Shown piece by piece: positions 1 through 64,000 of a stretch of 64,000 nucleotides of DNA (within the stretch, counting starts at the first letter, position 1; each line of letters begins with the position of its first letter). Under the pieces are notes generated by a model. It was not told where the DNA came from. It saw nothing but the letters and a program-made list of their open reading frames with translations, and ran no database searches. The stretch is from an uncultured Aquimarina sp. (lineage in GTDB: Bacteria > Bacteroidota > Bacteroidia > Flavobacteriales > Flavobacteriaceae), in assembly GCF_947492965.1 (NCBI RefSeq), contig NZ_CANLOZ010000001.1:744001-808000 (forward strand), written 5' to 3'. The position numbers were made by a program, and so were the translations under genes.

Positions 1-345
1 ACATTTAGGAACAAGACGCGATGATTGCTTTGTCCATCGATTTTTTCCATCTTGTATCACAGTAATACTAAATTCTCCTCGTAACACATTTGGTATAGAA
101 GAACAAGCATTGATAGACCATGCAAGAGAATCATTTTCTATTTCGTTCGGTTTTTCTAATAGAATAAATTCATCTACACCATCATCACCAGTAATAACAT
201 TAAATTTCTCTTTCTTTTCCCATTTCCCGTTTTGAAGTTCCCACAGAACAAAAATTGATCCGGATCTAATTCCGTTATTGGCGGTTACTCTAACTTTTAA
301 AGAGCCACCGTCTGGATCAATTAAACAATAATTTGATTTCGGCAT
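1..345 (-). CDS. Hypothetical protein, N-terminal part only
   Basis: An open frame runs from an ATG at 345 to the window edge, so 115 residues are seen and the C-terminus is missing. It starts MPKSNYCLIDPDGG and continues with alternating hydrophobic and charged stretches (VRVTANNGIRSGSIFVLWE) that suggest a beta-rich fold. There is no signal peptide or membrane segment. Codon use and base composition match the neighbours, which supports a real gene. I do not recognise the family. The next gene on the same strand ends about 250 bases upstream of this start; I see nothing clear in that gap. Confidence 0.6.
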   Translation of the reverse strand, partial: MPKSNYCLIDPDGGSLKVRVTANNGIRSGSIFVLWELQNGKWEKKEKFNVITGDDGVDEFILLEKPNEIENDSLAWSINACSSIPNVLRGEFSITVIQDGKNRWTKQSSRLVPKC

Positions 346-593
346 GATGGGTATGGTTTTAAGTTTTTGATATTTTTAAGCGTATTTAGATTTTAAAAAG
401 AAAGAATGCTATCAATAGTTTTGGTTAAGATGGCAATCTATTGTGTCCAAATAGGATAAAGTTATCTTTATAAATCTTACTCTAAAAATACATTAAAACC
501 TTGATATCAGTTATAGGTTAATACCCCTTTTTTTTGGTAAAATGCCGTTTTTAATAGTAAAGTTAATTTTGAAGTCAATTAAGCAGATGATTA

Positions 594-911
594 CTACCAC
601 TCTGTGATCTGGGTATTGACTTTTGATACCTTTATTTCCACGAATATTGTATCTACAGTTTTATAACTATGAATACCGTCTTTGCTCTTAGCTATTCTTC
701 TTTTATTTCGTCTAATTTCTCTTTTTATTTTTCTCCATTCTCTATCAGCATCCTTCAATGCTTTCTTGTTGTTAGCTTTCTTGTTTTTGTCATTTTCAGT
801 GTTAGAAGAATACGTTGATGTAGTATTTGTATTCTCCATAGTGGTAGCTTGTCCAATAAGATTTTGACCAGACCAAATCAAAGCGATAGTTAATAATATT
901 CTCAATTTCAT
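594..911 (-). CDS. Small secreted protein, paralogue of the gene at 1105-1479
   Basis: A 105-residue protein with an N-terminal signal peptide (MKLRILLTIALIWSGQNLIGQ, cleavage probably near residue 21). A low-complexity Asn/Thr/Ser stretch follows, then a highly basic segment (REWRKIKREIRRNKRRIAKS), and a C-terminal tail with the pattern VDTIFVEI ending in TEW. The next gene upstream on this strand encodes a protein with the same plan and a similar tail (VDTVFVLI, ending SGW), so the two look like a tandem duplication. Probably periplasmic or outer-surface; function unknown. The overlapping plus-strand frame at 682-867 is a shadow. Confidence 0.65.
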   Translation of the reverse strand: MKLRILLTIALIWSGQNLIGQATTMENTNTTSTYSSNTENDKNKKANNKKALKDADREWRKIKREIRRNKRRIAKSKDGIHSYKTVDTIFVEIKVSKVNTQITEW

Positions 912-1051
912 AATAGATGGGTTTTTAATTACTTGATTTACAGTTGCTAAATTAATTTATATTGTCATTCCAAAACAGAGGGAAAATGTCCCTTTTTGAT
1001 CAGGAATTATCCCCTAGCACTATAGAACATCTTTAATTTATGTGTATAAAC

Positions 1052-1085
1052 AAAAAAGGATGTCAACTTCTTGACATCCTTTTTT
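1052..1085 (-). terminator. Rho-independent terminator between the two small secreted genes
   Basis: A near-perfect inverted repeat, AAAAAAGGATGTCAA, loop cttc, TTGACATCCTTTTTT. It lies 20 bases past the stop codon of the minus-strand gene at 1105-1479. Because A and T tracts flank both arms it could act on either strand, but only the minus-strand gene reads into it. Confidence 0.85.
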
Positions 1086-1104
1086 AACTATAATGAATTA
1101 TTTT

Positions 1105-1479
1105 TTACCAACCTGATAGTTGCGATTTATCACTTGTTGTAGGTGGAATTAATACAAAAACTGTATCTACTATTTTAGAAGCAAAGATTTCTTTCTGGTC
1201 TTTCATTCTTTGTTTAGTAGTTAGCATCTGCTTTTTGATATCTGCCCATTCTTCATCAGAATATGGTCTCGATGATACATCTTTTGATGCTGATTCAGGC
1301 TCTTCAGGAGTTTTTATAATAAGTCTATCTGCAGAAACAGAATTGTCTTCATTATAAGAACCTTCTTCAATTTTAAGATCAACTTCTTTAATTGACTTTG
1401 TGTTGTTTTTGTAATCTTGTCCAAAAGAAAAACCAAAAACACAAAGCATTATAAAAGTAACAGCAATTTTTATTTTCAT
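1105..1479 (-). CDS. Small secreted protein, paralogue of the gene at 594-911
   Basis: The longest frame opens at 1509, but I place the start at the ATG at 1479. There the protein begins with a clean signal peptide (MKIKIAVTFIMLCVFGFSFGQ), giving 124 residues. The mature part is rich in Ser, Glu and Lys, has a basic middle segment (DEEWADIKKQM, LTTKQRMKDQKE) and ends in a VDTVFVLI strand and a terminal Trp, as in the neighbour. The conserved part is the last 25 residues, which may be the functional element. No family recognised. Its own terminator follows at 1052-1085, so it is probably transcribed separately from the 594-911 gene. Confidence 0.65.
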   Translation of the reverse strand: MKIKIAVTFIMLCVFGFSFGQDYKNNTKSIKEVDLKIEEGSYNEDNSVSADRLIIKTPEEPESASKDVSSRPYSDEEWADIKKQMLTTKQRMKDQKEIFASKIVDTVFVLIPPTTSDKSQLSGW

Positions 1480-1664
1480 TTTAATACTTTTTGAAAAATT
1501 GATTATCAAGACTAAATATATTTTAAAATGATAACCTTTATTTTAATAATTTAGTATTCGTAGGTCTTCTTATAGTATCCGAAAATATGATCAATTAAAA
1601 ATGATATAATTCCAAATATATAAAGTATTGGAGGCTATAAAGTTACGTGAAAATTACGATATAG

Positions 1665-2921
1665 TTATATCTGAAAAACTTTTTTTACCTGATCTACATA
1701 ATCAAGCTTTTCCCAAGTAAATAATTCTACCTCTTTTTCAACCTTCCCAGAATAAGGACTTTCAAATACTTTTGTTACAAGCTTAGGTTGCTTACCCATA
1801 TGTCCGTATGCTGCAGTTTCTTTATAAATTGGATTACGTAGTTTTAAGCGTTCTTCAATAGCAGCCGGTCTCATATCAAAAATGTTAGCTACTTTTTCAG
1901 CGATTTCTCCATCAGTAATACCTAAAGTACTAGTTCCGTAGGTGTCAACAAAAATCGAGGTTGGTTCCACCACACCAATAGCATAAGAAACCTGTACTAA
2001 TACTTCACTAGCTACGCCTGCTGCTACTAAGTTTTTTGCAATATGTCTAGAAGCATACGCTGCAGAACGATCTACTTTACTAGGGTCCTTTCCAGAAAAA
2101 GCACCTCCACCATGAGCTCCTTTTCCACCATAGGTATCTACTATGATTTTTCTTCCAGTAAGACCAGTATCTCCATGTGGTCCACCAATTACGAACTTAC
2201 CTGTTGGATTTATATGATACGTGATCTGATCATTAAATAAATCTTGAACATATTTTGGTAGTTGAGCGATTACTCTAGGAATCAAAATAGATACAATATC
2301 ATTTTTAATTTTTGCTAGCATCACTTCATCGTCAATATCAAAATCATCGTGTTGAGTAGATACAACAATTGCTACAATACGTTGAGGTACATTGTCATCA
2401 CTATACTCTATAGTAACCTGACTTTTGGAGTCTGGTCGCAGATAAGGAATTTCAGTGCCTTCTCTTCTTAATTTTGCTAGTTCGATTAAGATTTTGTGTG
2501 AAATATCTAAAGCCAACGGCATATAATTTTCCGTTTCCTTAGTAGCGTATCCAAACATCATTCCTTGATCACCTGCACCTTGCTCTTCTTTCATTTCTCT
2601 ATCTACTCCTTGGTTAATATCCTGCGATTGTTCATGTATTAAAGAAATAACACCACAAGAATCACCGCTAAACTGATATGCTCCTTTAGTGTATCCTATA
2701 TCATTAATTACTTCTCTTGCTATTTGTTGTACATCAAGATATGTTTTAGATTTTACCTCTCCAGCAAGAACTACTTGTCCAGTTGTTACTAAAGTTTCAC
2801 AAGCTACCTTGGAATCCTTATCAAAAGCTAGGAAATTATCTAACAAAGCATCACTAATTTGATCTGCTACTTTATCCGGATGTCCTTCAGATACACTTTC
2901 TGAAGTAAATAAATACGCCAT
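1665..2921 (-). CDS. metK: S-adenosylmethionine synthase
   Basis: Makes S-adenosylmethionine from methionine and ATP in the cytosol. Family signatures are present: GHPDK at residues 13-17 (ATP site), [12 protein letters not shown] at 115-126, and the glycine-rich loop [21 protein letters not shown] in the second half. At 418 residues it is somewhat longer than the E. coli enzyme (about 384), normal for Bacteroidota. It stands alone on the minus strand, divergent from metY. Its 5' leader carries a TACCTTTG promoter element and a candidate SAM-II riboswitch, so the product probably represses its own synthesis. Confidence 0.97.
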
Positions 2922-3008
2922 TTTTTGTTGTTTTTATAGAATAAACTATAATAAATAAGAAGGATTGCAAGTAAAGAAGCTTTCGATTTGAAATTGTATT
3001 ATATCGAA

Positions 3009-3093
3009 CTGCTTTAGCATTTATTCACTGAATTGATCTAGTCATAGTACAATGTCAGCTCTTTAGGGTTGCAATCAGTCAAATCTATCCCTT
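3009..3093 (-). promoter_or_regulatory. Candidate SAM-II riboswitch in the metK leader
   Basis: Read on the minus strand, the leader holds the ordered blocks of the SAM-II (metA motif) fold: GGG stem, GAUUUG, CUGAUUGC, AACCC closing the stem (3091 to about 3065), then AAAUGCUAAAGCAG at 3022-3009. CUG of the loop can pair with the terminal CAG, as expected for the pseudoknot. Between the halves is an insert with its own hairpin: CUGAcAUUG (3058-3050) pairs with CAAUUCAG (3035-3028), one C bulged. The first stem is short and has an A-A mismatch and an extra A, which departs from typical members. The element begins about 15 bases after the -7 box and lies 88 bases before the metK ATG. Assignment is by eye. 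Confidence 0.65.
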
Positions 3094-3108
3094 TTTTTAT
3101 TAATTCGG

Positions 3109-3138
3109 CAAAGGTAAAAAAAATGATAATATTCGAAA
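3109..3138 (-). promoter_or_regulatory. Probable metK promoter
   Basis: On the minus strand TACCTTTG (3116-3109) matches the Bacteroidota -7 consensus TAnnTTTG exactly. About 18 bases upstream is TTTCG (3138-3134), an imperfect -33 TTTG. Transcription would start near 3103, just ahead of the candidate SAM-II element. Confidence 0.6.
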
Positions 3139-3282
3139 GTATTTAACGTATCATTAATTTATTTACAATAAGAAAAACTTTTAAAGGGTGTTTTTTTAGA
3201 TCAAAATAATTTTTAAGACAAATTGTTTCTAGTTGAAAAATAATTCTTAGTTTTGTTTCGAAGTTTCTTATACATGTTAGTA

Positions 3283-3387
3283 AGTTATTAAGAAAGGTGG
3301 AGGGAATAGACCCTATGAAACCTTAGCAACCCTTTAGTCATAAAGAAGGTGCTAAATTCTATTCGTCATTTGACGAAAAAGATAACT
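3283..3387 (+). promoter_or_regulatory. SAM-I (S-box) riboswitch upstream of metY
   Basis: The S-box core is clear: AGAAAGGTGGAGGGA, then GACCCTATGAAACC, TTAGCAACC and AAGGTGCTAAATTC. The closing helix P1 is AGTTAT (3283-3288) with ATAACT (3382-3387), and an extra hairpin CGTCatttGACG fills the last arm. The 47 bases at 3290-3336 are identical to the second copy upstream of metH. It controls metY and probably the genes behind it according to SAM level. Confidence 0.95.
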
Positions 3388-3420
3388 CAATGCAATTACT
3401 TTTCTTGTAATTGTTATTTC
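3382..3420 (+). promoter_or_regulatory. Possible expression platform of the metY riboswitch
   Basis: Right after P1 comes an AT-rich hairpin, CAATTAC (3393-3399) and GTAATTG (3407-3413), followed by a pyrimidine-rich run. GTTAT at 3413-3417 can also pair with ATAAC at 3382-3386, the 3' arm of P1, so the two structures compete. This would suit a switch, but the hairpin is weak and whether it terminates transcription is inferred. Confidence 0.4.
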
Positions 3421-3507
3421 CTTTCTTTTTAATTTTCTATGCAGCCACTTTAAGTGACTGATGTATTTGAATTTTATCAATTATTTAAAATTTAAAAATA
3501 GAAAATT

Positions 3508-4797
3508 ATGAGTGCACAAAAATTTGCAACAGAAGCTTTACACGCAGGTCACGATGTTAAAACTAACGGCGGAACCAGAGCAGTTCCGATCTACCAAACA
3601 ACATCTTACGTTTTTAATGATGCAGATCATGCTGCTAATTTATTTAACTTATCAGAGCCAGGATTTATTTATACAAGACTAAATAATCCTACAAATGATA
3701 TTTTAGAACAACGATTGGCAGCTTTAGAAGGAGGTATCGCAGCAGTTGTTACTGCATCAGGAACGGCTGCCATAAATACTACCTTACTTACGCTTCTTAA
3801 ATCAGGAGATCATATAGTAGCTTCTAGTAGTCTATATGGAGGAACCTATAATCTATTAAATGTAACATTACCAAGATTTGGAATTACTACCACTTTTGTG
3901 GATCCTTCGGATGCTGAAAACTTTAAAAATGCTGTTCAGGAAAATACAAGAGTATTCTTTGTAGAGTCATTAGGTAATCCTAAACTAGATGTTCTGGATC
4001 TTAAAGCTATTTCTAAAGAAGCAAAAGCTTACAAAGTGCCTTTAATTGTGGATAACACAGTGGCTACACCAGCATTATTAAATCCAATTGAACACGGTGC
4101 TAATATTGTAATCCATTCGTTAACAAAATATATCAGTGGTAATGGAACTTCTCTTGGAGGCGTTGTCATAGATGCAGGAACTTTTGATTGGTCAAGCGGC
4201 AAATTTCCCGAATTTACAGAACCTTCTGCAGGATATCATGGTTTAGTGTATCATGATGCATTGGGAGCTGCAGCTTTTATTGCTAAAATTAGAATAGAAG
4301 GCTTGAGGGATCATGGTGCTGCTTTAAGTCCTTTTAACGCATTCCAAATTTTACAAGGTTTAGAAACTCTTGAGATTAGAATTAAAAAGCACAGCGAAAA
4401 TGCATTAGCATTAGCTAAATGGTTACAAGAGCAAGATGAAGTAACCTGGGTGAAATATCCAGGATTAGAGAGCGATACCTATCATGAGCTTGCTAATAAA
4501 TATCTTCCAAAAGGACAGAGTGGTATTATTACTTTTGGTGTAAAAGGAGGATTTGATTCTGCTAAAACTGTAGCGAATGAGACTGAGATTTTCTCTTTAT
4601 TGGCAAATATTGGAGATTCTAAATCTTTAATTATCCACCCTGCAAGCACTACACATCAACAGCTTACTCCAGAACAGCAAGAATCAACAGGAGTTACACA
4701 GGATTTGATTAGACTTTCTGTAGGGTTAGAAAATGTAGAAGATTTAAAAACAGATTTAAAAGGAGCCTTTGCAAAAGTAGCTCAAAAAGTTAATTAA
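3508..4797 (+). CDS. metY: O-acetylhomoserine sulfhydrylase
   Basis: A PLP enzyme of the Cys/Met metabolism family that joins O-acetylhomoserine and sulfide to give homocysteine. The N-terminus (FATEALHAGHD, VPIYQTTSYVF) and the middle (YTRLNNPTNDILEQRLAALEGG) are typical of MetY. The PLP lysine is K207 in VIHSLTKYISGNGTSLGG. Length 429 residues is normal for MetY and longer than cystathionine synthases or lyases. It is the first gene after the SAM-I riboswitch. A small hairpin (CTTATTC/GAATAAG, 4826-4849) without a T run sits in the gap before metX, so read-through is likely. Confidence 0.95.
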   Translation: MSAQKFATEALHAGHDVKTNGGTRAVPIYQTTSYVFNDADHAANLFNLSEPGFIYTRLNNPTNDILEQRLAALEGGIAAVVTASGTAAINTTLLTLLKSGDHIVASSSLYGGTYNLLNVTLPRFGITTTFVDPSDAENFKNAVQENTRVFFVESLGNPKLDVLDLKAISKEAKAYKVPLIVDNTVATPALLNPIEHGANIVIHSLTKYISGNGTSLGGVVIDAGTFDWSSGKFPEFTEPSAGYHGLVYHDALGAAAFIAKIRIEGLRDHGAALSPFNAFQILQGLETLEIRIKKHSENALALAKWLQEQDEVTWVKYPGLESDTYHELANKYLPKGQSGIITFGVKGGFDSAKTVANETEIFSLLANIGDSKSLIIHPASTTHQQLTPEQQESTGVTQDLIRLSVGLENVEDLKTDLKGAFAKVAQKVN

Positions 4798-4864
4798 GAA
4801 TCATATATCAGATTGATGGTTAATTCTTATTCTTTTGAAGATGAATAAGGGTTAGGCATATCAG

Positions 4865-5845
4865 ATGAAGTTACATAATTCTATGCTTCAAAAAGTTCAA
4901 ATAACGGATTTTATAACAGTAAATGGGCAAAAAGTAGCACAATTTCCTTTGTTCTATGAAGTGTTTGGAAAACCATTGCATACAGCTCCTATAGTTTTAG
5001 TAAATCATGCTTTGACTGGGAATTCTAATGTCTGTGGAACAAATGGTTGGTGGAATGGGCTTATAGGATCTGGTAAATCTATCGATATCAATCAATATAC
5101 AATAATTGCTTTTAATATTCCGGGTAATGGTTATGATGGGGATGAAGATAATTTGATTTCCGATTATCAATTGTTTACTGCGAGAGATATCGCCAGGATT
5201 TTTGCTGAAGGGTTAGAACAATTAGATATAAAAACATTGTACGCTGCCATTGGTGGGTCTGTCGGTGGAGGAATAGCATGGGAATTAGCAGCATTGGAGC
5301 CAAAGCTGATGAAACATTTAATCCCAGTAGCTACGGATTGGAAATCTACAGATTGGTTAAAAGCAAATTGCTTGGTACAACAACAAATTTTGCAGAATTC
5401 TAAGAATCCTGTTTATGATGCTAGATTACATGCCATGTTGATTTATAGATCTCCGGAATCTTTTAAACAGAAATTTGATAGAAGTTTTAATGATGAACAG
5501 AAGATGTATAATGTGGAAAGTTGGCTTTTACATCATGGAGAAAAATTAAAGGAACGGTTTACACTTTCTGCGTATAAACAACTCAATTATGTACTTGCCA
5601 ATATCGATATAACAGAGGGAAGAGGAAGCTTTAGAGATGTGGTAGCTACAATAGCATCTGATATTCATATTGTAAGTGTGAATTCAGATGGTTTTTTTAC
5701 TGCTAGTGAAGATATGGCCACTTTTGAAGAACTTAAAAAGGTGAAAACAAATATTGCACATCACATGATAGATTCAGTGCATGGACATGATGCTTTTTTA
5801 ATAGAATTTGATCAGCTAGGTGAATTGTTATCTGATGTATTTTAA
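4865..5845 (+). CDS. metX: Homoserine O-acetyltransferase-like alpha/beta hydrolase
   Basis: Alpha/beta hydrolase fold protein of the MetX group, expected to acetylate homoserine with acetyl-CoA and so supply metY. The nucleophile elbow is GGSVGGG with Ser132. LVNHALTGNSNVCG near residue 45 is the usual oxyanion-side motif, and the catalytic Asp and His lie in SVNSDGFF and SVHGHDAFLIE near the C-terminus. At 326 residues it is shorter than classical MetX (about 350-380), so it belongs to a divergent branch. The exact acyl donor (acetyl or succinyl) cannot be settled by reading. It sits between metY and thrA, 13 bases from thrA. Confidence 0.85.
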   Translation: MKLHNSMLQKVQITDFITVNGQKVAQFPLFYEVFGKPLHTAPIVLVNHALTGNSNVCGTNGWWNGLIGSGKSIDINQYTIIAFNIPGNGYDGDEDNLISDYQLFTARDIARIFAEGLEQLDIKTLYAAIGGSVGGGIAWELAALEPKLMKHLIPVATDWKSTDWLKANCLVQQQILQNSKNPVYDARLHAMLIYRSPESFKQKFDRSFNDEQKMYNVESWLLHHGEKLKERFTLSAYKQLNYVLANIDITEGRGSFRDVVATIASDIHIVSVNSDGFFTASEDMATFEELKKVKTNIAHHMIDSVHGHDAFLIEFDQLGELLSDVF

Positions 5846-5858
5846 AATGAATTAGAAA

Positions 5859-8270
5859 ATGAAAATTCTAAAATTTGGAGGAAAATCACTTGCCAATGGA
5901 AAAGGAATCCATAAAGTGGTAGATATAATAGAAGATAAGGCAAAGAGTGGAGAAGCTTTGGCTGTCGTACTTTCTGCTAGAGGGAAGTCCACTGATGAGT
6001 TGGAAGAAATTTTGGAAAAAGCAGTAAATAATGAAAGCTACCAAGAACAGCTTGCTTCATTCAAAAAATATCAATTGGCAGAGTATGCTAATTTCAATGC
6101 AGATATAGAATTTGAAACCTTGGATAAATTATTTGAAGGAGTTTCTTTATTAGGTGATTATAGTAAAAGAATCAAGGATCAGGTATTATCTCAAGGAGAA
6201 GTGATTTCTGCTAAATTGCTTACCCATTTGCTCCAGGAAAGAGGTGTAAATGCTAATTTTACAGATAGTAGAGCTTTAATTAAAACGGATGCTACGTTTG
6301 GAGAAGCACAACCGCTAGAGAAGTTATCTAAAGAAAATGTTGTGAATCATTTTAAAAAGTATAACGGAGATACAGTAAATATAGTAACTGGTTTTATAGC
6401 TTCAAATACCAAGAATGAAACAACTACTTTGGGTAGAAATGGAAGTAATTATACGGCTGCATTATTAGCAAACTATTTAGATGCAGAGGAGTTGCAAAAC
6501 TTCACCCACGTAAATGGTATTTATACAGCGAACCCAGATCTGGTAGCTGATGCCAAAAAAATAGAAAAGCTATCTTTTACAGAGGCTAATGAATTAGCTT
6601 ATTTTGGAGCTAATATTTTACATGCAAAAACCATTATTCCTTTAATCGAGAAGGATATTCCTTTACGAATTTTAAACACCTTTGATCATAATGATAATGG
6701 TACATTAATTACGTCTGAAGCAAGTAAAAAAGGAATTAAATCTTTGTCTGTTTTAGAAAATGTGTCTTTAATTAATTTAGAAGGAAGGGGACTTCTTGGA
6801 AAAGTAGGAGTAGATGCTAGAATATTTAAAGCACTTGCTTACAAGAATATAAGTGTAAGTATTATTTCCCAAGGTTCTTCAGAAAGAGGGATAGGATTAG
6901 TGGTAGCTTCAGAAAAAGCAAATGAAGCCAAAAAAGTCCTGGAACAAGAATTTGAAGTGGATTTTCAGACACAAGATGTAAATACGATTACGGTAGAGGA
7001 TGAGGTTTCTGTAATTTCTATTATCGGACAGGATTTAAGTACGTTTCATAGACCATATAATGCACTCATTAAAAATCAGGTTATTCCGTTACTTTTTAAT
7101 AATACTGTTTCAGGCAATAATGTGAGTCTGGTCGTTTATAAAAAGCAGCTTCATAAGGCTTTAAATGTAATTCATGGAGAGATTTTTGGAGTGACGAAAA
7201 AAATTAATATTGCCATTTTTGGTCATGGATTGGTTGGAGGAACCTTAATCAATCAAATTTTAGAGTCTGCTGAGAAAATTAAAAAAAGAAAAAAAATCGA
7301 CCTTAATGTTTTTGCAGTAGCAAATTCCAGGAAGGTGCTTTTGGATCCAAAAGGAGTGGGTGCTAATTGGCAATTAAATATAAATGAAGGAGTTACTTAT
7401 GGAATTCAGGATATAATTGATTTTGCCAACCAATACCATTTAGAAAACTTAATTGCAGTGGATAATACAGCAAGCAAGGAGTTTACTGATAATTACCTGA
7501 AGTTAGTAGAGAATGGTTTTGATATCGTGTCTTCTAACAAGATTGCGAATACTTTAAGTTTTGATTTTTATAAAGATTTACGAAGTAAATTAGAACAGTA
7601 TCAGAAACAATATTTATACGAAACTAATGTCGGTGCAGGTTTGCCTTTAATTGATACTATAAAACTACTGCATTTATCAGGTGAAAATATTACCAGAATT
7701 AAAGGTGTTTTTTCTGGATCTCTTAGTTATTTGTTTAATACGTTTTCTAAGGAGGATAGAGTATTCAGTGAAGTATTACGGGAGGCAATGGATAAAGGAT
7801 TTACAGAGCCAGATCCAAGAGAAGATTTATGCGGAAATGATGTAGGTAGAAAGCTATTGATTTTGGCAAGAGAGTTAGACCTAAGTAATGAGTTTGTAGA
7901 TATCAATATTCATAATTTGATTCCTGAAAACTTACGAGGCGGCGATGCGAGCAGTTTTTTGAATAAGATAGAAGAGTTAAACCCTGTTTATCAAAAAATA
8001 AAAGACGAGCAGCAGTCTAACCATGTTTTACGATATATTGGTGATTTACATGGTGATTTATTTGAAGAAAAAGGGATTCTGGATGTAAAGTTAGTGTCTG
8101 TACCAGAAAGTAGCGCGTTAGGTCAGGTAAAAGGATCCGACTCTATATTCGAAATTTACACAGAATCTTATGGAGATCAACCGATCGTAATTCAGGGAGC
8201 GGGAGCGGGAGCAGCTGTTACTGCTAGAGGAGTTTTTGGTGATATTTTGAGATTAACAGAAAAAGGATAA
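5859..8270 (+). CDS. thrA: Bifunctional aspartokinase / homoserine dehydrogenase I
   Basis: An 803-residue fusion catalysing the first and third steps from aspartate to homoserine. The aspartokinase domain opens with MKILKFGGKSLANGKG and runs to about residue 290, including VTGFIASNTKNETTTLGRNG. A regulatory ACT pair follows (about 305-440), with SIISQGSSERGIGLVV. The homoserine dehydrogenase begins near residue 447 with the NAD(P)-binding loop INIAIFGHGLVGG and contains NVGAGLPLIDT and GFTEPDPREDLCGNDVGRK. Placing it directly behind metX couples homoserine supply to methionine synthesis under the riboswitch. Confidence 0.96.
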   Translation: MKILKFGGKSLANGKGIHKVVDIIEDKAKSGEALAVVLSARGKSTDELEEILEKAVNNESYQEQLASFKKYQLAEYANFNADIEFETLDKLFEGVSLLGDYSKRIKDQVLSQGEVISAKLLTHLLQERGVNANFTDSRALIKTDATFGEAQPLEKLSKENVVNHFKKYNGDTVNIVTGFIASNTKNETTTLGRNGSNYTAALLANYLDAEELQNFTHVNGIYTANPDLVADAKKIEKLSFTEANELAYFGANILHAKTIIPLIEKDIPLRILNTFDHNDNGTLITSEASKKGIKSLSVLENVSLINLEGRGLLGKVGVDARIFKALAYKNISVSIISQGSSERGIGLVVASEKANEAKKVLEQEFEVDFQTQDVNTITVEDEVSVISIIGQDLSTFHRPYNALIKNQVIPLLFNNTVSGNNVSLVVYKKQLHKALNVIHGEIFGVTKKINIAIFGHGLVGGTLINQILESAEKIKKRKKIDLNVFAVANSRKVLLDPKGVGANWQLNINEGVTYGIQDIIDFANQYHLENLIAVDNTASKEFTDNYLKLVENGFDIVSSNKIANTLSFDFYKDLRSKLEQYQKQYLYETNVGAGLPLIDTIKLLHLSGENITRIKGVFSGSLSYLFNTFSKEDRVFSEVLREAMDKGFTEPDPREDLCGNDVGRKLLILARELDLSNEFVDINIHNLIPENLRGGDASSFLNKIEELNPVYQKIKDEQQSNHVLRYIGDLHGDLFEEKGILDVKLVSVPESSALGQVKGSDSIFEIYTESYGDQPIVIQGAGAGAAVTARGVFGDILRLTEKG

Positions 8271-8300
8271 ACTTAGCGAATAAAGAAACTTAAAAATAAA

Positions 8301-8726
8301 ATGAAAATACAACTCAAAAGAATAGATAGCGATTACCATTTCGAATTAAAGAATGAAAGAGGTCATGTGACCTATATTGATAGTAAAGCTGAAGTGGGTG
8401 GACATGATCTTGCGCCAAGCCCGATGGAATATGTGTTGATGGGAGTAGCAGGATGTAGTGCTATTGATGTGATTTCTATATTAAAAAAACAACGACAAGA
8501 GATTACAGAGTACAGGGCAGAAGTAGATGGAACACGTGTAGCAATAGACGGTGCAAAACCTTTTAAAGAAATTTCGGTAACTGTATTTTTAGAAGGAGAA
8601 ATCTCGCCAGAAAAGGCAAAAAGAGCAGCTCAGTTATCATTTGAAAAATATTGTTCTGTTTCTAAAACGCTAGAACCAACAGCTACAATTAATTATAAAG
8701 TAGTGGTTAATAATGAAGAAGTATGA
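8301..8726 (+). CDS. OsmC/Ohr-family protein
   Basis: A 141-residue OsmC-type protein, usually a thiol peroxidase for organic hydroperoxides. The two conserved cysteines are visible: C52 in GVAGCSAIDV and C118 in FEKYCSVSKTL. Its stop overlaps the start of the next gene by four bases (ATGA), so the two are translationally coupled. In a sulfur cluster it could also handle a persulfide or a reactive sulfur by-product; that is inference only. Confidence 0.88.
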   Translation: MKIQLKRIDSDYHFELKNERGHVTYIDSKAEVGGHDLAPSPMEYVLMGVAGCSAIDVISILKKQRQEITEYRAEVDGTRVAIDGAKPFKEISVTVFLEGEISPEKAKRAAQLSFEKYCSVSKTLEPTATINYKVVVNNEEV

Positions 8727-9901
8727 GCTTAAAAAGCAATAATTTTGAAACTCAAGCAATAAGAACACAAACTGAAAAAACTCAGTTCTTAGAGCATTCT
8801 ACTCCAATGTATATGACATCGGGATTTGTTTTTGAAGATTCCGAAGAAATGAGGGCGGCATTTGCTGAAGAAAAAGATAGAAACCTATATAGTAGATTTA
8901 GTAATCCTAACACAACAGAATTTGTAGATAAAATTTGCAAGCTGGAAGGAGCAGAAGATGGATATGCATTTGCAACAGGTATGGCTGCTGTATTTTCTAC
9001 GTTTGCAGCATTATTGAATGCAGGTGATCATATCGTTTCAGCAAGATCAGTGTTTGGATCTACCCATTCTCTTTTTACTAAGTATCTCCCTAAATGGAAT
9101 ATAGAAACTAGTTATTTTAAGGTTAATGAAGTAAATACGATAGAGAGTCTGATACAGTCTAATACCAAGATTATTTATGCAGAATCTCCAACGAATCCAG
9201 GAGTTGATGTTTTGGATTTAGAAGCTTTAGGAACTATTGCTAAAAAGCATAATCTTTTATTAGTTATAGATAATTGCTTCGCAACTCCTTATTTACAAAA
9301 CCCAATAAAGTTTGGAGCGGATTTAGTAATCCACTCTGCTACAAAATTGATTGATGGTCAAGGTAGAGTATTAGGAGGGGTAACCGTTGGTAAAAAAGAA
9401 TTGATCAGAGAGATCTATCTCTTTTCAAGAAATACAGGACCTGCTTTATCTCCTTTTAATGCTTGGGTATTATCTAAAAGTTTGGAAACGCTTTCGGTTC
9501 GAGCAGATCGTCATTGTGAAAATGCATTGAAATTGGCAGAATTCTTAGAAGTACATCCAAAGGTAAATTGGGTGAAGTACCCTTTCTTGAAATCTCATCC
9601 GCAATATGAAGTAGCTAAAAAACAAATGAAGCTTGGAGGCAATATCGTAGCCTTTGAAGTTACGAATGGAGTAGAAGGAGGGAAAACTTTTTTCGACAGT
9701 ATTCAAATGTGTTCGTTATCTGCGAATTTAGGAGATACTAGAACCATTGTTACCCATCCAGCATCTACTACACATAGTAAATTAGCAACGGAGGATAAAC
9801 TTTCTGTAGGGATAACAGATGGAATGGTAAGGTGTTCGGTTGGTTTAGAACATATTGATGATATTATCGCAGATATAGAACAAGCCTTGGAAAAGATATA
9901 A
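8723..9901 (+). CDS. metZ: MetZ-type homoserine-ester sulfhydrylase
   Basis: A second Cys/Met-metabolism PLP enzyme, 392 residues, clearly different from MetY. STPMYMTSGFVFEDSEEMRA and YSRFSNPNTTEFVDKICKLEG are typical of the O-succinylhomoserine sulfhydrylase branch. The PLP lysine is K208 in VIHSATKLIDGQGRVLGG. It probably also makes homocysteine from an acylated homoserine and sulfide, though a cystathionine gamma-synthase role cannot be excluded. Coupled to the OsmC gene by a four-base overlap. Last gene of the metY run; porU-like starts 110 bases later. Confidence 0.85.
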   Translation: MSLKSNNFETQAIRTQTEKTQFLEHSTPMYMTSGFVFEDSEEMRAAFAEEKDRNLYSRFSNPNTTEFVDKICKLEGAEDGYAFATGMAAVFSTFAALLNAGDHIVSARSVFGSTHSLFTKYLPKWNIETSYFKVNEVNTIESLIQSNTKIIYAESPTNPGVDVLDLEALGTIAKKHNLLLVIDNCFATPYLQNPIKFGADLVIHSATKLIDGQGRVLGGVTVGKKELIREIYLFSRNTGPALSPFNAWVLSKSLETLSVRADRHCENALKLAEFLEVHPKVNWVKYPFLKSHPQYEVAKKQMKLGGNIVAFEVTNGVEGGKTFFDSIQMCSLSANLGDTRTIVTHPASTTHSKLATEDKLSVGITDGMVRCSVGLEHIDDIIADIEQALEKI

Positions 9902-10010
9902 TGGTATAATATTTGGATATTCCAACACTAAAAATATAGTACATTTAACAGATGCTTTTGTGTAATTTAATTTGTTTTCAAAAGAATTTAGTTGGTGTAA
10001 TTAATTTAGT

Positions 10011-13000
10011 ATGAATAGACTAAATGTTATTAGTTTTTGCTTCCTTGCAGTTCATTTTGTTGCATTCTGCACCGGAAGAATGGATGTATTAGTACATGCG
10101 AATCTGCAACAACCTTCATTTCAAAAAGCATCTAAAATTCCATTATCGAACTCTGTTTTAACAACAGGAAATTGGTATAAGTTTTATGTTGCTAAGACAG
10201 GAGTTCATAAAATCTCATATCAATTTTTGAAAGATTTAGGGTTGGATGTTTCTAATATAGATCCAGCCACTATTAAAGTTTATGGTAATGGTGGCTCTAT
10301 GTTACCGTTAAGAAACAAAGAGAATACTACTTTTGATTTAATAGAGAATCCAATAAAAATTGTTGGAATTAAAGATGGTAAATTATCTAAAGATACTTAC
10401 ATCTTATTTTATGGTCGTGGTACTGAGGGATATAATTCTGATAGTAAAACCCACATAAATTTATATGATGATAGGTCATTTTATTTTATCACCGCAGATG
10501 GTAAAAAAGGGAAACGTATTTCTGAAGCTAAGGATTCAATTAAAAAAGGTGATACGCTCATTACATCTTTTATAGACTACCAGTTTCATGAAACTGATGA
10601 ATTTAATCTTGGTCTAATGGGGCGAAGATGGTTTGGCGATAAAATTAAAGAAAATGAAGAAAAACACTTTTCCTTCCATTTTCCTAATAAGGTAGATACA
10701 GCATCGGTTCACTATACCTTGATTGCTGCCAATCAATCTTATAAGTCCTCTAGACTAGAGGTTAAAGTTAATGGAAAACATCCAGAAAAGATTAGTTTTC
10801 CACCATCTTCTAATAATGTCTTTGCTAGAGAAGGTCGATTGCAAAAAACCTTTAGAACAAACTCAGATTCTATACGTTTTGGTTTAAAGTACTTCGTTAA
10901 TGAAAAAGCCTTTGGAAAAGCTTTTATAGACTATATAAGTGTGTCTACAGAAAGACTATTGATAAATACGGATAAACCTTTAGAATTTGGAACACCGCTT
11001 TCTCGAAATATAGATAAAATAGCAACAGTACAACTATCGAATGCTGGTAAGATTGAAGAAGTGTGGGATGTTACAAATCCTTCGGAGCTTACTGTCTATA
11101 AAAATTATTCGCTAAATAATACATTCGATTTTAATATTCGAATGAATCAAGAAAGAAAGTTCGTCTCTGTCTTGTTTAATCATTTTTACACTCCTTTGCT
11201 ACTAAAAGAATCGAAAGTAGAAAATCAGAATTTAAATGGGACCATTTTTTTGGATGATACAGGTAAGTTCTTAGATATTGATTATTTGATTATTACCACA
11301 CACGAGATGTTAGGAGCAGCAAACAAATTAGCAAATTTTCATAGAGTTCATAATGGTCTTAATGTAAAAGTAGTTTCATTACAAAAAATTTATAATGAGT
11401 TTAGTAGTGGAAAAAAAGACATAGGTGCCATTAGGAATTTCATTAGGTACGTGTATAGTAATGCTTCTGAAGAAAATAAAAGAGTTTCTTATGTCTGCCT
11501 CATGGGTAATGCTACGATAGATTACAAAAATAAGTTAGAAGGAGTTTCAACTCTTGGAACTTTTAAAAAAAATGATGTTCCTAGTTTTATAAGCTACAAT
11601 AGTTTTTCTAATACAAGATCATATATTTCAGATGATTTTTTTGTGATGATGGATCCCGAAGAAGGAACGATGCAGTTAAAAGATGACTTAGATATTGTAG
11701 TAGGTAGAATATTGGTAAACGATGCAAAGGAAGCAGATGAGTTTGTAAATAAATTTATAGGATACCATCAAAAGAGTTCTTTAGGGGATTGGCGAAATGA
11801 TATATTATTACTTTCTGATGATATCGATAAAAGATGGGAAAGAGGGATTCAGGAAAATCTGGATAAATTGTCGGATTCAATAGTTGTGAAATATCCTTTT
11901 TTGAATATTTCGAAGATGTATAGTGATTCATATCTACAACATACCTCTTTCAGTGGTCAAAAATATCCTAAAGTCACTTCAGATCTAGTGAAAAGAATTC
12001 ACAGAGGTGCAGCAGTAGTTGATTATTTCGGACATGCAGAAGAAGAAGGCTTTGGAATTGAATTCTTTTTTACTAAAAAAGAAGCCAGGGAATTAAGAAA
12101 TATCAATCGACTTCCTTTGTTTATTACCGTTACTTGCTTGGCTACTCGTTTTGATAACCCACATACGACTTCTGTGGGAGAGTATCTTTTTAAGAATCCG
12201 AAAGGAGGAGCAATAGGTTTAATTGCAACAACAAGAGAGATTTTTTTGAGTAGTGGGATTAGAATAAATAATAAAGTTATAAGGTCTTTGTTTTCAGAGA
12301 ATGGAGCATCATTAAAACCAGCAGAAGCAGTCTTGAAGTTAAAAAATAGTTCACGATTTCATGATAAAAGAAATGTGTTTTTTATTGGTGATCCGGTCAT
12401 GTCGCTTCAGTTGCCTTCTGCTGGAGTTCAAATAACTCATGTTAATAACATACCGATCGATAAGTTTAAAGATACGTTGAAGGTGTTAGATAAAGTAAAA
12501 ATATCCGGGCAATTGATAAATGATAAAGGAAGAGTTAAGAAAGATTTTAAAGGTAATATACAACTTACAGTTTTCGATAGAGAAAAAGATAGGGAAACAT
12601 TGGCAAATGATCGAATTAAAGATGCAAAAGGTGATTTGATAAGGATGAATTATAAGAGTCAAGATAAGGTTGTTGTTCGAAGTAATGCAAGAGTTAAAAA
12701 AGGACGATTTGATATCAGTTTTGTGTTGCCAAAAGATATGGATGTTGCTGTGGGAACTAGAAAAATAAGTTTATACGCTCAAGAGGATAATACTACAAAA
12801 GACTTATTTGGTGTATATGACAAAGTTTTAATGGGAGGTATAAATAATGCTGTAGCAAAAGATGTCAAAAGCCCTAAGGTTAAAATGCTTTTAGGAGGTA
12901 AAGAGATTAAAGATATTAATGTTATTACCTCTAATACGAAAATGGAAGTATTTATTAGTGATGAAAGTGGTATAAATCTTTCAGAAGGTCTTGGGCATCA

Positions 13001-13220
13001 GATAGAATTGATCATTAATGGTGATGAAGAAAAGAGGGTTATTCTTAATAATTCTTTCAAAAATCAAAACGACACTTATAAAAACGGCGTAATAGAATAC
13101 GCGTTAGAAGATATAAATTCTGGATATCATAGTCTTCGTTTTAAAATATGGGACAACTTCAACAATAGTACCACTGTAAAAACAGATATTATTATGATTG
13201 ATTCAGAGGATTTAAGATAA
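10011..13220 (+). CDS. porU: PorU-like C25-family peptidase (type IX secretion sortase or paralogue)
   Basis: A 1069-residue exported protein. A hydrophobic N-terminus (LNVISFCFLAVHFVAFC) serves as signal sequence. The region NWYKFYVAKTGVHKISYQFL with IKVYGNGGSMLP is characteristic of the PorU N-terminal domain. The gingipain-like catalytic pair is H675 in DYFGHAEEEG and C709 in TVTCLATRFDNP, 34 residues apart as in C25 peptidases. A beta-sandwich follows that ends with SGYHSLRFKIWDNFNN. The protein stops about ten residues later. PorU proteins I know continue into a C-terminal domain of the type IX class, so this one appears shortened. No porV gene lies next to it. It cleaves and attaches cargo at the cell surface if it is the true PorU. 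Confidence 0.85.
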   Translation: MNRLNVISFCFLAVHFVAFCTGRMDVLVHANLQQPSFQKASKIPLSNSVLTTGNWYKFYVAKTGVHKISYQFLKDLGLDVSNIDPATIKVYGNGGSMLPLRNKENTTFDLIENPIKIVGIKDGKLSKDTYILFYGRGTEGYNSDSKTHINLYDDRSFYFITADGKKGKRISEAKDSIKKGDTLITSFIDYQFHETDEFNLGLMGRRWFGDKIKENEEKHFSFHFPNKVDTASVHYTLIAANQSYKSSRLEVKVNGKHPEKISFPPSSNNVFAREGRLQKTFRTNSDSIRFGLKYFVNEKAFGKAFIDYISVSTERLLINTDKPLEFGTPLSRNIDKIATVQLSNAGKIEEVWDVTNPSELTVYKNYSLNNTFDFNIRMNQERKFVSVLFNHFYTPLLLKESKVENQNLNGTIFLDDTGKFLDIDYLIITTHEMLGAANKLANFHRVHNGLNVKVVSLQKIYNEFSSGKKDIGAIRNFIRYVYSNASEENKRVSYVCLMGNATIDYKNKLEGVSTLGTFKKNDVPSFISYNSFSNTRSYISDDFFVMMDPEEGTMQLKDDLDIVVGRILVNDAKEADEFVNKFIGYHQKSSLGDWRNDILLLSDDIDKRWERGIQENLDKLSDSIVVKYPFLNISKMYSDSYLQHTSFSGQKYPKVTSDLVKRIHRGAAVVDYFGHAEEEGFGIEFFFTKKEARELRNINRLPLFITVTCLATRFDNPHTTSVGEYLFKNPKGGAIGLIATTREIFLSSGIRINNKVIRSLFSENGASLKPAEAVLKLKNSSRFHDKRNVFFIGDPVMSLQLPSAGVQITHVNNIPIDKFKDTLKVLDKVKISGQLINDKGRVKKDFKGNIQLTVFDREKDRETLANDRIKDAKGDLIRMNYKSQDKVVVRSNARVKKGRFDISFVLPKDMDVAVGTRKISLYAQEDNTTKDLFGVYDKVLMGGINNAVAKDVKSPKVKMLLGGKEIKDINVITSNTKMEVFISDESGINLSEGLGHQIELIINGDEEKRVILNNSFKNQNDTYKNGVIEYALEDINSGYHSLRFKIWDNFNNSTTVKTDIIMIDSEDLR

Positions 13221-13225
13221 TTTGA

Positions 13226-13251
13226 TTAATAATCTACTAATCTGCTAGGGT
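13226..13251 (+). promoter_or_regulatory. First copy of a 26-bp repeated element upstream of the sulfate operon
   Basis: Begins TTAATAATCTACTA and ends CTAGGGT. It matches the copy at 13340-13365 at 23 of 26 positions. This copy lies just after the porU-like stop and inside an ATTAATAA/TTATTAAT inverted repeat (13225-13232, 13254-13261). A regulator-binding site or structured RNA element is likely. Confidence 0.55.
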
Positions 13252-13330
13252 TTTTATTAATAATATCATAATTATTTCATTTCTAGTAATTTTTTAAAGT
13301 TTTTTAGACTTAATAATAGAATTTTATATC

Positions 13331-13338
13331 TACATTTG
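13331..13338 (+). promoter_or_regulatory. Probable promoter -7 element of the sulfate operon
   Basis: TACATTTG matches the Bacteroidota -7 consensus TAnnTTTG exactly. No good -33 TTTG is seen at the right distance (only TTTAG near 13303), which suits a regulated promoter. The start would fall near 13345, inside the second repeat copy, 40 bases before the DUF2061 start. Confidence 0.5.
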
Positions 13339-13339
13339 T

Positions 13340-13365
13340 TTAATAATCTACTATTCCGATAGGGT
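13340..13365 (+). promoter_or_regulatory. Second copy of the 26-bp repeated element, at the predicted start site
   Basis: Same element as 13226-13251, with three mismatches. It overlaps the expected transcription start, and within it CTATTCC and GGGTAATAG (to 13370) make an imperfect inverted repeat. That position fits an operator for a repressor of sulfur assimilation, or a 5'-end RNA element. Confidence 0.55.
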
Positions 13366-13384
13366 AATAGGTTTTAATTAAAAA

Positions 13385-13651
13385 ATGGTTGTAGATCAAA
13401 TGATATTAGATAAAGTAGCTACGAAAAAAACATCGTACGAAACTGATAGAGCTTCAGAAAAGCCTTTGCGCAGTGTTGCAAAAGCTATTAGCTGGAGAAT
13501 CGTTGGTACGTTGGATACATTGATAGTTTCTTATGTGTTAACAGGAGAGATCGCTCTAGCTACATCTATCGCATCAATTGATTTTGTGACAAAGATGATA
13601 CTGTATTTCTTTCATGAAAGAATTTGGAATCGAATCAAATGGGGAAAATAA
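13385..13651 (+). CDS. DUF2061 membrane protein
   Basis: An 88-residue inner-membrane protein. SVAKAISWRIVGTLDTLIVSYVLTG and the second hydrophobic segment around LATSIASIDFVTKMILYFFHERIW are the DUF2061 signature. Two membrane helices are expected (about residues 34-52 and 58-76). An internal Met at residue 6 is an alternative start. First gene of the sulfate operon. Its function is unknown. There is no sulfate permease in the window, so a role in sulfate or intermediate transport is conceivable but only suggested by position. Confidence 0.85.
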   Translation: MVVDQMILDKVATKKTSYETDRASEKPLRSVAKAISWRIVGTLDTLIVSYVLTGEIALATSIASIDFVTKMILYFFHERIWNRIKWGK

Positions 13652-13680
13652 TTGCTATTACAGGAAAAGAGAAATTAAAG

Positions 13681-14307
13681 ATGAACTTTACAGAAAAAGA
13701 CATAGAAAGATTGAATAATACTTTAAAGGATAAGAGTCCTTTAGAAATTGTTCAATGGGCTGTTTTAAATGCAAAAACACCTGTGGTAACAACTAACTTT
13801 AGACCTTATGAAGCCGCAATACTAAATGTATGTGCTCAGGCTTTATCGGATATTCCAGTGATTTGGTGTGATTCAGGTTATAATACACCGAATACATATA
13901 GACATGCTGAGGAAGTTATTGAGTTATTGAAATTAAACATTAAACTGTATGTTCCTAAGCAAACTTCTTCTCATAGAGATGTGGTGATGGGGATTCCTGA
14001 TATCGAGGACCCTAAGCATAAGTTGTTTACCGAACAAGTAAAGCTAGAACCTTTTAAGAGAGCAATGGCAGATTTTAAACCAGATGTTTGGTTTACTAAC
14101 CTGAGAAAAGGACAAACAGCGTTAAGAGATTCACTAGATATTTTGAGTTTGAGTGGAGATGGAGTACTTAAAGTAAGTCCATTCTACTATTACAGTGATG
14201 CAGAGTTAGATGTGTATTTAGAACAGCATAATTTACCAAACGAATTTAAATATTTTGACCCTACCAAAGTGTTAGGAAACAGAGAGTGTGGATTACATAC
14301 TAATTAA
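13681..14307 (+). CDS. cysH: Phosphoadenylyl-sulfate reductase type CysH
   Basis: Reduces activated sulfate (PAPS or APS) to sulfite. I use the ATG at 13681 (MNFTEKDIERLN, 208 residues) because it matches the usual family N-terminus. An ATG at 13639 and a TTG at 13624 would overlap the DUF2061 gene. Motifs: VVTTNFRPYEA (PP-loop-like region), WCDSGYNTPNTY, and the C-terminal catalytic ECGLHTN. The paired cysteines that bind a 4Fe-4S cluster in APS reductases are absent, so by sequence this is the PAPS type. No APS kinase (cysC) is seen in the operon, which leaves its substrate open. Confidence 0.92.
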   Translation: MNFTEKDIERLNNTLKDKSPLEIVQWAVLNAKTPVVTTNFRPYEAAILNVCAQALSDIPVIWCDSGYNTPNTYRHAEEVIELLKLNIKLYVPKQTSSHRDVVMGIPDIEDPKHKLFTEQVKLEPFKRAMADFKPDVWFTNLRKGQTALRDSLDILSLSGDGVLKVSPFYYYSDAELDVYLEQHNLPNEFKYFDPTKVLGNRECGLHTN

Positions 14308-14357
14308 TCTGGTGTAGTAGTGTAGGACGTAAAAAAGAAGATTAAAAAACACATTAT

Positions 14358-15296
14358 ATGGAAGTTATTGAACATATAAAAGAACAAGTTTTGGATAAAA
14401 AAGTACTAGAAGTAAATCCTTTGGAAAGTGAAGCAATTTATATTTTTAGAGAAGTAGTTGCTCAGTTCGAGAAGCCTGTATTACTTTTTTCGGGAGGGAA
14501 AGATTCTATTACATTAGTGCGACTGGCACAGAAAGCATTTTATCCTGCTAAAATCCCATTTCCTTTATTACATATTGATACAGGGCATAATTTTCCAGAA
14601 ACTATCGAATTTAGAGATAGCTTAGCAGAAGAATTAGGAGTAGAATTAATTGTACGTAATGTTCAGGATTCTATTGATCAGGGCAAGGTAGTCGAAGAAA
14701 AAGGAAAATACGCTAGCCGTAATAGTTTACAAACTACAACACTTTTGGATGCTTTAGAAGAATTTAAGTTCGATGCTGCAATCGGTGGTGCTAGGCGTGA
14801 TGAAGAAAAAGCTAGAGCCAAAGAACGTATTTTTTCGGTAAGAGATGATTTTGGTCAATGGGATGAGAAAAATCAGAGGCCAGAATTGTTCGATCACCTC
14901 AATGGCAAAATAGATTTAGGACAAAACGTGAGAGTATTTCCTATAAGTAACTGGACCGAATTAGATGTTTGGAGTTATATCCAGAAGGAAGGGATAGAAA
15001 TTCCATCGATTTATTTTGCACACAAACGTAAAACGTTTGTTAGAGATGGTATGATATGGTCTGCAGAAGATGATATCGTGCATAGAGAAGAGGATGAACT
15101 GGTAGAAGAACGATTGGTTAGATTTCGTACAGTTGGTGATATGTCATGTACTGCTGCTGTGCTTTCTGATGCAATTACCATCGATAAAGTAGTTGCGGAA
15201 ATAAGAGAATCAACAATTTCAGAAAGAGGAGCTCGTATCGATGATAAAAGATCGGAAGCGGCAATGGAAAAAAGAAAACAACAAGGATATTTTTAA
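14358..15296 (+). CDS. cysD: Sulfate adenylyltransferase subunit 2
   Basis: Small subunit of ATP sulfurylase; forms APS from sulfate and ATP together with CysN. The PP-loop LFSGGKDSITLVRLAQKAF lies near residues 43-61, followed by PLLHIDTGHNFPETIEFRD and GGARRDEEKARAKERIFS. Length 312 residues is close to the usual 300. It ends ERGARIDDKRSEAAMEKRK, the typical C-terminus. It lies 50 bases after cysH and 91 bases before cysN; a small REP-like hairpin lies in the latter gap. Confidence 0.97.
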   Translation: MEVIEHIKEQVLDKKVLEVNPLESEAIYIFREVVAQFEKPVLLFSGGKDSITLVRLAQKAFYPAKIPFPLLHIDTGHNFPETIEFRDSLAEELGVELIVRNVQDSIDQGKVVEEKGKYASRNSLQTTTLLDALEEFKFDAAIGGARRDEEKARAKERIFSVRDDFGQWDEKNQRPELFDHLNGKIDLGQNVRVFPISNWTELDVWSYIQKEGIEIPSIYFAHKRKTFVRDGMIWSAEDDIVHREEDELVEERLVRFRTVGDMSCTAAVLSDAITIDKVVAEIRESTISERGARIDDKRSEAAMEKRKQQGYF

Positions 15297-15301
15297 AATT
15301 T

Positions 15302-15327
15302 TGTCATCCTAGCGTAGGCTAGAATCC
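15302..15327 (+). repeat. REP-like intergenic hairpin between cysD and cysN
   Basis: TGTCATCCTAGCGTAGGC continues to TAGAATCC. It contains a perfect CTAGC, GTAG loop, GCTAG hairpin. It resembles the dispersed element with core TCATTCCTGCGAAGGC, followed by AGGAATCC, that I know from many bacterial intergenic regions. Only one copy is in the window, so repeat status rests on that resemblance. Confidence 0.45.
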
Positions 15328-15387
15328 AAAATAAAATAATAAATAAAAAAGAATACTCTACTCTTAGAGAATAATTAATAAATAGCT

Positions 15388-16635
15388 ATGGACGTACTAA
15401 AGATAGCAACAGCAGGAAGTGTAGATGATGGGAAGAGTACTTTGATAGGTCGTATTTTATACGATACAAAATCATTGACTACCGATAAGTTAGAGGCTAT
15501 AGAAACTAGAAGTAAAGCAAACGGATTTGATTATCTTGATTTTTCATTGGCTACAGATGGATTAGTAGCAGAAAGAGAACAGGGTATTACAATCGATGTT
15601 GCTCATATTTACTTTTCAACAAAAACCAAAAGTTATATTATAGCGGATACTCCAGGACATATAGAATATACCAGAAATATGGTTACAGGAGCTTCTACAT
15701 CCCAAGCTTCTATTATTTTGGTAGATGCTAGAAAAGGAGTAATCGAACAAACATACCGACATTTTTTTATCAATAATCTGTTAAGGGTTAAAGATGTTAT
15801 CGTTGCAATTAATAAAATGGATTTGGTTGATTTTTCAAAAGAGAAATATGATGCTGTTAAGTCTGATTTTGAGAAGCTAATTGCTAAAAGTGATTATAAA
15901 GAGCAAAATGTTACATTTATTCCTGTTAGTGCTTTACAAGGGGATAATGTTGTTACTAAATCTGAAAATACGCCTTGGTATGATGGTCAAACTTTGTTAG
16001 AGCATCTAGAAGAATTAGATGCGCAAGACGTATTTGAAAAAGCAGAGGTGCGTTTCCCTGTACAAACAGTGATTAGACCTAAGAAAGATGAATTCCATGA
16101 TTTTAGAGGATATGCAGGTAAGTTGTACGGAGGAGATCTTTCGGTTGGAGATGAGGTTACTATTTTACCGTCTTTAACAACGTCTAAAATAAAAGAAATA
16201 TTCTTTTTTGATCAGCAATTTGATACAGCAGGTAGAGGTAGTTCTTGTACATTAACCTTAGAAGATGATGTAAACGTTAGTCGTGGAGATATGATTGTAA
16301 AATCATCAGAACAACCAAAAGTAGAAAAGCAATTATCAGCTACAGTTTGTTGGATGGATAATAAGAATTTAAATCCAGGAACTAATTATTTGATTCAGAG
16401 TGGGAGTAGCAGAATTTTAGCAAAAGTGAAAAATGTTAGCGGCACGATTGCTACAGATTTTTCTGGAGAAGATACAGAGCAAAATTCATTAAGTCTTAAT
16501 GAAATTGGAAAAGTTCAGATACAATTAAGTAAGCCTTTGGCTATTGATTCTTATAGTAAGAATAAAGCCTCGGGATCATTTATATTAATAGATTCTCAAA
16601 CAAACAATACCGCAGGCGTTGGTTTTATAGACTAG
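15388..16635 (+). CDS. cysN: Sulfate adenylyltransferase subunit 1 (GTPase)
   Basis: Large, GTP-hydrolysing subunit of ATP sulfurylase. P-loop GSVDDGKST at residues 10-18, switch II DTPGHIEYTRNM, and NKMD for guanine specificity. The beta-barrel domains follow, with VIRPKKDEFHDFRGYAGKLYGG. At 415 residues it stops where stand-alone CysN ends, so there is no fused APS kinase domain as in CysNC proteins. Co-transcribed with cysD. Confidence 0.96.
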   Translation: MDVLKIATAGSVDDGKSTLIGRILYDTKSLTTDKLEAIETRSKANGFDYLDFSLATDGLVAEREQGITIDVAHIYFSTKTKSYIIADTPGHIEYTRNMVTGASTSQASIILVDARKGVIEQTYRHFFINNLLRVKDVIVAINKMDLVDFSKEKYDAVKSDFEKLIAKSDYKEQNVTFIPVSALQGDNVVTKSENTPWYDGQTLLEHLEELDAQDVFEKAEVRFPVQTVIRPKKDEFHDFRGYAGKLYGGDLSVGDEVTILPSLTTSKIKEIFFFDQQFDTAGRGSSCTLTLEDDVNVSRGDMIVKSSEQPKVEKQLSATVCWMDNKNLNPGTNYLIQSGSSRILAKVKNVSGTIATDFSGEDTEQNSLSLNEIGKVQIQLSKPLAIDSYSKNKASGSFILIDSQTNNTAGVGFID

Positions 16636-16669
16636 TTAAATGGCCAACATTTAGAAATAAAGAAACAAG

Positions 16670-16690
16670 AATTTTTAAGAATTAAAAATT
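16670..16690 (+). other. AT-only hairpin between cysN and the sulfite reductase gene
   Basis: AATTTTTAA (16670-16678), loop gaa, TTAAAAATT (16682-16690): a perfect nine-base-pair stem. There is no T run behind it, so it is not a standard terminator; it could be an RNA stability or processing element. Confidence 0.4.
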
Positions 16691-16742
16691 GAATACAAAA
16701 GTCATAGGTACGTCTTTTTTTAAGCTTTAAACACGAAAAAAA

Positions 16743-18833
16743 ATGCAAAGTTTTAGAACAGAAATAGAAAACCCAGTTGTCGAAAAAGACATTATAGAAT
16801 TAGCAAATAAAATTGAGCAATTCCATAAAGGGAAAATTGATGAGGAAAAATTTCGTAGCCTTCGTTTAGCAAGAGGTGTATATGGGCAGCGTCAGGAAGG
16901 AGTGCAAATGATTCGTATTAAACTACCTTATGGTAAAGTTTTAAGTAATCAACTACGAAGAATTTGTGAGGTTTCTGATGAGTATTCTAGAGGTAGATTG
17001 CATATAACGACTAGGCAAGATATACAAATACACTATGTGGATTTGAATAGGACTCCAGAACTTTGGGCAGAACTGGAAAAAGATGATGTTACTCTTAGAG
17101 AAGCTTGTGGAAACACGGTACGTAATGTTACAGCTTCCGAAACTGCAGGGATTGATCCAAGAGAGCCTTTCGACGTGTCACCGTATGCAGATGCATTGTT
17201 TCGTTTCTTTTTAAGAAATCCTATTTGTCAGGAAATGGGGCGTAAATTCAAGGTGTCTTTTTCTGGAACAGAAGAAGATACAGGATTGTCATATATGCAT
17301 GATTTAGGATTTATTGCTAAGATAGAAAATGGTATAAGAGGGTTTAAAGTGATGTTAGCAGGTGGATTAGGGTCACAGCCAAGACATGCAGATGAGTTAT
17401 ATAGCTTTTTACCAGCTAACAAAATAATTCCATTGATGGAAGGAGTGTTAAGAATTTTTGATCGTCATGGTGAGCGTAAAAGTAGAGCCAAAGCGAGAAT
17501 GAAGTTTTTAGTTAAGAATATTGGCTTAGACGCTTTTAAGGAATTATTAGAGGCAGAGCAAAAAGCTATAGCGCAAAAAACAGTGGAGATAGATGCTGAA
17601 AAATATGTAGCATCCGTTCCAGTTGATGTTGAAGCACCTGTGGTAGAAATTAAAGATCAAAAAGCTTTTGATTTATGGAAATCTACCAATGTGATCACAC
17701 AAAAACAGGATGGATATGTTGCTATTGGAATCAAGGTTTTATTAGGAGATTTCTACACTGATAAGGCAAGATTATTAGCAGATTTAGTAGAAAAATACGC
17801 AGCAGGAGAATTAAGGTTATCACTGCGTCAAAATATTTTAATTCCTTTTGTAAATGAAAATTTAGTGCCTTTCTTCTATCAAGAATTAGAAAAGTTAGGA
17901 TTTGTTGAAGCAGGTTATAATAAAGCAATTGATATTACTGCATGTCCAGGAACTGATACGTGTAATTTGGGAATAGCAAGTAGTACCGGTATTGCAGAAG
18001 AATTAGAAAGAGTTATAAAAACAGAATACCCTCAATATTTAGAAAAAGAGGATCTTGTAATTAAGATCAGTGGATGTATGAATGCCTGTGGACAGCATAA
18101 TATGGCAAATATTGGTTTCCAAGGGATGTCTGTTAGAACCAAAGATAAGTTAGTAGCGCCAGCGCTTCAAATATTATTGGGTGGAGGAAATCTAGGAGAT
18201 GGTAAAGGTCGATTTGCAGATAAAGTGGTTAAAGTACCAAGTAGAAGAGGACCAGAGGCTTTACGTAGAATATTAGATGATTTTGAAGCAAATTCGAATG
18301 GAAGAAAATTTGTAGAGTATTATGCAAACCAAGGAGAAAAATATTTCTACGATTTTCTAACAGACTTATCCAATGTGGATAATCTTACCCAAGAAGATTT
18401 TATCGATTGGGGAAATGAAGAGGAATATGTAAAAGCGATTGGAATTGGAGAATGTGCAGGTGTAGTCATAGACTTAATTGCTACTTTGTTCTTGGAAAGT
18501 GAAGAGAAAATAGAAAATGCAAAAGTATCTTTTGAAAATGAAGTGTATTCAGACGCAGTTTACCATGCTTACAGTTCTCTTGTTAACTCGGCAAAAGCCC
18601 TATTGTTAGCGGAAAATAAGAAGACAAATACACATGCTGGTATTATCAATCAGTTTGATGAAGAATTTGTGTCAACTGGCAAAATAAATCTAGATGGAAC
18701 GTTTGCAGATTTGATATATCAGATTCAAAGAAATGCACCAAGTAAGGATTTTGCAGTGGATTATATTAAAAATGCAGGGCAATTTTTGCAAAAAGTGCAA
18801 GCCTTTAGAGCACTTGAAGTGGAAAATGTATAA
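16743..18833 (+). CDS. Ferredoxin-type sulfite reductase with C-terminal HEPN-like domain
   Basis: Reduces sulfite to sulfide with siroheme and a 4Fe-4S cluster. The two ferredoxin-like and catalytic repeats of the nitrite/sulfite reductase fold are present. The cluster ligands are C401, C407 (CPGTDTC), C445 and C449 (CMNAC). The catalytic part ends near residue 540. It is followed by about 150 residues that are not part of the reductase: YSDAVYHAYSSLVNSAKALL and HAGIINQFDEEFV resemble HEPN helical domains. The reductase is followed by cobA, cysG-N, a ferredoxin reductase and a ferredoxin, which supply siroheme and electrons. That context makes sulfite more likely than nitrite. Confidence 0.9.
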   Translation: MQSFRTEIENPVVEKDIIELANKIEQFHKGKIDEEKFRSLRLARGVYGQRQEGVQMIRIKLPYGKVLSNQLRRICEVSDEYSRGRLHITTRQDIQIHYVDLNRTPELWAELEKDDVTLREACGNTVRNVTASETAGIDPREPFDVSPYADALFRFFLRNPICQEMGRKFKVSFSGTEEDTGLSYMHDLGFIAKIENGIRGFKVMLAGGLGSQPRHADELYSFLPANKIIPLMEGVLRIFDRHGERKSRAKARMKFLVKNIGLDAFKELLEAEQKAIAQKTVEIDAEKYVASVPVDVEAPVVEIKDQKAFDLWKSTNVITQKQDGYVAIGIKVLLGDFYTDKARLLADLVEKYAAGELRLSLRQNILIPFVNENLVPFFYQELEKLGFVEAGYNKAIDITACPGTDTCNLGIASSTGIAEELERVIKTEYPQYLEKEDLVIKISGCMNACGQHNMANIGFQGMSVRTKDKLVAPALQILLGGGNLGDGKGRFADKVVKVPSRRGPEALRRILDDFEANSNGRKFVEYYANQGEKYFYDFLTDLSNVDNLTQEDFIDWGNEEEYVKAIGIGECAGVVIDLIATLFLESEEKIENAKVSFENEVYSDAVYHAYSSLVNSAKALLLAENKKTNTHAGIINQFDEEFVSTGKINLDGTFADLIYQIQRNAPSKDFAVDYIKNAGQFLQKVQAFRALEVENV

Positions 18834-18878
18834 TATCTTTACATCATACGAATTTGGGATAATAAATTATGTAAGTAG

Positions 18879-19652
18879 ATGGAAATGAGTAGCAAGATAC
18901 CAAAGTTAACAGTTGTAGGAGCAGGTCCTGGTGATCCAGATTTAATTACATTAAAAGCTATTAAAGCATTAGCATCAGCAGATGTTGTATTGTATGATGC
19001 ATTGATTAATGAATCTCTATTAGAATATGCTCCAAATGCCGAAAAAATATTTGTAGGGAAACGAAAAGGGTGTTACGCTTATCAACAAGAACAGATCAAT
19101 GAATTAATTGTTAGTAGAGCGAAAAGTCATGGTCATGTCGTTCGACTAAAAGGGGGAGACCCTTTTATTTTCGGACGTGGAGCAGAAGAAATTGATTATG
19201 TGCAAGAATTTGGAATTGAAACAAATATGGTTCCTGGGATATCATCATCTCTAGCGGTGCCAGCGTATCAAGGAATTCCACTAACAAAACGAGGTTCATC
19301 CGAGAGTTTTTGGGTGATCACTGGAACAACAAAATCTCATAAATTATCACAGGACGTTTGCCTGGCAGCTAAATCTAATGCGACTGTGGTAATTTTAATG
19401 GGAATGAGCAAGTTAAGCGAAATTGTTAGTATCTTTGCAGCCGAAAATAAACAAGAGGTTCCTGTAGCTGTTATCCAGAACGGAACAACTGATAATGAGA
19501 GGTTTGGATATGGTTCGATTGGAACTATAGAACAAGTAGTTTCAGAACAAAAATTGTCTTCACCTGCCATTATTGTAATCGGAGAAGTAGTGAAACAAAG
19601 AGCTAAATTAGCTTCTATTTGTAAGAATATAAAAGAAGAAATCGTATCTTGA
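18879..19652 (+). CDS. cobA: Uroporphyrinogen-III C-methyltransferase
   Basis: SUMT: two SAM-dependent methylations of uroporphyrinogen III to precorrin-2, first step of siroheme synthesis. Motifs: VVGAGPGDPDLITLKA at residues 12-27, VVLYDALIN, VVRLKGGDPFIFGRGAEE, and VVPGISS-type loop (NMVPGISSSLAVPAYQGIPLT). 257 residues, the single-domain form without CysG N-terminal part, which is encoded separately at 19813. Translation may start at the ATG at 18879 or the internal Met at residue 3. Confidence 0.95.
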   Translation: MEMSSKIPKLTVVGAGPGDPDLITLKAIKALASADVVLYDALINESLLEYAPNAEKIFVGKRKGCYAYQQEQINELIVSRAKSHGHVVRLKGGDPFIFGRGAEEIDYVQEFGIETNMVPGISSSLAVPAYQGIPLTKRGSSESFWVITGTTKSHKLSQDVCLAAKSNATVVILMGMSKLSEIVSIFAAENKQEVPVAVIQNGTTDNERFGYGSIGTIEQVVSEQKLSSPAIIVIGEVVKQRAKLASICKNIKEEIVS

Positions 19653-19682
19653 TAGTTCAGGATAGCAATAAAGATGAAACGA

Positions 19683-19764
19683 GTATTGAAAAATTTAATA
19701 TTTGTTTGAAAAAAGAAAATGTTTAAATTTTTAATACGAGAACAGAGTGGTTACACAGGTTCTC
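19683..19764 (+). other. Two consecutive hairpins between cobA and cysG-N
   Basis: The first is a long AT-rich stem: 19683-19698 pairs with 19723-19737, one G bulged, 24-base spacer. It abuts a second stem, GAGAAC (19738-19743) with GTTCTC (19759-19764), followed by AATTTT. The second could be a weak terminator. Together they could lower or stabilise downstream message within the operon. Confidence 0.5.
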
Positions 19765-19812
19765 AATTTTATAATTAATTTATTATTGAAATAATTAATA
19801 AAATTTAAGCGT

Positions 19813-20415
19813 GTGAAAGAAAGAAATAATTTATATCCGGTTTTTCTAAAGGTTAGAAATCTCGAAATTCTAATAGTAGGAGGAGGAAATGTAGCCGAAG
19901 AAAAACTAACGTTCTTATTAAAATCAAGCCCGAATGCTAAAGTAACAATGGTGTCTCCAATGTATAGAGAAGATACTGTGGCTTTGGCGAGTAAGTTCGG
20001 AGTAAAAATGATAAAAAAGAAATATCACAGACGTTTTCTGAAAGGAAAACATATAGCAATTGCTACAACAGATGTTCCAAAAGTTAATGTACAAGTGTAT
20101 AAAGATTGTAGGAAAAGAAGTAAATTGGTGAATGTAGCAGACAATCCTCCATACTGTGATTTTTATATGGGAGGTATTGTTACCAAAGGTAATGTGAAAG
20201 TGGCTATTTCGACTAATGGAAAGTCACCGACCACTGCCAAAAGATTACGTCAGTTTTTTGAAGAAGTAATTCCAGAAAATATTGATGACTTAGTCAAAAA
20301 TTTAAACGAATATAGAAAAACAATAAAAGGTGATTTCGAGGAAAAAGTGGAAACACTCAATGAATTTACCAAAGGATTAATAGGAAAAAAAGAAGTTGAA
20401 CATGATCAAGACTGA
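19813..20415 (+). CDS. Precorrin-2 dehydrogenase / sirohydrochlorin ferrochelatase (CysG N-terminal type)
   Basis: Turns precorrin-2 into sirohydrochlorin and probably inserts iron to give siroheme. It starts with GTG at 19813 (MKERNNLYPVFLK), since no ATG precedes the Rossmann motif ILIVGGGNVAEEKLTFLL near residue 17. NVADNPPYCDFYMGGIV and VAISTNGKSPTTAKRLRQ are characteristic of the Met8p/CysG-N family. 200 residues is the full length of the dedicated form. Its end overlaps the following ferredoxin reductase by 14 bases. Confidence 0.93.
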   Translation: MKERNNLYPVFLKVRNLEILIVGGGNVAEEKLTFLLKSSPNAKVTMVSPMYREDTVALASKFGVKMIKKKYHRRFLKGKHIAIATTDVPKVNVQVYKDCRKRSKLVNVADNPPYCDFYMGGIVTKGNVKVAISTNGKSPTTAKRLRQFFEEVIPENIDDLVKNLNEYRKTIKGDFEEKVETLNEFTKGLIGKKEVEHDQD

Positions 20416-21457
20416 TATTCTAATCATCGGAGCAGGACCAACAGGTTTATTCACTGTTTTTGAAGCAGGATTATTAAAATTAAAAACACATCTTATCGAT
20501 GCGTTGCCACAACCAGGTGGACAATGCTCGGAAATATATCCTAAAAAACCAATTTACGATATTCCTGGATTTCCAGAAATTCTAGCTGGAGATTTAGTGA
20601 ATAATTTAATGGAGCAGATAAAACCTTTTGAACCAGGTTTTACCCTAGGAGAAAGAGCAGAGACTATAGAAAAGTTAGAAGATGATACCTTTTTGGTGAC
20701 TACCAACAAAGGAACCCAGCATAATGCACCAGTTGTTGCTATTGCTGGTGGATTAGGTTCTTTCGAGCCTCGTAAACCACCAATTCCTAATATTGCGGAT
20801 TTCGAAGATAAAGGAGTGGCATACATTATTAGAGATCCTGAGGTGTATAGAGACAAAAGAGTAGTAATTGCAGGAGGTGGAGATTCTGCTTTGGATTGGA
20901 CTATTTTCCTTGCAGATGTGGCAAGTGAGGTTACTTTAGTGCACAGAAGGAATGAATTTAGAGGTGCTTTAGATTCTGTAGAAAGAGTAGGTGAATTAAC
21001 TAAACTGGGTAAAGTAAACTTAATTACCGAAGCCGAAGTAAAAGAAATTAAAGGAGAAGATCACGTTACAGGTGTTGGAATCAAACACAAGACACAAGGA
21101 GATATTAATGTAGATACAGATTACTTTATTCCATTATTCGGATTATCACCAAAATTAGGTCCAATTGCAAATTGGGGATTAGAAATAGAAAAGAATGCTA
21201 TTAAAGTTGATAATTCGTATGATTATCAAACAAATATTCCAGGTATCTATGCTATAGGTGATGTAAATACCTACAGGGGAAAGCTTAAGTTAATACTTTC
21301 TGGATTCCATGAAGCTGCCATTATGTGTCAGAGTGCCTATCAGAGAATCTTCCCTGATAAAAAATATGTTATGAAATATACTACAGTAGGTGGAGTAGAA
21401 GGATTTGATGGATCTAAAAAAGAAGCCAAAAAAGAGGTAGTAAAAGCAATCGTATAA
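20402..21457 (+). CDS. Thioredoxin-reductase-like ferredoxin--NADP reductase
   Basis: A 351-residue FAD/NAD(P)H oxidoreductase. The FAD loop is IIGAGPTGLFTVFEAG at the N-terminus with PGGQCSEIYPKKPIYDIPGFP. The NADPH loop is VVIAGGGDSALDWTIFLA, and the C-terminal FAD signature is GIYAIGDVNTYRGKLKLI. There is no CxxC redox pair of thioredoxin reductase, which points to the YumC-like FNR. I start it at the ATG at 20402, not the TTG six bases earlier. With the ferredoxin behind it, it should pass NADPH electrons to the sulfite reductase. Confidence 0.93.
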   Translation: MIKTDILIIGAGPTGLFTVFEAGLLKLKTHLIDALPQPGGQCSEIYPKKPIYDIPGFPEILAGDLVNNLMEQIKPFEPGFTLGERAETIEKLEDDTFLVTTNKGTQHNAPVVAIAGGLGSFEPRKPPIPNIADFEDKGVAYIIRDPEVYRDKRVVIAGGGDSALDWTIFLADVASEVTLVHRRNEFRGALDSVERVGELTKLGKVNLITEAEVKEIKGEDHVTGVGIKHKTQGDINVDTDYFIPLFGLSPKLGPIANWGLEIEKNAIKVDNSYDYQTNIPGIYAIGDVNTYRGKLKLILSGFHEAAIMCQSAYQRIFPDKKYVMKYTTVGGVEGFDGSKKEAKKEVVKAIV

Positions 21458-21474
21458 GACTTATAAATTTCTTT

Positions 21475-21521
21475 CCTCGTAAGTAATACTGATCATTTTC
21501 GGTATATTTACGAGGATTTTT
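21475..21521 (+). terminator. Hairpin with T run between ferredoxin reductase and ferredoxin
   Basis: CCTCGTAA (21475-21482) pairs with TTACGAGG (21508-21515), followed by ATTTTTAT. The loop is long (25 bases). Partial termination here would set ferredoxin expression lower or separate from the upstream operon. Confidence 0.6.
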
Positions 21522-21540
21522 ATACCCTTAAAGCAATAGT

Positions 21541-21861
21541 ATGTCAGACGTTACTATAAAGATAAAAGATAGAGAAGGAGAAATTCATGAAGTACAAGCT
21601 CCTACTGATATGGCAATGAACCTAATGGAGGTGTGTAAGGCTTATGAACTTCCGGTAGAAGGTACTTGTGGAGGAATGGCTATGTGTGCATCTTGTCAAT
21701 GTTATATTTTATCAGATCATGAGCTTCCGGAAATGGGACAAGATGAGGACTTAATGTTAGCAGAAGCTTTTTATGTGGAGGATAATAGTAGACTTGGTTG
21801 CCAGATTCCAATCACTCCAGAATTAGATGGATTGGAGATTGAATTAGCTCCAGAATCCTAA
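21541..21861 (+). CDS. fdx: 2Fe-2S ferredoxin (adrenodoxin type)
   Basis: A 106-residue soluble electron carrier. Cluster ligands are C43, C49, C52 and C87 (CGGMAMCASC, then CQIP), the spacing of adrenodoxin/ISC-type ferredoxins. Placed right after the ferredoxin reductase and at the end of the sulfate operon, it is the likely electron donor of the sulfite reductase, which has no flavoprotein subunit here. Confidence 0.95.
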   Translation: MSDVTIKIKDREGEIHEVQAPTDMAMNLMEVCKAYELPVEGTCGGMAMCASCQCYILSDHELPEMGQDEDLMLAEAFYVEDNSRLGCQIPITPELDGLEIELAPES

Positions 21862-21881
21862 AAAAATAGATTAAACTTGCA

Positions 21882-21906
21882 AAATAAAAGGCTATGCCTT
21901 TTATTT
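21882..21906 (+). terminator. Terminator after the ferredoxin gene
   Basis: AAATAAAAGGC (21882-21892), loop tat, GCCTTTTATTT (21896-21906). A perfect 11-base-pair stem ending in a T-rich arm, 20 bases past the ferredoxin stop. It closes the sulfate operon. Confidence 0.75.
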
Positions 21907-21934
21907 GTAAACGTTTTACGTAGAAAACGTTTAC
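21907..21934. promoter_or_regulatory. Perfect inverted repeat ahead of the metH riboswitch
   Basis: GTAAACGTTTT (21907-21917) and AAAACGTTTAC (21924-21934), six-base spacer, directly abutting the terminator. No T run follows. The symmetry and the position about ten bases upstream of a TAAATTTA -7-like box (21943-21950) fit an operator for a dimeric regulator as well as an RNA hairpin. Confidence 0.45.
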
Positions 21935-21954
21935 GCAGTTCATAAATTTAATTA

Positions 21955-22059
21955 TGTTATCAAGAAAGGTGGAGGGAATAGACCCTATGAAACCTTAGCA
22001 ACCCTTTATCTGTTAAAGAAGGTGCTACATTCTATTCGTTTCACACGAAATAGATAACA
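21955..22059 (+). promoter_or_regulatory. SAM-I (S-box) riboswitch upstream of metH
   Basis: Same S-box core as at 3283-3387; the 47 bases 21962-22008 are identical to it. P1 is TGTTATC (21955-21961) with GATAACA (22053-22059), seven perfect pairs. P1 differs from the other copy while the core is unchanged. It should switch off the split metH and metF genes when SAM is abundant. The 165 bases up to metH hold T-rich sequence but no convincing terminator. Confidence 0.95.
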
Positions 22060-22224
22060 ATGATGTATGGCTTAGCCTATTTCCATTTATTTTTCTTGAT
22101 ATAGTAATTGTATGATTGATAACCTATGTCTAGTACTGTTATTTTAGTATTAGATAGAATGTTTTTCATATGTAAAGATCTTTTTATGGATCAAACTACA
22201 TGTGTGTAATTATCGGATTTTTAA

Positions 22225-23226
22225 ATGAAGGATATACAAAAAATATTAGAGGAAAGAATCCTTGTGTTGGATGGAGCAATGGGGACTATGCTACAACGTC
22301 ATAAGTTTACCGAAGAAGATTTTAGAGGCAAACGGTTTAAGGATTGGAAAGTTCCAGTTCAAGGGAATAATGATTTATTGAGTATTACGCAACCTGAAGC
22401 AATTAAAGAAGTACACCGTTTGTATTTTGAAGCTGGTGCGGATATTGTAGAAACCAATACATTCTCTGGAACAACTATTGCGATGGCAGATTACGAAATG
22501 GAAGAATTAGTATATGAATTAAACTTTCAATCTGCCAAGATAGCTAAAGAGGTGGCAGATGAATTTACTGTTAACGAACCTAATAAGCCACGTTTTGTTG
22601 CTGGATCAATTGGGCCTACCAATAGAACTGCAAGCATGTCACCAGATGTAAATGATCCTGGTTTTAGAGCGGTCACTTTCGATGAGTTAAGGATAGCATA
22701 TAAACTACAGGTGGAAGCATTATTAGATGGAGGATCTGATATACTTTTGGTAGAAACTGTTTTTGACACATTGAATGCAAAAGCTGCTCTTTTTGCAATA
22801 GAAGAAGTAAAAGACGAAAGAAATATAGAGGTGCCAATCATGGTAAGTGGAACCATAACAGATGCAAGTGGGAGAACACTATCTGGTCAGACAGCGGAGG
22901 CATTTTTAATTTCTGTTTCGCATATTCCTTTATTGTCTATAGGATTTAATTGTGCCTTGGGAGCAAATCAGTTAACTCCACATTTAGAGGTGCTATCACA
23001 GAAAGCTGATTTTTGGGTGTCAGCACATCCCAATGCGGGATTGCCAAATGCTTTTGGAGAGTATGATGAAACTCCGGAGCAAATGGCAGATCAAATAAAA
23101 GAATATTTAGACAAAAATTTGATAAATATTATTGGAGGATGTTGTGGAACTACTCCAGAGCATATCAAGGCAATTGCAGATATTGCAAAAAAGTATCAAC
23201 CAAGATCATTAGAAGCAGTGATTTAG
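22225..23226 (+). CDS. Methionine synthase, homocysteine-binding half
   Basis: N-terminal module of cobalamin-dependent MetH as a separate 333-residue protein. It begins with [18 protein letters not shown] and has the zinc ligands C243 ([10 protein letters not shown]), C306 and C307 ([14 protein letters not shown]), which activate homocysteine. Three bases separate its stop from the next gene, which encodes the remaining MetH domains. The two proteins must act together, or this half could also serve as a stand-alone homocysteine methyltransferase. Confidence 0.93.
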
Positions 23227-23229
23227 ATT

Positions 23230-25923
23230 ATGGCGGTAAAGGAAAAAAGAAAATACTTAAAGTTATCCGGACTTGAGCCGATGATTGTTTCGGCTGATAC
23301 GAACTTTATAAATGTTGGTGAGCGTACTAATGTAGCAGGATCTAGAAAATTTCTTCGTCTCATCAAGGAAGAGAAATTTGATGAAGCACTTGATATTGCC
23401 AGACATCAGGTAGAAGGAGGAGCTCAGGTGATCGATATCAATATGGACGATGGTTTGATAGACGGAAAAGAAGCGATGGTAAGGTTCTTGAATCTTATTA
23501 TGGCAGAACCCGATATTGCCAGAGTGCCAATCATGATTGATAGCTCTAAATGGGATATTTTAGAAGCAGGATTACAAGTCGTGCAAGGGAAATGTGTAGT
23601 AAATTCTATCAGTCTAAAAGAAGGAGAAAAAGAGTTTATAGCACATGCCAAAAAAATCAAGAGATATGGAGCAGCAGTAATTATAATGGCTTTTGATGAG
23701 GTTGGTCAGGCAGATAATTATGAGCGCCGTATTGAGATCTCTAAAAGATCCTATGATATCCTAGTAAATCAGGTTAATTTTCCTCCCGAGGATATCATAT
23801 TTGATTTAAATATATTTCCAGTAGCTACTGGAATGGAAGAACATCGTAAAAATGCAATAGATTTTATTGAAGCTACGAGATGGGTAAGAGAAAATTTACC
23901 TCATTGTAGTGTCAGTGGTGGAGTTAGTAATGTTTCTTTTTCCTTTAGAGGAAACAACGTGGTTAGAGAAGCCATGCATTCTGTGTTTTTATATCACGCT
24001 ATTCAGGCTGGAATGAATATGGGTATTGTAAACCCTACAATGCTCGAAGTATACGATGATATACCTAAAGATCTATTGGAATATGTAGAAGATGTGATCT
24101 TAGATCGAAGAGAGGATGCAACTGAACGTTTACTTGATTTTGCCGAAACCGTAAAAGGAACTAAAAAAGAACAAACAGTTGATCTTTCCTGGAGAGAAGA
24201 ACCTTTGCAAGACCGTATAACCAGAGCATTGGTAAAAGGAATTGATCAATACATAGAAGAGGATGTAGAGGAAGCGAGACAAGCAGCCGATAAGCCTATT
24301 GAAGTAATTGAAGGTAATCTGATGACCGGAATGAATGTAGTTGGAGATTTATTCGGTTCGGGAAAAATGTTTTTACCACAAGTTGTTAAATCAGCTAGGG
24401 TTATGAAAAAAGCAGTTGCTTACTTATTACCTTATATCGAAGAAGAAAAGAAAAACAACCCAAGTTCAGCCGAAGGAAATGGTTCTGCTGGAAAAGTGTT
24501 AATGGCTACTGTAAAGGGAGATGTTCATGATATCGGTAAGAATATAGTGTCTGTTGTATTAGGGTGTAATAATTATGAGATTGTGGATCTAGGAGTTATG
24601 GTACCGCCGGAGAAAATTATTCAGACCGCAATTGATGAAAGTGTCGATATCATTGGATTGAGTGGATTGATTACTCCGTCTCTGGATGAAATGGTTTTTT
24701 TAGCCAAAGAAATGGAACGTAGAAACTTTAAAATTCCATTATTGATCGGAGGAGCAACTACTTCTAAGGCACATACCGCGGTAAAAATAGATCCGCAATA
24801 TCAAAATGCTGTGGTACATGTAAATGACGCATCAAGAGCAGTGACTGTGGTAGGAGATCTTTTGAATAAAAGAAGTAATCAAAAATATGTAGGTGCATTA
24901 AAAGAAGACTATGAAAAATTTAGAGAGAGCTTCTTAAAAAGAACAAAAAAGAAGGAGTACCTATCGATTGAAGATGCAAGAAAAAATAAATATACCATCG
25001 ACTGGAACACTTCCAAAATTACAGAACCAAATGCGTTAGGGGTTCAGATTATCGAAGAGTTTGATTTAAAAAAGCTAGAGCCATATATTGATTGGACTCC
25101 ATTTTTTAGGTCTTGGGATCTTCATGGGAAATATCCAGCTATTCTAAATGATGAAATTGTAGGAGAACAAGCTAATTCCTTATTTGCAGACGCGAAGGAA
25201 TTAATGGGCAAAGTACTTAATGAAAGATTACTAAGTGCAAAAGCAATATTTGGGTTGTTCGAAGCGAATACCATTAATGATGATGATATAGAAGTTAAAA
25301 GTAATTTTGGAAATTTTGAATTTAGAACTCTTAGACAGCAATTAAAAAAGCATGCTGGTAAACCCAACTTCGCGTTAGCCGACTTTGTAGCTCCAAAAGA
25401 ATCTAAAAGACAAGATTATATAGGATGTTTCTGCGTTACGACAGGATTTGGAACCAAAGAGCTGGCAGAGGATTTTGAAAAAGAACATGATGATTATAAT
25501 TCAATTATGATTAAAGCTTTAGCAGATCGTTTGGCCGAAGCTTTCGCAGAATATCTACATGAAAAAGTAAGAAAAGAACATTGGGGATATGCTAAAGAAG
25601 AAAAACTGTCTAATGATGAGTTAATTAAAGAAGTTTATAAAGGGATTAGACCTGCACCAGGATATCCCGCTTGTCCGGATCATCTCGAGAAACTAACAAT
25701 CTGGGAACTATTAAAGGTAAAAGAAAATATAGGAGTTGAACTTACTGAAGGTCTGGCGATGTGGCCGGCAGCTTCGGTTTCGGGATATTACTTTGCTAAC
25801 CCTGAAGCAAGATATTTTGGTTTGGGAAAAATAAAAGAAGATCAAGTCAAAGATTTTGCTTCAAGAAAAAATATCGACTTCGAGCTGGCAAAAAAGTGGT
25901 TAAGTCCTAACCTAGTAGAATAA
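23230..25923 (+). CDS. metH: Methionine synthase, folate/cobalamin/activation half
   Basis: An 897-residue protein carrying the rest of MetH. In order: the pterin-binding domain ([20 protein letters not shown] near the start), the B12-binding cap and Rossmann domains with H433 in [10 protein letters not shown] as the lower cobalt ligand and [13 protein letters not shown], and the SAM-dependent reactivation domain with [12 protein letters not shown] near residue 818. It transfers the methyl group of methyl-THF through cobalamin to homocysteine bound on the partner protein. Complete and in frame; not a broken gene. Confidence 0.96.
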
Positions 25924-25951
25924 AAAACACCAAGTAAACAACTAAAACTAA

Positions 25952-26905
25952 ATGAAGGTTACCGATCATATAAAAAAGGCTAAAGGAAAAACATTATTTT
26001 CATTTGAATTAATTCCTCCCCAAAAAGGAAAAAGTATCCAAGAATTATATGATAATATAGATCCCTTAATGGAATTTAATCCTCCATTCATAGATGTAAC
26101 TACATCGAGAGAGGAATTTATCTATATTGATCGCGAAGGTCTCTTGGATAAAAAATTAACAAGGATGCGTCCAGGAACAGTTGGTATTTGTGCATCAATT
26201 ACACATAAGTATAATGTTGATACAATTCCACATGTACTATGTGGAGGGTTTACAAAGGAGGAAACGGAATATCTTTTGGTGGATTGTCATTATTTGGGTA
26301 TTGATAATGTAATGGCACTTCGTGGAGATGCGATGAAAGAGGAAAAATATTTTAGTCCAACAAAAGGAGGTCATTGTTATGCAAATGAATTGGTAGAGCA
26401 GATTGTAAATATGAATAATGGTCGATTTCTACATGAAGTTATAGAAAGTGATAATCAATCTGACTTTTGTATAGGTGTTGCCGGATATCCAGAAAAGCAC
26501 ATGGAAGCTCCGTCTATGAATGCTGATATAAGAAGATTAAAAGATAAAGTTGATGCTGGTGCTGATTATGTGGTAACCCAAATGTTTTTTGATAATAAAA
26601 GATATTTCGCCTTTGTAGAAAAAGCTAGAGAAGCTGGGATTAATGTCCCAATAATACCTGGTATCAAACCTGTAGCGGTAAAAAGACATCTGCAATTATT
26701 ACCTCAAGTTTTTAAGCTAGACATGCCCGATGAGTTAGTAAGTGCTGTAGAAGGTTGTAAGACTAATAAGCAAGTTCGTGAGGTAGGAATAGAATTCGCA
26801 ATCCAACAATCGAAAGAATTAATGGAATACGGAGTGCCTGTATTACATTATTATTCAATGGGAAAATCTGATAATATTAAAAAAATAGCAGAAAGCGTAT
26901 TCTAA
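25952..26905 (+). CDS. metF: Methylenetetrahydrofolate reductase
   Basis: 317-residue FAD enzyme reducing 5,10-methylene-THF to 5-methyl-THF, the methyl donor of MetH. Motifs: FSFELIPPQKG at the N-terminus, DVTTSREEF, NVMALRGDA and GADYVVTQMFFDN, PIIPGIKP. Lies 28 bases after metH in the same orientation, hence under the same SAM-I riboswitch. Confidence 0.96.
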   Translation: MKVTDHIKKAKGKTLFSFELIPPQKGKSIQELYDNIDPLMEFNPPFIDVTTSREEFIYIDREGLLDKKLTRMRPGTVGICASITHKYNVDTIPHVLCGGFTKEETEYLLVDCHYLGIDNVMALRGDAMKEEKYFSPTKGGHCYANELVEQIVNMNNGRFLHEVIESDNQSDFCIGVAGYPEKHMEAPSMNADIRRLKDKVDAGADYVVTQMFFDNKRYFAFVEKAREAGINVPIIPGIKPVAVKRHLQLLPQVFKLDMPDELVSAVEGCKTNKQVREVGIEFAIQQSKELMEYGVPVLHYYSMGKSDNIKKIAESVF

Positions 26906-26954
26906 AACTATCAAGATTTTGGAAACCTAAAAGTGCTATCTTACATTTGCCACA

Positions 26955-28052
26955 ATGATAAAGCGCATTTGTATAGTATTGATATTGTTGGTGCACTACG
27001 TGCAATCACAAGAGGATAAAAAGTATTATAGTTTTGATGTAAACAACTTTTATGGAACTATTCTAAAACATAATCCAGATATATCTCATTTAATAACAGG
27101 ACATCCTTCAGGAGTACTACTTTCGGTAAACAGAAAGACCTTTGGTAATAAAGAATGGGAAAGATTATATAACTCACCCGATTATGGGCTCTCATTCATA
27201 TATCAGGATATGGATAATGAGTTTTTGGGTCAAAACTTTGGGGTCTATTTACATTATAACTTTTATTTTTTCAAACGTCTTTTGATGTTTAGATTAGGAC
27301 AAGGATTAGCCTATACAAATAGTCCATACGATGAAGATGATAATTTTAGAAATGTGGCATATGGATCACATTTCATGAGTTCTACATTTGCAATGCTCAA
27401 TCTAAAAAAAGAAAACATCTTAGGAGGACTTGGTTTTCAAATGGGATTAGGAGTTATTCATTATTCTAATGCAAATTTTAAAGCACCAAATAAAAGTACA
27501 AATACACTAGTGTTTAATGCAGGTTTTAATTATGTGTTAGATTCACAATATCCGGAAAATGTAGAAAAAGAAAAGGGCGAAGTAAGGGGATCAGAACCTT
27601 TCGGATATGGTTTTATATTTAGGAGCGGAATCAACGAAAGTGATGTTGTTGGATCTGGTCAGTTCCCATTTTATACCTTTGCGGTTTTTGCCGATAAACG
27701 TTTGAATAAGAAAAGTAGTGTCCAGCTTGGAGCTGAATTATTTTTCTCAAAAGCTTTGGAAAGATTTATAGATTTTAGAGCTTCTGGAGCATTTAGAAAT
27801 GATAATACAACAGGAGATGAAGATGCAAAAAGAATTGGGTTGTCTTTGGGACATGAATTAAGAATTAACAAAATCTCTGTATTAACTCAGTTGGGGTACT
27901 ATATTTATTACCCATATGATTTTGAAGGTCAGGTGTATAATCGTTTTGGATTGAGATATTATGCAAATAAAAATATATTTGGATCAGTTACTGTAAGATC
28001 ACATGCGGCAAAAGCTGAGGCAGTTGAATTTTCTATTGGTTACAGATTATGA
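26955..28052 (+). CDS. PagL-like acyloxyacyl hydrolase (lipid A deacylase family)
   Basis: A 365-residue outer-membrane beta-barrel candidate with a signal peptide (RICIVLILLVHYVQSQ). The middle part matches the flavobacterial acyloxyacyl hydrolase family: GLSFIYQDMDNEFLGQNFG, GQGLAYTNSPYD and GLGVIHYSNANFKAPN, where H169 and S171 fit the catalytic His-x-Ser of PagL. The C-terminus ends as a beta-strand (VEFSIGYRL). It is much longer than PagL itself (about 170). It overlaps the next lipoprotein gene by four bases. Confidence 0.75.
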   Translation: MIKRICIVLILLVHYVQSQEDKKYYSFDVNNFYGTILKHNPDISHLITGHPSGVLLSVNRKTFGNKEWERLYNSPDYGLSFIYQDMDNEFLGQNFGVYLHYNFYFFKRLLMFRLGQGLAYTNSPYDEDDNFRNVAYGSHFMSSTFAMLNLKKENILGGLGFQMGLGVIHYSNANFKAPNKSTNTLVFNAGFNYVLDSQYPENVEKEKGEVRGSEPFGYGFIFRSGINESDVVGSGQFPFYTFAVFADKRLNKKSSVQLGAELFFSKALERFIDFRASGAFRNDNTTGDEDAKRIGLSLGHELRINKISVLTQLGYYIYYPYDFEGQVYNRFGLRYYANKNIFGSVTVRSHAAKAEAVEFSIGYRL

Positions 28053-28798
28053 AAAAGATACTTATAATAATATTGATGCTATTTATTATTTCTTGTGATA
28101 GCGAGAACGCTATAGATTGTTTTCAAAGGACAGGAGATTTAGTAAGACAAGAAGTTGAGGTTCCAGATTTTTCTAGAATTTTAGTAAATCAGAATGTAGA
28201 AATGGTTTTGAAACAAGGAGAACAGACCTCTATAGTAATAGAAACTGGAGATAATTTATTAAATGAGGTTTCTGCTATTGTCGAAGGTGATCGATTAGTG
28301 TTAAGTAATACTAATGACTGTAATTTTGTAAGAGATTTTAATCAAACTAAAATTTTTGTAACAGCTCCTAATATTACTGAAATTAGAAGTGCTTCCCAAT
28401 TTGATATTTCTTCTGATGGCATACTAACCTATCCTGAATTGAGATTGTTATCTGAAGATTTTAATGAAGATAATGGAGGGAATATTAATGGAACTTTTAC
28501 CTTAGAAGTAGATTGCGAAAATATTATTGTAGTAGGAAATAATATCGCATCTTTTTTTGTAACTGGGAGAGTCATTAACTTAAGGGTTGGTTTTTTCTCA
28601 GGTACTGGGAGATTTGAAGGAGATAAGCTTATAGCGGAGAATGTCGATGTTTTTCACAGAGGAACAAACAAAATTATCGTAAACCCTCGAGAGTCAATAA
28701 CAGGTGAAATTAGAAGTACTGGAGATGTCATTTCCATAAATCAGCCTCCAGTGGTAGATGTGCAAGAGTTTTTTACAGGAAGACTAATATTTAATTGA
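28049..28798 (+). CDS. DUF2807 (head GIN domain) lipoprotein
   Basis: A 249-residue lipoprotein. The lipobox is LFIISC with C16 as the lipidated residue. The mature part (VPDFSRILVNQNVEMVLKQG, then IFVTAPNITEIRSASQFDI) has the repeating beta-helix pattern of DUF2807 putative auto-transporter/adhesin head GIN domains. Translationally coupled to the upstream barrel (ATGA). Function unknown; cell-envelope location is likely. Confidence 0.85.
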   Translation: MKKILIIILMLFIISCDSENAIDCFQRTGDLVRQEVEVPDFSRILVNQNVEMVLKQGEQTSIVIETGDNLLNEVSAIVEGDRLVLSNTNDCNFVRDFNQTKIFVTAPNITEIRSASQFDISSDGILTYPELRLLSEDFNEDNGGNINGTFTLEVDCENIIVVGNNIASFFVTGRVINLRVGFFSGTGRFEGDKLIAENVDVFHRGTNKIIVNPRESITGEIRSTGDVISINQPPVVDVQEFFTGRLIFN

Positions 28799-28810
28799 AA
28801 TTTACATACA

Positions 28811-28837
28811 AAAGGGATTTTTCCCTTTAATTTTTTT
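28811..28837 (+). terminator. Terminator after the DUF2807 gene
   Basis: AAAGGGA (28811-28817), loop TTTT, TCCCTTT (28822-28828), then AA and seven T. It lies 13 bases past the stop. The rest of the gap to 29077 is T-rich, with a TAAATTTA -7-like box at 29029-29036 that may drive the kinase gene. Confidence 0.8.
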
Positions 28838-29077
28838 CAATAATTTTTGTTAAATTTTGTGATTTTCACTTTGTTTTTTTCTTTTTTATGTATCTTTATT
28901 TTCTTTTCAAGAAATTGTAAATCATATATTTACGTTTATTTTTATTGCGTTTTTTTATCATAACTGTGTTACGGTTTTGTAACACAAAATTAATGGTTTT
29001 ACTGGTTTATATAATTGATAATATTGCGTAAATTTAATTACCCCGCAGAGCAAACAGTTGAATCTTAACAAAATTGT

Positions 29078-32000
29078 ATGGCCTATAGCGAGGAAACTAC
29101 TTTTAGAAATTACGTTCATTTACGAGAGAATTATTTACAAAGAGAACTTTACGAAATTGTAAAGAAAGACGAAAAAGTTTTTGATTTTATTCAAGATACT
29201 ATACTAGATGGTGTTTGGTTTTGGGATTTAAAAGATCCTGACCAAAAATGGATGGATGAAAAATTTTGGAGTATTCTTGGATATACTGCCACCGAAATTC
29301 CAAAAGAAAAATCATTTTGGAAAAAAATAATAATTCAGGAAGATTTAGAAAAGATATTGAAAAGTTTGGATGAGCATCTCGATCAGCCAAATAAACAATA
29401 TGATCTAGTGGTTAGGTTTACTCATAAGTTAGGACATATAGTTTGGTTGAGATGCAGAGGTATTACTATTTCGGATATCAATGGTGAACCTTTATGGATG
29501 ATCGGGGTATATGCAGATGTTACTAAATTAGTAAATACAGAATACGAATTACAGCAGCAAGTTGAAAAGTATAAAGATACTATTGAGAGTACTAATTCAG
29601 GTTCTTGGGAATGGAATTTGCGAACAGGAAAGGTAGTTTTTGATGAGAGATGGGCTAATACCATGGGATATTCCCTCTCAGAATTACAACCAGTTTCTTT
29701 AAATACCTGGGTAGATTTGATGCATCCTTCTGATCATATAAAATCGACAAAGGTATTGCAACAACATTATGAAAAGTTGATACCCTACTATGAGTGCGAA
29801 ACACGATTGAAACATAAGAATGGAGATTGGATTTGGGCATTGATAAAAGGAAAAATAGTTAGTTGGGATGAAGAAGGTAATCCTGAATTATTAGTAGGAA
29901 CTCAAGTCGATATCACTGAGAACAAAAAAGCTTTAGAAAAGAATAGATTATTTGTAAGTCAAGCACCAAGCGCAATAGCCATGTTTGACACCAATATGAG
30001 ATATCTTGCAGCATCTAGCAGGTGGTTTGAAGATTATAATATAGTTGGACAAGATATTATAGGAAAATCTCAATATGAAGTTTTTCCGGATATGAAAGAA
30101 AAATGGGAAAGTATTTATAATAAATGCTTAAATGGGGAAACGCTTAGAAAAGACGAAGATTGTTTAGAGAGAAATGAAGGTTGTAATCAATGGATTTCTT
30201 GGGAATTACGGCCATGGTACAATAAACAAGGACAGATAGGAGGTTTGTTAAAACATACCTCAGATATATCCAAATTAAAAAAAGCGGAAGAGCTTAGCGA
30301 AGAACGAAAAGTTTTTTTAGAAGCAATTTTAGATAGTATCGATGTAGGTGTTGTGTCCTGTGATGATAAAGGTTTGTTAACCTTATTTAATAAAACGGCT
30401 AAAAAATGGCATGGATTGCAAGCCAAACCAATTTCTCCTTCGGATTTATCAGAATATTATGGTCTACGAAAACCTGATGGGATTACACCCTTAAAAGAAG
30501 AAGAGATTCCTCTTATAAAAGCTTTAAGAGGAAATCAGGTGATGGATGATGAAATAGTGATTACATCGACATCTAGCAAACAAAGATATGTTGTAACCAA
30601 CGGTTCTCAATTGATTGGTGTTAATGGCGAGGTTAGAGGAGCTGTGGTTGCTATGCATGATGTTACAGATAGAAAATTAGCCGAAGAGAAATTAAAAATA
30701 AGTGAACAAGCTTTTAGAGGGAATTTTGAAAGTGCGGCGACAGGAATGGCTATTATTGGTCTAGATGGAAGATGGATAGAAGTAAATGATGCTGTTTGCA
30801 ATATGATAGGATATCGAAGGGAAGAATTAACTAACATGACATTCCAAGATATTACCCATCCTGAAGATTTAAATAAAGACTTAGGATTATTGAATAAGCT
30901 TCTAAATGGCGAAATATCCTTTTACCATCTAGAAAAGAGATATTTTCATAAGAATGGTAGAGAAGTACACGGATTGCTTTCGGTTTCTTTAGTAAGAGAT
31001 AAAGAAGAAACACCATTATATTTTATATCTCAAATAACCGATACGACTCAGAATGTATATAATCAAAAGAGATTAGAAGATACTTTAGCTAAGTTAAAAG
31101 GTATTTTGGAATCGAGCAGTAGAGTTGGAATAATTGGGGCCGATGTTTCAGGAATCATAACGACATTTAATAAAGGAGCTGAAAATCTTTTAGGATATGA
31201 TCGCGAGGAAATGTTATATAAGCAAAGTCCAGTCATTATTCATGATCAGGAAGAAGTAGAATTGGTTGGACGGAAATTGTCGCATGAGTTACATAAAGAA
31301 GTAAAAGGTTTTGATGTTTTTATTGAATTAACAAATAAAAAAAAGCATTACACAAAGGAGTGGACATATATTCGGAAAGATGGAACAAGATTTCCTGTGC
31401 AGCTTACAGTCACTGCAATCAAAGAAAGGGATAAAACGATAGGTTACTTAGGAGTCGCTACAGATATTAGCGATATAAAAAAGGTTGAAGACGAACTCAA
31501 ATCCATTTTAGAACTAACGGAAGAACAAAATGAAAGGTTAAGAAATTTTGCTTACATCGTATCTCATAATTTAAAATCTCAATCAGGTAACTTCGAGATG
31601 TTACTTGATATTTATACCAAAGAAAATCCCGAAGCTGAAAAATCTGAGGCGATACAACTATTTAAAACGGCTTCTACTCGACTGTCAGACACCATAAAAC
31701 ATTTAAACGAGGTAGTACAAATTAATAATTCTATTGGCGAAAATTTGACCTCCAGTAATCTTAAAAAATCCGTAGATGAAGTAGTGAAAACAATATCGGT
31801 AATCTCAAAGGACGCTGAAGTTACTATCAATAATAATATATCCGAGGAATTATGGGTACAAGCTATTCCTGCTTACCTAGATAGTATTATTTTAAATTTT
31901 GTGACTAATGGGATTCGATACAGATCTAAAAGTCGTGATAGTTATATTAATATAGGAGCTAAGATTCAAGATGATTTTATCGTCATTCTTATAGAAGATA

Positions 32001-32206
32001 ACGGACTAGGAATAGATCTAAAAAAGTATGGTTCTAAGTTGTTTGGAATGTATAAAACTTTTCATAACAATGAAGATGCGAGAGGTATTGGACTATTTAT
32101 CACAAAAAATCAGGTTGAAGCACTTGGTGGAAAAATTAAGGTTAAAAGTAAAGTAGATCAGGGAACTACATTTGAGATTTACCTTAAGAAGGGAAAGCAA
32201 TTCTAA
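29078..32206 (+). CDS. Soluble multi-PAS sensor histidine kinase (six PAS domains)
   Basis: 1042 residues with no signal peptide or membrane helix, so a cytosolic sensor. About six PAS/PAC units can be read, at roughly 25-150, 163-285, 287-405, 410-535, 536-662 and 665-797; GVWFWDLKDPDQKWM and GSWEWNLRTGKVVFDERWA mark the first two. The dimerisation helix carries the phospho-acceptor H830 in FAYIVSHNLKSQSGNF, an unusual H-box. The ATPase domain has NFVTNGIRYRS, EDNGLGIDL and ARGIGLFITKNQVEALGG. It lacks a receiver domain. The following paralogue and a CheY-like regulator at 34663 probably belong to the same pathway. Confidence 0.92.
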   Translation: MAYSEETTFRNYVHLRENYLQRELYEIVKKDEKVFDFIQDTILDGVWFWDLKDPDQKWMDEKFWSILGYTATEIPKEKSFWKKIIIQEDLEKILKSLDEHLDQPNKQYDLVVRFTHKLGHIVWLRCRGITISDINGEPLWMIGVYADVTKLVNTEYELQQQVEKYKDTIESTNSGSWEWNLRTGKVVFDERWANTMGYSLSELQPVSLNTWVDLMHPSDHIKSTKVLQQHYEKLIPYYECETRLKHKNGDWIWALIKGKIVSWDEEGNPELLVGTQVDITENKKALEKNRLFVSQAPSAIAMFDTNMRYLAASSRWFEDYNIVGQDIIGKSQYEVFPDMKEKWESIYNKCLNGETLRKDEDCLERNEGCNQWISWELRPWYNKQGQIGGLLKHTSDISKLKKAEELSEERKVFLEAILDSIDVGVVSCDDKGLLTLFNKTAKKWHGLQAKPISPSDLSEYYGLRKPDGITPLKEEEIPLIKALRGNQVMDDEIVITSTSSKQRYVVTNGSQLIGVNGEVRGAVVAMHDVTDRKLAEEKLKISEQAFRGNFESAATGMAIIGLDGRWIEVNDAVCNMIGYRREELTNMTFQDITHPEDLNKDLGLLNKLLNGEISFYHLEKRYFHKNGREVHGLLSVSLVRDKEETPLYFISQITDTTQNVYNQKRLEDTLAKLKGILESSSRVGIIGADVSGIITTFNKGAENLLGYDREEMLYKQSPVIIHDQEEVELVGRKLSHELHKEVKGFDVFIELTNKKKHYTKEWTYIRKDGTRFPVQLTVTAIKERDKTIGYLGVATDISDIKKVEDELKSILELTEEQNERLRNFAYIVSHNLKSQSGNFEMLLDIYTKENPEAEKSEAIQLFKTASTRLSDTIKHLNEVVQINNSIGENLTSSNLKKSVDEVVKTISVISKDAEVTINNNISEELWVQAIPAYLDSIILNFVTNGIRYRSKSRDSYINIGAKIQDDFIVILIEDNGLGIDLKKYGSKLFGMYKTFHNNEDARGIGLFITKNQVEALGGKIKVKSKVDQGTTFEIYLKKGKQF

Positions 32207-32221
32207 ATTCAGATTGTATTT

Positions 32222-32250
32222 TTTCTTAAAAAATGGATTTTTTTAAGAAA
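32222..32250 (+). other. AT-only hairpin between the two kinase genes
   Basis: TTTCTTAAAAAA (32222-32233) pairs with TTTTTT(T)AAGAAA (to 32250) with one extra T and a four-base loop. It lies 15 bases past the first kinase stop. No extra T run follows; partial termination or message protection is possible. Confidence 0.4.
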
Positions 32251-32348
32251 TATGTTACAAAAATTAGCGAATTATTTAGGGAATATTCAGTAACTTTAAG
32301 TGATATTCAACGTTTGCACAATTCCCTCATTCGTTTATAAAAATAAAA

Positions 32349-34670
32349 ATGAAAATGACCATGAAATTGACGAGAGTAAAGGATATAGCGCAAGATTCGA
32401 ATAGAGATCACTATCTAAAGGAAGAACTATATGGCTTAATCAAAACTGATAGTTATATTTTTGATTTTATACAAGAAGCAGCCTTAGATGGGATATGGTT
32501 TTGGGATCTATTGGATCCTGATAATGTATGGATGAATCCAAGATATTGGACTCTTTTTGGATATGATCCGGCGACCAAACCCCATAAAACAGATGCTTGG
32601 CAAGAAATAGTCTTTAAAGAAGATTTAAAAAATATATATGCCAATTTTACTGCGCACGCAGAGGATCCCTCAGTTCCCTATGATCAAATAGTTAGATTTA
32701 AACATAAACTAGGACATACCGTATGGGTGCGTTGTAGAGGTGTAATGCTCAGAGATGATCAAGGGAAACCTATTAAAATGCTTGGTGCTCATACCGATAT
32801 TACTAATATCAAAGAAAAAGAAGAAGAGCTAAGGTTACAGTCCGCTTTTTTTGAACACATTATTGATGGAACTGGATTAGGAACGTGGAAATGGAATGTT
32901 AAAACTGGTGAAACTATCCTAAATGAACGCTGGGCAGAGATGATTGGATATACTTTAGAAGAGCTGAAACCAATCTCTTTAGGAACCTGGTTAGCACACT
33001 CTACCAAGGAAGATCAAGATCGATCGAATGAACTTTTAAAAGAACATTTTGAAAAAAGAACTCCATTTTATGAGTGTGAATTTAAAATGAAACACAAAAA
33101 TGGAGAATGGATTTGGGTTTTAGACAGAGGGAAAGTAGTAAGTTGGGATGAAGAAGGTAACCCAGAATGGATGCTTGGTGCTCATACTGATATTACGGAG
33201 ATAAAGAAAAAAGAAGAAGAACTAAGGATACAATCGGCCATATTTGAGCATATTATCGATGGGACGGATCTTGGTACTTGGCAGTGGAATCCCGAAACTG
33301 GAGAAACTATTTTTAATGAAAGATGGGCAGAAATTATTGGTTATACCTTAGATGAAATTGGACCGATTTCTATAGATACTTGGGTTAAATATACGCACCC
33401 TGATGATATTCAAAAGTCAAATACATATCTGGAAGAATATTTCAAAGGAAATACTCCTATATACGAATGTGAAGTAAGGATGAAACACAAAAATGGGGGG
33501 TATGTTTGGATATTGACTAAGGGAAAAGTAGTTAGCTGGCATGAAAAAGGAAAACCAGAGTGGGTTTTCGGATCTCATCAAGATATTACAGAAAAAAAGC
33601 AAGACTTCGAAAGAAATAGACTTTTTATAGAACAAGCTCCAAGTGCCATAGCGATGTTTGATAAAAAAATGAACTATTTGGCCGCATCGCAAAAATGGTT
33701 TCAGATTTATGATATAGAAGGAGAGGATATTATAGGAAAATCTTATTACACTATCTTTTCAAAGGTTAGCAAGATCAGAAAAATGAATATTGCTAAATGT
33801 TTAAAGGGTACGGTAATTAAAAATTATGAGGAAAAAATACATAGAAAAAAGGGAGATTTTGTCTGGTTATCTTGGGAATTGCGACCTTGGTACTCTGATG
33901 AAAATGAAATAGGAGGTATTATCATACACGTTTCAGATATTACCAGAATTAAAAAAGAAGAAGAACTAAAATCTTTGTTAAGAGTAGCAGAAGATCAAAA
34001 TCGAAGATTGAAAAACTTTGCACATATCGTTTCACATAATCTGAAGTCTCATTCCGGAAATTTTGAGATGTTATTGGATTTGTTCTTACAGGAAAATCCA
34101 GAGATTAGAGATAATGAAATTATTAGGCTATTTAAAACTGCTTCTTTAAATCTTTCAGATACTATTGCGCATCTAAATGAGGTTGTATTGATTAATACTT
34201 CCTTAGATAAAAGTTTGGTTCCAATTGATCTCAAAGAAGCGATAGATGAAGTCATAAGAGGCGTTTCTGCAATCGCAATAGAATCCGAAGTAGCCATAAA
34301 TAACCAGATAAATGATAATATAAGAGTGATGGCAGTACCAGCTTACTTAGATAGTATATTACTTAACTTTATAACTAATGGTATTAAGTATAGATCATTA
34401 GAGCGAGAAAGTTACCTTACATTAAGTGCTGTAAAAGAAGATAAATATATGGTGTTATCAATTGAAGATAATGGATTAGGTATAGACCTAAGAAAACATC
34501 GATCTAAATTATTCGGAATGTATAAAACCTTTCATACCGAAATTAAAAATGCCCGAGGAATTGGATTATTTATAACAAAGAACCAAGTAGAAGCTATTGG
34601 TGGTAAAATAGAAGTTAGTAGCGAAGTGGATAGAGGAACAACCTTTAAAATTTATATGAGATATGAGTAA
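32349..34670 (+). CDS. Soluble multi-PAS sensor histidine kinase (four PAS domains)
   Basis: 773-residue paralogue of the preceding kinase. PAS units near 30-155, 165-285, 290-412 and 415-535. The second and third are near copies of each other (both read FEHIIDGT, LGTW, GETI and NERWAE), which points to an internal duplication. Phospho-acceptor H563 in FAHIVSHNLKSHSGNF. ATPase motifs NFITNGIKYRS, EDNGLGIDL and ARGIGLFITKNQVEAIGG. No membrane segment. It overlaps the CheY-like gene by eight bases, so the two are produced together. Start could be the first ATG at 32349 or the ATG at residue 3 or 5. Confidence 0.92.
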   Translation: MKMTMKLTRVKDIAQDSNRDHYLKEELYGLIKTDSYIFDFIQEAALDGIWFWDLLDPDNVWMNPRYWTLFGYDPATKPHKTDAWQEIVFKEDLKNIYANFTAHAEDPSVPYDQIVRFKHKLGHTVWVRCRGVMLRDDQGKPIKMLGAHTDITNIKEKEEELRLQSAFFEHIIDGTGLGTWKWNVKTGETILNERWAEMIGYTLEELKPISLGTWLAHSTKEDQDRSNELLKEHFEKRTPFYECEFKMKHKNGEWIWVLDRGKVVSWDEEGNPEWMLGAHTDITEIKKKEEELRIQSAIFEHIIDGTDLGTWQWNPETGETIFNERWAEIIGYTLDEIGPISIDTWVKYTHPDDIQKSNTYLEEYFKGNTPIYECEVRMKHKNGGYVWILTKGKVVSWHEKGKPEWVFGSHQDITEKKQDFERNRLFIEQAPSAIAMFDKKMNYLAASQKWFQIYDIEGEDIIGKSYYTIFSKVSKIRKMNIAKCLKGTVIKNYEEKIHRKKGDFVWLSWELRPWYSDENEIGGIIIHVSDITRIKKEEELKSLLRVAEDQNRRLKNFAHIVSHNLKSHSGNFEMLLDLFLQENPEIRDNEIIRLFKTASLNLSDTIAHLNEVVLINTSLDKSLVPIDLKEAIDEVIRGVSAIAIESEVAINNQINDNIRVMAVPAYLDSILLNFITNGIKYRSLERESYLTLSAVKEDKYMVLSIEDNGLGIDLRKHRSKLFGMYKTFHTEIKNARGIGLFITKNQVEAIGGKIEVSSEVDRGTTFKIYMRYE

Positions 34671-35070
34671 AATAGATATTGCCTGTGTTATAGATGATGA
34701 TCCAATTTTTGTTTTTGGAATTAAGAAGGTGATGCAACTCATCGACTTTTGCGAAGGAATCTTGGTCTTTAAAAACGGTCAAGAAGCTTTGGATAATCTA
34801 AAAGCAATCATTTCTGCCAAAGAACAATTGCCGGATATCATATTGTTAGATTTAAATATGCCAATTTTAGATGGTTGGCAATTTTTAGAAGAGTTTATAA
34901 AGATTCCTTGTAATAAAAAGATTCTTATTTATGTAGTTTCATCTTCTGTAGATCCAGAGGATGTATTACGTGCTAAATCTTACGAAAGTGTTAGTGAGTA
35001 TATTGTAAAACCAATATCAGTAGCAAAACTAAAAGAAGTGCTTTATGATTTTGAAAATGCGACTGGATAA
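34663..35070 (+). CDS. Stand-alone CheY-like response regulator
   Basis: A 135-residue single receiver domain without an output domain. Acidic pocket DDD at 11-13, phospho-acceptor D63 in ILLDLNMPILDGW, switch residue in VVSSS (about 93) and K116 in EYIVKPIS. It overlaps the end of the upstream kinase gene and is the obvious partner of one or both kinases. With no DNA-binding part, it probably signals by protein contact. It converges on gldA with 13 bases between the stop codons. Confidence 0.93.
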   Translation: MSKIDIACVIDDDPIFVFGIKKVMQLIDFCEGILVFKNGQEALDNLKAIISAKEQLPDIILLDLNMPILDGWQFLEEFIKIPCNKKILIYVVSSSVDPEDVLRAKSYESVSEYIVKPISVAKLKEVLYDFENATG

Positions 35071-35083
35071 AAAATAGTAAGGT

Positions 35084-35977
35084 TTAATTCGTTAGCTCTC
35101 TAAATAAACTCTCTAGGTTTTTATTTTTTCTCGAAAGCTGCAGGATTTTTAGTTGATTATCATGAGCAAAATCAAAAACTGAGGGTCTCATATCGATTGT
35201 AGTATCAAATGTGAGTAAGTATACAAAGCCATGGACATTTTTAACCTGTTTGATATAATCAAATTTGGATAAAAAGGCTTCTTCTACTCTATAATCAAAT
35301 TCAACTTCAATGATCTGATCAGTTTGATCCATCATTTCATTTAAGTCTTTATCAGCTACTATTTCACCTTTGTTGATAATAATAACACGATCACACATGG
35401 CTTCTACTTCCTGCATAATATGTGTAGAAAGAAAAACTGTTTTTTCTTTGCCTACCGTTTTGATAAGTTCTCTGATTTCTACCAACTGATTTGGATCAAG
35501 TCCAGTGGTTGGCTCATCAAGAATTAATACTTTGGGATCATGAAGTAATGCACAGGCCAATCCTACACGTTGGCGATATCCTTTAGATAATTGACTAATT
35601 TTTTTATTGGATTCTGGTAGTAAACCAGTTTGTTGTATTACTTCTTCAATTCGAGATGTAGTTACTTTATAAACCTGAGCATTAAAAGCCAAATATTCTC
35701 TAACATACATGTCTAAATACAAAGGATTGTGTTCTGGAAGATAGCCTACATTCCTTTGTACATCCATAGATTCAGAATGTATGTCAAATCCATTTACTTG
35801 TGCTTTTCCGGAGCTAGCATCTAAATAAGTAGTCAGAATTTTCATCATTGTGGATTTTCCAGCACCATTCGGACCTAAAAAGCCAACAATTTCTCCTTGT
35901 TTTACTTCAAAAGAAATTTCTTTCAAAGCATTTTGCTCATTATATACTTTAGAAATTTTTGAAACTGAAATAGACAT
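35084..35977 (-). CDS. gldA: Gliding motility ABC transporter ATP-binding protein
   Basis: 297-residue ABC ATPase. Walker A GPNGAGKS at 35-42, Q-loop region VGYLPEHNPLYLDMYVREYL, signature LSKGYRQRVGLACAL, Walker B VLILDEPTTGLDPNQL and the H-loop VFLSTHIMQEVEAMCDR. VYNEQNALKEISFEV and the C-terminal region fit GldA of Flavobacteriaceae, which works with GldF and GldG in gliding and cell-surface secretion. Those partners are not in the window, so naming it GldA rather than a general ABC-2 ATPase rests on sequence resemblance. Confidence 0.85.
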   Translation of the reverse strand: MSISVSKISKVYNEQNALKEISFEVKQGEIVGFLGPNGAGKSTMMKILTTYLDASSGKAQVNGFDIHSESMDVQRNVGYLPEHNPLYLDMYVREYLAFNAQVYKVTTSRIEEVIQQTGLLPESNKKISQLSKGYRQRVGLACALLHDPKVLILDEPTTGLDPNQLVEIRELIKTVGKEKTVFLSTHIMQEVEAMCDRVIIINKGEIVADKDLNEMMDQTDQIIEVEFDYRVEEAFLSKFDYIKQVKNVHGFVYLLTFDTTIDMRPSVFDFAHDNQLKILQLSRKNKNLESLFRELTN

Positions 35978-36293
35978 AACTTCCCTTTATATTCAAAAGT
36001 ACATAAAACCTTATTTATTGTATGTAAATCAAATAAAAAAATAAAAAAACAGATCATAACCTTTTGATAATGTTTTGATAAACTTACCTGAGTTACATTT
36101 TGTTAAATTTATAATTAAAAGGTATTCAATATGATAGCTAGCAAAATAGTAAGGTTTGTACTTAGATTATTTGACAAAATAATATGTAATGTTCAGCAAG
36201 TATTTTTTGTTGTATTATTTCCTTTTTTCAAGCGAGGTTTATTTAAACACTAACAATTTACCATTTTTTCTTAAATAGTATTTTATTCCATTA
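35978..36293. other. Intergenic gap between gldA and the GH1 gene
   Basis: Divergent promoter region, strongly AT-rich. It holds an inverted repeat ATTATTT, loop gaca, AAATAAT (36166-36183) and a 15-base word (36143-36157) that recurs at 35071-35085 on the other side of gldA. No convincing promoter or coding frame is seen. Confidence 0.5.
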
Positions 36294-37607
36294 ATGGGCT
36301 CTAAGAATCAAATTATTTGGGGAGTCACTACTGCTGCAGCTCAAACAGAAGGAGCTTTTGATAAAGATGGAAGGGGTGCTTCTATCTGGGATACATTTAC
36401 CAAGAATTCCAGAAAAATAAAGGATAAATCCAATAATCAGATTGCTACTAATTTTTACGAACGTTTTGAGGAGGATATTGATGTATGTGTCGATATCGGG
36501 TTAAAGATATTTCGCTTTTCTATCTCTTGGTCAAGAATAATTCCTGATGGTACTGGAGCTATTAACGAGAAAGGAATCGCATTTTATAATAAGGTAATAG
36601 ATTATTGTCTTAAGGTCGGAATAGAGCCTTGGATCACTACATATCATTGGGATCTACCTCAAAAATTACAAGACAAAGGTGGATGGCGAAATAGGGAGGT
36701 AATCGCAGATTATGAAAATTATGTTCGTGTTCTCAAGGATCATTTCTCGGATCGTGTAAAAAATTGGATTCTTGTAAATGAAGCTATAGTATGTATTGGA
36801 GCTGGATATTTCCTAGGAATACACGCTCCAGGAAAACGAGGAATTAAAAATTTCAGTGCCAGTATTCATCATATTTTATTAGCACAGGCGAAAGGATTTC
36901 ATATTTTAAAAACAGATGATAATTTGCTTGTAGGGACTGCGGTAAGTTGTACTAAAATTGAAGCCTTTACAAATCAAAAAAGAGATCAAAAAGCCGCACT
37001 TAGAATAGATGCATTAATGAATCGTTTATGCATAGAACCTTATCTTGGATTAGGATACCCTAAAAATGAATTACCACTTGTAACTAATATTGAAAAATTC
37101 ATACAAGAAGGAGATATGGAAATCATGAAAATAGATTTTGATTTCTGGGGTATTCAAACATATGCTAGAGAAGTAGTGAAAAGTGCATGGTATATTCCTT
37201 ATTTAGGCTGTGTTTTGGTAAGTCCAAAAAAAAGAAAAGTGCCTGTTTCAGTAATGGGATGGGAAACTCATCCAGAAGGAGCAGAATTTTTTTTAGAACG
37301 GTTTTCCAAATACGATTCAGAAAAACCCTTATGGTTATCAGAGTGCGGAATAGCTTTGTCAGATGTAGAAGATGATTCTAAAAGGATAGCTTATTACAAG
37401 AAAATTATCATTGGAACGGAAAACGTTATAGCCAAGAAGATTAATTTGAAAGGAATTTTGTTATGGACACTTGTAGATAATTTTGAATGGGCAGAAGGTT
37501 ATATTCCTAAATTTGGAATCGTAGGTATGGATAAAACTACACTCAACCGAAAAATGAAAAAAACAGCATTCTGGCTTAAAGAATACTTTTCTAATCAATT
37601 TGATTAA
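36294..37607 (+). CDS. Glycoside hydrolase family 1 protein
   Basis: 437-residue (beta/alpha)8 enzyme of the beta-glucosidase family. IIWGVTTAAAQTEGAFDKDG, RFSISWSRIIPDG and TTYHWDLPQKLQDKGGW are clear GH1 signatures. The acid/base Glu is E163, but in VNEA instead of the usual NEP. The nucleophile is E350, in SECG instead of ENG. Both catalytic glutamates remain, so activity is likely, with altered substrate preference. No signal peptide, so probably cytosolic. It converges with lrp and their ends overlap by four bases. No sugar transporter is nearby. Confidence 0.88.
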   Translation: MGSKNQIIWGVTTAAAQTEGAFDKDGRGASIWDTFTKNSRKIKDKSNNQIATNFYERFEEDIDVCVDIGLKIFRFSISWSRIIPDGTGAINEKGIAFYNKVIDYCLKVGIEPWITTYHWDLPQKLQDKGGWRNREVIADYENYVRVLKDHFSDRVKNWILVNEAIVCIGAGYFLGIHAPGKRGIKNFSASIHHILLAQAKGFHILKTDDNLLVGTAVSCTKIEAFTNQKRDQKAALRIDALMNRLCIEPYLGLGYPKNELPLVTNIEKFIQEGDMEIMKIDFDFWGIQTYAREVVKSAWYIPYLGCVLVSPKKRKVPVSVMGWETHPEGAEFFLERFSKYDSEKPLWLSECGIALSDVEDDSKRIAYYKKIIIGTENVIAKKINLKGILLWTLVDNFEWAEGYIPKFGIVGMDKTTLNRKMKKTAFWLKEYFSNQFD

Positions 37608-38065
37608 ATATAAAATTCTGAAGAATGTTTAATTTCCTTAAGAACAAACGTACTGTTTAGAACACCAATATTCTCTATTTTAGAGAGTTTCGACTTTACA
37701 AAATCATGATACTCTTCAAGACTTTTGGTATGGATTTTTAATACAAAATCAACCTGTCCAGCCATATGATAACACTCTTGTACTTCATCTAGATTCTGAA
37801 TTTGTTCTTCAAACTTTTCAATAAATGCCTCATTATGATAGCGCATAGATACTTGACAAATAGTGGTAATTGATCTGTCAATTAATTTTTTATCCAAAAT
37901 CGCTACATATTTTTTTATAAATCCTTGTTTTTCCAACCTACGAACTCGTTCATAAACAGGAGAAGGAGTTAAATTTAGAATAGAGGCTATTTCTTTAGCT
38001 GTCTTTTTAGAGTCTTTCTGAAGAATTCTAAGAATGGTTAAATCTATTTGGTCTAATTGATCCAT
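37604..38065 (-). CDS. Lrp/AsnC family transcriptional regulator
   Basis: 153 residues. N-terminal helix-turn-helix (LDQIDLTILRILQKDSKKTA, then LTPSPVYERVRRLEKQGFIK) and C-terminal RAM/ligand-binding domain (DEVQECYHMAGQVDFVLKIH). Divergent from tdh-kbl with 182 bases between starts, where AAGTAA/TTACTT words recur. It probably controls threonine/glycine metabolism and itself. Confidence 0.93.
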   Translation of the reverse strand: MDQLDQIDLTILRILQKDSKKTAKEIASILNLTPSPVYERVRRLEKQGFIKKYVAILDKKLIDRSITTICQVSMRYHNEAFIEKFEEQIQNLDEVQECYHMAGQVDFVLKIHTKSLEEYHDFVKSKLSKIENIGVLNSTFVLKEIKHSSEFYI

Positions 38066-38081
38066 AAATGTTGATTAAAAA

Positions 38082-38231
38082 TTACTTTAAATCTATCGTT
38101 ATCTTATTGTTAAAAGTAAATAATATTTTTTAAAAGCAATATATCAGTAAAAATTACTTAATTTTTTTGTTTTATCAAATATAAACATTGTTATTCTTAT
38201 TTTAGTAAGTAAATAACACTGCAAAGTGTTA
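38082..38231. promoter_or_regulatory. Candidate Lrp-type site array between lrp and tdh
   Basis: Four alternating copies of TTACTT/AAGTAA start at 38082, 38114, 38154 and 38207, at spacings of 32, 40 and 53 bases, close to whole helical turns. Next to tdh is a palindrome TAACACTgcaaAGTGTTA (38214-38231), 16 bases before the start codon. This pattern suits an octameric Lrp protein wrapping DNA; the motif itself is simple in AT-rich DNA, so chance is possible. Confidence 0.4.
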
Positions 38232-38247
38232 AAAAATTAAGAGGAAA

Positions 38248-39222
38248 ATGGATACAAAAGTTTTAGTAATTGGTGCAAATGGTCAGCTCGGTTCTGTATT
38301 AACCAAAGAGCTTCAGAAAAAATATACCATAGAAAATGTAATTGCTTCTGATCTTGAGCAAAGGGATTCTTACAAAGGAATTTTCGAAGTAATAGATGCT
38401 ACGAATCAACAAAGAATCCAAGAGGTAGTAGAACGATATAAGATTACTCAGATATATCATTTGGCTGCAATTTTATCGGCCAAAGGAGAAGAAAATCCAT
38501 TAGCTACCTGGGATATTAACATGAAAACACTTTTTAATGTTCTTGAAGTATCCAGAAAGAATCAAATAGAAAAAGTGTTTTTCCCGAGTTCTATTGCTGT
38601 TTTTGGAGAAGGCGCACCACTAATAAATACTCCAAACGACTCATATCTTAATCCTGCTACAGTTTATGGAATGAGTAAAGCATCTGGAGAAAATTGGGCT
38701 CAGTATTACTTTCTTAAATATGGATTAGATATTAGATCGATTAGATATCCTGGAGTCATAGGATACCAATCATTGCCTGGAGGAGGAACGACTGATTATG
38801 CTGTTGATATTTATCATAAAGCAGTAAAAGAAGAAGACTTTAGTTGTTTTCTGAAAGAAGATGCAACCCTTCCTATGATATTTATGGAGGATGCAATAAG
38901 AGCTACTTTAGAATTAATGGATGCTCCAAAAGAAAATATTACCGTTAGAACTTCTTATAACATTGCGGGAGTGAGTTTTTCTCCAGAAGAAATTACCGCC
39001 GAAATCCGTAAATTATATCCCGATTTTAAGGTTACCTATGAACCCGATTTTAGACAAGAAATTGCAGCAAGATGGCCAAAATCTATAGAAGATACAGCTG
39101 CAAGAAAAGATTGGGGATGGCAAGCTAATTATGATCTTAAGAGTATTACTGAGATTATGATCCAAAAATTACAACAGAAGTACAAACAAGGTTCAAGAAA
39201 TAAAGAAATACTAATGTTTTAG
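38248..39222 (+). CDS. tdh: L-threonine 3-dehydrogenase, short-chain (epimerase-like) type
   Basis: 324-residue NAD-dependent enzyme of the extended short-chain family. Rossmann motif GANGQLG at 9-15 and catalytic Y140-x3-K144 (VYGMSK). FFPSSIAVFG and SIRYPGVIGYQSLPGGGTTDYAVDI are typical of the GalE-like threonine dehydrogenase. It oxidises threonine to 2-amino-3-ketobutyrate, which the next gene (kbl) splits. The co-occurrence with kbl and a divergent Lrp regulator backs this call over UDP-sugar epimerase. Confidence 0.92.
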   Translation: MDTKVLVIGANGQLGSVLTKELQKKYTIENVIASDLEQRDSYKGIFEVIDATNQQRIQEVVERYKITQIYHLAAILSAKGEENPLATWDINMKTLFNVLEVSRKNQIEKVFFPSSIAVFGEGAPLINTPNDSYLNPATVYGMSKASGENWAQYYFLKYGLDIRSIRYPGVIGYQSLPGGGTTDYAVDIYHKAVKEEDFSCFLKEDATLPMIFMEDAIRATLELMDAPKENITVRTSYNIAGVSFSPEEITAEIRKLYPDFKVTYEPDFRQEIAARWPKSIEDTAARKDWGWQANYDLKSITEIMIQKLQQKYKQGSRNKEILMF

Positions 39223-39278
39223 AAATTACTGTTGCTAAAAAATCAAAATAATAAATATAATACAATAACAATATATAC

Positions 39279-40466
39279 ATGTTTTCAAATATAAAAGATG
39301 ACTTACAGAAGGAATTAGATGATATTAAATCAGCTGGTTTATATAAGTCAGAAAGAATAATTACCACACCACAAGGTGCCGAGATCGATACAACGAATAC
39401 CAAAGATGTTTTAAATTTTTGCGCGAATAACTATCTTGGACTTTCTTCTCATCCAGATGTTATCCAAGCTGGTAAAGATGCTATAGATTCTCACGGTTAT
39501 GGATTATCTTCTGTTCGTTTTATCTGTGGAACTCAAGATATACATAAAGAATTGGAGCGTAAAACTGCAGAGTTTTTAGGAATGGAAGACTGTATTTTAT
39601 ATGCAGCAGCATTCGATGCAAACGGAGGAGTCTTTGAACCAATCCTTACAGCAGAAGATGCAATTATTTCAGACTCTCTAAATCATGCTTCTATTATAGA
39701 TGGAATTCGTTTGTGTAAAGCAAAGCGATTTAGATACGAACATAATAATATGGTCGATCTCGAAAAGCAATTAAAAGCTGCAGAAGGATCTAGAAGAATA
39801 TTAATTGTTACAGATGGTTCATTTTCGATGGATGGAACTATCGCACAGTTAGATAAAATTTGTGATTTAGCAGATGCGTATCATGCTATGGTAATGATTG
39901 ATGAATGTCATTCTACTGGTTTTCTTGGAAAAACTGGGCGAGGTACCCATGAATATCGAGATGTAATGGGACGTGTAGACATCATTACAGGAACCTATGG
40001 TAAAGCTCTTGGAGGAGCATCAGGAGGTTTTACAGCAGCCAGAAAAGAAATTGTAGACATGTTACGTCAACGATCTAGACCTTACCTATTTTCTAATACC
40101 GTGGCACCTTCTATTGTTGGAGCATCTATAAAAGTATTAGATCTATTAAGTTCCTCTACGGCCTTAAGAGATAAACTAGAAGAAAATACTAAGTATTTTA
40201 GATCAGAAATGACAGCCGCAGGATTTGATATTGTTCCTGGAGATCATCCAATAGTACCAGTAATGTTATACGAAGCAACATTAGCTCAGGAATTTGCAGC
40301 AAAATTACTTGATGAAGGAATCTATGTGATTGGATTTTTCTATCCTGTTGTTCCTAAAGAAAAAGCACGTATTAGAGTTCAATTATCAGCTGGACATGAT
40401 AGAGAACATCTAGAAAAAGCCGTTAAAGCATTTACCAAAGTAGGTAAAGAGCTGGGAGTAATATAA
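39279..40466 (+). CDS. kbl: Glycine C-acetyltransferase (2-amino-3-ketobutyrate CoA ligase)
   Basis: 395-residue PLP enzyme of the alpha-oxoamine synthase family; makes glycine and acetyl-CoA from 2-amino-3-ketobutyrate. [49 protein letters not shown] and the PLP lysine in [23 protein letters not shown] distinguishes Kbl from other family members. Lies 57 bases behind tdh. Confidence 0.96.
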
Positions 40467-40468
40467 TT

Positions 40469-40489
40469 ACTAACGTTTGTTAGTGTTTT
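40469..40489 (+). terminator. Probable terminator after kbl
   Basis: ACTAAC (40469-40474), loop GTTT, GTTAGT (40479-40484), then GTTTT. The stem is only six pairs but begins two bases past the stop and separates kbl from the pheA promoter. Confidence 0.55.
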
Positions 40490-40607
40490 AAAACTTAGAA
40501 AATTCTTATTATAAAGGTTAGTTTATTCAAAATTTAATAGTAATTGCAGGTTAAAAATTAATAATTAATGATAATACCTGCGGATTGATGAAAAAAACTA
40601 AAATTTA

Positions 40608-40638
40608 TTTTGTATAGTAATTGTTTTAGCTACTTTAG
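40608..40638 (+). promoter_or_regulatory. Probable pheA operon promoter
   Basis: TTTTG (40608-40612) as -33 and TACTTTAG (40631-40638) as -7 (one mismatch to TAnnTTTG), 18 bases apart. Transcription would begin near 40645, about 13 bases before the leader peptide start. Confidence 0.6.
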
Positions 40639-40657
40639 CAACATAATTAAAACAGAA

Positions 40658-40738
40658 ATGAACAATTTATTTACTTGGAACCGATTTTATTTTTTCTTCT
40701 TTTATTTTAAAGGAAGTTCGGGATCGCTATGTAAATAA
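40658..40738 (+). CDS. pheL: Phenylalanine-rich leader peptide of the pheA operon
   Basis: A 26-codon frame, ATG at 40658 to TAA at 40738, beginning MNNLFTWNR and followed by FYFFFFYFK. It holds seven Phe, two Tyr and one Trp; six of the Phe codons fall in the eight codons 40685-40708. It sits between a promoter and a strong terminator in front of prephenate dehydratase, the classic layout of ribosome-mediated attenuation. The antiterminator arm (40718-40724) lies inside the last codons, so a ribosome stalled on Phe codons leaves it free, while one reaching the stop covers it. No strong ribosome-binding site is visible, as usual in this phylum. Confidence 0.85.
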   Translation: MNNLFTWNRFYFFFFYFKGSSGSLCK

Positions 40739-40760
40739 ATAAGTCAAATTTATAAATTAG

Positions 40761-40790
40761 AATCCCGATGTAGAATCGGGATTTTTTTTT
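40761..40790 (+). terminator. Attenuator terminator of the pheA operon
   Basis: AATCCCGAT (40761-40769), five-base loop, ATCGGGATT (40775-40783), then seven more T. A strong intrinsic terminator placed 20 bases before the pheA start. The left arm ATCCCGA (40762-40768) can instead pair with TCGGGAT at 40718-40724 in the leader frame, forming the antiterminator. Confidence 0.88.
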
Positions 40791-40810
40791 GAACATAAAA
40801 TTTAAAACGT

Positions 40811-41641
40811 TTGAGTAAAAGAGTTGCCATACAAGGAATAAAAGGTTCGTATCACCATGGAGTGGCACAGGCATACTTTGGTAATGAGATTGATGTTCAC
40901 GAATGCATGTCATTTCAGGAGTTAGTGCACAGCTTAGAAAATAAGAAAAGTACCGATGCAGTGATGGCGATCGAAAACTCTATCGCGGGATCAATTATTC
41001 CTAATTATGCCTACATTGATGAACATGATTTAACCATTTGTGGAGAATATTTTCAGCCAATTCATCATTGTTTAATGGCATTGGGAAATCAGGAAATTTC
41101 TGATATAAAAGAAGTATATTCTCATCCTATGGCTTTGCTTCAGTGTAAAGATTTTTTTCGTAAACACTCTCATATTAAGTTGGTCGAAGATGCGGATACA
41201 GCTGATGTTGCCAAGAGAATTCAAGAGCAGAAGTTAAGAGGTATAGCGGCAGTTGCAGGAGAAACCGCAGCTAAAATTTATGATTTGGAAATTTTAGCAA
41301 AAAATATTCAAACTATAAAAACAAATAGTACCAGATTTTTTATTCTCAATACAGATGAAAGCTCTGGCTTGGATAGTAAGGAAATCAATAAAGCATCATT
41401 AAAATTTCTTACAGATCACAAAAGAGGTAGTTTGGCTACTGTACTTAACGTTATGAGCGATTGCAGACTGAATCTTACTAAAATTCAGTCATTACCAGTT
41501 ATTGATATGCCATGGAAGTATTCCTTTTTTGTGGATGTAACGTTTGATAAATATGAAGAATATCAAAAAGCTATTTCTATATTAAAGATTATGGCTTTGG
41601 AATTAAAAATACTAGGAGAATATAAAAATCAGAACGGATGA
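40811..41641 (+). CDS. pheA: Prephenate dehydratase
   Basis: 276 residues; converts prephenate to phenylpyruvate. TTG start at 40811: the family N-terminus (SKRVAIQGIKGSYHHGVA) begins right there and no ATG is available. AIENSIAGSI and the catalytic NSTRFFIL are present. A C-terminal ACT domain for phenylalanine feedback begins near residue 195 (GSLATVLNVMSDCRLNLTKI), but its usual ESRP motif is replaced by KIQSLPV. No chorismate mutase domain; that activity is at the end of the operon. It overlaps the next gene by four bases. Confidence 0.95.
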   Translation: MSKRVAIQGIKGSYHHGVAQAYFGNEIDVHECMSFQELVHSLENKKSTDAVMAIENSIAGSIIPNYAYIDEHDLTICGEYFQPIHHCLMALGNQEISDIKEVYSHPMALLQCKDFFRKHSHIKLVEDADTADVAKRIQEQKLRGIAAVAGETAAKIYDLEILAKNIQTIKTNSTRFFILNTDESSGLDSKEINKASLKFLTDHKRGSLATVLNVMSDCRLNLTKIQSLPVIDMPWKYSFFVDVTFDKYEEYQKAISILKIMALELKILGEYKNQNG

Positions 41642-42834
41642 GTATTCAAACAGCAAAACGGTTAGAAACGATAGAGGAATATTATTTCTCTAAAAAGTTG
41701 CGTGAAGTTAGGGCACTGGCGGCTTCAGGAAAGCCGATTTTAAACATGGCTATTGGAAGTCCTGATTTGGACCCTCCAAAAGAAGTTGTAGAAGCTATAC
41801 GGACAACAGTATTGCAAGATGGCGCACATAAATACCAGAGTTATCAGGGTGTTCCAGAACTTAGAATGGCTTTTGCCAATTTTTATAATACTAACTATGG
41901 AGTAGCATTAAATCCTGAAAATGAGATTTTGCCTTTAATGGGTTCTAAAGAAGGAATTATGCATATTTCATTAGCTTACCTTAATGAAGGTGATCAGGTA
42001 TTGGTGCCTAATCCTGGATATCCCACCTATACATCTGTTACAAATTTGGTAGGTGCAGAACCACTATTTTATGATCTAAAAGAAGCTAATAATTGGGAAC
42101 CGGATTTAGAGTTGTTATCAAAAAAGGATCTAAGCAGAGTTAAGATTATGTGGATTAATTACCCTCATATGCCAACAGGAGCTTCGGGTAGTGTAGAGAC
42201 TCTTAAAAAATTAATTGCTTTTGCAAAAAAGCATCACATACTATTGGTAAATGATAATCCATACAGCTTTATATTAAACGATAATCCGACTAGCATTTTA
42301 TCTATAGGAGGTGCGAAAGATGTAGCACTAGAGTTAAATTCTCTAAGTAAGACCTTTAATATGGCTGGATGGCGAGTAGGAGTAGTAACTGGAAGTCAGG
42401 ATAAAATTGAAGCAATCCTTAAAGTAAAAAGCAATATGGATAGTGGTATGTTTTTAGGTATTCAAAAAGGAGCTATTGCAGCATTGAAATTATCCCATGA
42501 TTGGTATGATGAGATAAATGCTATCTATAAAGAAAGACGAAAATTAATATGGGAACTAGCTTCATTATTAGGTTGTTCATTTGATAAAACAGCAACCGGA
42601 ATGTTTGTGTGGGCGAAATTGCCAGAAGGAATCGACGCAGTAGAATTTATTGATCATATATTGTATAAAAACAGTGTGTTTATAACTCCTGGAGATATTT
42701 TTGGGAGTAATGGTAAAGGATATATTCGTTTTTCATTATGTGTTACTAAAGAAAATATAAAAGAAGCAATTGAACGATTTGAGAAAAAACAAACACAATT
42801 TGCGAACAATAGCATCGTACATCAAAAATCGTAA
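41638..42834 (+). CDS. Class I/II aminotransferase, probably aromatic
   Basis: 398-residue PLP aminotransferase. NMAIGSPDLDPPKEV, YQGVPELRMAFANFY, NPGYPTYTS and the PLP lysine in LNSLSKTFNMAGWRVG are clear. Coupled to pheA by a four-base overlap and followed by tyrA, so it most likely performs the last step to phenylalanine and tyrosine. The family also includes aspartate and methionine aminotransferases; the aromatic role is inferred from the operon. Confidence 0.9.
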   Translation: MSIQTAKRLETIEEYYFSKKLREVRALAASGKPILNMAIGSPDLDPPKEVVEAIRTTVLQDGAHKYQSYQGVPELRMAFANFYNTNYGVALNPENEILPLMGSKEGIMHISLAYLNEGDQVLVPNPGYPTYTSVTNLVGAEPLFYDLKEANNWEPDLELLSKKDLSRVKIMWINYPHMPTGASGSVETLKKLIAFAKKHHILLVNDNPYSFILNDNPTSILSIGGAKDVALELNSLSKTFNMAGWRVGVVTGSQDKIEAILKVKSNMDSGMFLGIQKGAIAALKLSHDWYDEINAIYKERRKLIWELASLLGCSFDKTATGMFVWAKLPEGIDAVEFIDHILYKNSVFITPGDIFGSNGKGYIRFSLCVTKENIKEAIERFEKKQTQFANNSIVHQKS

Positions 42835-42846
42835 TTTGTATATAGA

Positions 42847-43695
42847 ATGAAGGTATTTGTAATAGGAATAGGGTTAATAGGCGGGTCGTTTGCTATAGAT
42901 ATTAGAGCAGCTTTTAACGAGGCAGAGATTTATGGAGTAGATAAAAATGAACAACATTTAGACAAAGCGATTTCTTTAGGAATCATTGATGAAAAATCTA
43001 CTTTCGAAGAATTAGATAAAGCTGATGTGGTGATTGTATCCGTTCCTGTAGATATTACGGTTAAGTTATTGCCAAAAATTTTAGATAAAATTAATGACGA
43101 CTGTCTTGTTTTTGATGTAGGTTCTACAAAAAAGAAGTTATGTACCTCGGTAGGAGATCATTCAAAAAGAAGAAATTATTTAGCTGCTCATCCTATTGCA
43201 GGAACAGAGTTTTCGGGACCACAAGCAGCGATAGCCAACTTGTATAGAGGAAAAACAAATATCATTTGTGAAGTGGAAAAAACAGCCTTTAAATTGCAAG
43301 AACGTGGCATGGAGATTTTTAACAGATTAGGAATGAGAATTCGATATATGGATCCTGCGTCGCATGATAAACATATAGCGTATGTTTCGCATTTATCTCA
43401 TATTAGTTCGTTTATGTTAGGTAAGACAGTGATTGAAAAGGAAAAAAACGAAAGAGATATATTTGATATGGCAGGCAGTGGTTTCGCCTCTACGGTCCGT
43501 TTGGCAAAAAGTTCACCAGAAATGTGGACCCCAATTTTTAGACATAATAAAGAAAATGTAATAGAAACATTAACAGAATATATTGCAAATCTGACACAGT
43601 TTAAAGAATTAATGGAGGAGGATAATTTTGTTGAAATATATAAGGAAATGGAAGATACAAATCATATAAAAGCTATTCTAAAAGGAATATCATAA
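42847..43695 (+). CDS. tyrA: Prephenate dehydrogenase
   Basis: 282 residues, NAD(P)-dependent oxidation of prephenate to 4-hydroxyphenylpyruvate. Rossmann loop VFVIGIGLIGGSFAIDIR at the N-terminus, then DVGSTKKKL, AAHPIAGTEFSGP and HLSHISSFMLG. No chorismate mutase or ACT domain. Lies 12 bases after the aminotransferase. Confidence 0.95.
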   Translation: MKVFVIGIGLIGGSFAIDIRAAFNEAEIYGVDKNEQHLDKAISLGIIDEKSTFEELDKADVVIVSVPVDITVKLLPKILDKINDDCLVFDVGSTKKKLCTSVGDHSKRRNYLAAHPIAGTEFSGPQAAIANLYRGKTNIICEVEKTAFKLQERGMEIFNRLGMRIRYMDPASHDKHIAYVSHLSHISSFMLGKTVIEKEKNERDIFDMAGSGFASTVRLAKSSPEMWTPIFRHNKENVIETLTEYIANLTQFKELMEEDNFVEIYKEMEDTNHIKAILKGIS

Positions 43696-43746
43696 CAACT
43701 ATAACCTTCTAAAAACGTAAAATTAAAACAGTATAAAAAAATAGAA

Positions 43747-44829
43747 ATGGAGAATAAGAAAGAACTTAGAAACTGGTTAGATGCATATAATTTGGATCAT
43801 CCATTGGTGATTGGAGGTCCTTGTAGTGCTGAAACTGAAGAGCAAGTAGTTAAAATTGCGCATCAGCTTAAAGATTCTGACGCAACTGTACTAAGAGCAG
43901 GAATCTGGAAACCTCGTACAAGACCAGGGAATTTTGAAGGAGTTGGTGCTTTAGGATTGAAATGGCTACAACGTGCTAAAGAAGAAACAGGAATGAAGAT
44001 TGCTACCGAAGTGGCAAACCCACATCATGTAGAATTAGCATTAGAGCATGGAGTAGATGTTCTTTGGATAGGGGCAAGAAGTACAGTGTCACCTTTTATT
44101 GTTCAGGATATTGCAGATGCTTGTAAAGGAATTGATAATCCAGTATTGATCAAAAATCCTATCAATCCTGATCTTTCGCTATGGTTGGGTGCGGTAGAAC
44201 GTTTTTATACTGCAGATGTGAAAAATTTAGGAGTAATTCACAGAGGTTTTTCGACCTATGAAAAAACGAAATATAGAAATATTCCTGAATGGCAGATTCC
44301 AATTGATCTTCAAAATCGTTTTCCTGATCTTCCGTTAATTTTAGATCCTTCTCATATAGCAGGAAGGAGAGATTTGATTTTTGACCTTTCTCAAACAGCA
44401 CTAGATCTTAATTTTGACGGACTTATAGTAGAAACTCACTATGATCCAGACAATGCATGGAGTGATGCCGCACAACAAATTACACCAGATACTTTAATTC
44501 AGCATATGAAAGATTTAAAAATTCGTAAAGAAGTAGGCGTAGACGAGTCTTACCAGAAGACATTAAGTGAGTTGAGAGCAAAAATCGACGTAGCGGATAA
44601 TCAATTATTAGATGTACTATCAAAGAGAATGAAAATTTCTGACGAAATAGGAAAAGCAAAAGCAAAGCAAAATGTAGCTATCCTGCAATCCAAGCGTTGG
44701 AATGAAATTTTAGGAAAAATGATTCTTGAAGGAGAAGAAAAAGGATTAAGCGAAGAATTTATTTTAAGAATTTACAAAGCTATTCACCAAGAGTCAATCA
44801 ATCATCAAAAAAAGGTAGCGAAGTCTTAA
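43747..44829 (+). CDS. DAHP synthase / chorismate mutase fusion
   Basis: 360 residues. The first 260 are a KDO8P-synthase-like DAHP synthase: VIGGPCSAETEEQ, AGIWKPRTRPGNFEG, LPLILDPSHIAGRRD. From about 268 on follows an AroQ-type chorismate mutase (ELRAKIDVADNQLLDVLSKR). It thus catalyses the first shikimate step and the chorismate branch step. The mutase domain is at the C-terminus, as usual for Bacteroidota, and makes up for its absence in pheA and tyrA. Last gene of the operon under the Phe attenuator. Confidence 0.95.
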   Translation: MENKKELRNWLDAYNLDHPLVIGGPCSAETEEQVVKIAHQLKDSDATVLRAGIWKPRTRPGNFEGVGALGLKWLQRAKEETGMKIATEVANPHHVELALEHGVDVLWIGARSTVSPFIVQDIADACKGIDNPVLIKNPINPDLSLWLGAVERFYTADVKNLGVIHRGFSTYEKTKYRNIPEWQIPIDLQNRFPDLPLILDPSHIAGRRDLIFDLSQTALDLNFDGLIVETHYDPDNAWSDAAQQITPDTLIQHMKDLKIRKEVGVDESYQKTLSELRAKIDVADNQLLDVLSKRMKISDEIGKAKAKQNVAILQSKRWNEILGKMILEGEEKGLSEEFILRIYKAIHQESINHQKKVAKS

Positions 44830-44879
44830 ATATGAATATTAGCTCTTTGGAATAGAGATTTATTTGCATCTTTGCGTTT

Positions 44880-45830
44880 ATGACAGGAACTGTATATAAA
44901 TCTACTGGAAGTTGGTATACCGTTAAATCGGAAGAAGGTGCTGTATACGAATGTCGTATAAAGGGTAAATTTAGAATAAAAGGTATTAAAAGTACCAACC
45001 CGGTTTCTGTTGGAGATGTAGTTGATTTTAAGTTGGAAACTAAAAATGACAGAGAGACTGGTGTTATTGAGAATATTAGAGAACGCCGGAATTATATTAT
45101 CAGAAAATCGGTGAACTTATCCAAACAAACCCACATCATTGCCTCAAACATTGATGTGGTTTTTTTATTAGTTACTCTTAATAATCCTCCAACCTTTACT
45201 GCGTTCATAGATCGATTTTTAGTTACTGCAGAAGCGTACGATATCAAGGCTGTGTTGTTGTTTAATAAAATAGATACTTATAACCAGGATGAACTTGTAG
45301 AGATAAAATATCTTGCAGCACTATACAGGGAGATAGGATACGATTGTATTGGAATTTCTGCAAAAACTGGCAAGAATGTCGATAAAGTTAAAGAGTTAAT
45401 GAAAGGAAATACTAGTATGTTTTCTGGTCATAGCGGTGTCGGTAAATCTACATTGGTTAATCTTATAGAGCCTAATTTGTCTTTAAAAACAGCAGAGATT
45501 AGTGATCAACATCAACAAGGTCAACATACTACCACTTTCGCAGAGATGTATGATCTTAGTTTCGATGCCAAAATTATCGACACACCTGGTATTAAAGGAT
45601 TCGGTATTGTAGATATGGAAAAAGAAGAAGTCGGAGATTATTTTCCAGAGTTCTTTGAGCTTAAACAACAATGTAAGTTTAATAATTGTCTTCATATCAA
45701 TGAACCAAAGTGTGCAGTAAAAGAAGCATTAGAAAATGAAGAAATTGCCTGGTCCCGTTACAAAAGTTATCTACAGATTTTAGAGGGCGAAGATGAGCAC
45801 TACCGAAAAAATAATTATAACGAAGAATAA
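44880..45830 (+). CDS. rsgA: Ribosome small subunit-dependent GTPase A
   Basis: 316-residue circularly permuted GTPase that helps mature the 30S subunit. N-terminal OB fold (TGTVYKSTGSWYTVK), then the G4 motif (LLFNKIDTYNQ) ahead of the P-loop GHSGVGKSTLVN and DTPGIKGFG, the permuted order. C-terminal zinc knuckle CKFNNCLHINEPKCAV. Starts 50 bases after the aromatic operon, with no terminator seen between. Confidence 0.96.
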   Translation: MTGTVYKSTGSWYTVKSEEGAVYECRIKGKFRIKGIKSTNPVSVGDVVDFKLETKNDRETGVIENIRERRNYIIRKSVNLSKQTHIIASNIDVVFLLVTLNNPPTFTAFIDRFLVTAEAYDIKAVLLFNKIDTYNQDELVEIKYLAALYREIGYDCIGISAKTGKNVDKVKELMKGNTSMFSGHSGVGKSTLVNLIEPNLSLKTAEISDQHQQGQHTTTFAEMYDLSFDAKIIDTPGIKGFGIVDMEKEEVGDYFPEFFELKQQCKFNNCLHINEPKCAVKEALENEEIAWSRYKSYLQILEGEDEHYRKNNYNEE

Positions 45831-45880
45831 TTTTTTAAGTTTTTAGGGTAACATTTCCTTCCAATTTGACACATACTATT

Positions 45881-46333
45881 ATGAAAGCAGTAATCCAACG
45901 AGTATCGGAAGCTTCTGTTACCGTAAATCAAGAGAAAATCTCAGAAATTAAGTTAGGTCTTTTGGTTTTATTAGGTATAGAAGATGAAGATACAAAAGAG
46001 GATATTGATTGGTTATCTGGAAAAATAAGCAGATTAAGAATTTTCGGAGATGATAAAGGTATGATGAATCAGAGTGTTGTAGATGTAGGTGGGAATGCCA
46101 TAGTAGTAAGTCAATTTACATTATATGCAAGTACAAAGAAAGGAAATAGACCTAGTTTTATTAAAGCTGCAAAACCAGAGAAAGCAATTCCACTGTATGA
46201 AGAATTTGTAAAACAATTCGAAAAAGATTTAGGAAAAAACGTTGGAACTGGTCAATTTGGGGCTGATATGAAGGTATCTCTGCTCAATGATGGACCAGTT
46301 ACAATTATTATTGATACTAAGAATAAAGAATAA
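45881..46333 (+). CDS. dtd: D-aminoacyl-tRNA deacylase
   Basis: 150 residues from the ATG at 45881 (MKAVIQRVSEASVTV), the family's invariant N-terminus; the frame opens at a TTG five codons earlier that adds no conserved sequence. It removes D-amino acids from tRNA. Motifs: LLVLLGIEDEDT, NQSVVDVGGNAIVVSQFTLYA, KGNRPSF, and TGQFGADMKVSLLNDGPVTI. Confidence 0.96.
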   Translation: MKAVIQRVSEASVTVNQEKISEIKLGLLVLLGIEDEDTKEDIDWLSGKISRLRIFGDDKGMMNQSVVDVGGNAIVVSQFTLYASTKKGNRPSFIKAAKPEKAIPLYEEFVKQFEKDLGKNVGTGQFGADMKVSLLNDGPVTIIIDTKNKE

Positions 46334-46357
46334 TAACTACCCCAGAATAAGATAAAT

Positions 46358-48274
46358 ATGTTTCAAAAAATACAACAACTTCTAGTTGTGCTATGTCTGT
46401 GTGTCTTTTCGAAAATTAATTGTCAAGAAAATTTTGAGTTACAGTCGGTACTTTTGGATTCTACTCTTACTAAAAATGCAAATGCTGTTATACGATCAGA
46501 AGATGTAGAGATAGAAATTAATTCGGTTAATTCTGTAATTATAAGAACCAGAAGAGTAGTGACTGTTTTAAATAAGTATGGTGAAAAAAATGCTGATTAT
46601 TATGAGCCATATGATCCTCAAACGAAAATAAAAAATGTAAAAGCTTTAGTTTATAATTCTTTAGGACAGGAAATTAAAAAGTTTAAGAGGAAAGATTTTA
46701 GTGATCGAAGCATGTATGATGGTTTTTCATTAATTGGAGATAATCGTTATATCTATTTCGATTATACTCCTGTTAATTATCCGTATACTTTAGTTTATCA
46801 AAGTGAAGTGGAAACTAAAAATTCAGCTTTTATAGAGCCTTGGTTTCCAATATCTAACTATAATCTTAGTGTTGAAAAAGCTTCATACAAAATTATTAAT
46901 CCGAGAAAAATTCCGCTTAGAACAAAGGAAAAATCTTTTGAAGGATATCCAATTGAATTACTAAAAGGAGATCAGGAAATATCTTATAAATTATCAAAAG
47001 TACCGGCACTTACCAAAGAATATAGAAGTCCTTCCTTCGGAGAGTTGGTTCCTATGGGAAAAGTAACGCTTGGGGATTTTTCTTTAGTCAACGTTGATGG
47101 ATCTGCTAAGGATTGGCAAAGTATGGGAGCATGGCAATACAAGAATTTGGTTTCTGGAAGAGGTGAATTACCGGATTCAGTTATTCAAAAAGTTTCTGAA
47201 TTAGTAGCTGATGCAAAATCCAATAAAGAAAAAGCAAAACTTATTTATGAATTTGTACAAAGTAAAACCAGATATATCAGTGTACAGTTAGGAATTGGTG
47301 GATGGATGCCAATGAAAGCCGAAGATGTAGATCGGTTAGGGTATGGAGATTGTAAAGCACTAACCAATTATACCAAAGCTCTTTTGGAATCTCAGGATAT
47401 TACTTCTTATTACACCGTGGTATACGGAGATTCTGATAAAAGAGATATAGATGCAGACTTTGCTTCTATGCAAGGTAATCATGCGATATTAAATATTCCT
47501 GATGAACAAGGAGATATTTGGTTAGAATGTACAAGTCAAACCGCTCCATTCAACTTCATTGGTGATTTTACAGATGATAGGAATGTACTTGTTGTTAAGC
47601 CCGATGGAGGAGAAATTAAAAGAACAAAAAAATATCAACCAGAAGAAAATACGCTTTATACAAAGGCTACAGTTTTCTTACAAGCAGATGCTTCAATAAC
47701 TGCAGATGTAGTTTCTACTTCTGAAGGATTGCAATATGATTGGAGATATTTAACTAAGACCAAATCCATAAAAGATCAAAAACTTTATTTTAAGGAATAT
47801 TGGGATTACATAAACAATTTAAATATCCTGGATGTAGAACTTATCGATGATAAAAATAATATAATCTACCAAGAAAAAGTAAAGATTAATGCTAGAAACT
47901 ATGCGACTAAAGCGGGTAGTAGGTTATTAATAGTTCCTAATTTTTTCAATAGGATTAAAAGTAAAAAACCTAAGTATGCAAACAGAAAAACACCTTTGGT
48001 GATTTCGAGGGGATATGAAGATAAAGACGAATATGAAATTAAAATTCCAGCAGGATATGGTTTTAGTAAGCTTCCAGAGAAAAAAACGTTTGAGAGCATT
48101 TTTGGGAGTTATTCCTGTAACATTGAGCGTATTGATGAATCAACTCTTAAGTATACCAGAGCTTTAAAGATAAACGATGGGACATATCCTAAGGAAAAGT
48201 ATGAAGAATATAGACAGTTTATGTCTAAAATTAGAAATGCAGACAAAACGAAAATAGTACTTAAACAACAATAA
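46358..48274 (+). CDS. DUF3857 / transglutaminase-like secreted protein, catalytic form
   Basis: 638 residues with signal peptide (LLVVLCLCVFSKINCQ). An N-terminal DUF3857 beta domain (about 25-260) precedes a transglutaminase-like domain: C332 in GYGDCKALTNY, H375 in GNHAILNI and E390 in WLECTSQ where Asp is common. So it may be an active cysteine peptidase or transglutaminase in the periplasm. The C-terminal 200 residues are beta-rich. The next gene is a paralogue without the catalytic residues, 16 bases downstream, so the pair may act as a complex. Confidence 0.85.
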   Translation: MFQKIQQLLVVLCLCVFSKINCQENFELQSVLLDSTLTKNANAVIRSEDVEIEINSVNSVIIRTRRVVTVLNKYGEKNADYYEPYDPQTKIKNVKALVYNSLGQEIKKFKRKDFSDRSMYDGFSLIGDNRYIYFDYTPVNYPYTLVYQSEVETKNSAFIEPWFPISNYNLSVEKASYKIINPRKIPLRTKEKSFEGYPIELLKGDQEISYKLSKVPALTKEYRSPSFGELVPMGKVTLGDFSLVNVDGSAKDWQSMGAWQYKNLVSGRGELPDSVIQKVSELVADAKSNKEKAKLIYEFVQSKTRYISVQLGIGGWMPMKAEDVDRLGYGDCKALTNYTKALLESQDITSYYTVVYGDSDKRDIDADFASMQGNHAILNIPDEQGDIWLECTSQTAPFNFIGDFTDDRNVLVVKPDGGEIKRTKKYQPEENTLYTKATVFLQADASITADVVSTSEGLQYDWRYLTKTKSIKDQKLYFKEYWDYINNLNILDVELIDDKNNIIYQEKVKINARNYATKAGSRLLIVPNFFNRIKSKKPKYANRKTPLVISRGYEDKDEYEIKIPAGYGFSKLPEKKTFESIFGSYSCNIERIDESTLKYTRALKINDGTYPKEKYEEYRQFMSKIRNADKTKIVLKQQ

Positions 48275-48290
48275 AACTAATCAACTAAAC

Positions 48291-50270
48291 ATGGGGGAAT
48301 TATTTAAAATTACAGTAGTCGCTTTACTGTTCATATCTTTGAATTCGTGGGCACAAGAATATAAATTTGGAAAAATTTCTAAAGAAGAGTTACTAGAAAA
48401 ATCATATTCATCTGACAGCTCAGCCAATGCAGCAGTGTTATATGAGAGTAAAAAAATACGTTTTGATTTTAATCAACAAAATGGTTTTCAGCTGATCACG
48501 GAAGTTTTCAAAAGGGTAAAGCTGTATAATAAAGAAGGGTTTGATTATGCTACTACAGAATTGCTACTTTATAAAAACAATGGAGATAAAGAGAAAATAA
48601 GTAATCTTAAGGGAGTAACTTATTCTATTGTAAACGATAAAATCGTTGAAACAAAATTGAAGAAAGATGGGATATTTAAAAATGAATATTCTGAGAATAG
48701 AGATCAAGTAAAATTTACGATGCCTTCCTTACAGGAGGGATCTGTTATCGAATATAAGTATAAGATCACATCACCCTTTGTTTATAGTATAGATAGAATT
48801 TATTTACAACGTCAAATTCCAATAAAGAATATAGAGGTTCAGGTTAGTATACCGGAGTACTATAATTTTAAGAAAATGACAACGGGTTATTTACCGATTA
48901 ATTTGCAAGAATCTACAAAAAGAGATTTTATAGTTTGGTCTGCTGTCAATAACAATCGCACGGATTACGGAATAGCTGTAGATAAAATTAAGTCTACGAA
49001 TGTACCTGCATTTAAAGTAGAACCTTATTCAGGAAATATTACAAATTATATTTCTTCTATTAATTATGAATTGTCTTATGTGAAATATCCTAATAGTCCA
49101 ATAGATTATCGGTCTACTACCTGGGAAGATGTGTCTAAGACAATTTATGATAGCCAGAATTTTGGAGCTGAGTTAAAGAAAGTTAATTATTACAAGGATG
49201 ATATTGATCAACTATTAAGTGGGATAACAATACCGCTGGATAAAGCAATAAAAATTTATGATTTTGTAAAACAAAAAATGTCCTGGAATAAGAGAAGAGG
49301 AGTTTTTGTAAATGATGGGGTGAAAAAGGCTTACAAGGAAAATACTGGAAGCGTTTCTGAGATAAACCTTATGTTAACTTCCATGCTTACATATGCAGGT
49401 ATAAATGCCAATCCTGTAATTTGTAGTACAAGTGATGTTGCCATCCCTCTATTTCCAACAATCGACGGATTTAATTATGTGATCACGCGAATAAAATTAC
49501 CAGATGGAGGATTGATATATTTAGATGCTACGGATAAATATGGTATGCCTAATATTTTATCAAAACGCATTATAAAGGGTATGGGAAGGGTGATTGCCAA
49601 AAATGGGACTTCAGAAATGGTTGACTTTAGACCAGAAGCTCCATCAGTTATGGCATATCGAGTACAATGTGAGATTGATGATCAAGGAGTAGCAAAGGGA
49701 AAAATGAACGTCAACTATAGAGATTATTTAGCACATGATTTTAGAGTAGATAATGGTGCTAAAGATGATCAAAGTAGAGCACAACGTTTTCAAAAAGAAT
49801 ATGGGATATCTGAATTGGATGAGTATACTGTAAAAGGTATGAAAGCTTATGGAAAAGGCATAAGTGAAAAATTTAATTTTATGATAGAAGATCAAATTGA
49901 AGCGATAGAAGATGAAATATTCTTTTCACCTTTATTATTTTTGAGGGATAAAGAGAATATATTCAAATCTGATGATAGGAAATACCCTGTAGACTTTGGA
50001 TATGGTTTTTCTAATAAGTACATGTTGAATATTAAAATACCTGATGGATATACGGTTGCTGAATGTCCTAAAACTTCAGCGTTCAAATTACCAGATAATC
50101 TTGGAAAATTCTCATTTAGATTAAATGTTGTAAATGGAATAATACAGGTTGTGGTCGATGAAACGATCACCGCTCCAGTAATACCAGCAAATTATTATCC
50201 TGCTATTAAGGAGTTTTATAATCAAGTGATACAAAAAGAAAATGAGCAAATAGTTCTTAAAAAGATATAA
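48291..50270 (+). CDS. DUF3857 secreted protein, catalytically degenerate paralogue
   Basis: 659 residues with signal peptide (ITVVALLFISLNSWAQ). Same plan as the upstream gene. At the transglutaminase positions it has VSEINLMLT with E357 instead of Cys and FNYVITRI with Y396 instead of His, while the following LDATD keeps the Asp. The catalytic dyad is therefore missing and a binding or structural role is likely. It is followed at once by a MazG-like gene, one base away from its stop. Confidence 0.85.
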   Translation: MGELFKITVVALLFISLNSWAQEYKFGKISKEELLEKSYSSDSSANAAVLYESKKIRFDFNQQNGFQLITEVFKRVKLYNKEGFDYATTELLLYKNNGDKEKISNLKGVTYSIVNDKIVETKLKKDGIFKNEYSENRDQVKFTMPSLQEGSVIEYKYKITSPFVYSIDRIYLQRQIPIKNIEVQVSIPEYYNFKKMTTGYLPINLQESTKRDFIVWSAVNNNRTDYGIAVDKIKSTNVPAFKVEPYSGNITNYISSINYELSYVKYPNSPIDYRSTTWEDVSKTIYDSQNFGAELKKVNYYKDDIDQLLSGITIPLDKAIKIYDFVKQKMSWNKRRGVFVNDGVKKAYKENTGSVSEINLMLTSMLTYAGINANPVICSTSDVAIPLFPTIDGFNYVITRIKLPDGGLIYLDATDKYGMPNILSKRIIKGMGRVIAKNGTSEMVDFRPEAPSVMAYRVQCEIDDQGVAKGKMNVNYRDYLAHDFRVDNGAKDDQSRAQRFQKEYGISELDEYTVKGMKAYGKGISEKFNFMIEDQIEAIEDEIFFSPLLFLRDKENIFKSDDRKYPVDFGYGFSNKYMLNIKIPDGYTVAECPKTSAFKLPDNLGKFSFRLNVVNGIIQVVVDETITAPVIPANYYPAIKEFYNQVIQKENEQIVLKKI

Positions 50271-50271
50271 A

Positions 50272-50598
50272 ATGAATATTCAAAACGCCCAGAAAGCGGT
50301 AGATGATTGGATCAAAAATCATGGAGTTCGCTATTTTAATGAGCTTACTAATATGGCACAACTTACAGAAGAGGTAGGTGAAGTTGCTAGAATTATAGCA
50401 CGTAGATATGGAGAGCAAAGTGAAAAAGAAAGTGATAAAAATAAGGACCTAGGTGAAGAGCTTGCAGACGTAATGTTTGTAGTTTTATGTCTGGCTAACC
50501 AAACAGGAGTGGATCTCCAGGAAGCTTTTGATAAAAAGCTGGATATTAAAACAAAGAGAGATCACGATCGTCATCATAATAATGAGAAATTAAAGTAA
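50272..50598 (+). CDS. MazG-like nucleotide pyrophosphohydrolase
   Basis: 108 residues, all-alpha NTP pyrophosphohydrolase family. The metal-binding motif is EEVGEVAR with a second LGEELADVMFVVLCLAN. It probably hydrolyses abnormal nucleotides; the substrate cannot be read. Stop codon and the next start share a base, so the genes are coupled. Confidence 0.88.
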   Translation: MNIQNAQKAVDDWIKNHGVRYFNELTNMAQLTEEVGEVARIIARRYGEQSEKESDKNKDLGEELADVMFVVLCLANQTGVDLQEAFDKKLDIKTKRDHDRHHNNEKLK

Positions 50599-50852
50599 TG
50601 TTTAAAACAATTATATCTTCCAAAAGATATTGGATTACTGTATTGCGTTTAGGACTTATAGCGATGATACTACTTGGTTTTGTTACACATATTATGGAAT
50701 ATGGAGGGATTACCTCTGATACTTTTATGGATGATAAAATCAATAATGGTCGATGGGTGAGATATTTGATATCAAGGGCTGTGGGAGGACTTGCCTACGG
50801 GATGATTCAGGGATACTATTTTGAACTAAGAAAACACAAATCAAATCGATAA
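50598..50852 (+). CDS. Small two-helix membrane protein
   Basis: 84 residues. Hydrophobic helices at about 13-32 (WITVLRLGLIAMILLGFVTH) and 58-74 (ISRAVGGLAYGMIQGYYF), joined by a polar loop (GGITSDTFMDDKINNGRW) and ending in a basic tail. Conserved position between mazG-like and aroA and coupled start suggest a real gene. No family recognised. Confidence 0.75.
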   Translation: MFKTIISSKRYWITVLRLGLIAMILLGFVTHIMEYGGITSDTFMDDKINNGRWVRYLISRAVGGLAYGMIQGYYFELRKHKSNR

Positions 50853-50853
50853 A

Positions 50854-52074
50854 ATGAATTTGAAATTAAGCCATATTTCGAATATTAAGAATAACAATCT
50901 ACAAATTACTGGATCGAAAAGCGAAACCAATAGGTTGTTGATTTTACAATCTCTTTATCCAGAAATTGAAATAGATAATATCTCTAATAGTGATGATTCT
51001 AGACTAATGAGAGCTGCATTAGCTAGTAATGAGGAACTTATTGATATTCATCATGCAGGTACCGCAATGCGATTTTTAACAGCATACTTTGCCGTAAAAA
51101 ATGGTCGGACTACAGTGCTTACTGGTAGCAAAAGAATGCAAGAAAGACCAATAAAAATATTGGTAGATGCCTTAAGACAATTAGGATGTGATATCTCCTA
51201 TGTTAAAAATGAGGGATATCCGCCGATAAAAATAGTAGGGAAAAATCCAGAAAGCCGTAAAGTTTCGCTAGCTGCAAATGTAAGTAGTCAATACATATCA
51301 GCTTTAATGCTGATAGCCTCTTCTTTGCCAAATGGATTAGAAATTACTTTGGAAGGAAAAGTAACTTCTGTACCCTATATCAATATGACATTAAGTTTGC
51401 TTAAGGATGTTGGGATTAATGGAAGTTTTGAGAATAACATAATTCAAATTGAGCCTTTAAAGATAGTGTCACCAAAAACTGTGGTAGTGGAGTCTGATTG
51501 GAGTTCAGCATCTTATTTTTATAGTATTGTTGCCTTGTCAGACTTTGGCAACGTAACTTTAGGAAGTTATAAACAAGATAGTTATCAGGGAGATGCTTCT
51601 TTGTCAGAAATATACAAAAGATTAGGTGTTGAAACCACTTTTAAAGACAATAAGATTACTCTTAAAAAGATCAAATCTTTCGATGGTTCCCAGGTCTTAG
51701 AATTAGATTTGTCTAATTCTCCTGATATTGCGCAAACAATCGCTGTTACCTGTTTTGGTCTAGGAAAAGCTTGTTATCTTACTGGTTTGCATACACTAAA
51801 GATTAAAGAAACTGATCGATTAGAAGCATTAAAAGTCGAAATTGAAAAATTAGGAGGTGAGGTATCAATTACTGATGATTCTTTAAGGTTAAATGCTTCT
51901 ACGTTAATTAATTCTGATATTGCTATAGATACCTATCACGATCATAGAATGGCTATGGCTTTTGCACCACTAGCTCTAAGAGAATCATTATGTATTAACG
52001 ATGCGGATGTAGTGTCCAAGTCGTACCCTGATTTTTGGGATGATTTAAAGAAATTGGATTTTAAAGTGCTGTAA
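50854..52074 (+). CDS. aroA: 3-phosphoshikimate 1-carboxyvinyltransferase (EPSP synthase)
   Basis: 406 residues, sixth shikimate step. ITGSKSETNRLLIL near residue 19 (phosphate and PEP binding), HHAGTAMRFLTAYFA, LTGSKRMQERP, VSSQYISALMLIASSL, and KIKETDRLEAL and TYHDHRMAMAFAPLAL near the C-terminus. Slightly shorter than most (about 430). Starts one base after the small membrane protein gene, separate from the pheA operon. Confidence 0.96.
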   Translation: MNLKLSHISNIKNNNLQITGSKSETNRLLILQSLYPEIEIDNISNSDDSRLMRAALASNEELIDIHHAGTAMRFLTAYFAVKNGRTTVLTGSKRMQERPIKILVDALRQLGCDISYVKNEGYPPIKIVGKNPESRKVSLAANVSSQYISALMLIASSLPNGLEITLEGKVTSVPYINMTLSLLKDVGINGSFENNIIQIEPLKIVSPKTVVVESDWSSASYFYSIVALSDFGNVTLGSYKQDSYQGDASLSEIYKRLGVETTFKDNKITLKKIKSFDGSQVLELDLSNSPDIAQTIAVTCFGLGKACYLTGLHTLKIKETDRLEALKVEIEKLGGEVSITDDSLRLNASTLINSDIAIDTYHDHRMAMAFAPLALRESLCINDADVVSKSYPDFWDDLKKLDFKVL

Positions 52075-52153
52075 ATAAAAATATATCTGTTGATTTACTT
52101 GACAACCCCTATATCCAGATTGTATATTTGCTGCTCCTAAAAAAGAAACACTA

Positions 52154-53203
52154 ATGAAGTTATCACATTTCAACTTTGACCTTCCAAAAGAATTATTAGC
52201 AGAATACCCTTCAGAAAATAGGGATGAAGCACGTTTAATGGTTCTTAATAGAAAAGATCAAACCATAGAGCATAAACAGTTTAAAGATCTAATTGATTAT
52301 TTTGAACCTAATGATGTTATGGTTTTAAATAATACAAAAGTATTTCCAGCTAGATTATATGGAAATAAAGAAAAGACTGGTGCGAGAATTGAAGTGTTTT
52401 TATTAAGAGAATTAAATTCGGAAACTCGCTTGTGGGACGTACTTGTTGATCCAGCACGAAAAATTAGAATAGGGAATAAATTATATTTTGGAGATGATGA
52501 AAGTCTAGTTGCTGAAGTTATTGATAATACCACATCTAGAGGACGTACGCTAAGATTTTTGTATGATGGATCCTATGACGAGTTTAGACAAAAACTTACA
52601 GACTTAGGAGAAACTCCTCTGCCAAAATATATCAAAAGAGAGGCAGAGCCAGAAGACGAAGAAAGATATCAAACAATTTATGCTAAAAATGAAGGTGCTG
52701 TTGCAGCTCCTACTGCTGGATTACACTTTTCTAAACACCTAATGAAGCGTTTGGAAATAAAAGGAGTAGATTTTGCAGAAATTACCTTGCATGTAGGTTT
52801 AGGAACTTTTAATCCTGTAGAGGTAGAAGATTTATCTAAGCATAAAATGGATAGTGAAGAAGCTTATATTACGGCAAAGGCTACAGAAACTATTAATCAA
52901 GGAATAGCTAATAAGCAAAGAATTTGTGCTGTTGGAACTACAGTAATGAGAGCTTTAGAGAGTTCTGTTTCTTCGGATAAAACTTTAAATGAATTTAGAG
53001 GTTGGACGAATAAGTTTATTTTTCCTCCATATGACTTTAGTATAGCAAATAGTATGATAACTAATTTTCATACACCAAAGTCTACTTTGTTAATGATGGT
53101 TTCTGCTTTTGCAGGTCATGATTTTATTAAAGAGGCTTATGAGCAGGCAGTGAAAGAAGAATATAAGTTTTATTCGTACGGAGATGCCATGTTGATTCTC
53201 TAA
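52154..53203 (+). CDS. queA: S-adenosylmethionine:tRNA ribosyltransferase-isomerase
   Basis: 349 residues; forms epoxyqueuosine in tRNA from preQ1-modified tRNA and [70 protein letters not shown] and [20 protein letters not shown] are diagnostic. Followed by a clear terminator. Confidence 0.97.
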
Positions 53204-53226
53204 GTACAAGTTATTAAATAAGTAAG

Positions 53227-53268
53227 AAAAAACCTCTGCTTTACATTGATAATGCAGAGGTTTTTTTT
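53227..53268 (+). terminator. Terminator after queA
   Basis: AACCTCTGC (53231-53239) pairs with GCAGAGGTT (53254-53262), flanked by A on the left and T on the right, 24 bases past the queA stop. Could act on both strands. Confidence 0.85.
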
Positions 53269-53398
53269 ATAATATATCCAAAATAATATACTTTTTTCCT
53301 AATTCTAAATTAAAGTATGTATTCAAGTAGATGTTGTATAAATCTTAAAATTAATAGGTTATAATGTTTATTTCATAAAAAATAACTATTTTGCGACG

Positions 53399-53436
53399 CT
53401 TTTGATAAAAATTACGGTTAAACCGTAATGCAAAAG
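53399..53436. promoter_or_regulatory. Nested inverted repeat in the gap before 53558
   Basis: Inner ATTACGGTT, one base, AACCGTAAT (53411-53429) inside outer CTTTTG (53399-53404) and CAAAAG (53431-53436). With a one-base centre the inner part is better seen as a DNA palindrome than an RNA stem. It lies 122 bases upstream of the next start. The rest of this 354-base gap holds the queA terminator and nothing else I can name. Confidence 0.45.
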
Positions 53437-53557
53437 TGGTTGAATATCGAATAATTCGGTTGTTTGTCGAAAAGTGTAAAAGGAGCTAATAGTAGATTCT
53501 TCTTTTTTAAAAATTAATCGTTTCTTGCAAGCACCCTAAATCAAAAAACGTTAACCT

Positions 53558-54529
53558 ATGAGCAGAATATTACACATTGTATTTCTTTTCGTAACCCTAT
53601 TCTCGTTTTCTCAAACTAAAGTTGGTAACCTTCATTATAATGATATCGATGTATTCGAAAATCATGAGTTAATGCTTAATGGTGCTGGAGAAAGAGAAAA
53701 ATTATATACCATTGGATTATATTTAGATTTTGAAGTGGATGGTGTTGATGATGGACTAATGGTAGCTAATAAGGATGAAACTATGGCGCTTACCATAAAA
53801 ACTATAGCTGACATTTCTAATGATGAGTTAAAAGAAATTATTAGAAATGGCTTAGAAAGAGCTACAGATGGTAATAGTTATTTGATGGAAGATCAGATTA
53901 GAGATTTTATCAAGCTACTTCCAAAAGAAATAAATAAGTACGAGATCTTTAAAATTGTCTATACTAAAGATAAAAAGGTAACTCTTTACAAAAATAAGGA
54001 GCGATTAGGAGCTGTAAGAGATTGTTTAGAGTTTAAAAAGGCGCTGTTTAAAATTTGGTTGGGAGAAAATCCAATTGATTCTCAACTAAAAGAGGATTTA
54101 CTGGGTTCTTTTGATGCAAACCCAATTCTGGGCGAGTGGAAAGCTTACGATAAAAAAACTGGGGTAGCAATTAATATTGTGCAACTTTATATGATTGAAA
54201 ATAAAGTTTTCGGATCTATTCAGCGAATGTTACGTCAATCAGAAAGAGATGCAGTGTGCTATGAATGTCAGGGAGATGATAAAAACCAACCCGTGGAAGG
54301 ATTAGTAATTCTGAAAAATTTGAGACTTAAAAATGATCTTAAGTATACCAATGGATTCTTTACCGATATCAAAACTGGTAAAGTATCAGATTGTCAGATC
54401 TGGATAGATGAAGATGATTTAGATGTACTTAATGTTAAATATCGTGGTGGTGGCGGAGTACATCAATGGAAACGTGTTAAAACATCCCGTAAAGATAATC
54501 GAGAGGATTTTCGAACAGTAAAATTCTAA
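53558..54529 (+). CDS. Secreted chalcone isomerase-like / DUF2147 fusion protein
   Basis: 323 residues with signal peptide (ILHIVFLFVTLFSFSQ). The first part (about 22-175) looks like a bacterial chalcone isomerase-like domain: LNGAGEREKLYTIGLYLD and a GENPIDSQLKEDLLG end. From about 185 a DUF2147 domain follows: GEWKAYDKKTGVAIN, IENKVFGSIQRM, YECQGDDKNQPVEGL, and TGKVSDCQIWIDEDDLDVLN to GVHQWKRV. Each domain is usually a separate protein in my experience. Probably periplasmic or surface; function unknown, perhaps binding of a small hydrophobic ligand. Confidence 0.75.
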   Translation: MSRILHIVFLFVTLFSFSQTKVGNLHYNDIDVFENHELMLNGAGEREKLYTIGLYLDFEVDGVDDGLMVANKDETMALTIKTIADISNDELKEIIRNGLERATDGNSYLMEDQIRDFIKLLPKEINKYEIFKIVYTKDKKVTLYKNKERLGAVRDCLEFKKALFKIWLGENPIDSQLKEDLLGSFDANPILGEWKAYDKKTGVAINIVQLYMIENKVFGSIQRMLRQSERDAVCYECQGDDKNQPVEGLVILKNLRLKNDLKYTNGFFTDIKTGKVSDCQIWIDEDDLDVLNVKYRGGGGVHQWKRVKTSRKDNREDFRTVKF

Positions 54530-54611
54530 ATTACTACATATCAACCATACTTTTTAAATTGTTTATATCGCTTTCGGTATACACCTATCTTTTACATATT
54601 TTTGTAACGAA

Positions 54612-55652
54612 ATGAAACCGAAAAAAAAAGATATAAGAGCGCTTACCAAAGAACAATTACGTCAGTTTTTTGTGGAGAATGGAGATAAAGCGTTTAGAGG
54701 GAATCAGGTATATGAATGGTTATGGAATAAAGGAGCTCACAGTTTCGAGGAGATGACCAATATTTCTAAATCAACTAGACAGATTTTAGAAGATCACTTT
54801 GTAATCAATCATATACGAGTAGATCAAATGCAGCGAAGTACCGATGGTACTATTAAGAATGCGGTAAGACTACACGATGGATTAGTAGTTGAATCTGTTT
54901 TAATACCAACTCCTACAAGGACTACGGCTTGTGTTTCATCACAAGTAGGATGTAGTTTAGATTGCCGTTTTTGTGCTACTGCAAGATTAAAAAGAATGCG
55001 AAACCTAAATCCAGATGAGATTTATGACCAAGTGGTAGCAATTGATAATGAAAGTAGACTATATCATAATCGACCGCTTTCTAACATTGTATTTATGGGA
55101 ATGGGAGAGCCTTTAATGAATTACAATAATGTTCTTAAAGCTATAGATAAAATTACATCTTCAGAAGGTCTTGGAATGTCCCCAAAGCGAATTACGCTTT
55201 CGACTTCAGGAGTTCCAAAAATGATTAAAAAGATGGCTGATGATGAAGTGAAATTTAAGTTAGCGGTATCACTGCATTCTGCAATTGATAGTGTAAGAAC
55301 CTCCATTATGCCATTTAACGAAAACTTTCCTCTTAAAGATCTAAGAGAAGCCTTGGAATATTGGTACAGCAAAACCAAAAGTAGAATAACCTACGAATAT
55401 GTGGTATGGAAGGGGATTAACGACGCCAAGAAAGATATAGATGCATTAGTGCAATTTTGTTCATATGTTCCTTGTAAAGTAAATTTGATTGAATATAACC
55501 CTATAGATGACGGAGAGTTTCAACAAGCTTCGAATGCCGCTACCGATAATTATATAAAGGCACTAGAATCGAAAGGGTTTGTCGTAAATGTAAGAAGAAG
55601 TAGAGGAAAAGATATCGATGCAGCTTGCGGACAGTTGGCTAATAAATCCTAA
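54612..55652 (+). CDS. rlmN: 23S rRNA (adenine-2503-C2)-methyltransferase
   Basis: 346 residues, radical-SAM enzyme that methylates A2503 of 23S rRNA and A37 of some tRNAs. Cluster cysteines C114, C118 and C121 (GCSLDCRFCAT), FMGMGEPLMNYNNV, and the methyl-carrying cysteine in DAACGQL near the C-terminus. Usual length. Confidence 0.96.
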   Translation: MKPKKKDIRALTKEQLRQFFVENGDKAFRGNQVYEWLWNKGAHSFEEMTNISKSTRQILEDHFVINHIRVDQMQRSTDGTIKNAVRLHDGLVVESVLIPTPTRTTACVSSQVGCSLDCRFCATARLKRMRNLNPDEIYDQVVAIDNESRLYHNRPLSNIVFMGMGEPLMNYNNVLKAIDKITSSEGLGMSPKRITLSTSGVPKMIKKMADDEVKFKLAVSLHSAIDSVRTSIMPFNENFPLKDLREALEYWYSKTKSRITYEYVVWKGINDAKKDIDALVQFCSYVPCKVNLIEYNPIDDGEFQQASNAATDNYIKALESKGFVVNVRRSRGKDIDAACGQLANKS

Positions 55653-55751
55653 ATCAATGTTTCATATAAATTATTGATGAAGTGTTTTGATGCTCAATAC
55701 GGATTATACTATCTTCGCAACTAGTTAACACACAAAATAATCTACCTCGGA

Positions 55752-56729
55752 TTGAAAGTCGTTGAGCAAATAAAACTGCCTATTAGTGATGAGATGGAAC
55801 TTTTTGAACAAAAGTTTTCTCAATCCATGTATTCTAATGTTGCTTTACTCAATAGAATTACCCATTATATCGTAAATAGAAAAGGAAAACAAATGAGACC
55901 AATGTTTGTTTTTCTTGTTGCTAAAATGGTTTCCGGAGGCGAAATCAAAGAACGTACTTATAGGGGAGCTTCAGTTATAGAACTTATACATACAGCAAGT
56001 CTTGTTCATGATGATGTGGTAGATGATTCTAATCGTAGAAGAGGTTTTTTCTCGATTAATGCACTTTGGAAGAATAAAATCGCAGTTCTTATAGGAGATT
56101 ATCTGTTATCAAAAGGAATGTTAGTCTGTATTGATAATAATGATTTTGATTTGTTGAAAATCATTTCCGTTGCGGTACGAGAAATCGTAGAAGGAGAACT
56201 TTTGCAAATTGAAAAAGCTAGAAATCTTGATATTACCGAAGATATCTATTACGAGATTATTAGGCAAAAGACTGCTACATTAATTGCTGCTTGCTGTAGT
56301 GTAGGAGCATGTTCTGTAGAGCCAGAATCTGAATCAGTGGAAAAAATGAGAAAATTCGGTGAACTGATTGGAATGGCTTTTCAGATAAAGGATGATCTAT
56401 TTGATTATGGCGATACGGCTATTGGGAAGCCAACAGGAATAGATATCAAAGAGCAAAAAATGACTCTGCCGTTGATCTATACTTTAAACCATTGTACAAA
56501 AGAAAAGAAGAAATGGCTTATCAACTCTGTTAAAAATCATAATAAGAATAAGAAAAGAGTAAAAGAAGTCATTGACTTTGTAAAGGTTAGTGGAGGGTTA
56601 GAGTATGCTACCAAAATTATGCATCAATTTAAAGAAGAAGCTTTAACGATCTTGTCAGAGTACCCAGAATCAGAGTATAGGTCTTCACTAGAATTAATGG
56701 TTAGCTACGTAATCGATAGGAAGAAATAA
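55752..56729 (+). CDS. Polyprenyl diphosphate synthase
   Basis: 325 residues, trans-isoprenyl diphosphate synthase, probably making the side chain of menaquinone. Starts with TTG at 55752 (MKVVEQIKLP); no ATG upstream of the conserved part. First Asp-rich motif HDDVVDD at residues 86-92, RGKQ-type KGKQMRP at 45-51, and second Asp-rich motif KDDLFDYGD near 214. Chain length cannot be read; octaprenyl or similar is likely. Confidence 0.92.
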   Translation: MKVVEQIKLPISDEMELFEQKFSQSMYSNVALLNRITHYIVNRKGKQMRPMFVFLVAKMVSGGEIKERTYRGASVIELIHTASLVHDDVVDDSNRRRGFFSINALWKNKIAVLIGDYLLSKGMLVCIDNNDFDLLKIISVAVREIVEGELLQIEKARNLDITEDIYYEIIRQKTATLIAACCSVGACSVEPESESVEKMRKFGELIGMAFQIKDDLFDYGDTAIGKPTGIDIKEQKMTLPLIYTLNHCTKEKKKWLINSVKNHNKNKKRVKEVIDFVKVSGGLEYATKIMHQFKEEALTILSEYPESEYRSSLELMVSYVIDRKK

Positions 56730-56750
56730 TCGAAATTCTCTTTATCTTTC

Positions 56751-56782
56751 TTGGAGTATGATGGTGGTTGCTCCAATTTTTT
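56751..56782 (+). terminator. Terminator after the prenyl synthase gene
   Basis: TTGGAG (56751-56756) pairs with CTCCAA (56771-56776), 14-base loop, then six T. Lies 21 bases past the stop. Confidence 0.7.
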
Positions 56783-56922
56783 AATCAAAAATAAAAGTTG
56801 GTATTAGATTTGATGATCAAGGATAATTATAAAATATTTTCCTTGATGAGATACTTTTACGAGTTATTATCGTCTCTCTCAAAGAATATCAAACGCATTT
56901 AATCTTAAACAATTCGTGTTTT

Positions 56923-58503
56923 ATGAATAGAAAACTATTTTTATACAGTGCTATTATAATAGTGATATCAAGTTGTGGATCTGTAGAGAAGTATAATAAA
57001 CAAATAAGTAAGAAACATAGTCCAGAAGAATTAAAAGAAGATGTAGAGTATGCTTATAAAAAACTAAAAAAGTTACATCCAGATGTATACTGGTATATTT
57101 CTCAGGAAGAATTAGATGGGAAGGTAAATAAACTAAAGGATGAGCTAACAAAACCCTTAACTACAAAAGAGTTTTATACAGTATTCGCTCCTGTTATTAC
57201 GAGTATTAAACAAGGACATTTATCTATACAAGCACCTTCAGTTAAGCAAACCAAAGAGTCCATCAAAGAGAAAGGAAAAAGAGATTCTCCTTTTAATTCA
57301 CTGTCTTTTCAGAGTTCGGAAGATAAGCTTTATGTGAAAAAGGTTTTTAAAGGAGATACTACAATCATAAAAGGATCTGAAGTTATTGCGTTCGAAGATG
57401 AAAAAGTAGAAGACCTTTTAGCTTCTTTTAAAACATTTCATGCTAGCGATGGATATAACCAAACTTTCATTCCAAAATTTATAGGTAATCGTTTCGGTTT
57501 CTTTTATATGAATACACATAAACGAAAAGATAGCGTTTTATTAAATTTAAAGTTTAAAGATAGCCTCTATCAAAAGTATATATATGCTAGTTATGATAAA
57601 GCGAAGGACTCATCTGTTAAAAGTGATACTATAAAGCAGGTAAAGAAAAAACTAAGTAAATTAGAAAGAAAGAAAGCAAAAGAAGCTCGGAAAAACCTCT
57701 ACAAGAAAAATAATAAGTATGGATATAATAAGCGAACAGATGATTATAACAGGAATTTTAGTTTCTTAAAGTCAAAGAGCGAAACGCCCATTGCCTATAT
57801 GAAAATAAAGAGCTTTACTAATGGCGGGTATAAAGAGTTTTATAAAGAGAGTTTTGCTAAGATTGATTCTGCAAAATCTACAAACTTAGTAATAGATTTA
57901 AGAGGTAATTTGGGAGGGAGATTAACGGAAATTGATGATCTATATTCCTATGTAGCAGATAAAGAATATGTGTTTATAGAAAAATCAAAAATGACCGGAA
58001 GGTTAAGTTTTTTATATCCATACTTCCATACGAAATCAATAACTACCAAAACAGCAGCTACATTATTATCTCCTATATTAGCAGTGTATCAGCTGTTTAA
58101 AGTAAAAAAGGAAAAAGGAGATTCGTACTTTAAATTTAAATATAGTAAGTTAAGAGAGCCTAAGCCGAATAATTATAAGGGTAAGATTTATGTTTTAATC
58201 GATGGTGAAAGTTTTTCCGCCAGCAGTATTTTTTCTACACATTTAAAAGCAACAAAACGAGCAACTTTTGTAGGAGAAGAAACAGGTGGCGCATATAATG
58301 GAACCGTTGCTGGAGTGTATGCACCAATAGAATTACCTAATTCTAAAATAAATATGCGTGTAGGGTTGCTAAAAATTAATGCTCCATATAGTATTGAACC
58401 AGATGGTTATGGGATTAAACCAGATGTTCCTATAGAAAGTTATGTAACTGCAGAAGATAAAGAACTACAATGGGTTATAGATGATATTGAAGAGTCGAAA
58501 TAA
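56923..58503 (+). CDS. S41-family peptidase lipoprotein
   Basis: 526 residues. Lipobox VISSC with C18 as the lipidated residue. An N-terminal helical part (SPEELKEDVEYAYKKLKKLH) is followed by a region that may hold a degenerate PDZ. A long Lys-rich insert lies about 225-265. The S41 core follows: AYMKIKSFTNGGY, LVIDLRGNLGG, DGESFSASSIF with S432 the likely nucleophile, and FVGEETGGAYNG. The usual Glu after the Ser motif is not evident. Probably an envelope protease or a tail-specific protease relative. Confidence 0.85.
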   Translation: MNRKLFLYSAIIIVISSCGSVEKYNKQISKKHSPEELKEDVEYAYKKLKKLHPDVYWYISQEELDGKVNKLKDELTKPLTTKEFYTVFAPVITSIKQGHLSIQAPSVKQTKESIKEKGKRDSPFNSLSFQSSEDKLYVKKVFKGDTTIIKGSEVIAFEDEKVEDLLASFKTFHASDGYNQTFIPKFIGNRFGFFYMNTHKRKDSVLLNLKFKDSLYQKYIYASYDKAKDSSVKSDTIKQVKKKLSKLERKKAKEARKNLYKKNNKYGYNKRTDDYNRNFSFLKSKSETPIAYMKIKSFTNGGYKEFYKESFAKIDSAKSTNLVIDLRGNLGGRLTEIDDLYSYVADKEYVFIEKSKMTGRLSFLYPYFHTKSITTKTAATLLSPILAVYQLFKVKKEKGDSYFKFKYSKLREPKPNNYKGKIYVLIDGESFSASSIFSTHLKATKRATFVGEETGGAYNGTVAGVYAPIELPNSKINMRVGLLKINAPYSIEPDGYGIKPDVPIESYVTAEDKELQWVIDDIEESK

Positions 58504-58589
58504 AAAAATATTTTTTTATTATCTCAGACAACCTTTTTAATTTTTGTTGCGTCTATGTATATAGAAGATCTTAAATAATTGATTTTACT

Positions 58590-59159
58590 TTGAAAGTTAT
58601 TCAGTTTTATAAAAGCGAAACACAACTCATTAAGAAAGCTGCAAAGGGACATCGTGATGCCCAGCATCAGATATATGAAAAGCATGCGTCAAAAATGCTG
58701 AGCGTGTGCCGATATTATATAAAAGATATTCATCATGCAGAAGAAGTTATGCTGTCTGGATTTCTGAAAGTATTCATGAATTTAAAGAAGTTTAGTTTTC
58801 AGGGAAGTTTTGAAGGATGGATTCGGAGAATTATGATTAATGAGTCTATTTCATTTTTACGAAAGCAAAAGCAATTAGTTTTTACTGAGGATATTTCAAT
58901 GTATAAGGAAGAGTCCTGGAATAATATACATATAGAACTAGGAGTAGGGCAAATTCAAGAGCTAATTGATAGTCTGCCAGAGGGGTATAAAATGGTGTTT
59001 ATATTATATGCTGTAGAAGGATATAAACACAATGAGATTGCTGAAATGCTAGATATAAGTATTAGTACATCTAAATCTCAACTCTTTAAAGCAAGAAAAG
59101 TGTTACAGCAGAAGTTAAACCAACAAAACATGATTAGTAATGGCGCCGTTAAAATTTGA
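58590..59159 (+). CDS. ECF-type RNA polymerase sigma factor
   Basis: 189 residues from a TTG at 58590 (MKVIQFYKSETQLIKKAAKG). Sigma-2 region: QHQIYEKHASKMLSVCRYYI to GSFEGWIRRIMINESISFLR. Sigma-4: IDSLPEGYKMVFILYAVEGY and HNEIAEMLDISISTSKSQLF. It overlaps the following gene by 20 bases, which encodes a membrane protein in anti-sigma position. Confidence 0.92.
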   Translation: MKVIQFYKSETQLIKKAAKGHRDAQHQIYEKHASKMLSVCRYYIKDIHHAEEVMLSGFLKVFMNLKKFSFQGSFEGWIRRIMINESISFLRKQKQLVFTEDISMYKEESWNNIHIELGVGQIQELIDSLPEGYKMVFILYAVEGYKHNEIAEMLDISISTSKSQLFKARKVLQQKLNQQNMISNGAVKI

Positions 59160-59979
59160 AGATAATATAAAGGATAAGCTAGAACAGCGCACGATACAAC
59201 CATCAGATGCGATTTGGGAAAGATTAGATCAAGAGCTTGACGCAAAAAGTGGGCAAAAAAAAGTTAAGAAGTATTGGTGGATGGGTCTAGCTGCTAGTAT
59301 AGTAGGAGTTTTAATGACCACCACATTTTTTACGAATTCTTCCGATAGTTTAAAACCTTCTAATAATCAATTGGTCGAGGTTACAAATGAAAAAAATGAT
59401 AGTAAACAATCAGAAGATATAGATGTAGTTAATATTGATGCATTAAAAGAAGAGGAAATAATTGTTAATAAAGAGACAACAGAAGCAATTGAGAAAGAAA
59501 TCAATACTCCAATTACAAAGAAGAATAAAGAAGAAAGAATACAGAATAAAAAATCCCTTCGGTCTACTATTGCTACCATTGAATCTGTACAAAAGGTAGA
59601 AGAAAACTCCGAAGAAGACACAAAAATAGTTATTACAGAAAAATCAGAAGTTATTACTCATCCAATTAAAGAAATAGAAGATCCTTTAGAGATAAATAAA
59701 GGAGTTATTGACAATAAAGTTTCAGGTATAGTTGCACAAGTGGAACAATTGGAACAAAATAATAAAGTGGTTACGGATGAAGAGATAGAGGCTTTGCTAC
59801 TAAAAGCTCAGCACGAAATTACTACACAACAAATTTTACAATCTAATACGGTAAATGCTTCCGCACTGCTTCTAGACGTAGAATCAGAATTGGACGAGTC
59901 ATTTAAAGATCGGGTTTTTGAAGCGCTAAAAACTGGTTTTGAAAAACTTAAAACAACTGTAGCAGAAAGAGATAATTAA
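59140..59979 (+). CDS. Putative anti-sigma factor, single-pass membrane protein
   Basis: 279 residues. The first 45 are cytosolic (FEDNIKDKLEQRTIQPSDAI), followed by one membrane helix about 46-65 (WWMGLAASIVGVLMTTTFF). The rest is a long acidic and Lys/Glu-rich periplasmic part, partly coiled coil (DEEIEALLLKAQHEITT). The 20-base overlap with the sigma gene is the main ground for the anti-sigma call; I do not see a zinc-binding anti-sigma motif. Confidence 0.7.
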   Translation: MAPLKFEDNIKDKLEQRTIQPSDAIWERLDQELDAKSGQKKVKKYWWMGLAASIVGVLMTTTFFTNSSDSLKPSNNQLVEVTNEKNDSKQSEDIDVVNIDALKEEEIIVNKETTEAIEKEINTPITKKNKEERIQNKKSLRSTIATIESVQKVEENSEEDTKIVITEKSEVITHPIKEIEDPLEINKGVIDNKVSGIVAQVEQLEQNNKVVTDEEIEALLLKAQHEITTQQILQSNTVNASALLLDVESELDESFKDRVFEALKTGFEKLKTTVAERDN

Positions 59980-60001
59980 TATAAACATTCATCAATCAAT
60001 T

Positions 60002-60042
60002 CTTACTTATTCCCTCTCATCTTCGAGAGGGAAGAGAGTAAG
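60002..60042 (+). promoter_or_regulatory. Two-part RNA hairpin just ahead of the 60058 gene
   Basis: TTCCCTCTC (60010-60018) pairs with GAGAGGGAA (60025-60033), six-base loop. An outer stem CTTACT (60002-60007) with AGTAAG (60037-60042) extends it. The base ends 15 bases before the ATG at 60058 and there is no T run, so a role in translation or message processing is more likely than termination. Confidence 0.5.
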
Positions 60043-60057
60043 TCAAATCAATTATTT

Positions 60058-61125
60058 ATGAGAACACTAATTATGTTCGTCGTGATTACGACAATGACAC
60101 TTAATGCCCAATTTTTAACGGCACAAGAATCAGAAAATGCTGATAAAATAGAGGAATTAAAAAAAGAAAAAGAAGACATAGTGCTTTCTGAAAAGGAAGA
60201 GCTTAAAAAAGGAGTGGAAGAGATTAATGAAAGATTGGTAAAAGGCGAAATAACAACTGATGAAGCTCAAGATTTAAAAGAAAGCTTAGCTAAGAAACAT
60301 GCCTTAAATATTGAAAATAGATTGGCAATTGTGGATAATCAAATAGCATTATTAGAGCGTAATAATGCATCATACCTTTCTGATAAAACAAAACTCTCTA
60401 TAGGTTTTGGTGCTAGAGATCATGATGATGGTGATATTTTGTTTGGAATAAATGTAAAAAATACAAAGAAAGGCAAGAAGAAATATGATAAGCGTACCTA
60501 TTCAGATTTAGTGGTTGCTTTTGGATTAAACAATGCGATCGTAGAAGATCAATCGCTTGATGATTCGGATTATAAAATTGCGGGAAGTAGATTTTTTGAA
60601 ATCGGTTTAGCTTGGAAAACAAGAGTTTTTAAGAACTCAAATTTTATGAGAATCAAATATGGAATTTCTTATCAATCTAATGGTCTGAAACCTACAGATA
60701 ATAGATATTTCGTTGAGAATGGGGATCAGACGGAGTTAGAAGAATTTAGAGTGGAATTAGATAAATCTAAATTTAGAATGGATAACATAGTAGTTCCTGT
60801 ACATTTTGAATTTGGCCCTTCTAAAAGAATAGAAACTGACGAAAGATTAAGGTTTTCTACAAGGAAGAAATTTAGAATTGGCTTAGGTGGATATGCTGGT
60901 GCAAATATAAGTACACGTCAAAAATTAAAATATAAAGAAAACGGTGAACGTATAAAGGATAAAATCAAAAGAGATTATAATACCAATGACTTAATTTATG
61001 GTTTAAGCGGCTATTTCGGTTTCGGAGATATGTCTTTATATGCTAAGTATGATCTGTCTCCAATTTTCGAAAATGCAGCAGTTGATCAGCGAAATGTGTC
61101 TTTGGGATTGCGTTTCGACCTTTAG
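60058..61125 (+). CDS. Secreted protein with coiled coil and probable outer-membrane barrel
   Basis: 355 residues. A signal peptide runs to about residue 23 (TLIMFVVITTMTLNAQFLTA). A charged coiled-coil segment follows at about 28-105 (DKIEELKKEKEDIVLSEKEE). The remaining 240 residues alternate polar and hydrophobic positions and end NVSLGLRFDL, an aromatic/aliphatic final strand as in outer-membrane barrels. No family recognised. It follows the sigma/anti-sigma pair and may be its target. Confidence 0.75.
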   Translation: MRTLIMFVVITTMTLNAQFLTAQESENADKIEELKKEKEDIVLSEKEELKKGVEEINERLVKGEITTDEAQDLKESLAKKHALNIENRLAIVDNQIALLERNNASYLSDKTKLSIGFGARDHDDGDILFGINVKNTKKGKKKYDKRTYSDLVVAFGLNNAIVEDQSLDDSDYKIAGSRFFEIGLAWKTRVFKNSNFMRIKYGISYQSNGLKPTDNRYFVENGDQTELEEFRVELDKSKFRMDNIVVPVHFEFGPSKRIETDERLRFSTRKKFRIGLGGYAGANISTRQKLKYKENGERIKDKIKRDYNTNDLIYGLSGYFGFGDMSLYAKYDLSPIFENAAVDQRNVSLGLRFDL

Positions 61126-61233
61126 GATTTACTATAATCGGTAAGGTTCTCTATTCAGTTTTCATATTGTAAGAAAAGCAGAGGTACATTTTTAGACCAA
61201 TTTAAATTTTAAGTGTTAGCCATTTTTTGCGGG

Positions 61234-61268
61234 AAAAGAGTTATGTGTAATCATAGCTCTTTTTTTTA
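61234..61268 (+). terminator. Terminator after the 60058 gene
   Basis: AAAAGAGTTATG (61234-61245) pairs with CATAGCTCTTTT (61252-61263), one G-U pair, followed by more T. It lies 109 bases past the stop, giving a fairly long 3' leader. Confidence 0.8.
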
Positions 61269-61649
61269 TTTCTATATTGATTAGGGTTTGAGCGTATATA
61301 GATTTTATAAGGGATCAAAAATACTCTACTAACTTACTATAGAAAATATTATTGTTTCTTCAATGTTAAATAATGCACAAATTTAACACTATTGTTAAAT
61401 TATCATTAAAATATAAATCCCTTAATTTGATTACGGTTTTAAAGTAAATGCTTGATTGTAAGTATTTTATGACACTGTTTTTTTTTATTCCTTCGTTAAA
61501 TAATCTATATTTAAATCGCTCGAAATGTTAAATTTTTGAGTATAAAATTTAAGCTTTGATTATGCGCATGCCCCCTATTCGCAATCCAAAGACCTACTAC
61601 TTATGCTAAAATATGGTTCAGTGAAGTAATTGTTAACCAAATTTTAGAT
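61269..61649. promoter_or_regulatory. Upstream region of the large secreted gene, with repeated TGTTAAAT words
   Basis: TGTTAAAT occurs at 61364-61371, 61393-61400 and 61526-61533, and its complement ATTTAACA at 61381-61388; the pair at 61381-61400 forms a perfect inverted repeat with loop ctat. A weak TATATTTA box lies near 61506. No coding frame is visible. The words may be a regulator's sites. Confidence 0.35.
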
Positions 61650-64000
61650 ATGAAAACACAATTCTATTATTTTGCATTTTTTATGCTTTGTAGTCTTGGG
61701 CTTATTGCTCAACAAAAACCTCAAAAAGCCAGCTTGTTTGGAAAGGCCGAGTATGTCAGAACCGTGCCTGCTCTATCAAAGATGGATAATATCATTTCAG
61801 CCAAAGGAATGATAAAACATGGTCAGGAAAAAAGAAGAGGTAAAAATACCTACGTTCCTGGCAAAGGACTTCCCCTTGCAGGACAAAATGATCCGCTTAT
61901 GCAGATTCAGCAGAAATCTGCAAGAACCGCTATCTCTACAGAAGTAGCGAACTTTCAATCACACGAAGGGTTTAGTACTCCAACGGATCCTACAGGAGCT
62001 ATTGGTCCTAATCATTATGTGTACGCATTTAACTCTGGTTTCGGAATTCGTGATAGAGCTGGAAATGTCCTTTTAGCAGAAGCTTCTCTAGCGACTATCT
62101 TTCCTGGAGAAAGCTTAGGAGATCCAATCGTATTGTATGATAATTACGCAGAGCGTTTTGTTATCATGCAGTTTAGTAATACTCCAAATGGTATTTTAAT
62201 TGCAGTGGGACAAGGACCAGATCCTGTTAACGACGGGTGGTTTACTTACAGATTTAATACAGGTTCATTCCCTGATTATGAAAAAATATCTATATGGAGT
62301 GATGGATATTATATAACTGCTAATAAAGACTCTGGATCTGCAGCTACTAGCGAGGTAGTTTACGCAGTAGAAAGAGATCTAATGTTAGTAGGAGATCCTA
62401 ACGCTCAATTTGTTGGATTTCCGCTTCCTGGAATCACTACAAGTGGTTTCTATAGTCCAGGAGGATCTAGTGCTACAGGACCTACATTACCTCCTGTTGG
62501 AGTAGGACATTCTATCATCTATTTACAGGATGATGGATGGACAGGAGTTTCTCAGGATCACGTAAAAGTATGGACAACAGATGTGGATTGGACAAACGTT
62601 GCTAATTCAACTATTTCTCAACCTCAAGAAGTTTTAACTGCTCCTTTTGATAGTGTATTTGATGGAGGATCTTTCTCTAATTTACCACAGCCTAGCGGTA
62701 ATGATATCGATGCATTGCAAGCGACTATGTTATATATGACAACATATAGACGTTTCCCTAGTCATAACTCAATGATTTTTAATTTTGCCGTTGATTTAGA
62801 TGGTAATGATGATCTTGCAGGTATTCGCTGGTATGAATTTAGACAAACTGCAGATGGTCAACCATGGACTATCTTTCAAGAAGGTACTTATGTGCAGCCA
62901 GATGGTTTGAGTGCTTTTTGTGGAAGTATGGCTATGGATGGTCAAGGAAATATTGGATTAGCTTATACAGTGGTAAGTACTTCTGTTTTTCCTTCTATCC
63001 GTTATACAGGAAGATTGGCTAGTGATCCAATAGGAACTATGACATTAGCAGAACAATCTGCAGTAGAAGGTACTCAGGTAGATCCTTCTTTCAGATATGG
63101 AGATTATGGTCACATGACTATCGATCCTACAGATGATTTAACATTCTGGCATACGGCTGAGTATTTTGATGGAGGTTTTAGAAAAAACCACGTTGTAGCA
63201 TTTAATTTACAGCCAGATACTCCAGATACAGAAGCACCAACAGCTCCTACGAACTTAGTAGCTTCTAATACTACAGATGTTTCTACAACAGTTAGCTGGG
63301 ATGCTTCTACAGACAATATCGGTGTAACGGCTTATGATGTATTCCAAGACGGAACATTAGTTACTACGGTAGCTACAACTTCTGCGGATATAACAGGATT
63401 GGCTCCTTCTACATCTTATGATTTTACGGTGGTAGCAAAAGATGCAGCTGGTAATGAGTCTCCTGCTAGTGCGGCGTTATCAGTAACTACAGAAGCTCCA
63501 GATACAGAAGCTCCAACAGCTCCTACGAATCTTACATCTTCTAGCACTACTGCTGGACAAACTACACTTAGTTGGGATGCTTCTACAGATAATGTAGGTG
63601 TTGCAGCATATGATGTGTTACAAGATGGTGAGATCGTTGCTACCGTTTCTGATACTACTGTAATAGTTACTGGTTTAGCACCAGAAACAACGTATGAGTT
63701 TACTGTTATTGCAAAAGATGCGGCAGGAAACGAGTCGGTAGCTAGTGATCCACTTTCGGTTACTACACCTGCAGCTTCAGGTTGTTTAGCTGGTTTAGTG
63801 CCACCTTACGCAGAAAGTTTTGAAACTGGTTTAGGAGATTGGACTCAGAGCTCTGATGATGACCTAGATTGGACAGTAGATGCAGATGGAACACCGTCTA
63901 ATAGAACGGGGCCTTCTAGTGCCGCTGATGGTTCTAATTATATTTATGTGGAAGCTTCAGGAAACGGAGTAGGATTCCCTAATAAACAAGCAATCATTAC
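61650..64000 (+). CDS. Large secreted protein with fibronectin III repeats and MAM-like domain, 3' end cut off
   Basis: An open frame from the ATG at 61650 to the window edge, 783 residues seen. The signal peptide is MKTQFYYFAFFMLCSLGLIA. A large N-terminal domain (about 60-510, with GFSTPTDPTGAIGPNHYVYA and FNFAVDLDGNDDLAGIRWYE) looks like a beta-propeller or sugar-binding type domain that I cannot name. Two near-identical fibronectin III units follow at about 525-614 and 617-706, both starting PDTEAPTAPTNL. From C712 on, a MAM-like domain begins (LVPPYAESFETGLGDW). This plan is typical of type IX secretion cargo; the expected C-terminal sorting domain would lie beyond the window. Confidence 0.85.
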   Translation, partial: MKTQFYYFAFFMLCSLGLIAQQKPQKASLFGKAEYVRTVPALSKMDNIISAKGMIKHGQEKRRGKNTYVPGKGLPLAGQNDPLMQIQQKSARTAISTEVANFQSHEGFSTPTDPTGAIGPNHYVYAFNSGFGIRDRAGNVLLAEASLATIFPGESLGDPIVLYDNYAERFVIMQFSNTPNGILIAVGQGPDPVNDGWFTYRFNTGSFPDYEKISIWSDGYYITANKDSGSAATSEVVYAVERDLMLVGDPNAQFVGFPLPGITTSGFYSPGGSSATGPTLPPVGVGHSIIYLQDDGWTGVSQDHVKVWTTDVDWTNVANSTISQPQEVLTAPFDSVFDGGSFSNLPQPSGNDIDALQATMLYMTTYRRFPSHNSMIFNFAVDLDGNDDLAGIRWYEFRQTADGQPWTIFQEGTYVQPDGLSAFCGSMAMDGQGNIGLAYTVVSTSVFPSIRYTGRLASDPIGTMTLAEQSAVEGTQVDPSFRYGDYGHMTIDPTDDLTFWHTAEYFDGGFRKNHVVAFNLQPDTPDTEAPTAPTNLVASNTTDVSTTVSWDASTDNIGVTAYDVFQDGTLVTTVATTSADITGLAPSTSYDFTVVAKDAAGNESPASAALSVTTEAPDTEAPTAPTNLTSSSTTAGQTTLSWDASTDNVGVAAYDVLQDGEIVATVSDTTVIVTGLAPETTYEFTVIAKDAAGNESVASDPLSVTTPAASGCLAGLVPPYAESFETGLGDWTQSSDDDLDWTVDADGTPSNRTGPSSAADGSNYIYVEASGNGVGFPNKQAII

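Follow-up and report, generated by a model that had tools for sequence, protein, structure and literature searches.

Control by leader-peptide attenuation is a classical mechanism, and its phenylalanine versions in Escherichia coli, ahead of pheA and pheST, correspond to the Phe leader of Rfam (RF01859). For Bacteroidota, the element described here may already have been predicted by Vitreschak et al. (2004), whose abstract reportedly names Bacteroidetes/Chlorobi, or by Lopatovskaya et al. (2010). A transcriptome study of Flavobacterium psychrophilum (ISME Commun. 2021, PMC9723704), in its accessible sections, gives strong clues for leader-peptide attenuation before amino acid biosynthesis operons and describes a structured 5' element upstream of pheA that also occurs in other Flavobacteriaceae genera and has no Rfam match; leader-peptide-like short frames in Bacteroides in general are covered in the accessible part of PMC7366714. 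In the open-access papers found, as far as their available text extends, attenuator control in Bacteroidota is noted only in passing.

We analyzed a 64,000-nucleotide stretch of DNA (the window) from an uncultured Aquimarina sp., a marine flavobacterium. Its pheA is preceded by what is in all likelihood a ribosome-mediated transcription attenuator of an aromatic amino acid operon, which would respond to the charging of tRNA-Phe and probably also of tRNA-Tyr. The anatomy of this element, its covariation, its spacing rule, its Tyr component and its spread beyond the family are new here.

The pheA leader region and its operon

The leader frame begins with an ATG at 40658 and ends with a TAA stop codon at 40736-40738. 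It contains 26 codons, of which seven encode Phe and two Tyr, with six of the Phe codons inside codons 10-17. The window thus holds, upstream of an operon, a short frame (predicted to be translated) that is rich in codons for the products of that operon and is kept in relatives. An intrinsic terminator is present between this frame and the first gene, as is an antiterminator that is mutually exclusive with the terminator and has its 5' arm inside the leader. Direct reading of the sequence agrees with the first-pass annotation on the 26-codon frame, its seven Phe codons, both complementary heptamers and the position of the terminator. The coordinates of all features are collected in Table 1.

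The consensus of Bacteroidota promoters is TTTG-N-TAnnTTTG. A promoter of this type is plausible ahead of the leader from its two boxes, and the TAnnTTTG box is named in the accessible text of PMC9723704. Full matches to TAnnTT(T/A)G within 60 nt 5' of the leader occur in 26 of 28 Aquimarina-centred leaders, 56 of 60 leaders from the family and 17 of 26 distant ones, and in 202 of 2280 letter shuffles. Among short frames of the window (10-45 codons, both strands), eight have at least six Phe, Tyr or Trp codons within eight; only the pheA leader is followed by a terminator within 70 nt of its stop codon, and it is also the sole frame in the window with at least seven. Ten letter-shuffled windows yielded no frame with at least seven aromatic codons in eight plus a terminator.

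The leader RNA (40638-40795) has a predicted folding energy of -36.8 kcal/mol, compared with an average of -22.3 over 200 dinucleotide-shuffled sequences (z -4.3). Such structure beyond chance would also be expected of a metabolite riboswitch, a T-box or a protein-bound leader in which the small frame is incidental. However, an Rfam scan of 40000-41500 to E 1 returned no T-box, riboswitch or leader family, the proteobacterial Phe leader included; moreover, the frame is conserved at the codon level and its spacing ties it to the antiterminator. We consider an RNA of this kind extremely unlikely. The scan of that region gave three matches in all, AgrB twice and Yfr10, each below its cut-off. One AgrB match, at 40710-40788 (27.6 versus 40 bits), probably reflects the terminator hairpin.

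The first-pass annotation had assigned the leader a four-gene target, namely pheA, an aminotransferase, tyrA and a DAHP synthase-chorismate mutase, and this assignment is upheld by Pfam matches and by the same gene order in 60 of 60 family loci. In another genome of the genus (G034, contig 1, 3855447-3856272), pheA is represented by two overlapping matches, one of which has an in-frame TAG, the result of either a broken gene or a sequencing error. Upstream of the leader, an aminotransferase-family gene on the same strand ends at 40466, and the hairpin could therefore be an ordinary terminator of that gene accompanied by a chance frame. In contrast to what this would predict, a conserved promoter box separates the gene from the leader, and leader, terminator and arms recur before pheA in 60 of 60 further genera, which makes an ordinary terminator scarcely credible.

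Table 1. Features of the pheA leader region and operon (positions in the window).
Feature	Position	Strand	Basis
-33 box TTTG, putative Bacteroidota-type promoter	40609-40612	+	sequence match in window only
-7 box TACTTTAG	40631-40638	+	18 bases past -33 box; starts 27 nt 5' of leader ATG
Leader peptide frame MNNLFTWNRFYFFFFYFKGSSGSLCK	40658-40738	+	translation; homologous frames in relatives
Lower stem, 5' strand ATTTATTTAC (leader codons 3-6), predicted to pair with GTAAATAAAT	40665-40674	+	MFE fold, covariation
Segment 1, CCGATTT; can pair with AGTTCGG (40715-40721), one mismatch, hiding segment 2	40681-40687	+	MFE fold
Sensing run, codons 10-17, Phe Tyr Phe Phe Phe Phe Tyr Phe	40685-40708	+	translation
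Segment 2, antiterminator 5' arm TCGGGAT, in last leader codons	40718-40724	+	complementary to 40762-40768; covaries with segment 3
Lower stem, 3' strand GTAAATAAAT; overlaps stop codon	40731-40740	+	MFE fold, covariation
Linker; AT-rich inner hairpin possible when segments 2 and 3 pair	40731-40758	+	fold of 40708-40772
Intrinsic terminator AATCCCGAT-GTAGA-ATCGGGATT, then T run	40761-40790	+	hairpin energy, paired cells
Segment 3, ATCCCGA, terminator left arm and antiterminator 3' arm	40762-40768	+	sequence, covariation
pheA, prephenate dehydratase, first gene of operon; TTG start listed	40811-41641	+	Pfam PDT, 3.3e-57
Class I/II aminotransferase	41638-42834	+	Pfam Aminotran_1_2; after PheA in 60/60 family loci
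tyrA, prephenate dehydrogenase	42847-43695	+	Pfam PDH_N, PDH_C; third in 60/60 family loci
DAHP synthase-chorismate mutase fusion	43747-44829	+	Pfam DAHP_synth_1, CM_2; fourth in 60/60 family loci

Conservation of the leader and covariation of its arms

A PheA scan of public genomes produced 64 loci, mostly from Aquimarina, of which 62 were used, leaving out a Pedobacter locus (L093) and a Clostridia locus (L095). The resulting Aquimarina-centred set also holds Spongiivirga, Kriegella and MAGs named only Flavobacteriaceae, Bacteroidia or Bacteroidetes. Leader, terminator and complementary segment are present at all 63 loci of this set (62 relatives and the window). They are likewise present in all 60 additional genera sampled from the family, at one locus per genus among the best matches listed (277 of 299 genomes matched), a choice biased to the PheA sequences nearest that of the window; the family would be Flavobacteriaceae, to which Aquimarina belongs. 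When close relatives were searched for loss of the leader frame or of the heptamers, which the first-pass annotation had set as evidence against its proposal, both were found to be kept.

A further 40 more distant loci were hand-picked among the matches listed (337 of 392 genomes matched). The leader architecture is found at 26 of them: 16 of the 20 that belong to other families of the class, all six from divergent family members and four of 14 from elsewhere in the phylum. No such leader was found at 13 of the 40, and the leader of one locus, L195, is weak. In L195, possibly a diverged form, the leader MYSAACLYLFYSTSAGLLRR precedes a PheA match lying in an open frame of 734 residues, and a segment of ten bases is complementary to the terminator arm of that locus. 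The Pedobacter locus has a leader too (MRLTTTYWFGYFYYFSKSRD, terminator at -64). A DAHP synthase match lies downstream in 25 of the 26 distant loci with a leader, the stretch of the 26th (L183) being short. None is found in the stretch fetched at the four class-level loci without a leader, PheA stands alone at the nine phylum-level loci without one, and L195 has a match. Because DAHP synthase tracks the presence of the leader among these distant loci, the leader appears to go with an operon that holds the pathway entry enzyme.

For comparisons among leaders, 149 were dereplicated to 114, without L093, L095 and 14 distant loci (L156, L157, L158, L175 and L186-L195). L087 and L096, identical in sequence and on contigs of equal length, were both counted. 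Counted back from segment 2, codons -4 to -8 encode Phe or Tyr in 88-98% of the 114 leaders, against no more than 8% for codons -1 to -3, such that the aromatic run ends about four codons 5' of the antiterminator arm. All four codons (TTT, TTC, TAT and TAC) are in use among the aligned leaders, and segment 2 starts between -20 and +12 relative to the stop codon in 102 of 114. The tail of the window leader (40709-40738) is frameshifted with respect to its Aquimarina relatives and reads KGSSGSLCK rather than KSKxGIAM. Despite the frameshift, the RNA arms are unchanged and the stop codon lies only four bases further on, which suggests that the constraint acts on the RNA and not on the peptide tail. 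These features bear on nascent-peptide arrest, in which, as for TnaC, the peptide sequence itself would stall the ribosome. A core W-N-x-F-Y-F-F-F and similar sequences do recur in different genera, and 75 of 114 leaders contain Trp; this residue was also considered as a third sensed amino acid, but it is shared by descent. Nevertheless, the run varies in length and order (FYFFFFYF, FYFYFFF, NYFFF, YFYFYFYFF), the tail is freely altered, and the near-constant codons are limited to those for the end products of the operon; arrest of this kind is very unlikely.

The first-pass annotation described a phenylalanine leader. Phe is the commonest residue in the run (75% at codons -4 and -6, 70% at -8), but Phe as the only sensed residue is not supported, though not disproved, since Tyr is as constant a component: at least two Tyr codons occur in 113 of 114 leaders, under a frame selection that had scored Tyr as well as Phe, and Tyr fills codon -7 in 54%. 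When frames are selected on Phe alone, the choice is unchanged at 57 of 60 loci of the family and at 23 of 26 distant ones. It is possible, though rather doubtful, that the leader senses Phe only and that the Tyr codons are incidental neighbors in a U-rich stretch, as might be supposed from the predominance of Phe, from pheA being the first gene and from the E. coli pheA leader, which carries Phe alone. Set against this are the constancy of Tyr, the presence in the operon of tyrA and of the pathway entry enzyme, and the low Tyr content of the other leaders in this genome (see below): one in trp, one in his and zero in ilv. With Tyr constant beside Phe, and tyrA and DAHP synthase in the operon, dual sensing is more likely, and the leader probably senses both amino acids.

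The two arms of the antiterminator change together across lineages. The pair is CGGGAT/ATCCCG (segment 2/segment 3) in Aquimarina; CGGGAC/GTCCCG, CGAGAC/GTCTCG, CAGGAC/GTCCTG and CGGAAC/GTTCCG elsewhere in the family; and GCCGGG/CCCGGC and CCGGGT/ACCCGG in more distant lineages. Among the 114 leaders, segment 2 pairs with its own segment 3 at a mean of -11.8 kcal/mol, and with segments from species with other arms at -7.6; the own pairing is better than the exchanged-arm mean in 111 of 114 and better in 88.4% of single comparisons. A or G at one site of segment 2 is matched by T or C in segment 3 in 101 of 104 cases, and C or T at another by G or A in 92 of 99. The segment 3 hexamer has changed at least 21 times on the PheA tree, from which two short or empty PheA sequences were omitted. 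Phylogenetic contrasts at three arm sites, with the arms placed in the register that paired best (a choice that leans to the proposed reading; 106 of 114 fitted), were consistent at two sites and equivocal at one; the starred branches of the FastTree tree provide only 3-4 independent contrasts per site, none able to reach significance. Segments 2 and 3 are paired in the minimum free energy (MFE) fold of the joining stretch in 108 of 114 leaders and unpaired in six, and the linker is more stable than the mean of its own letter shuffles in 88 of 114. Both the proposal of ribosome-mediated attenuation and the particular pairing first named, TCGGGAT with ATCCCGA, thus gain from relatives, in which the frame and the complementary arms are kept and the arms covary.

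Alignment A1 comprises 58 of the 63 Aquimarina-centred loci (without L051, L052, L054, L076 and L089). In these sequences, 98.5% of cells of the terminator are paired and both sides have changed in five of nine pairs. The antiterminator is modest in the Aquimarina-centred alignment, with 84.7% of cells paired, a level met by 105 of 500 shuffles, and a covariation score of 0.094, met by one of 500 (0.099 when slid by +3). RNAalifold recovered only the terminator from A1, as expected because the two structures are mutually exclusive. An unrestricted search for the antiterminator, in which the terminator of L076 was miscalled, preferred GATTTTA/TAGAATC or a variant over GGGAT in 10 of 63 loci; segment 2 was later sought only from 33 nt 5' to 20 nt 3' of the stop codon, a restriction that favors the proposed reading.

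Predicted folding and a model of attenuation

The terminator hairpin has a calculated energy of -14.2 kcal/mol and the duplex of segments 2 and 3 one of -11.3. With the run masked and the right arm of the terminator not yet made (40708-40772), the predicted fold is the antiterminator, at -11.9 kcal/mol. The whole fold from 40708, as with a ribosome on the run, has its MFE of -19.8 kcal/mol in the terminator and not in the antiterminator. Therefore, read-through would have to be kinetic, with segment 2 pairing before the right arm appears and the pairing then persisting.

For the leader by itself, the predicted fold (-20.4 kcal/mol) sequesters the antiterminator arm through CCGATTT:AGTTCGG together with ATTTATTTAC:GTAAATAAAT. 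The first-pass annotation had proposed a minimal design with no protector stem, a view that this prediction leaves unsupported, though not disproved. In the Aquimarina-centred alignment the lower stem has 76.7% of cells paired and a covariation score of 0.155 versus 0.108 for shuffles, none of 500 of which reach it; its number of pairs with two-sided changes is not above that of shuffles (225 of 500 match it). The upper pairing of segment 1 has 83.0% of cells paired versus at most 66.3% for slid versions, and its covariation score is equalled by 45 of 500 shuffles. Upstream pairing of segment 2 exceeds the average of a synonymous-codon null in 80 of 114 leaders (16 of 28 Aquimarina-centred, 42 of 60 family and 22 of 26 distant); the upstream pairing of the window leader itself is not distinctive, being equalled by 8 of 20 resampled leaders. 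In 71 of 114 leaders, segments 1 and 2 of the same leader pair better than the average of exchanged segments. There is little support for segment 1 pairing with segment 3: matched segments do better in 54.9% of comparisons, and 59 of 114 lie below the average for exchanges. Overall, these predictions give moderate, uneven and not decisive support to a protector stem that would hide the antiterminator arm.

Sequence comparison establishes the frame with its aromatic codons, the distance from these codons to segment 2, the pairings of both terminator and antiterminator, and the order of the genes. Attenuation could work on these parts as follows. Transcription would start ahead of the leader, which would be translated; in flavobacteria, according to the accessible text of PMC9723704, translation initiation relies on signals other than Shine-Dalgarno pairing. 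With ample charged tRNA, the ribosome would reach the stop codon and cover segment 2, and the terminator (3:4) would form. With no ribosome, the leader would fold on itself in the cell (1:2), segment 2 would be hidden and transcription would terminate. A ribosome stalled in the Phe/Tyr run would break the leader fold and leave segment 2 free past its leading edge. The free segment would pair with segment 3 before the right arm of the terminator is made, blocking the terminator, and RNA polymerase would read into pheA, the aminotransferase gene, tyrA and the DAHP synthase gene, presumably cotranscribed. The size of the ribosome footprint is established; from the spacing of the aromatic run and the stop codon, a ribosome in the run would leave segment 2 just beyond its edge, and a ribosome at the stop codon would cover it.

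We give slightly better than even chances to a broader proposal, that this is a Bacteroidota-wide attenuator that reads Phe and Tyr tRNA charging jointly at the operon for pathway entry, and in which a nearly constant spacing of about four codons separates the final sensing codon from the antiterminator arm. If true, a joint Phe/Tyr attenuator would imply close coupling of ribosome and RNA polymerase in Bacteroidota. Since a working attenuator requires a ribosome close behind the polymerase, the element would be a ready reporter of transcription-translation coupling in this phylum. The leaders also form a large covarying set of one attenuator across many Bacteroidota genera, and dual sensing can be tested directly on their mixed Phe/Tyr run.

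Comparison with known and likely attenuators

Three further leaders occur in the genome of the window. A 465-aa chorismate-binding, trpE-like gene (L198, reverse complement) is preceded by the leader MNLILTNTWWWLSYNENVVR, with three Trp codons and a strong terminator at -81, likely a trp attenuator. Before hisG (L196, reverse complement) lies MKNILLHHHHSYISAQAW, with four consecutive His codons and a terminator at -74, likely a his attenuator, and before ilvD (L200) lies the Ile/Val-rich MNLQQVIIVQIIINIVIIISR, with a terminator at -276, likely an ilv attenuator. Like the pheA leader, all three combine a short frame rich in cognate codons with a terminator; the codons differ, and the likeness rests on frame and terminator.

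The probable attenuator of the window and the pheA 5' element of F. psychrophilum (PMC9723704) are very probably the same element, judging from the accessible text of that paper, which for pheA itself describes neither a leader peptide nor arms nor a mechanism. The pheA and pheST attenuators of E. coli resemble the flavobacterial element in having a short Phe-rich frame, in the mutual exclusion of their antiterminator and terminator structures, and in targeting pheA. Unlike the E. coli systems, the flavobacterial leaders carry Tyr codons throughout, their segment 2 is placed either in the final codons of the frame or directly after the stop codon, and their target is a four-gene operon that includes tyrA and DAHP synthase.
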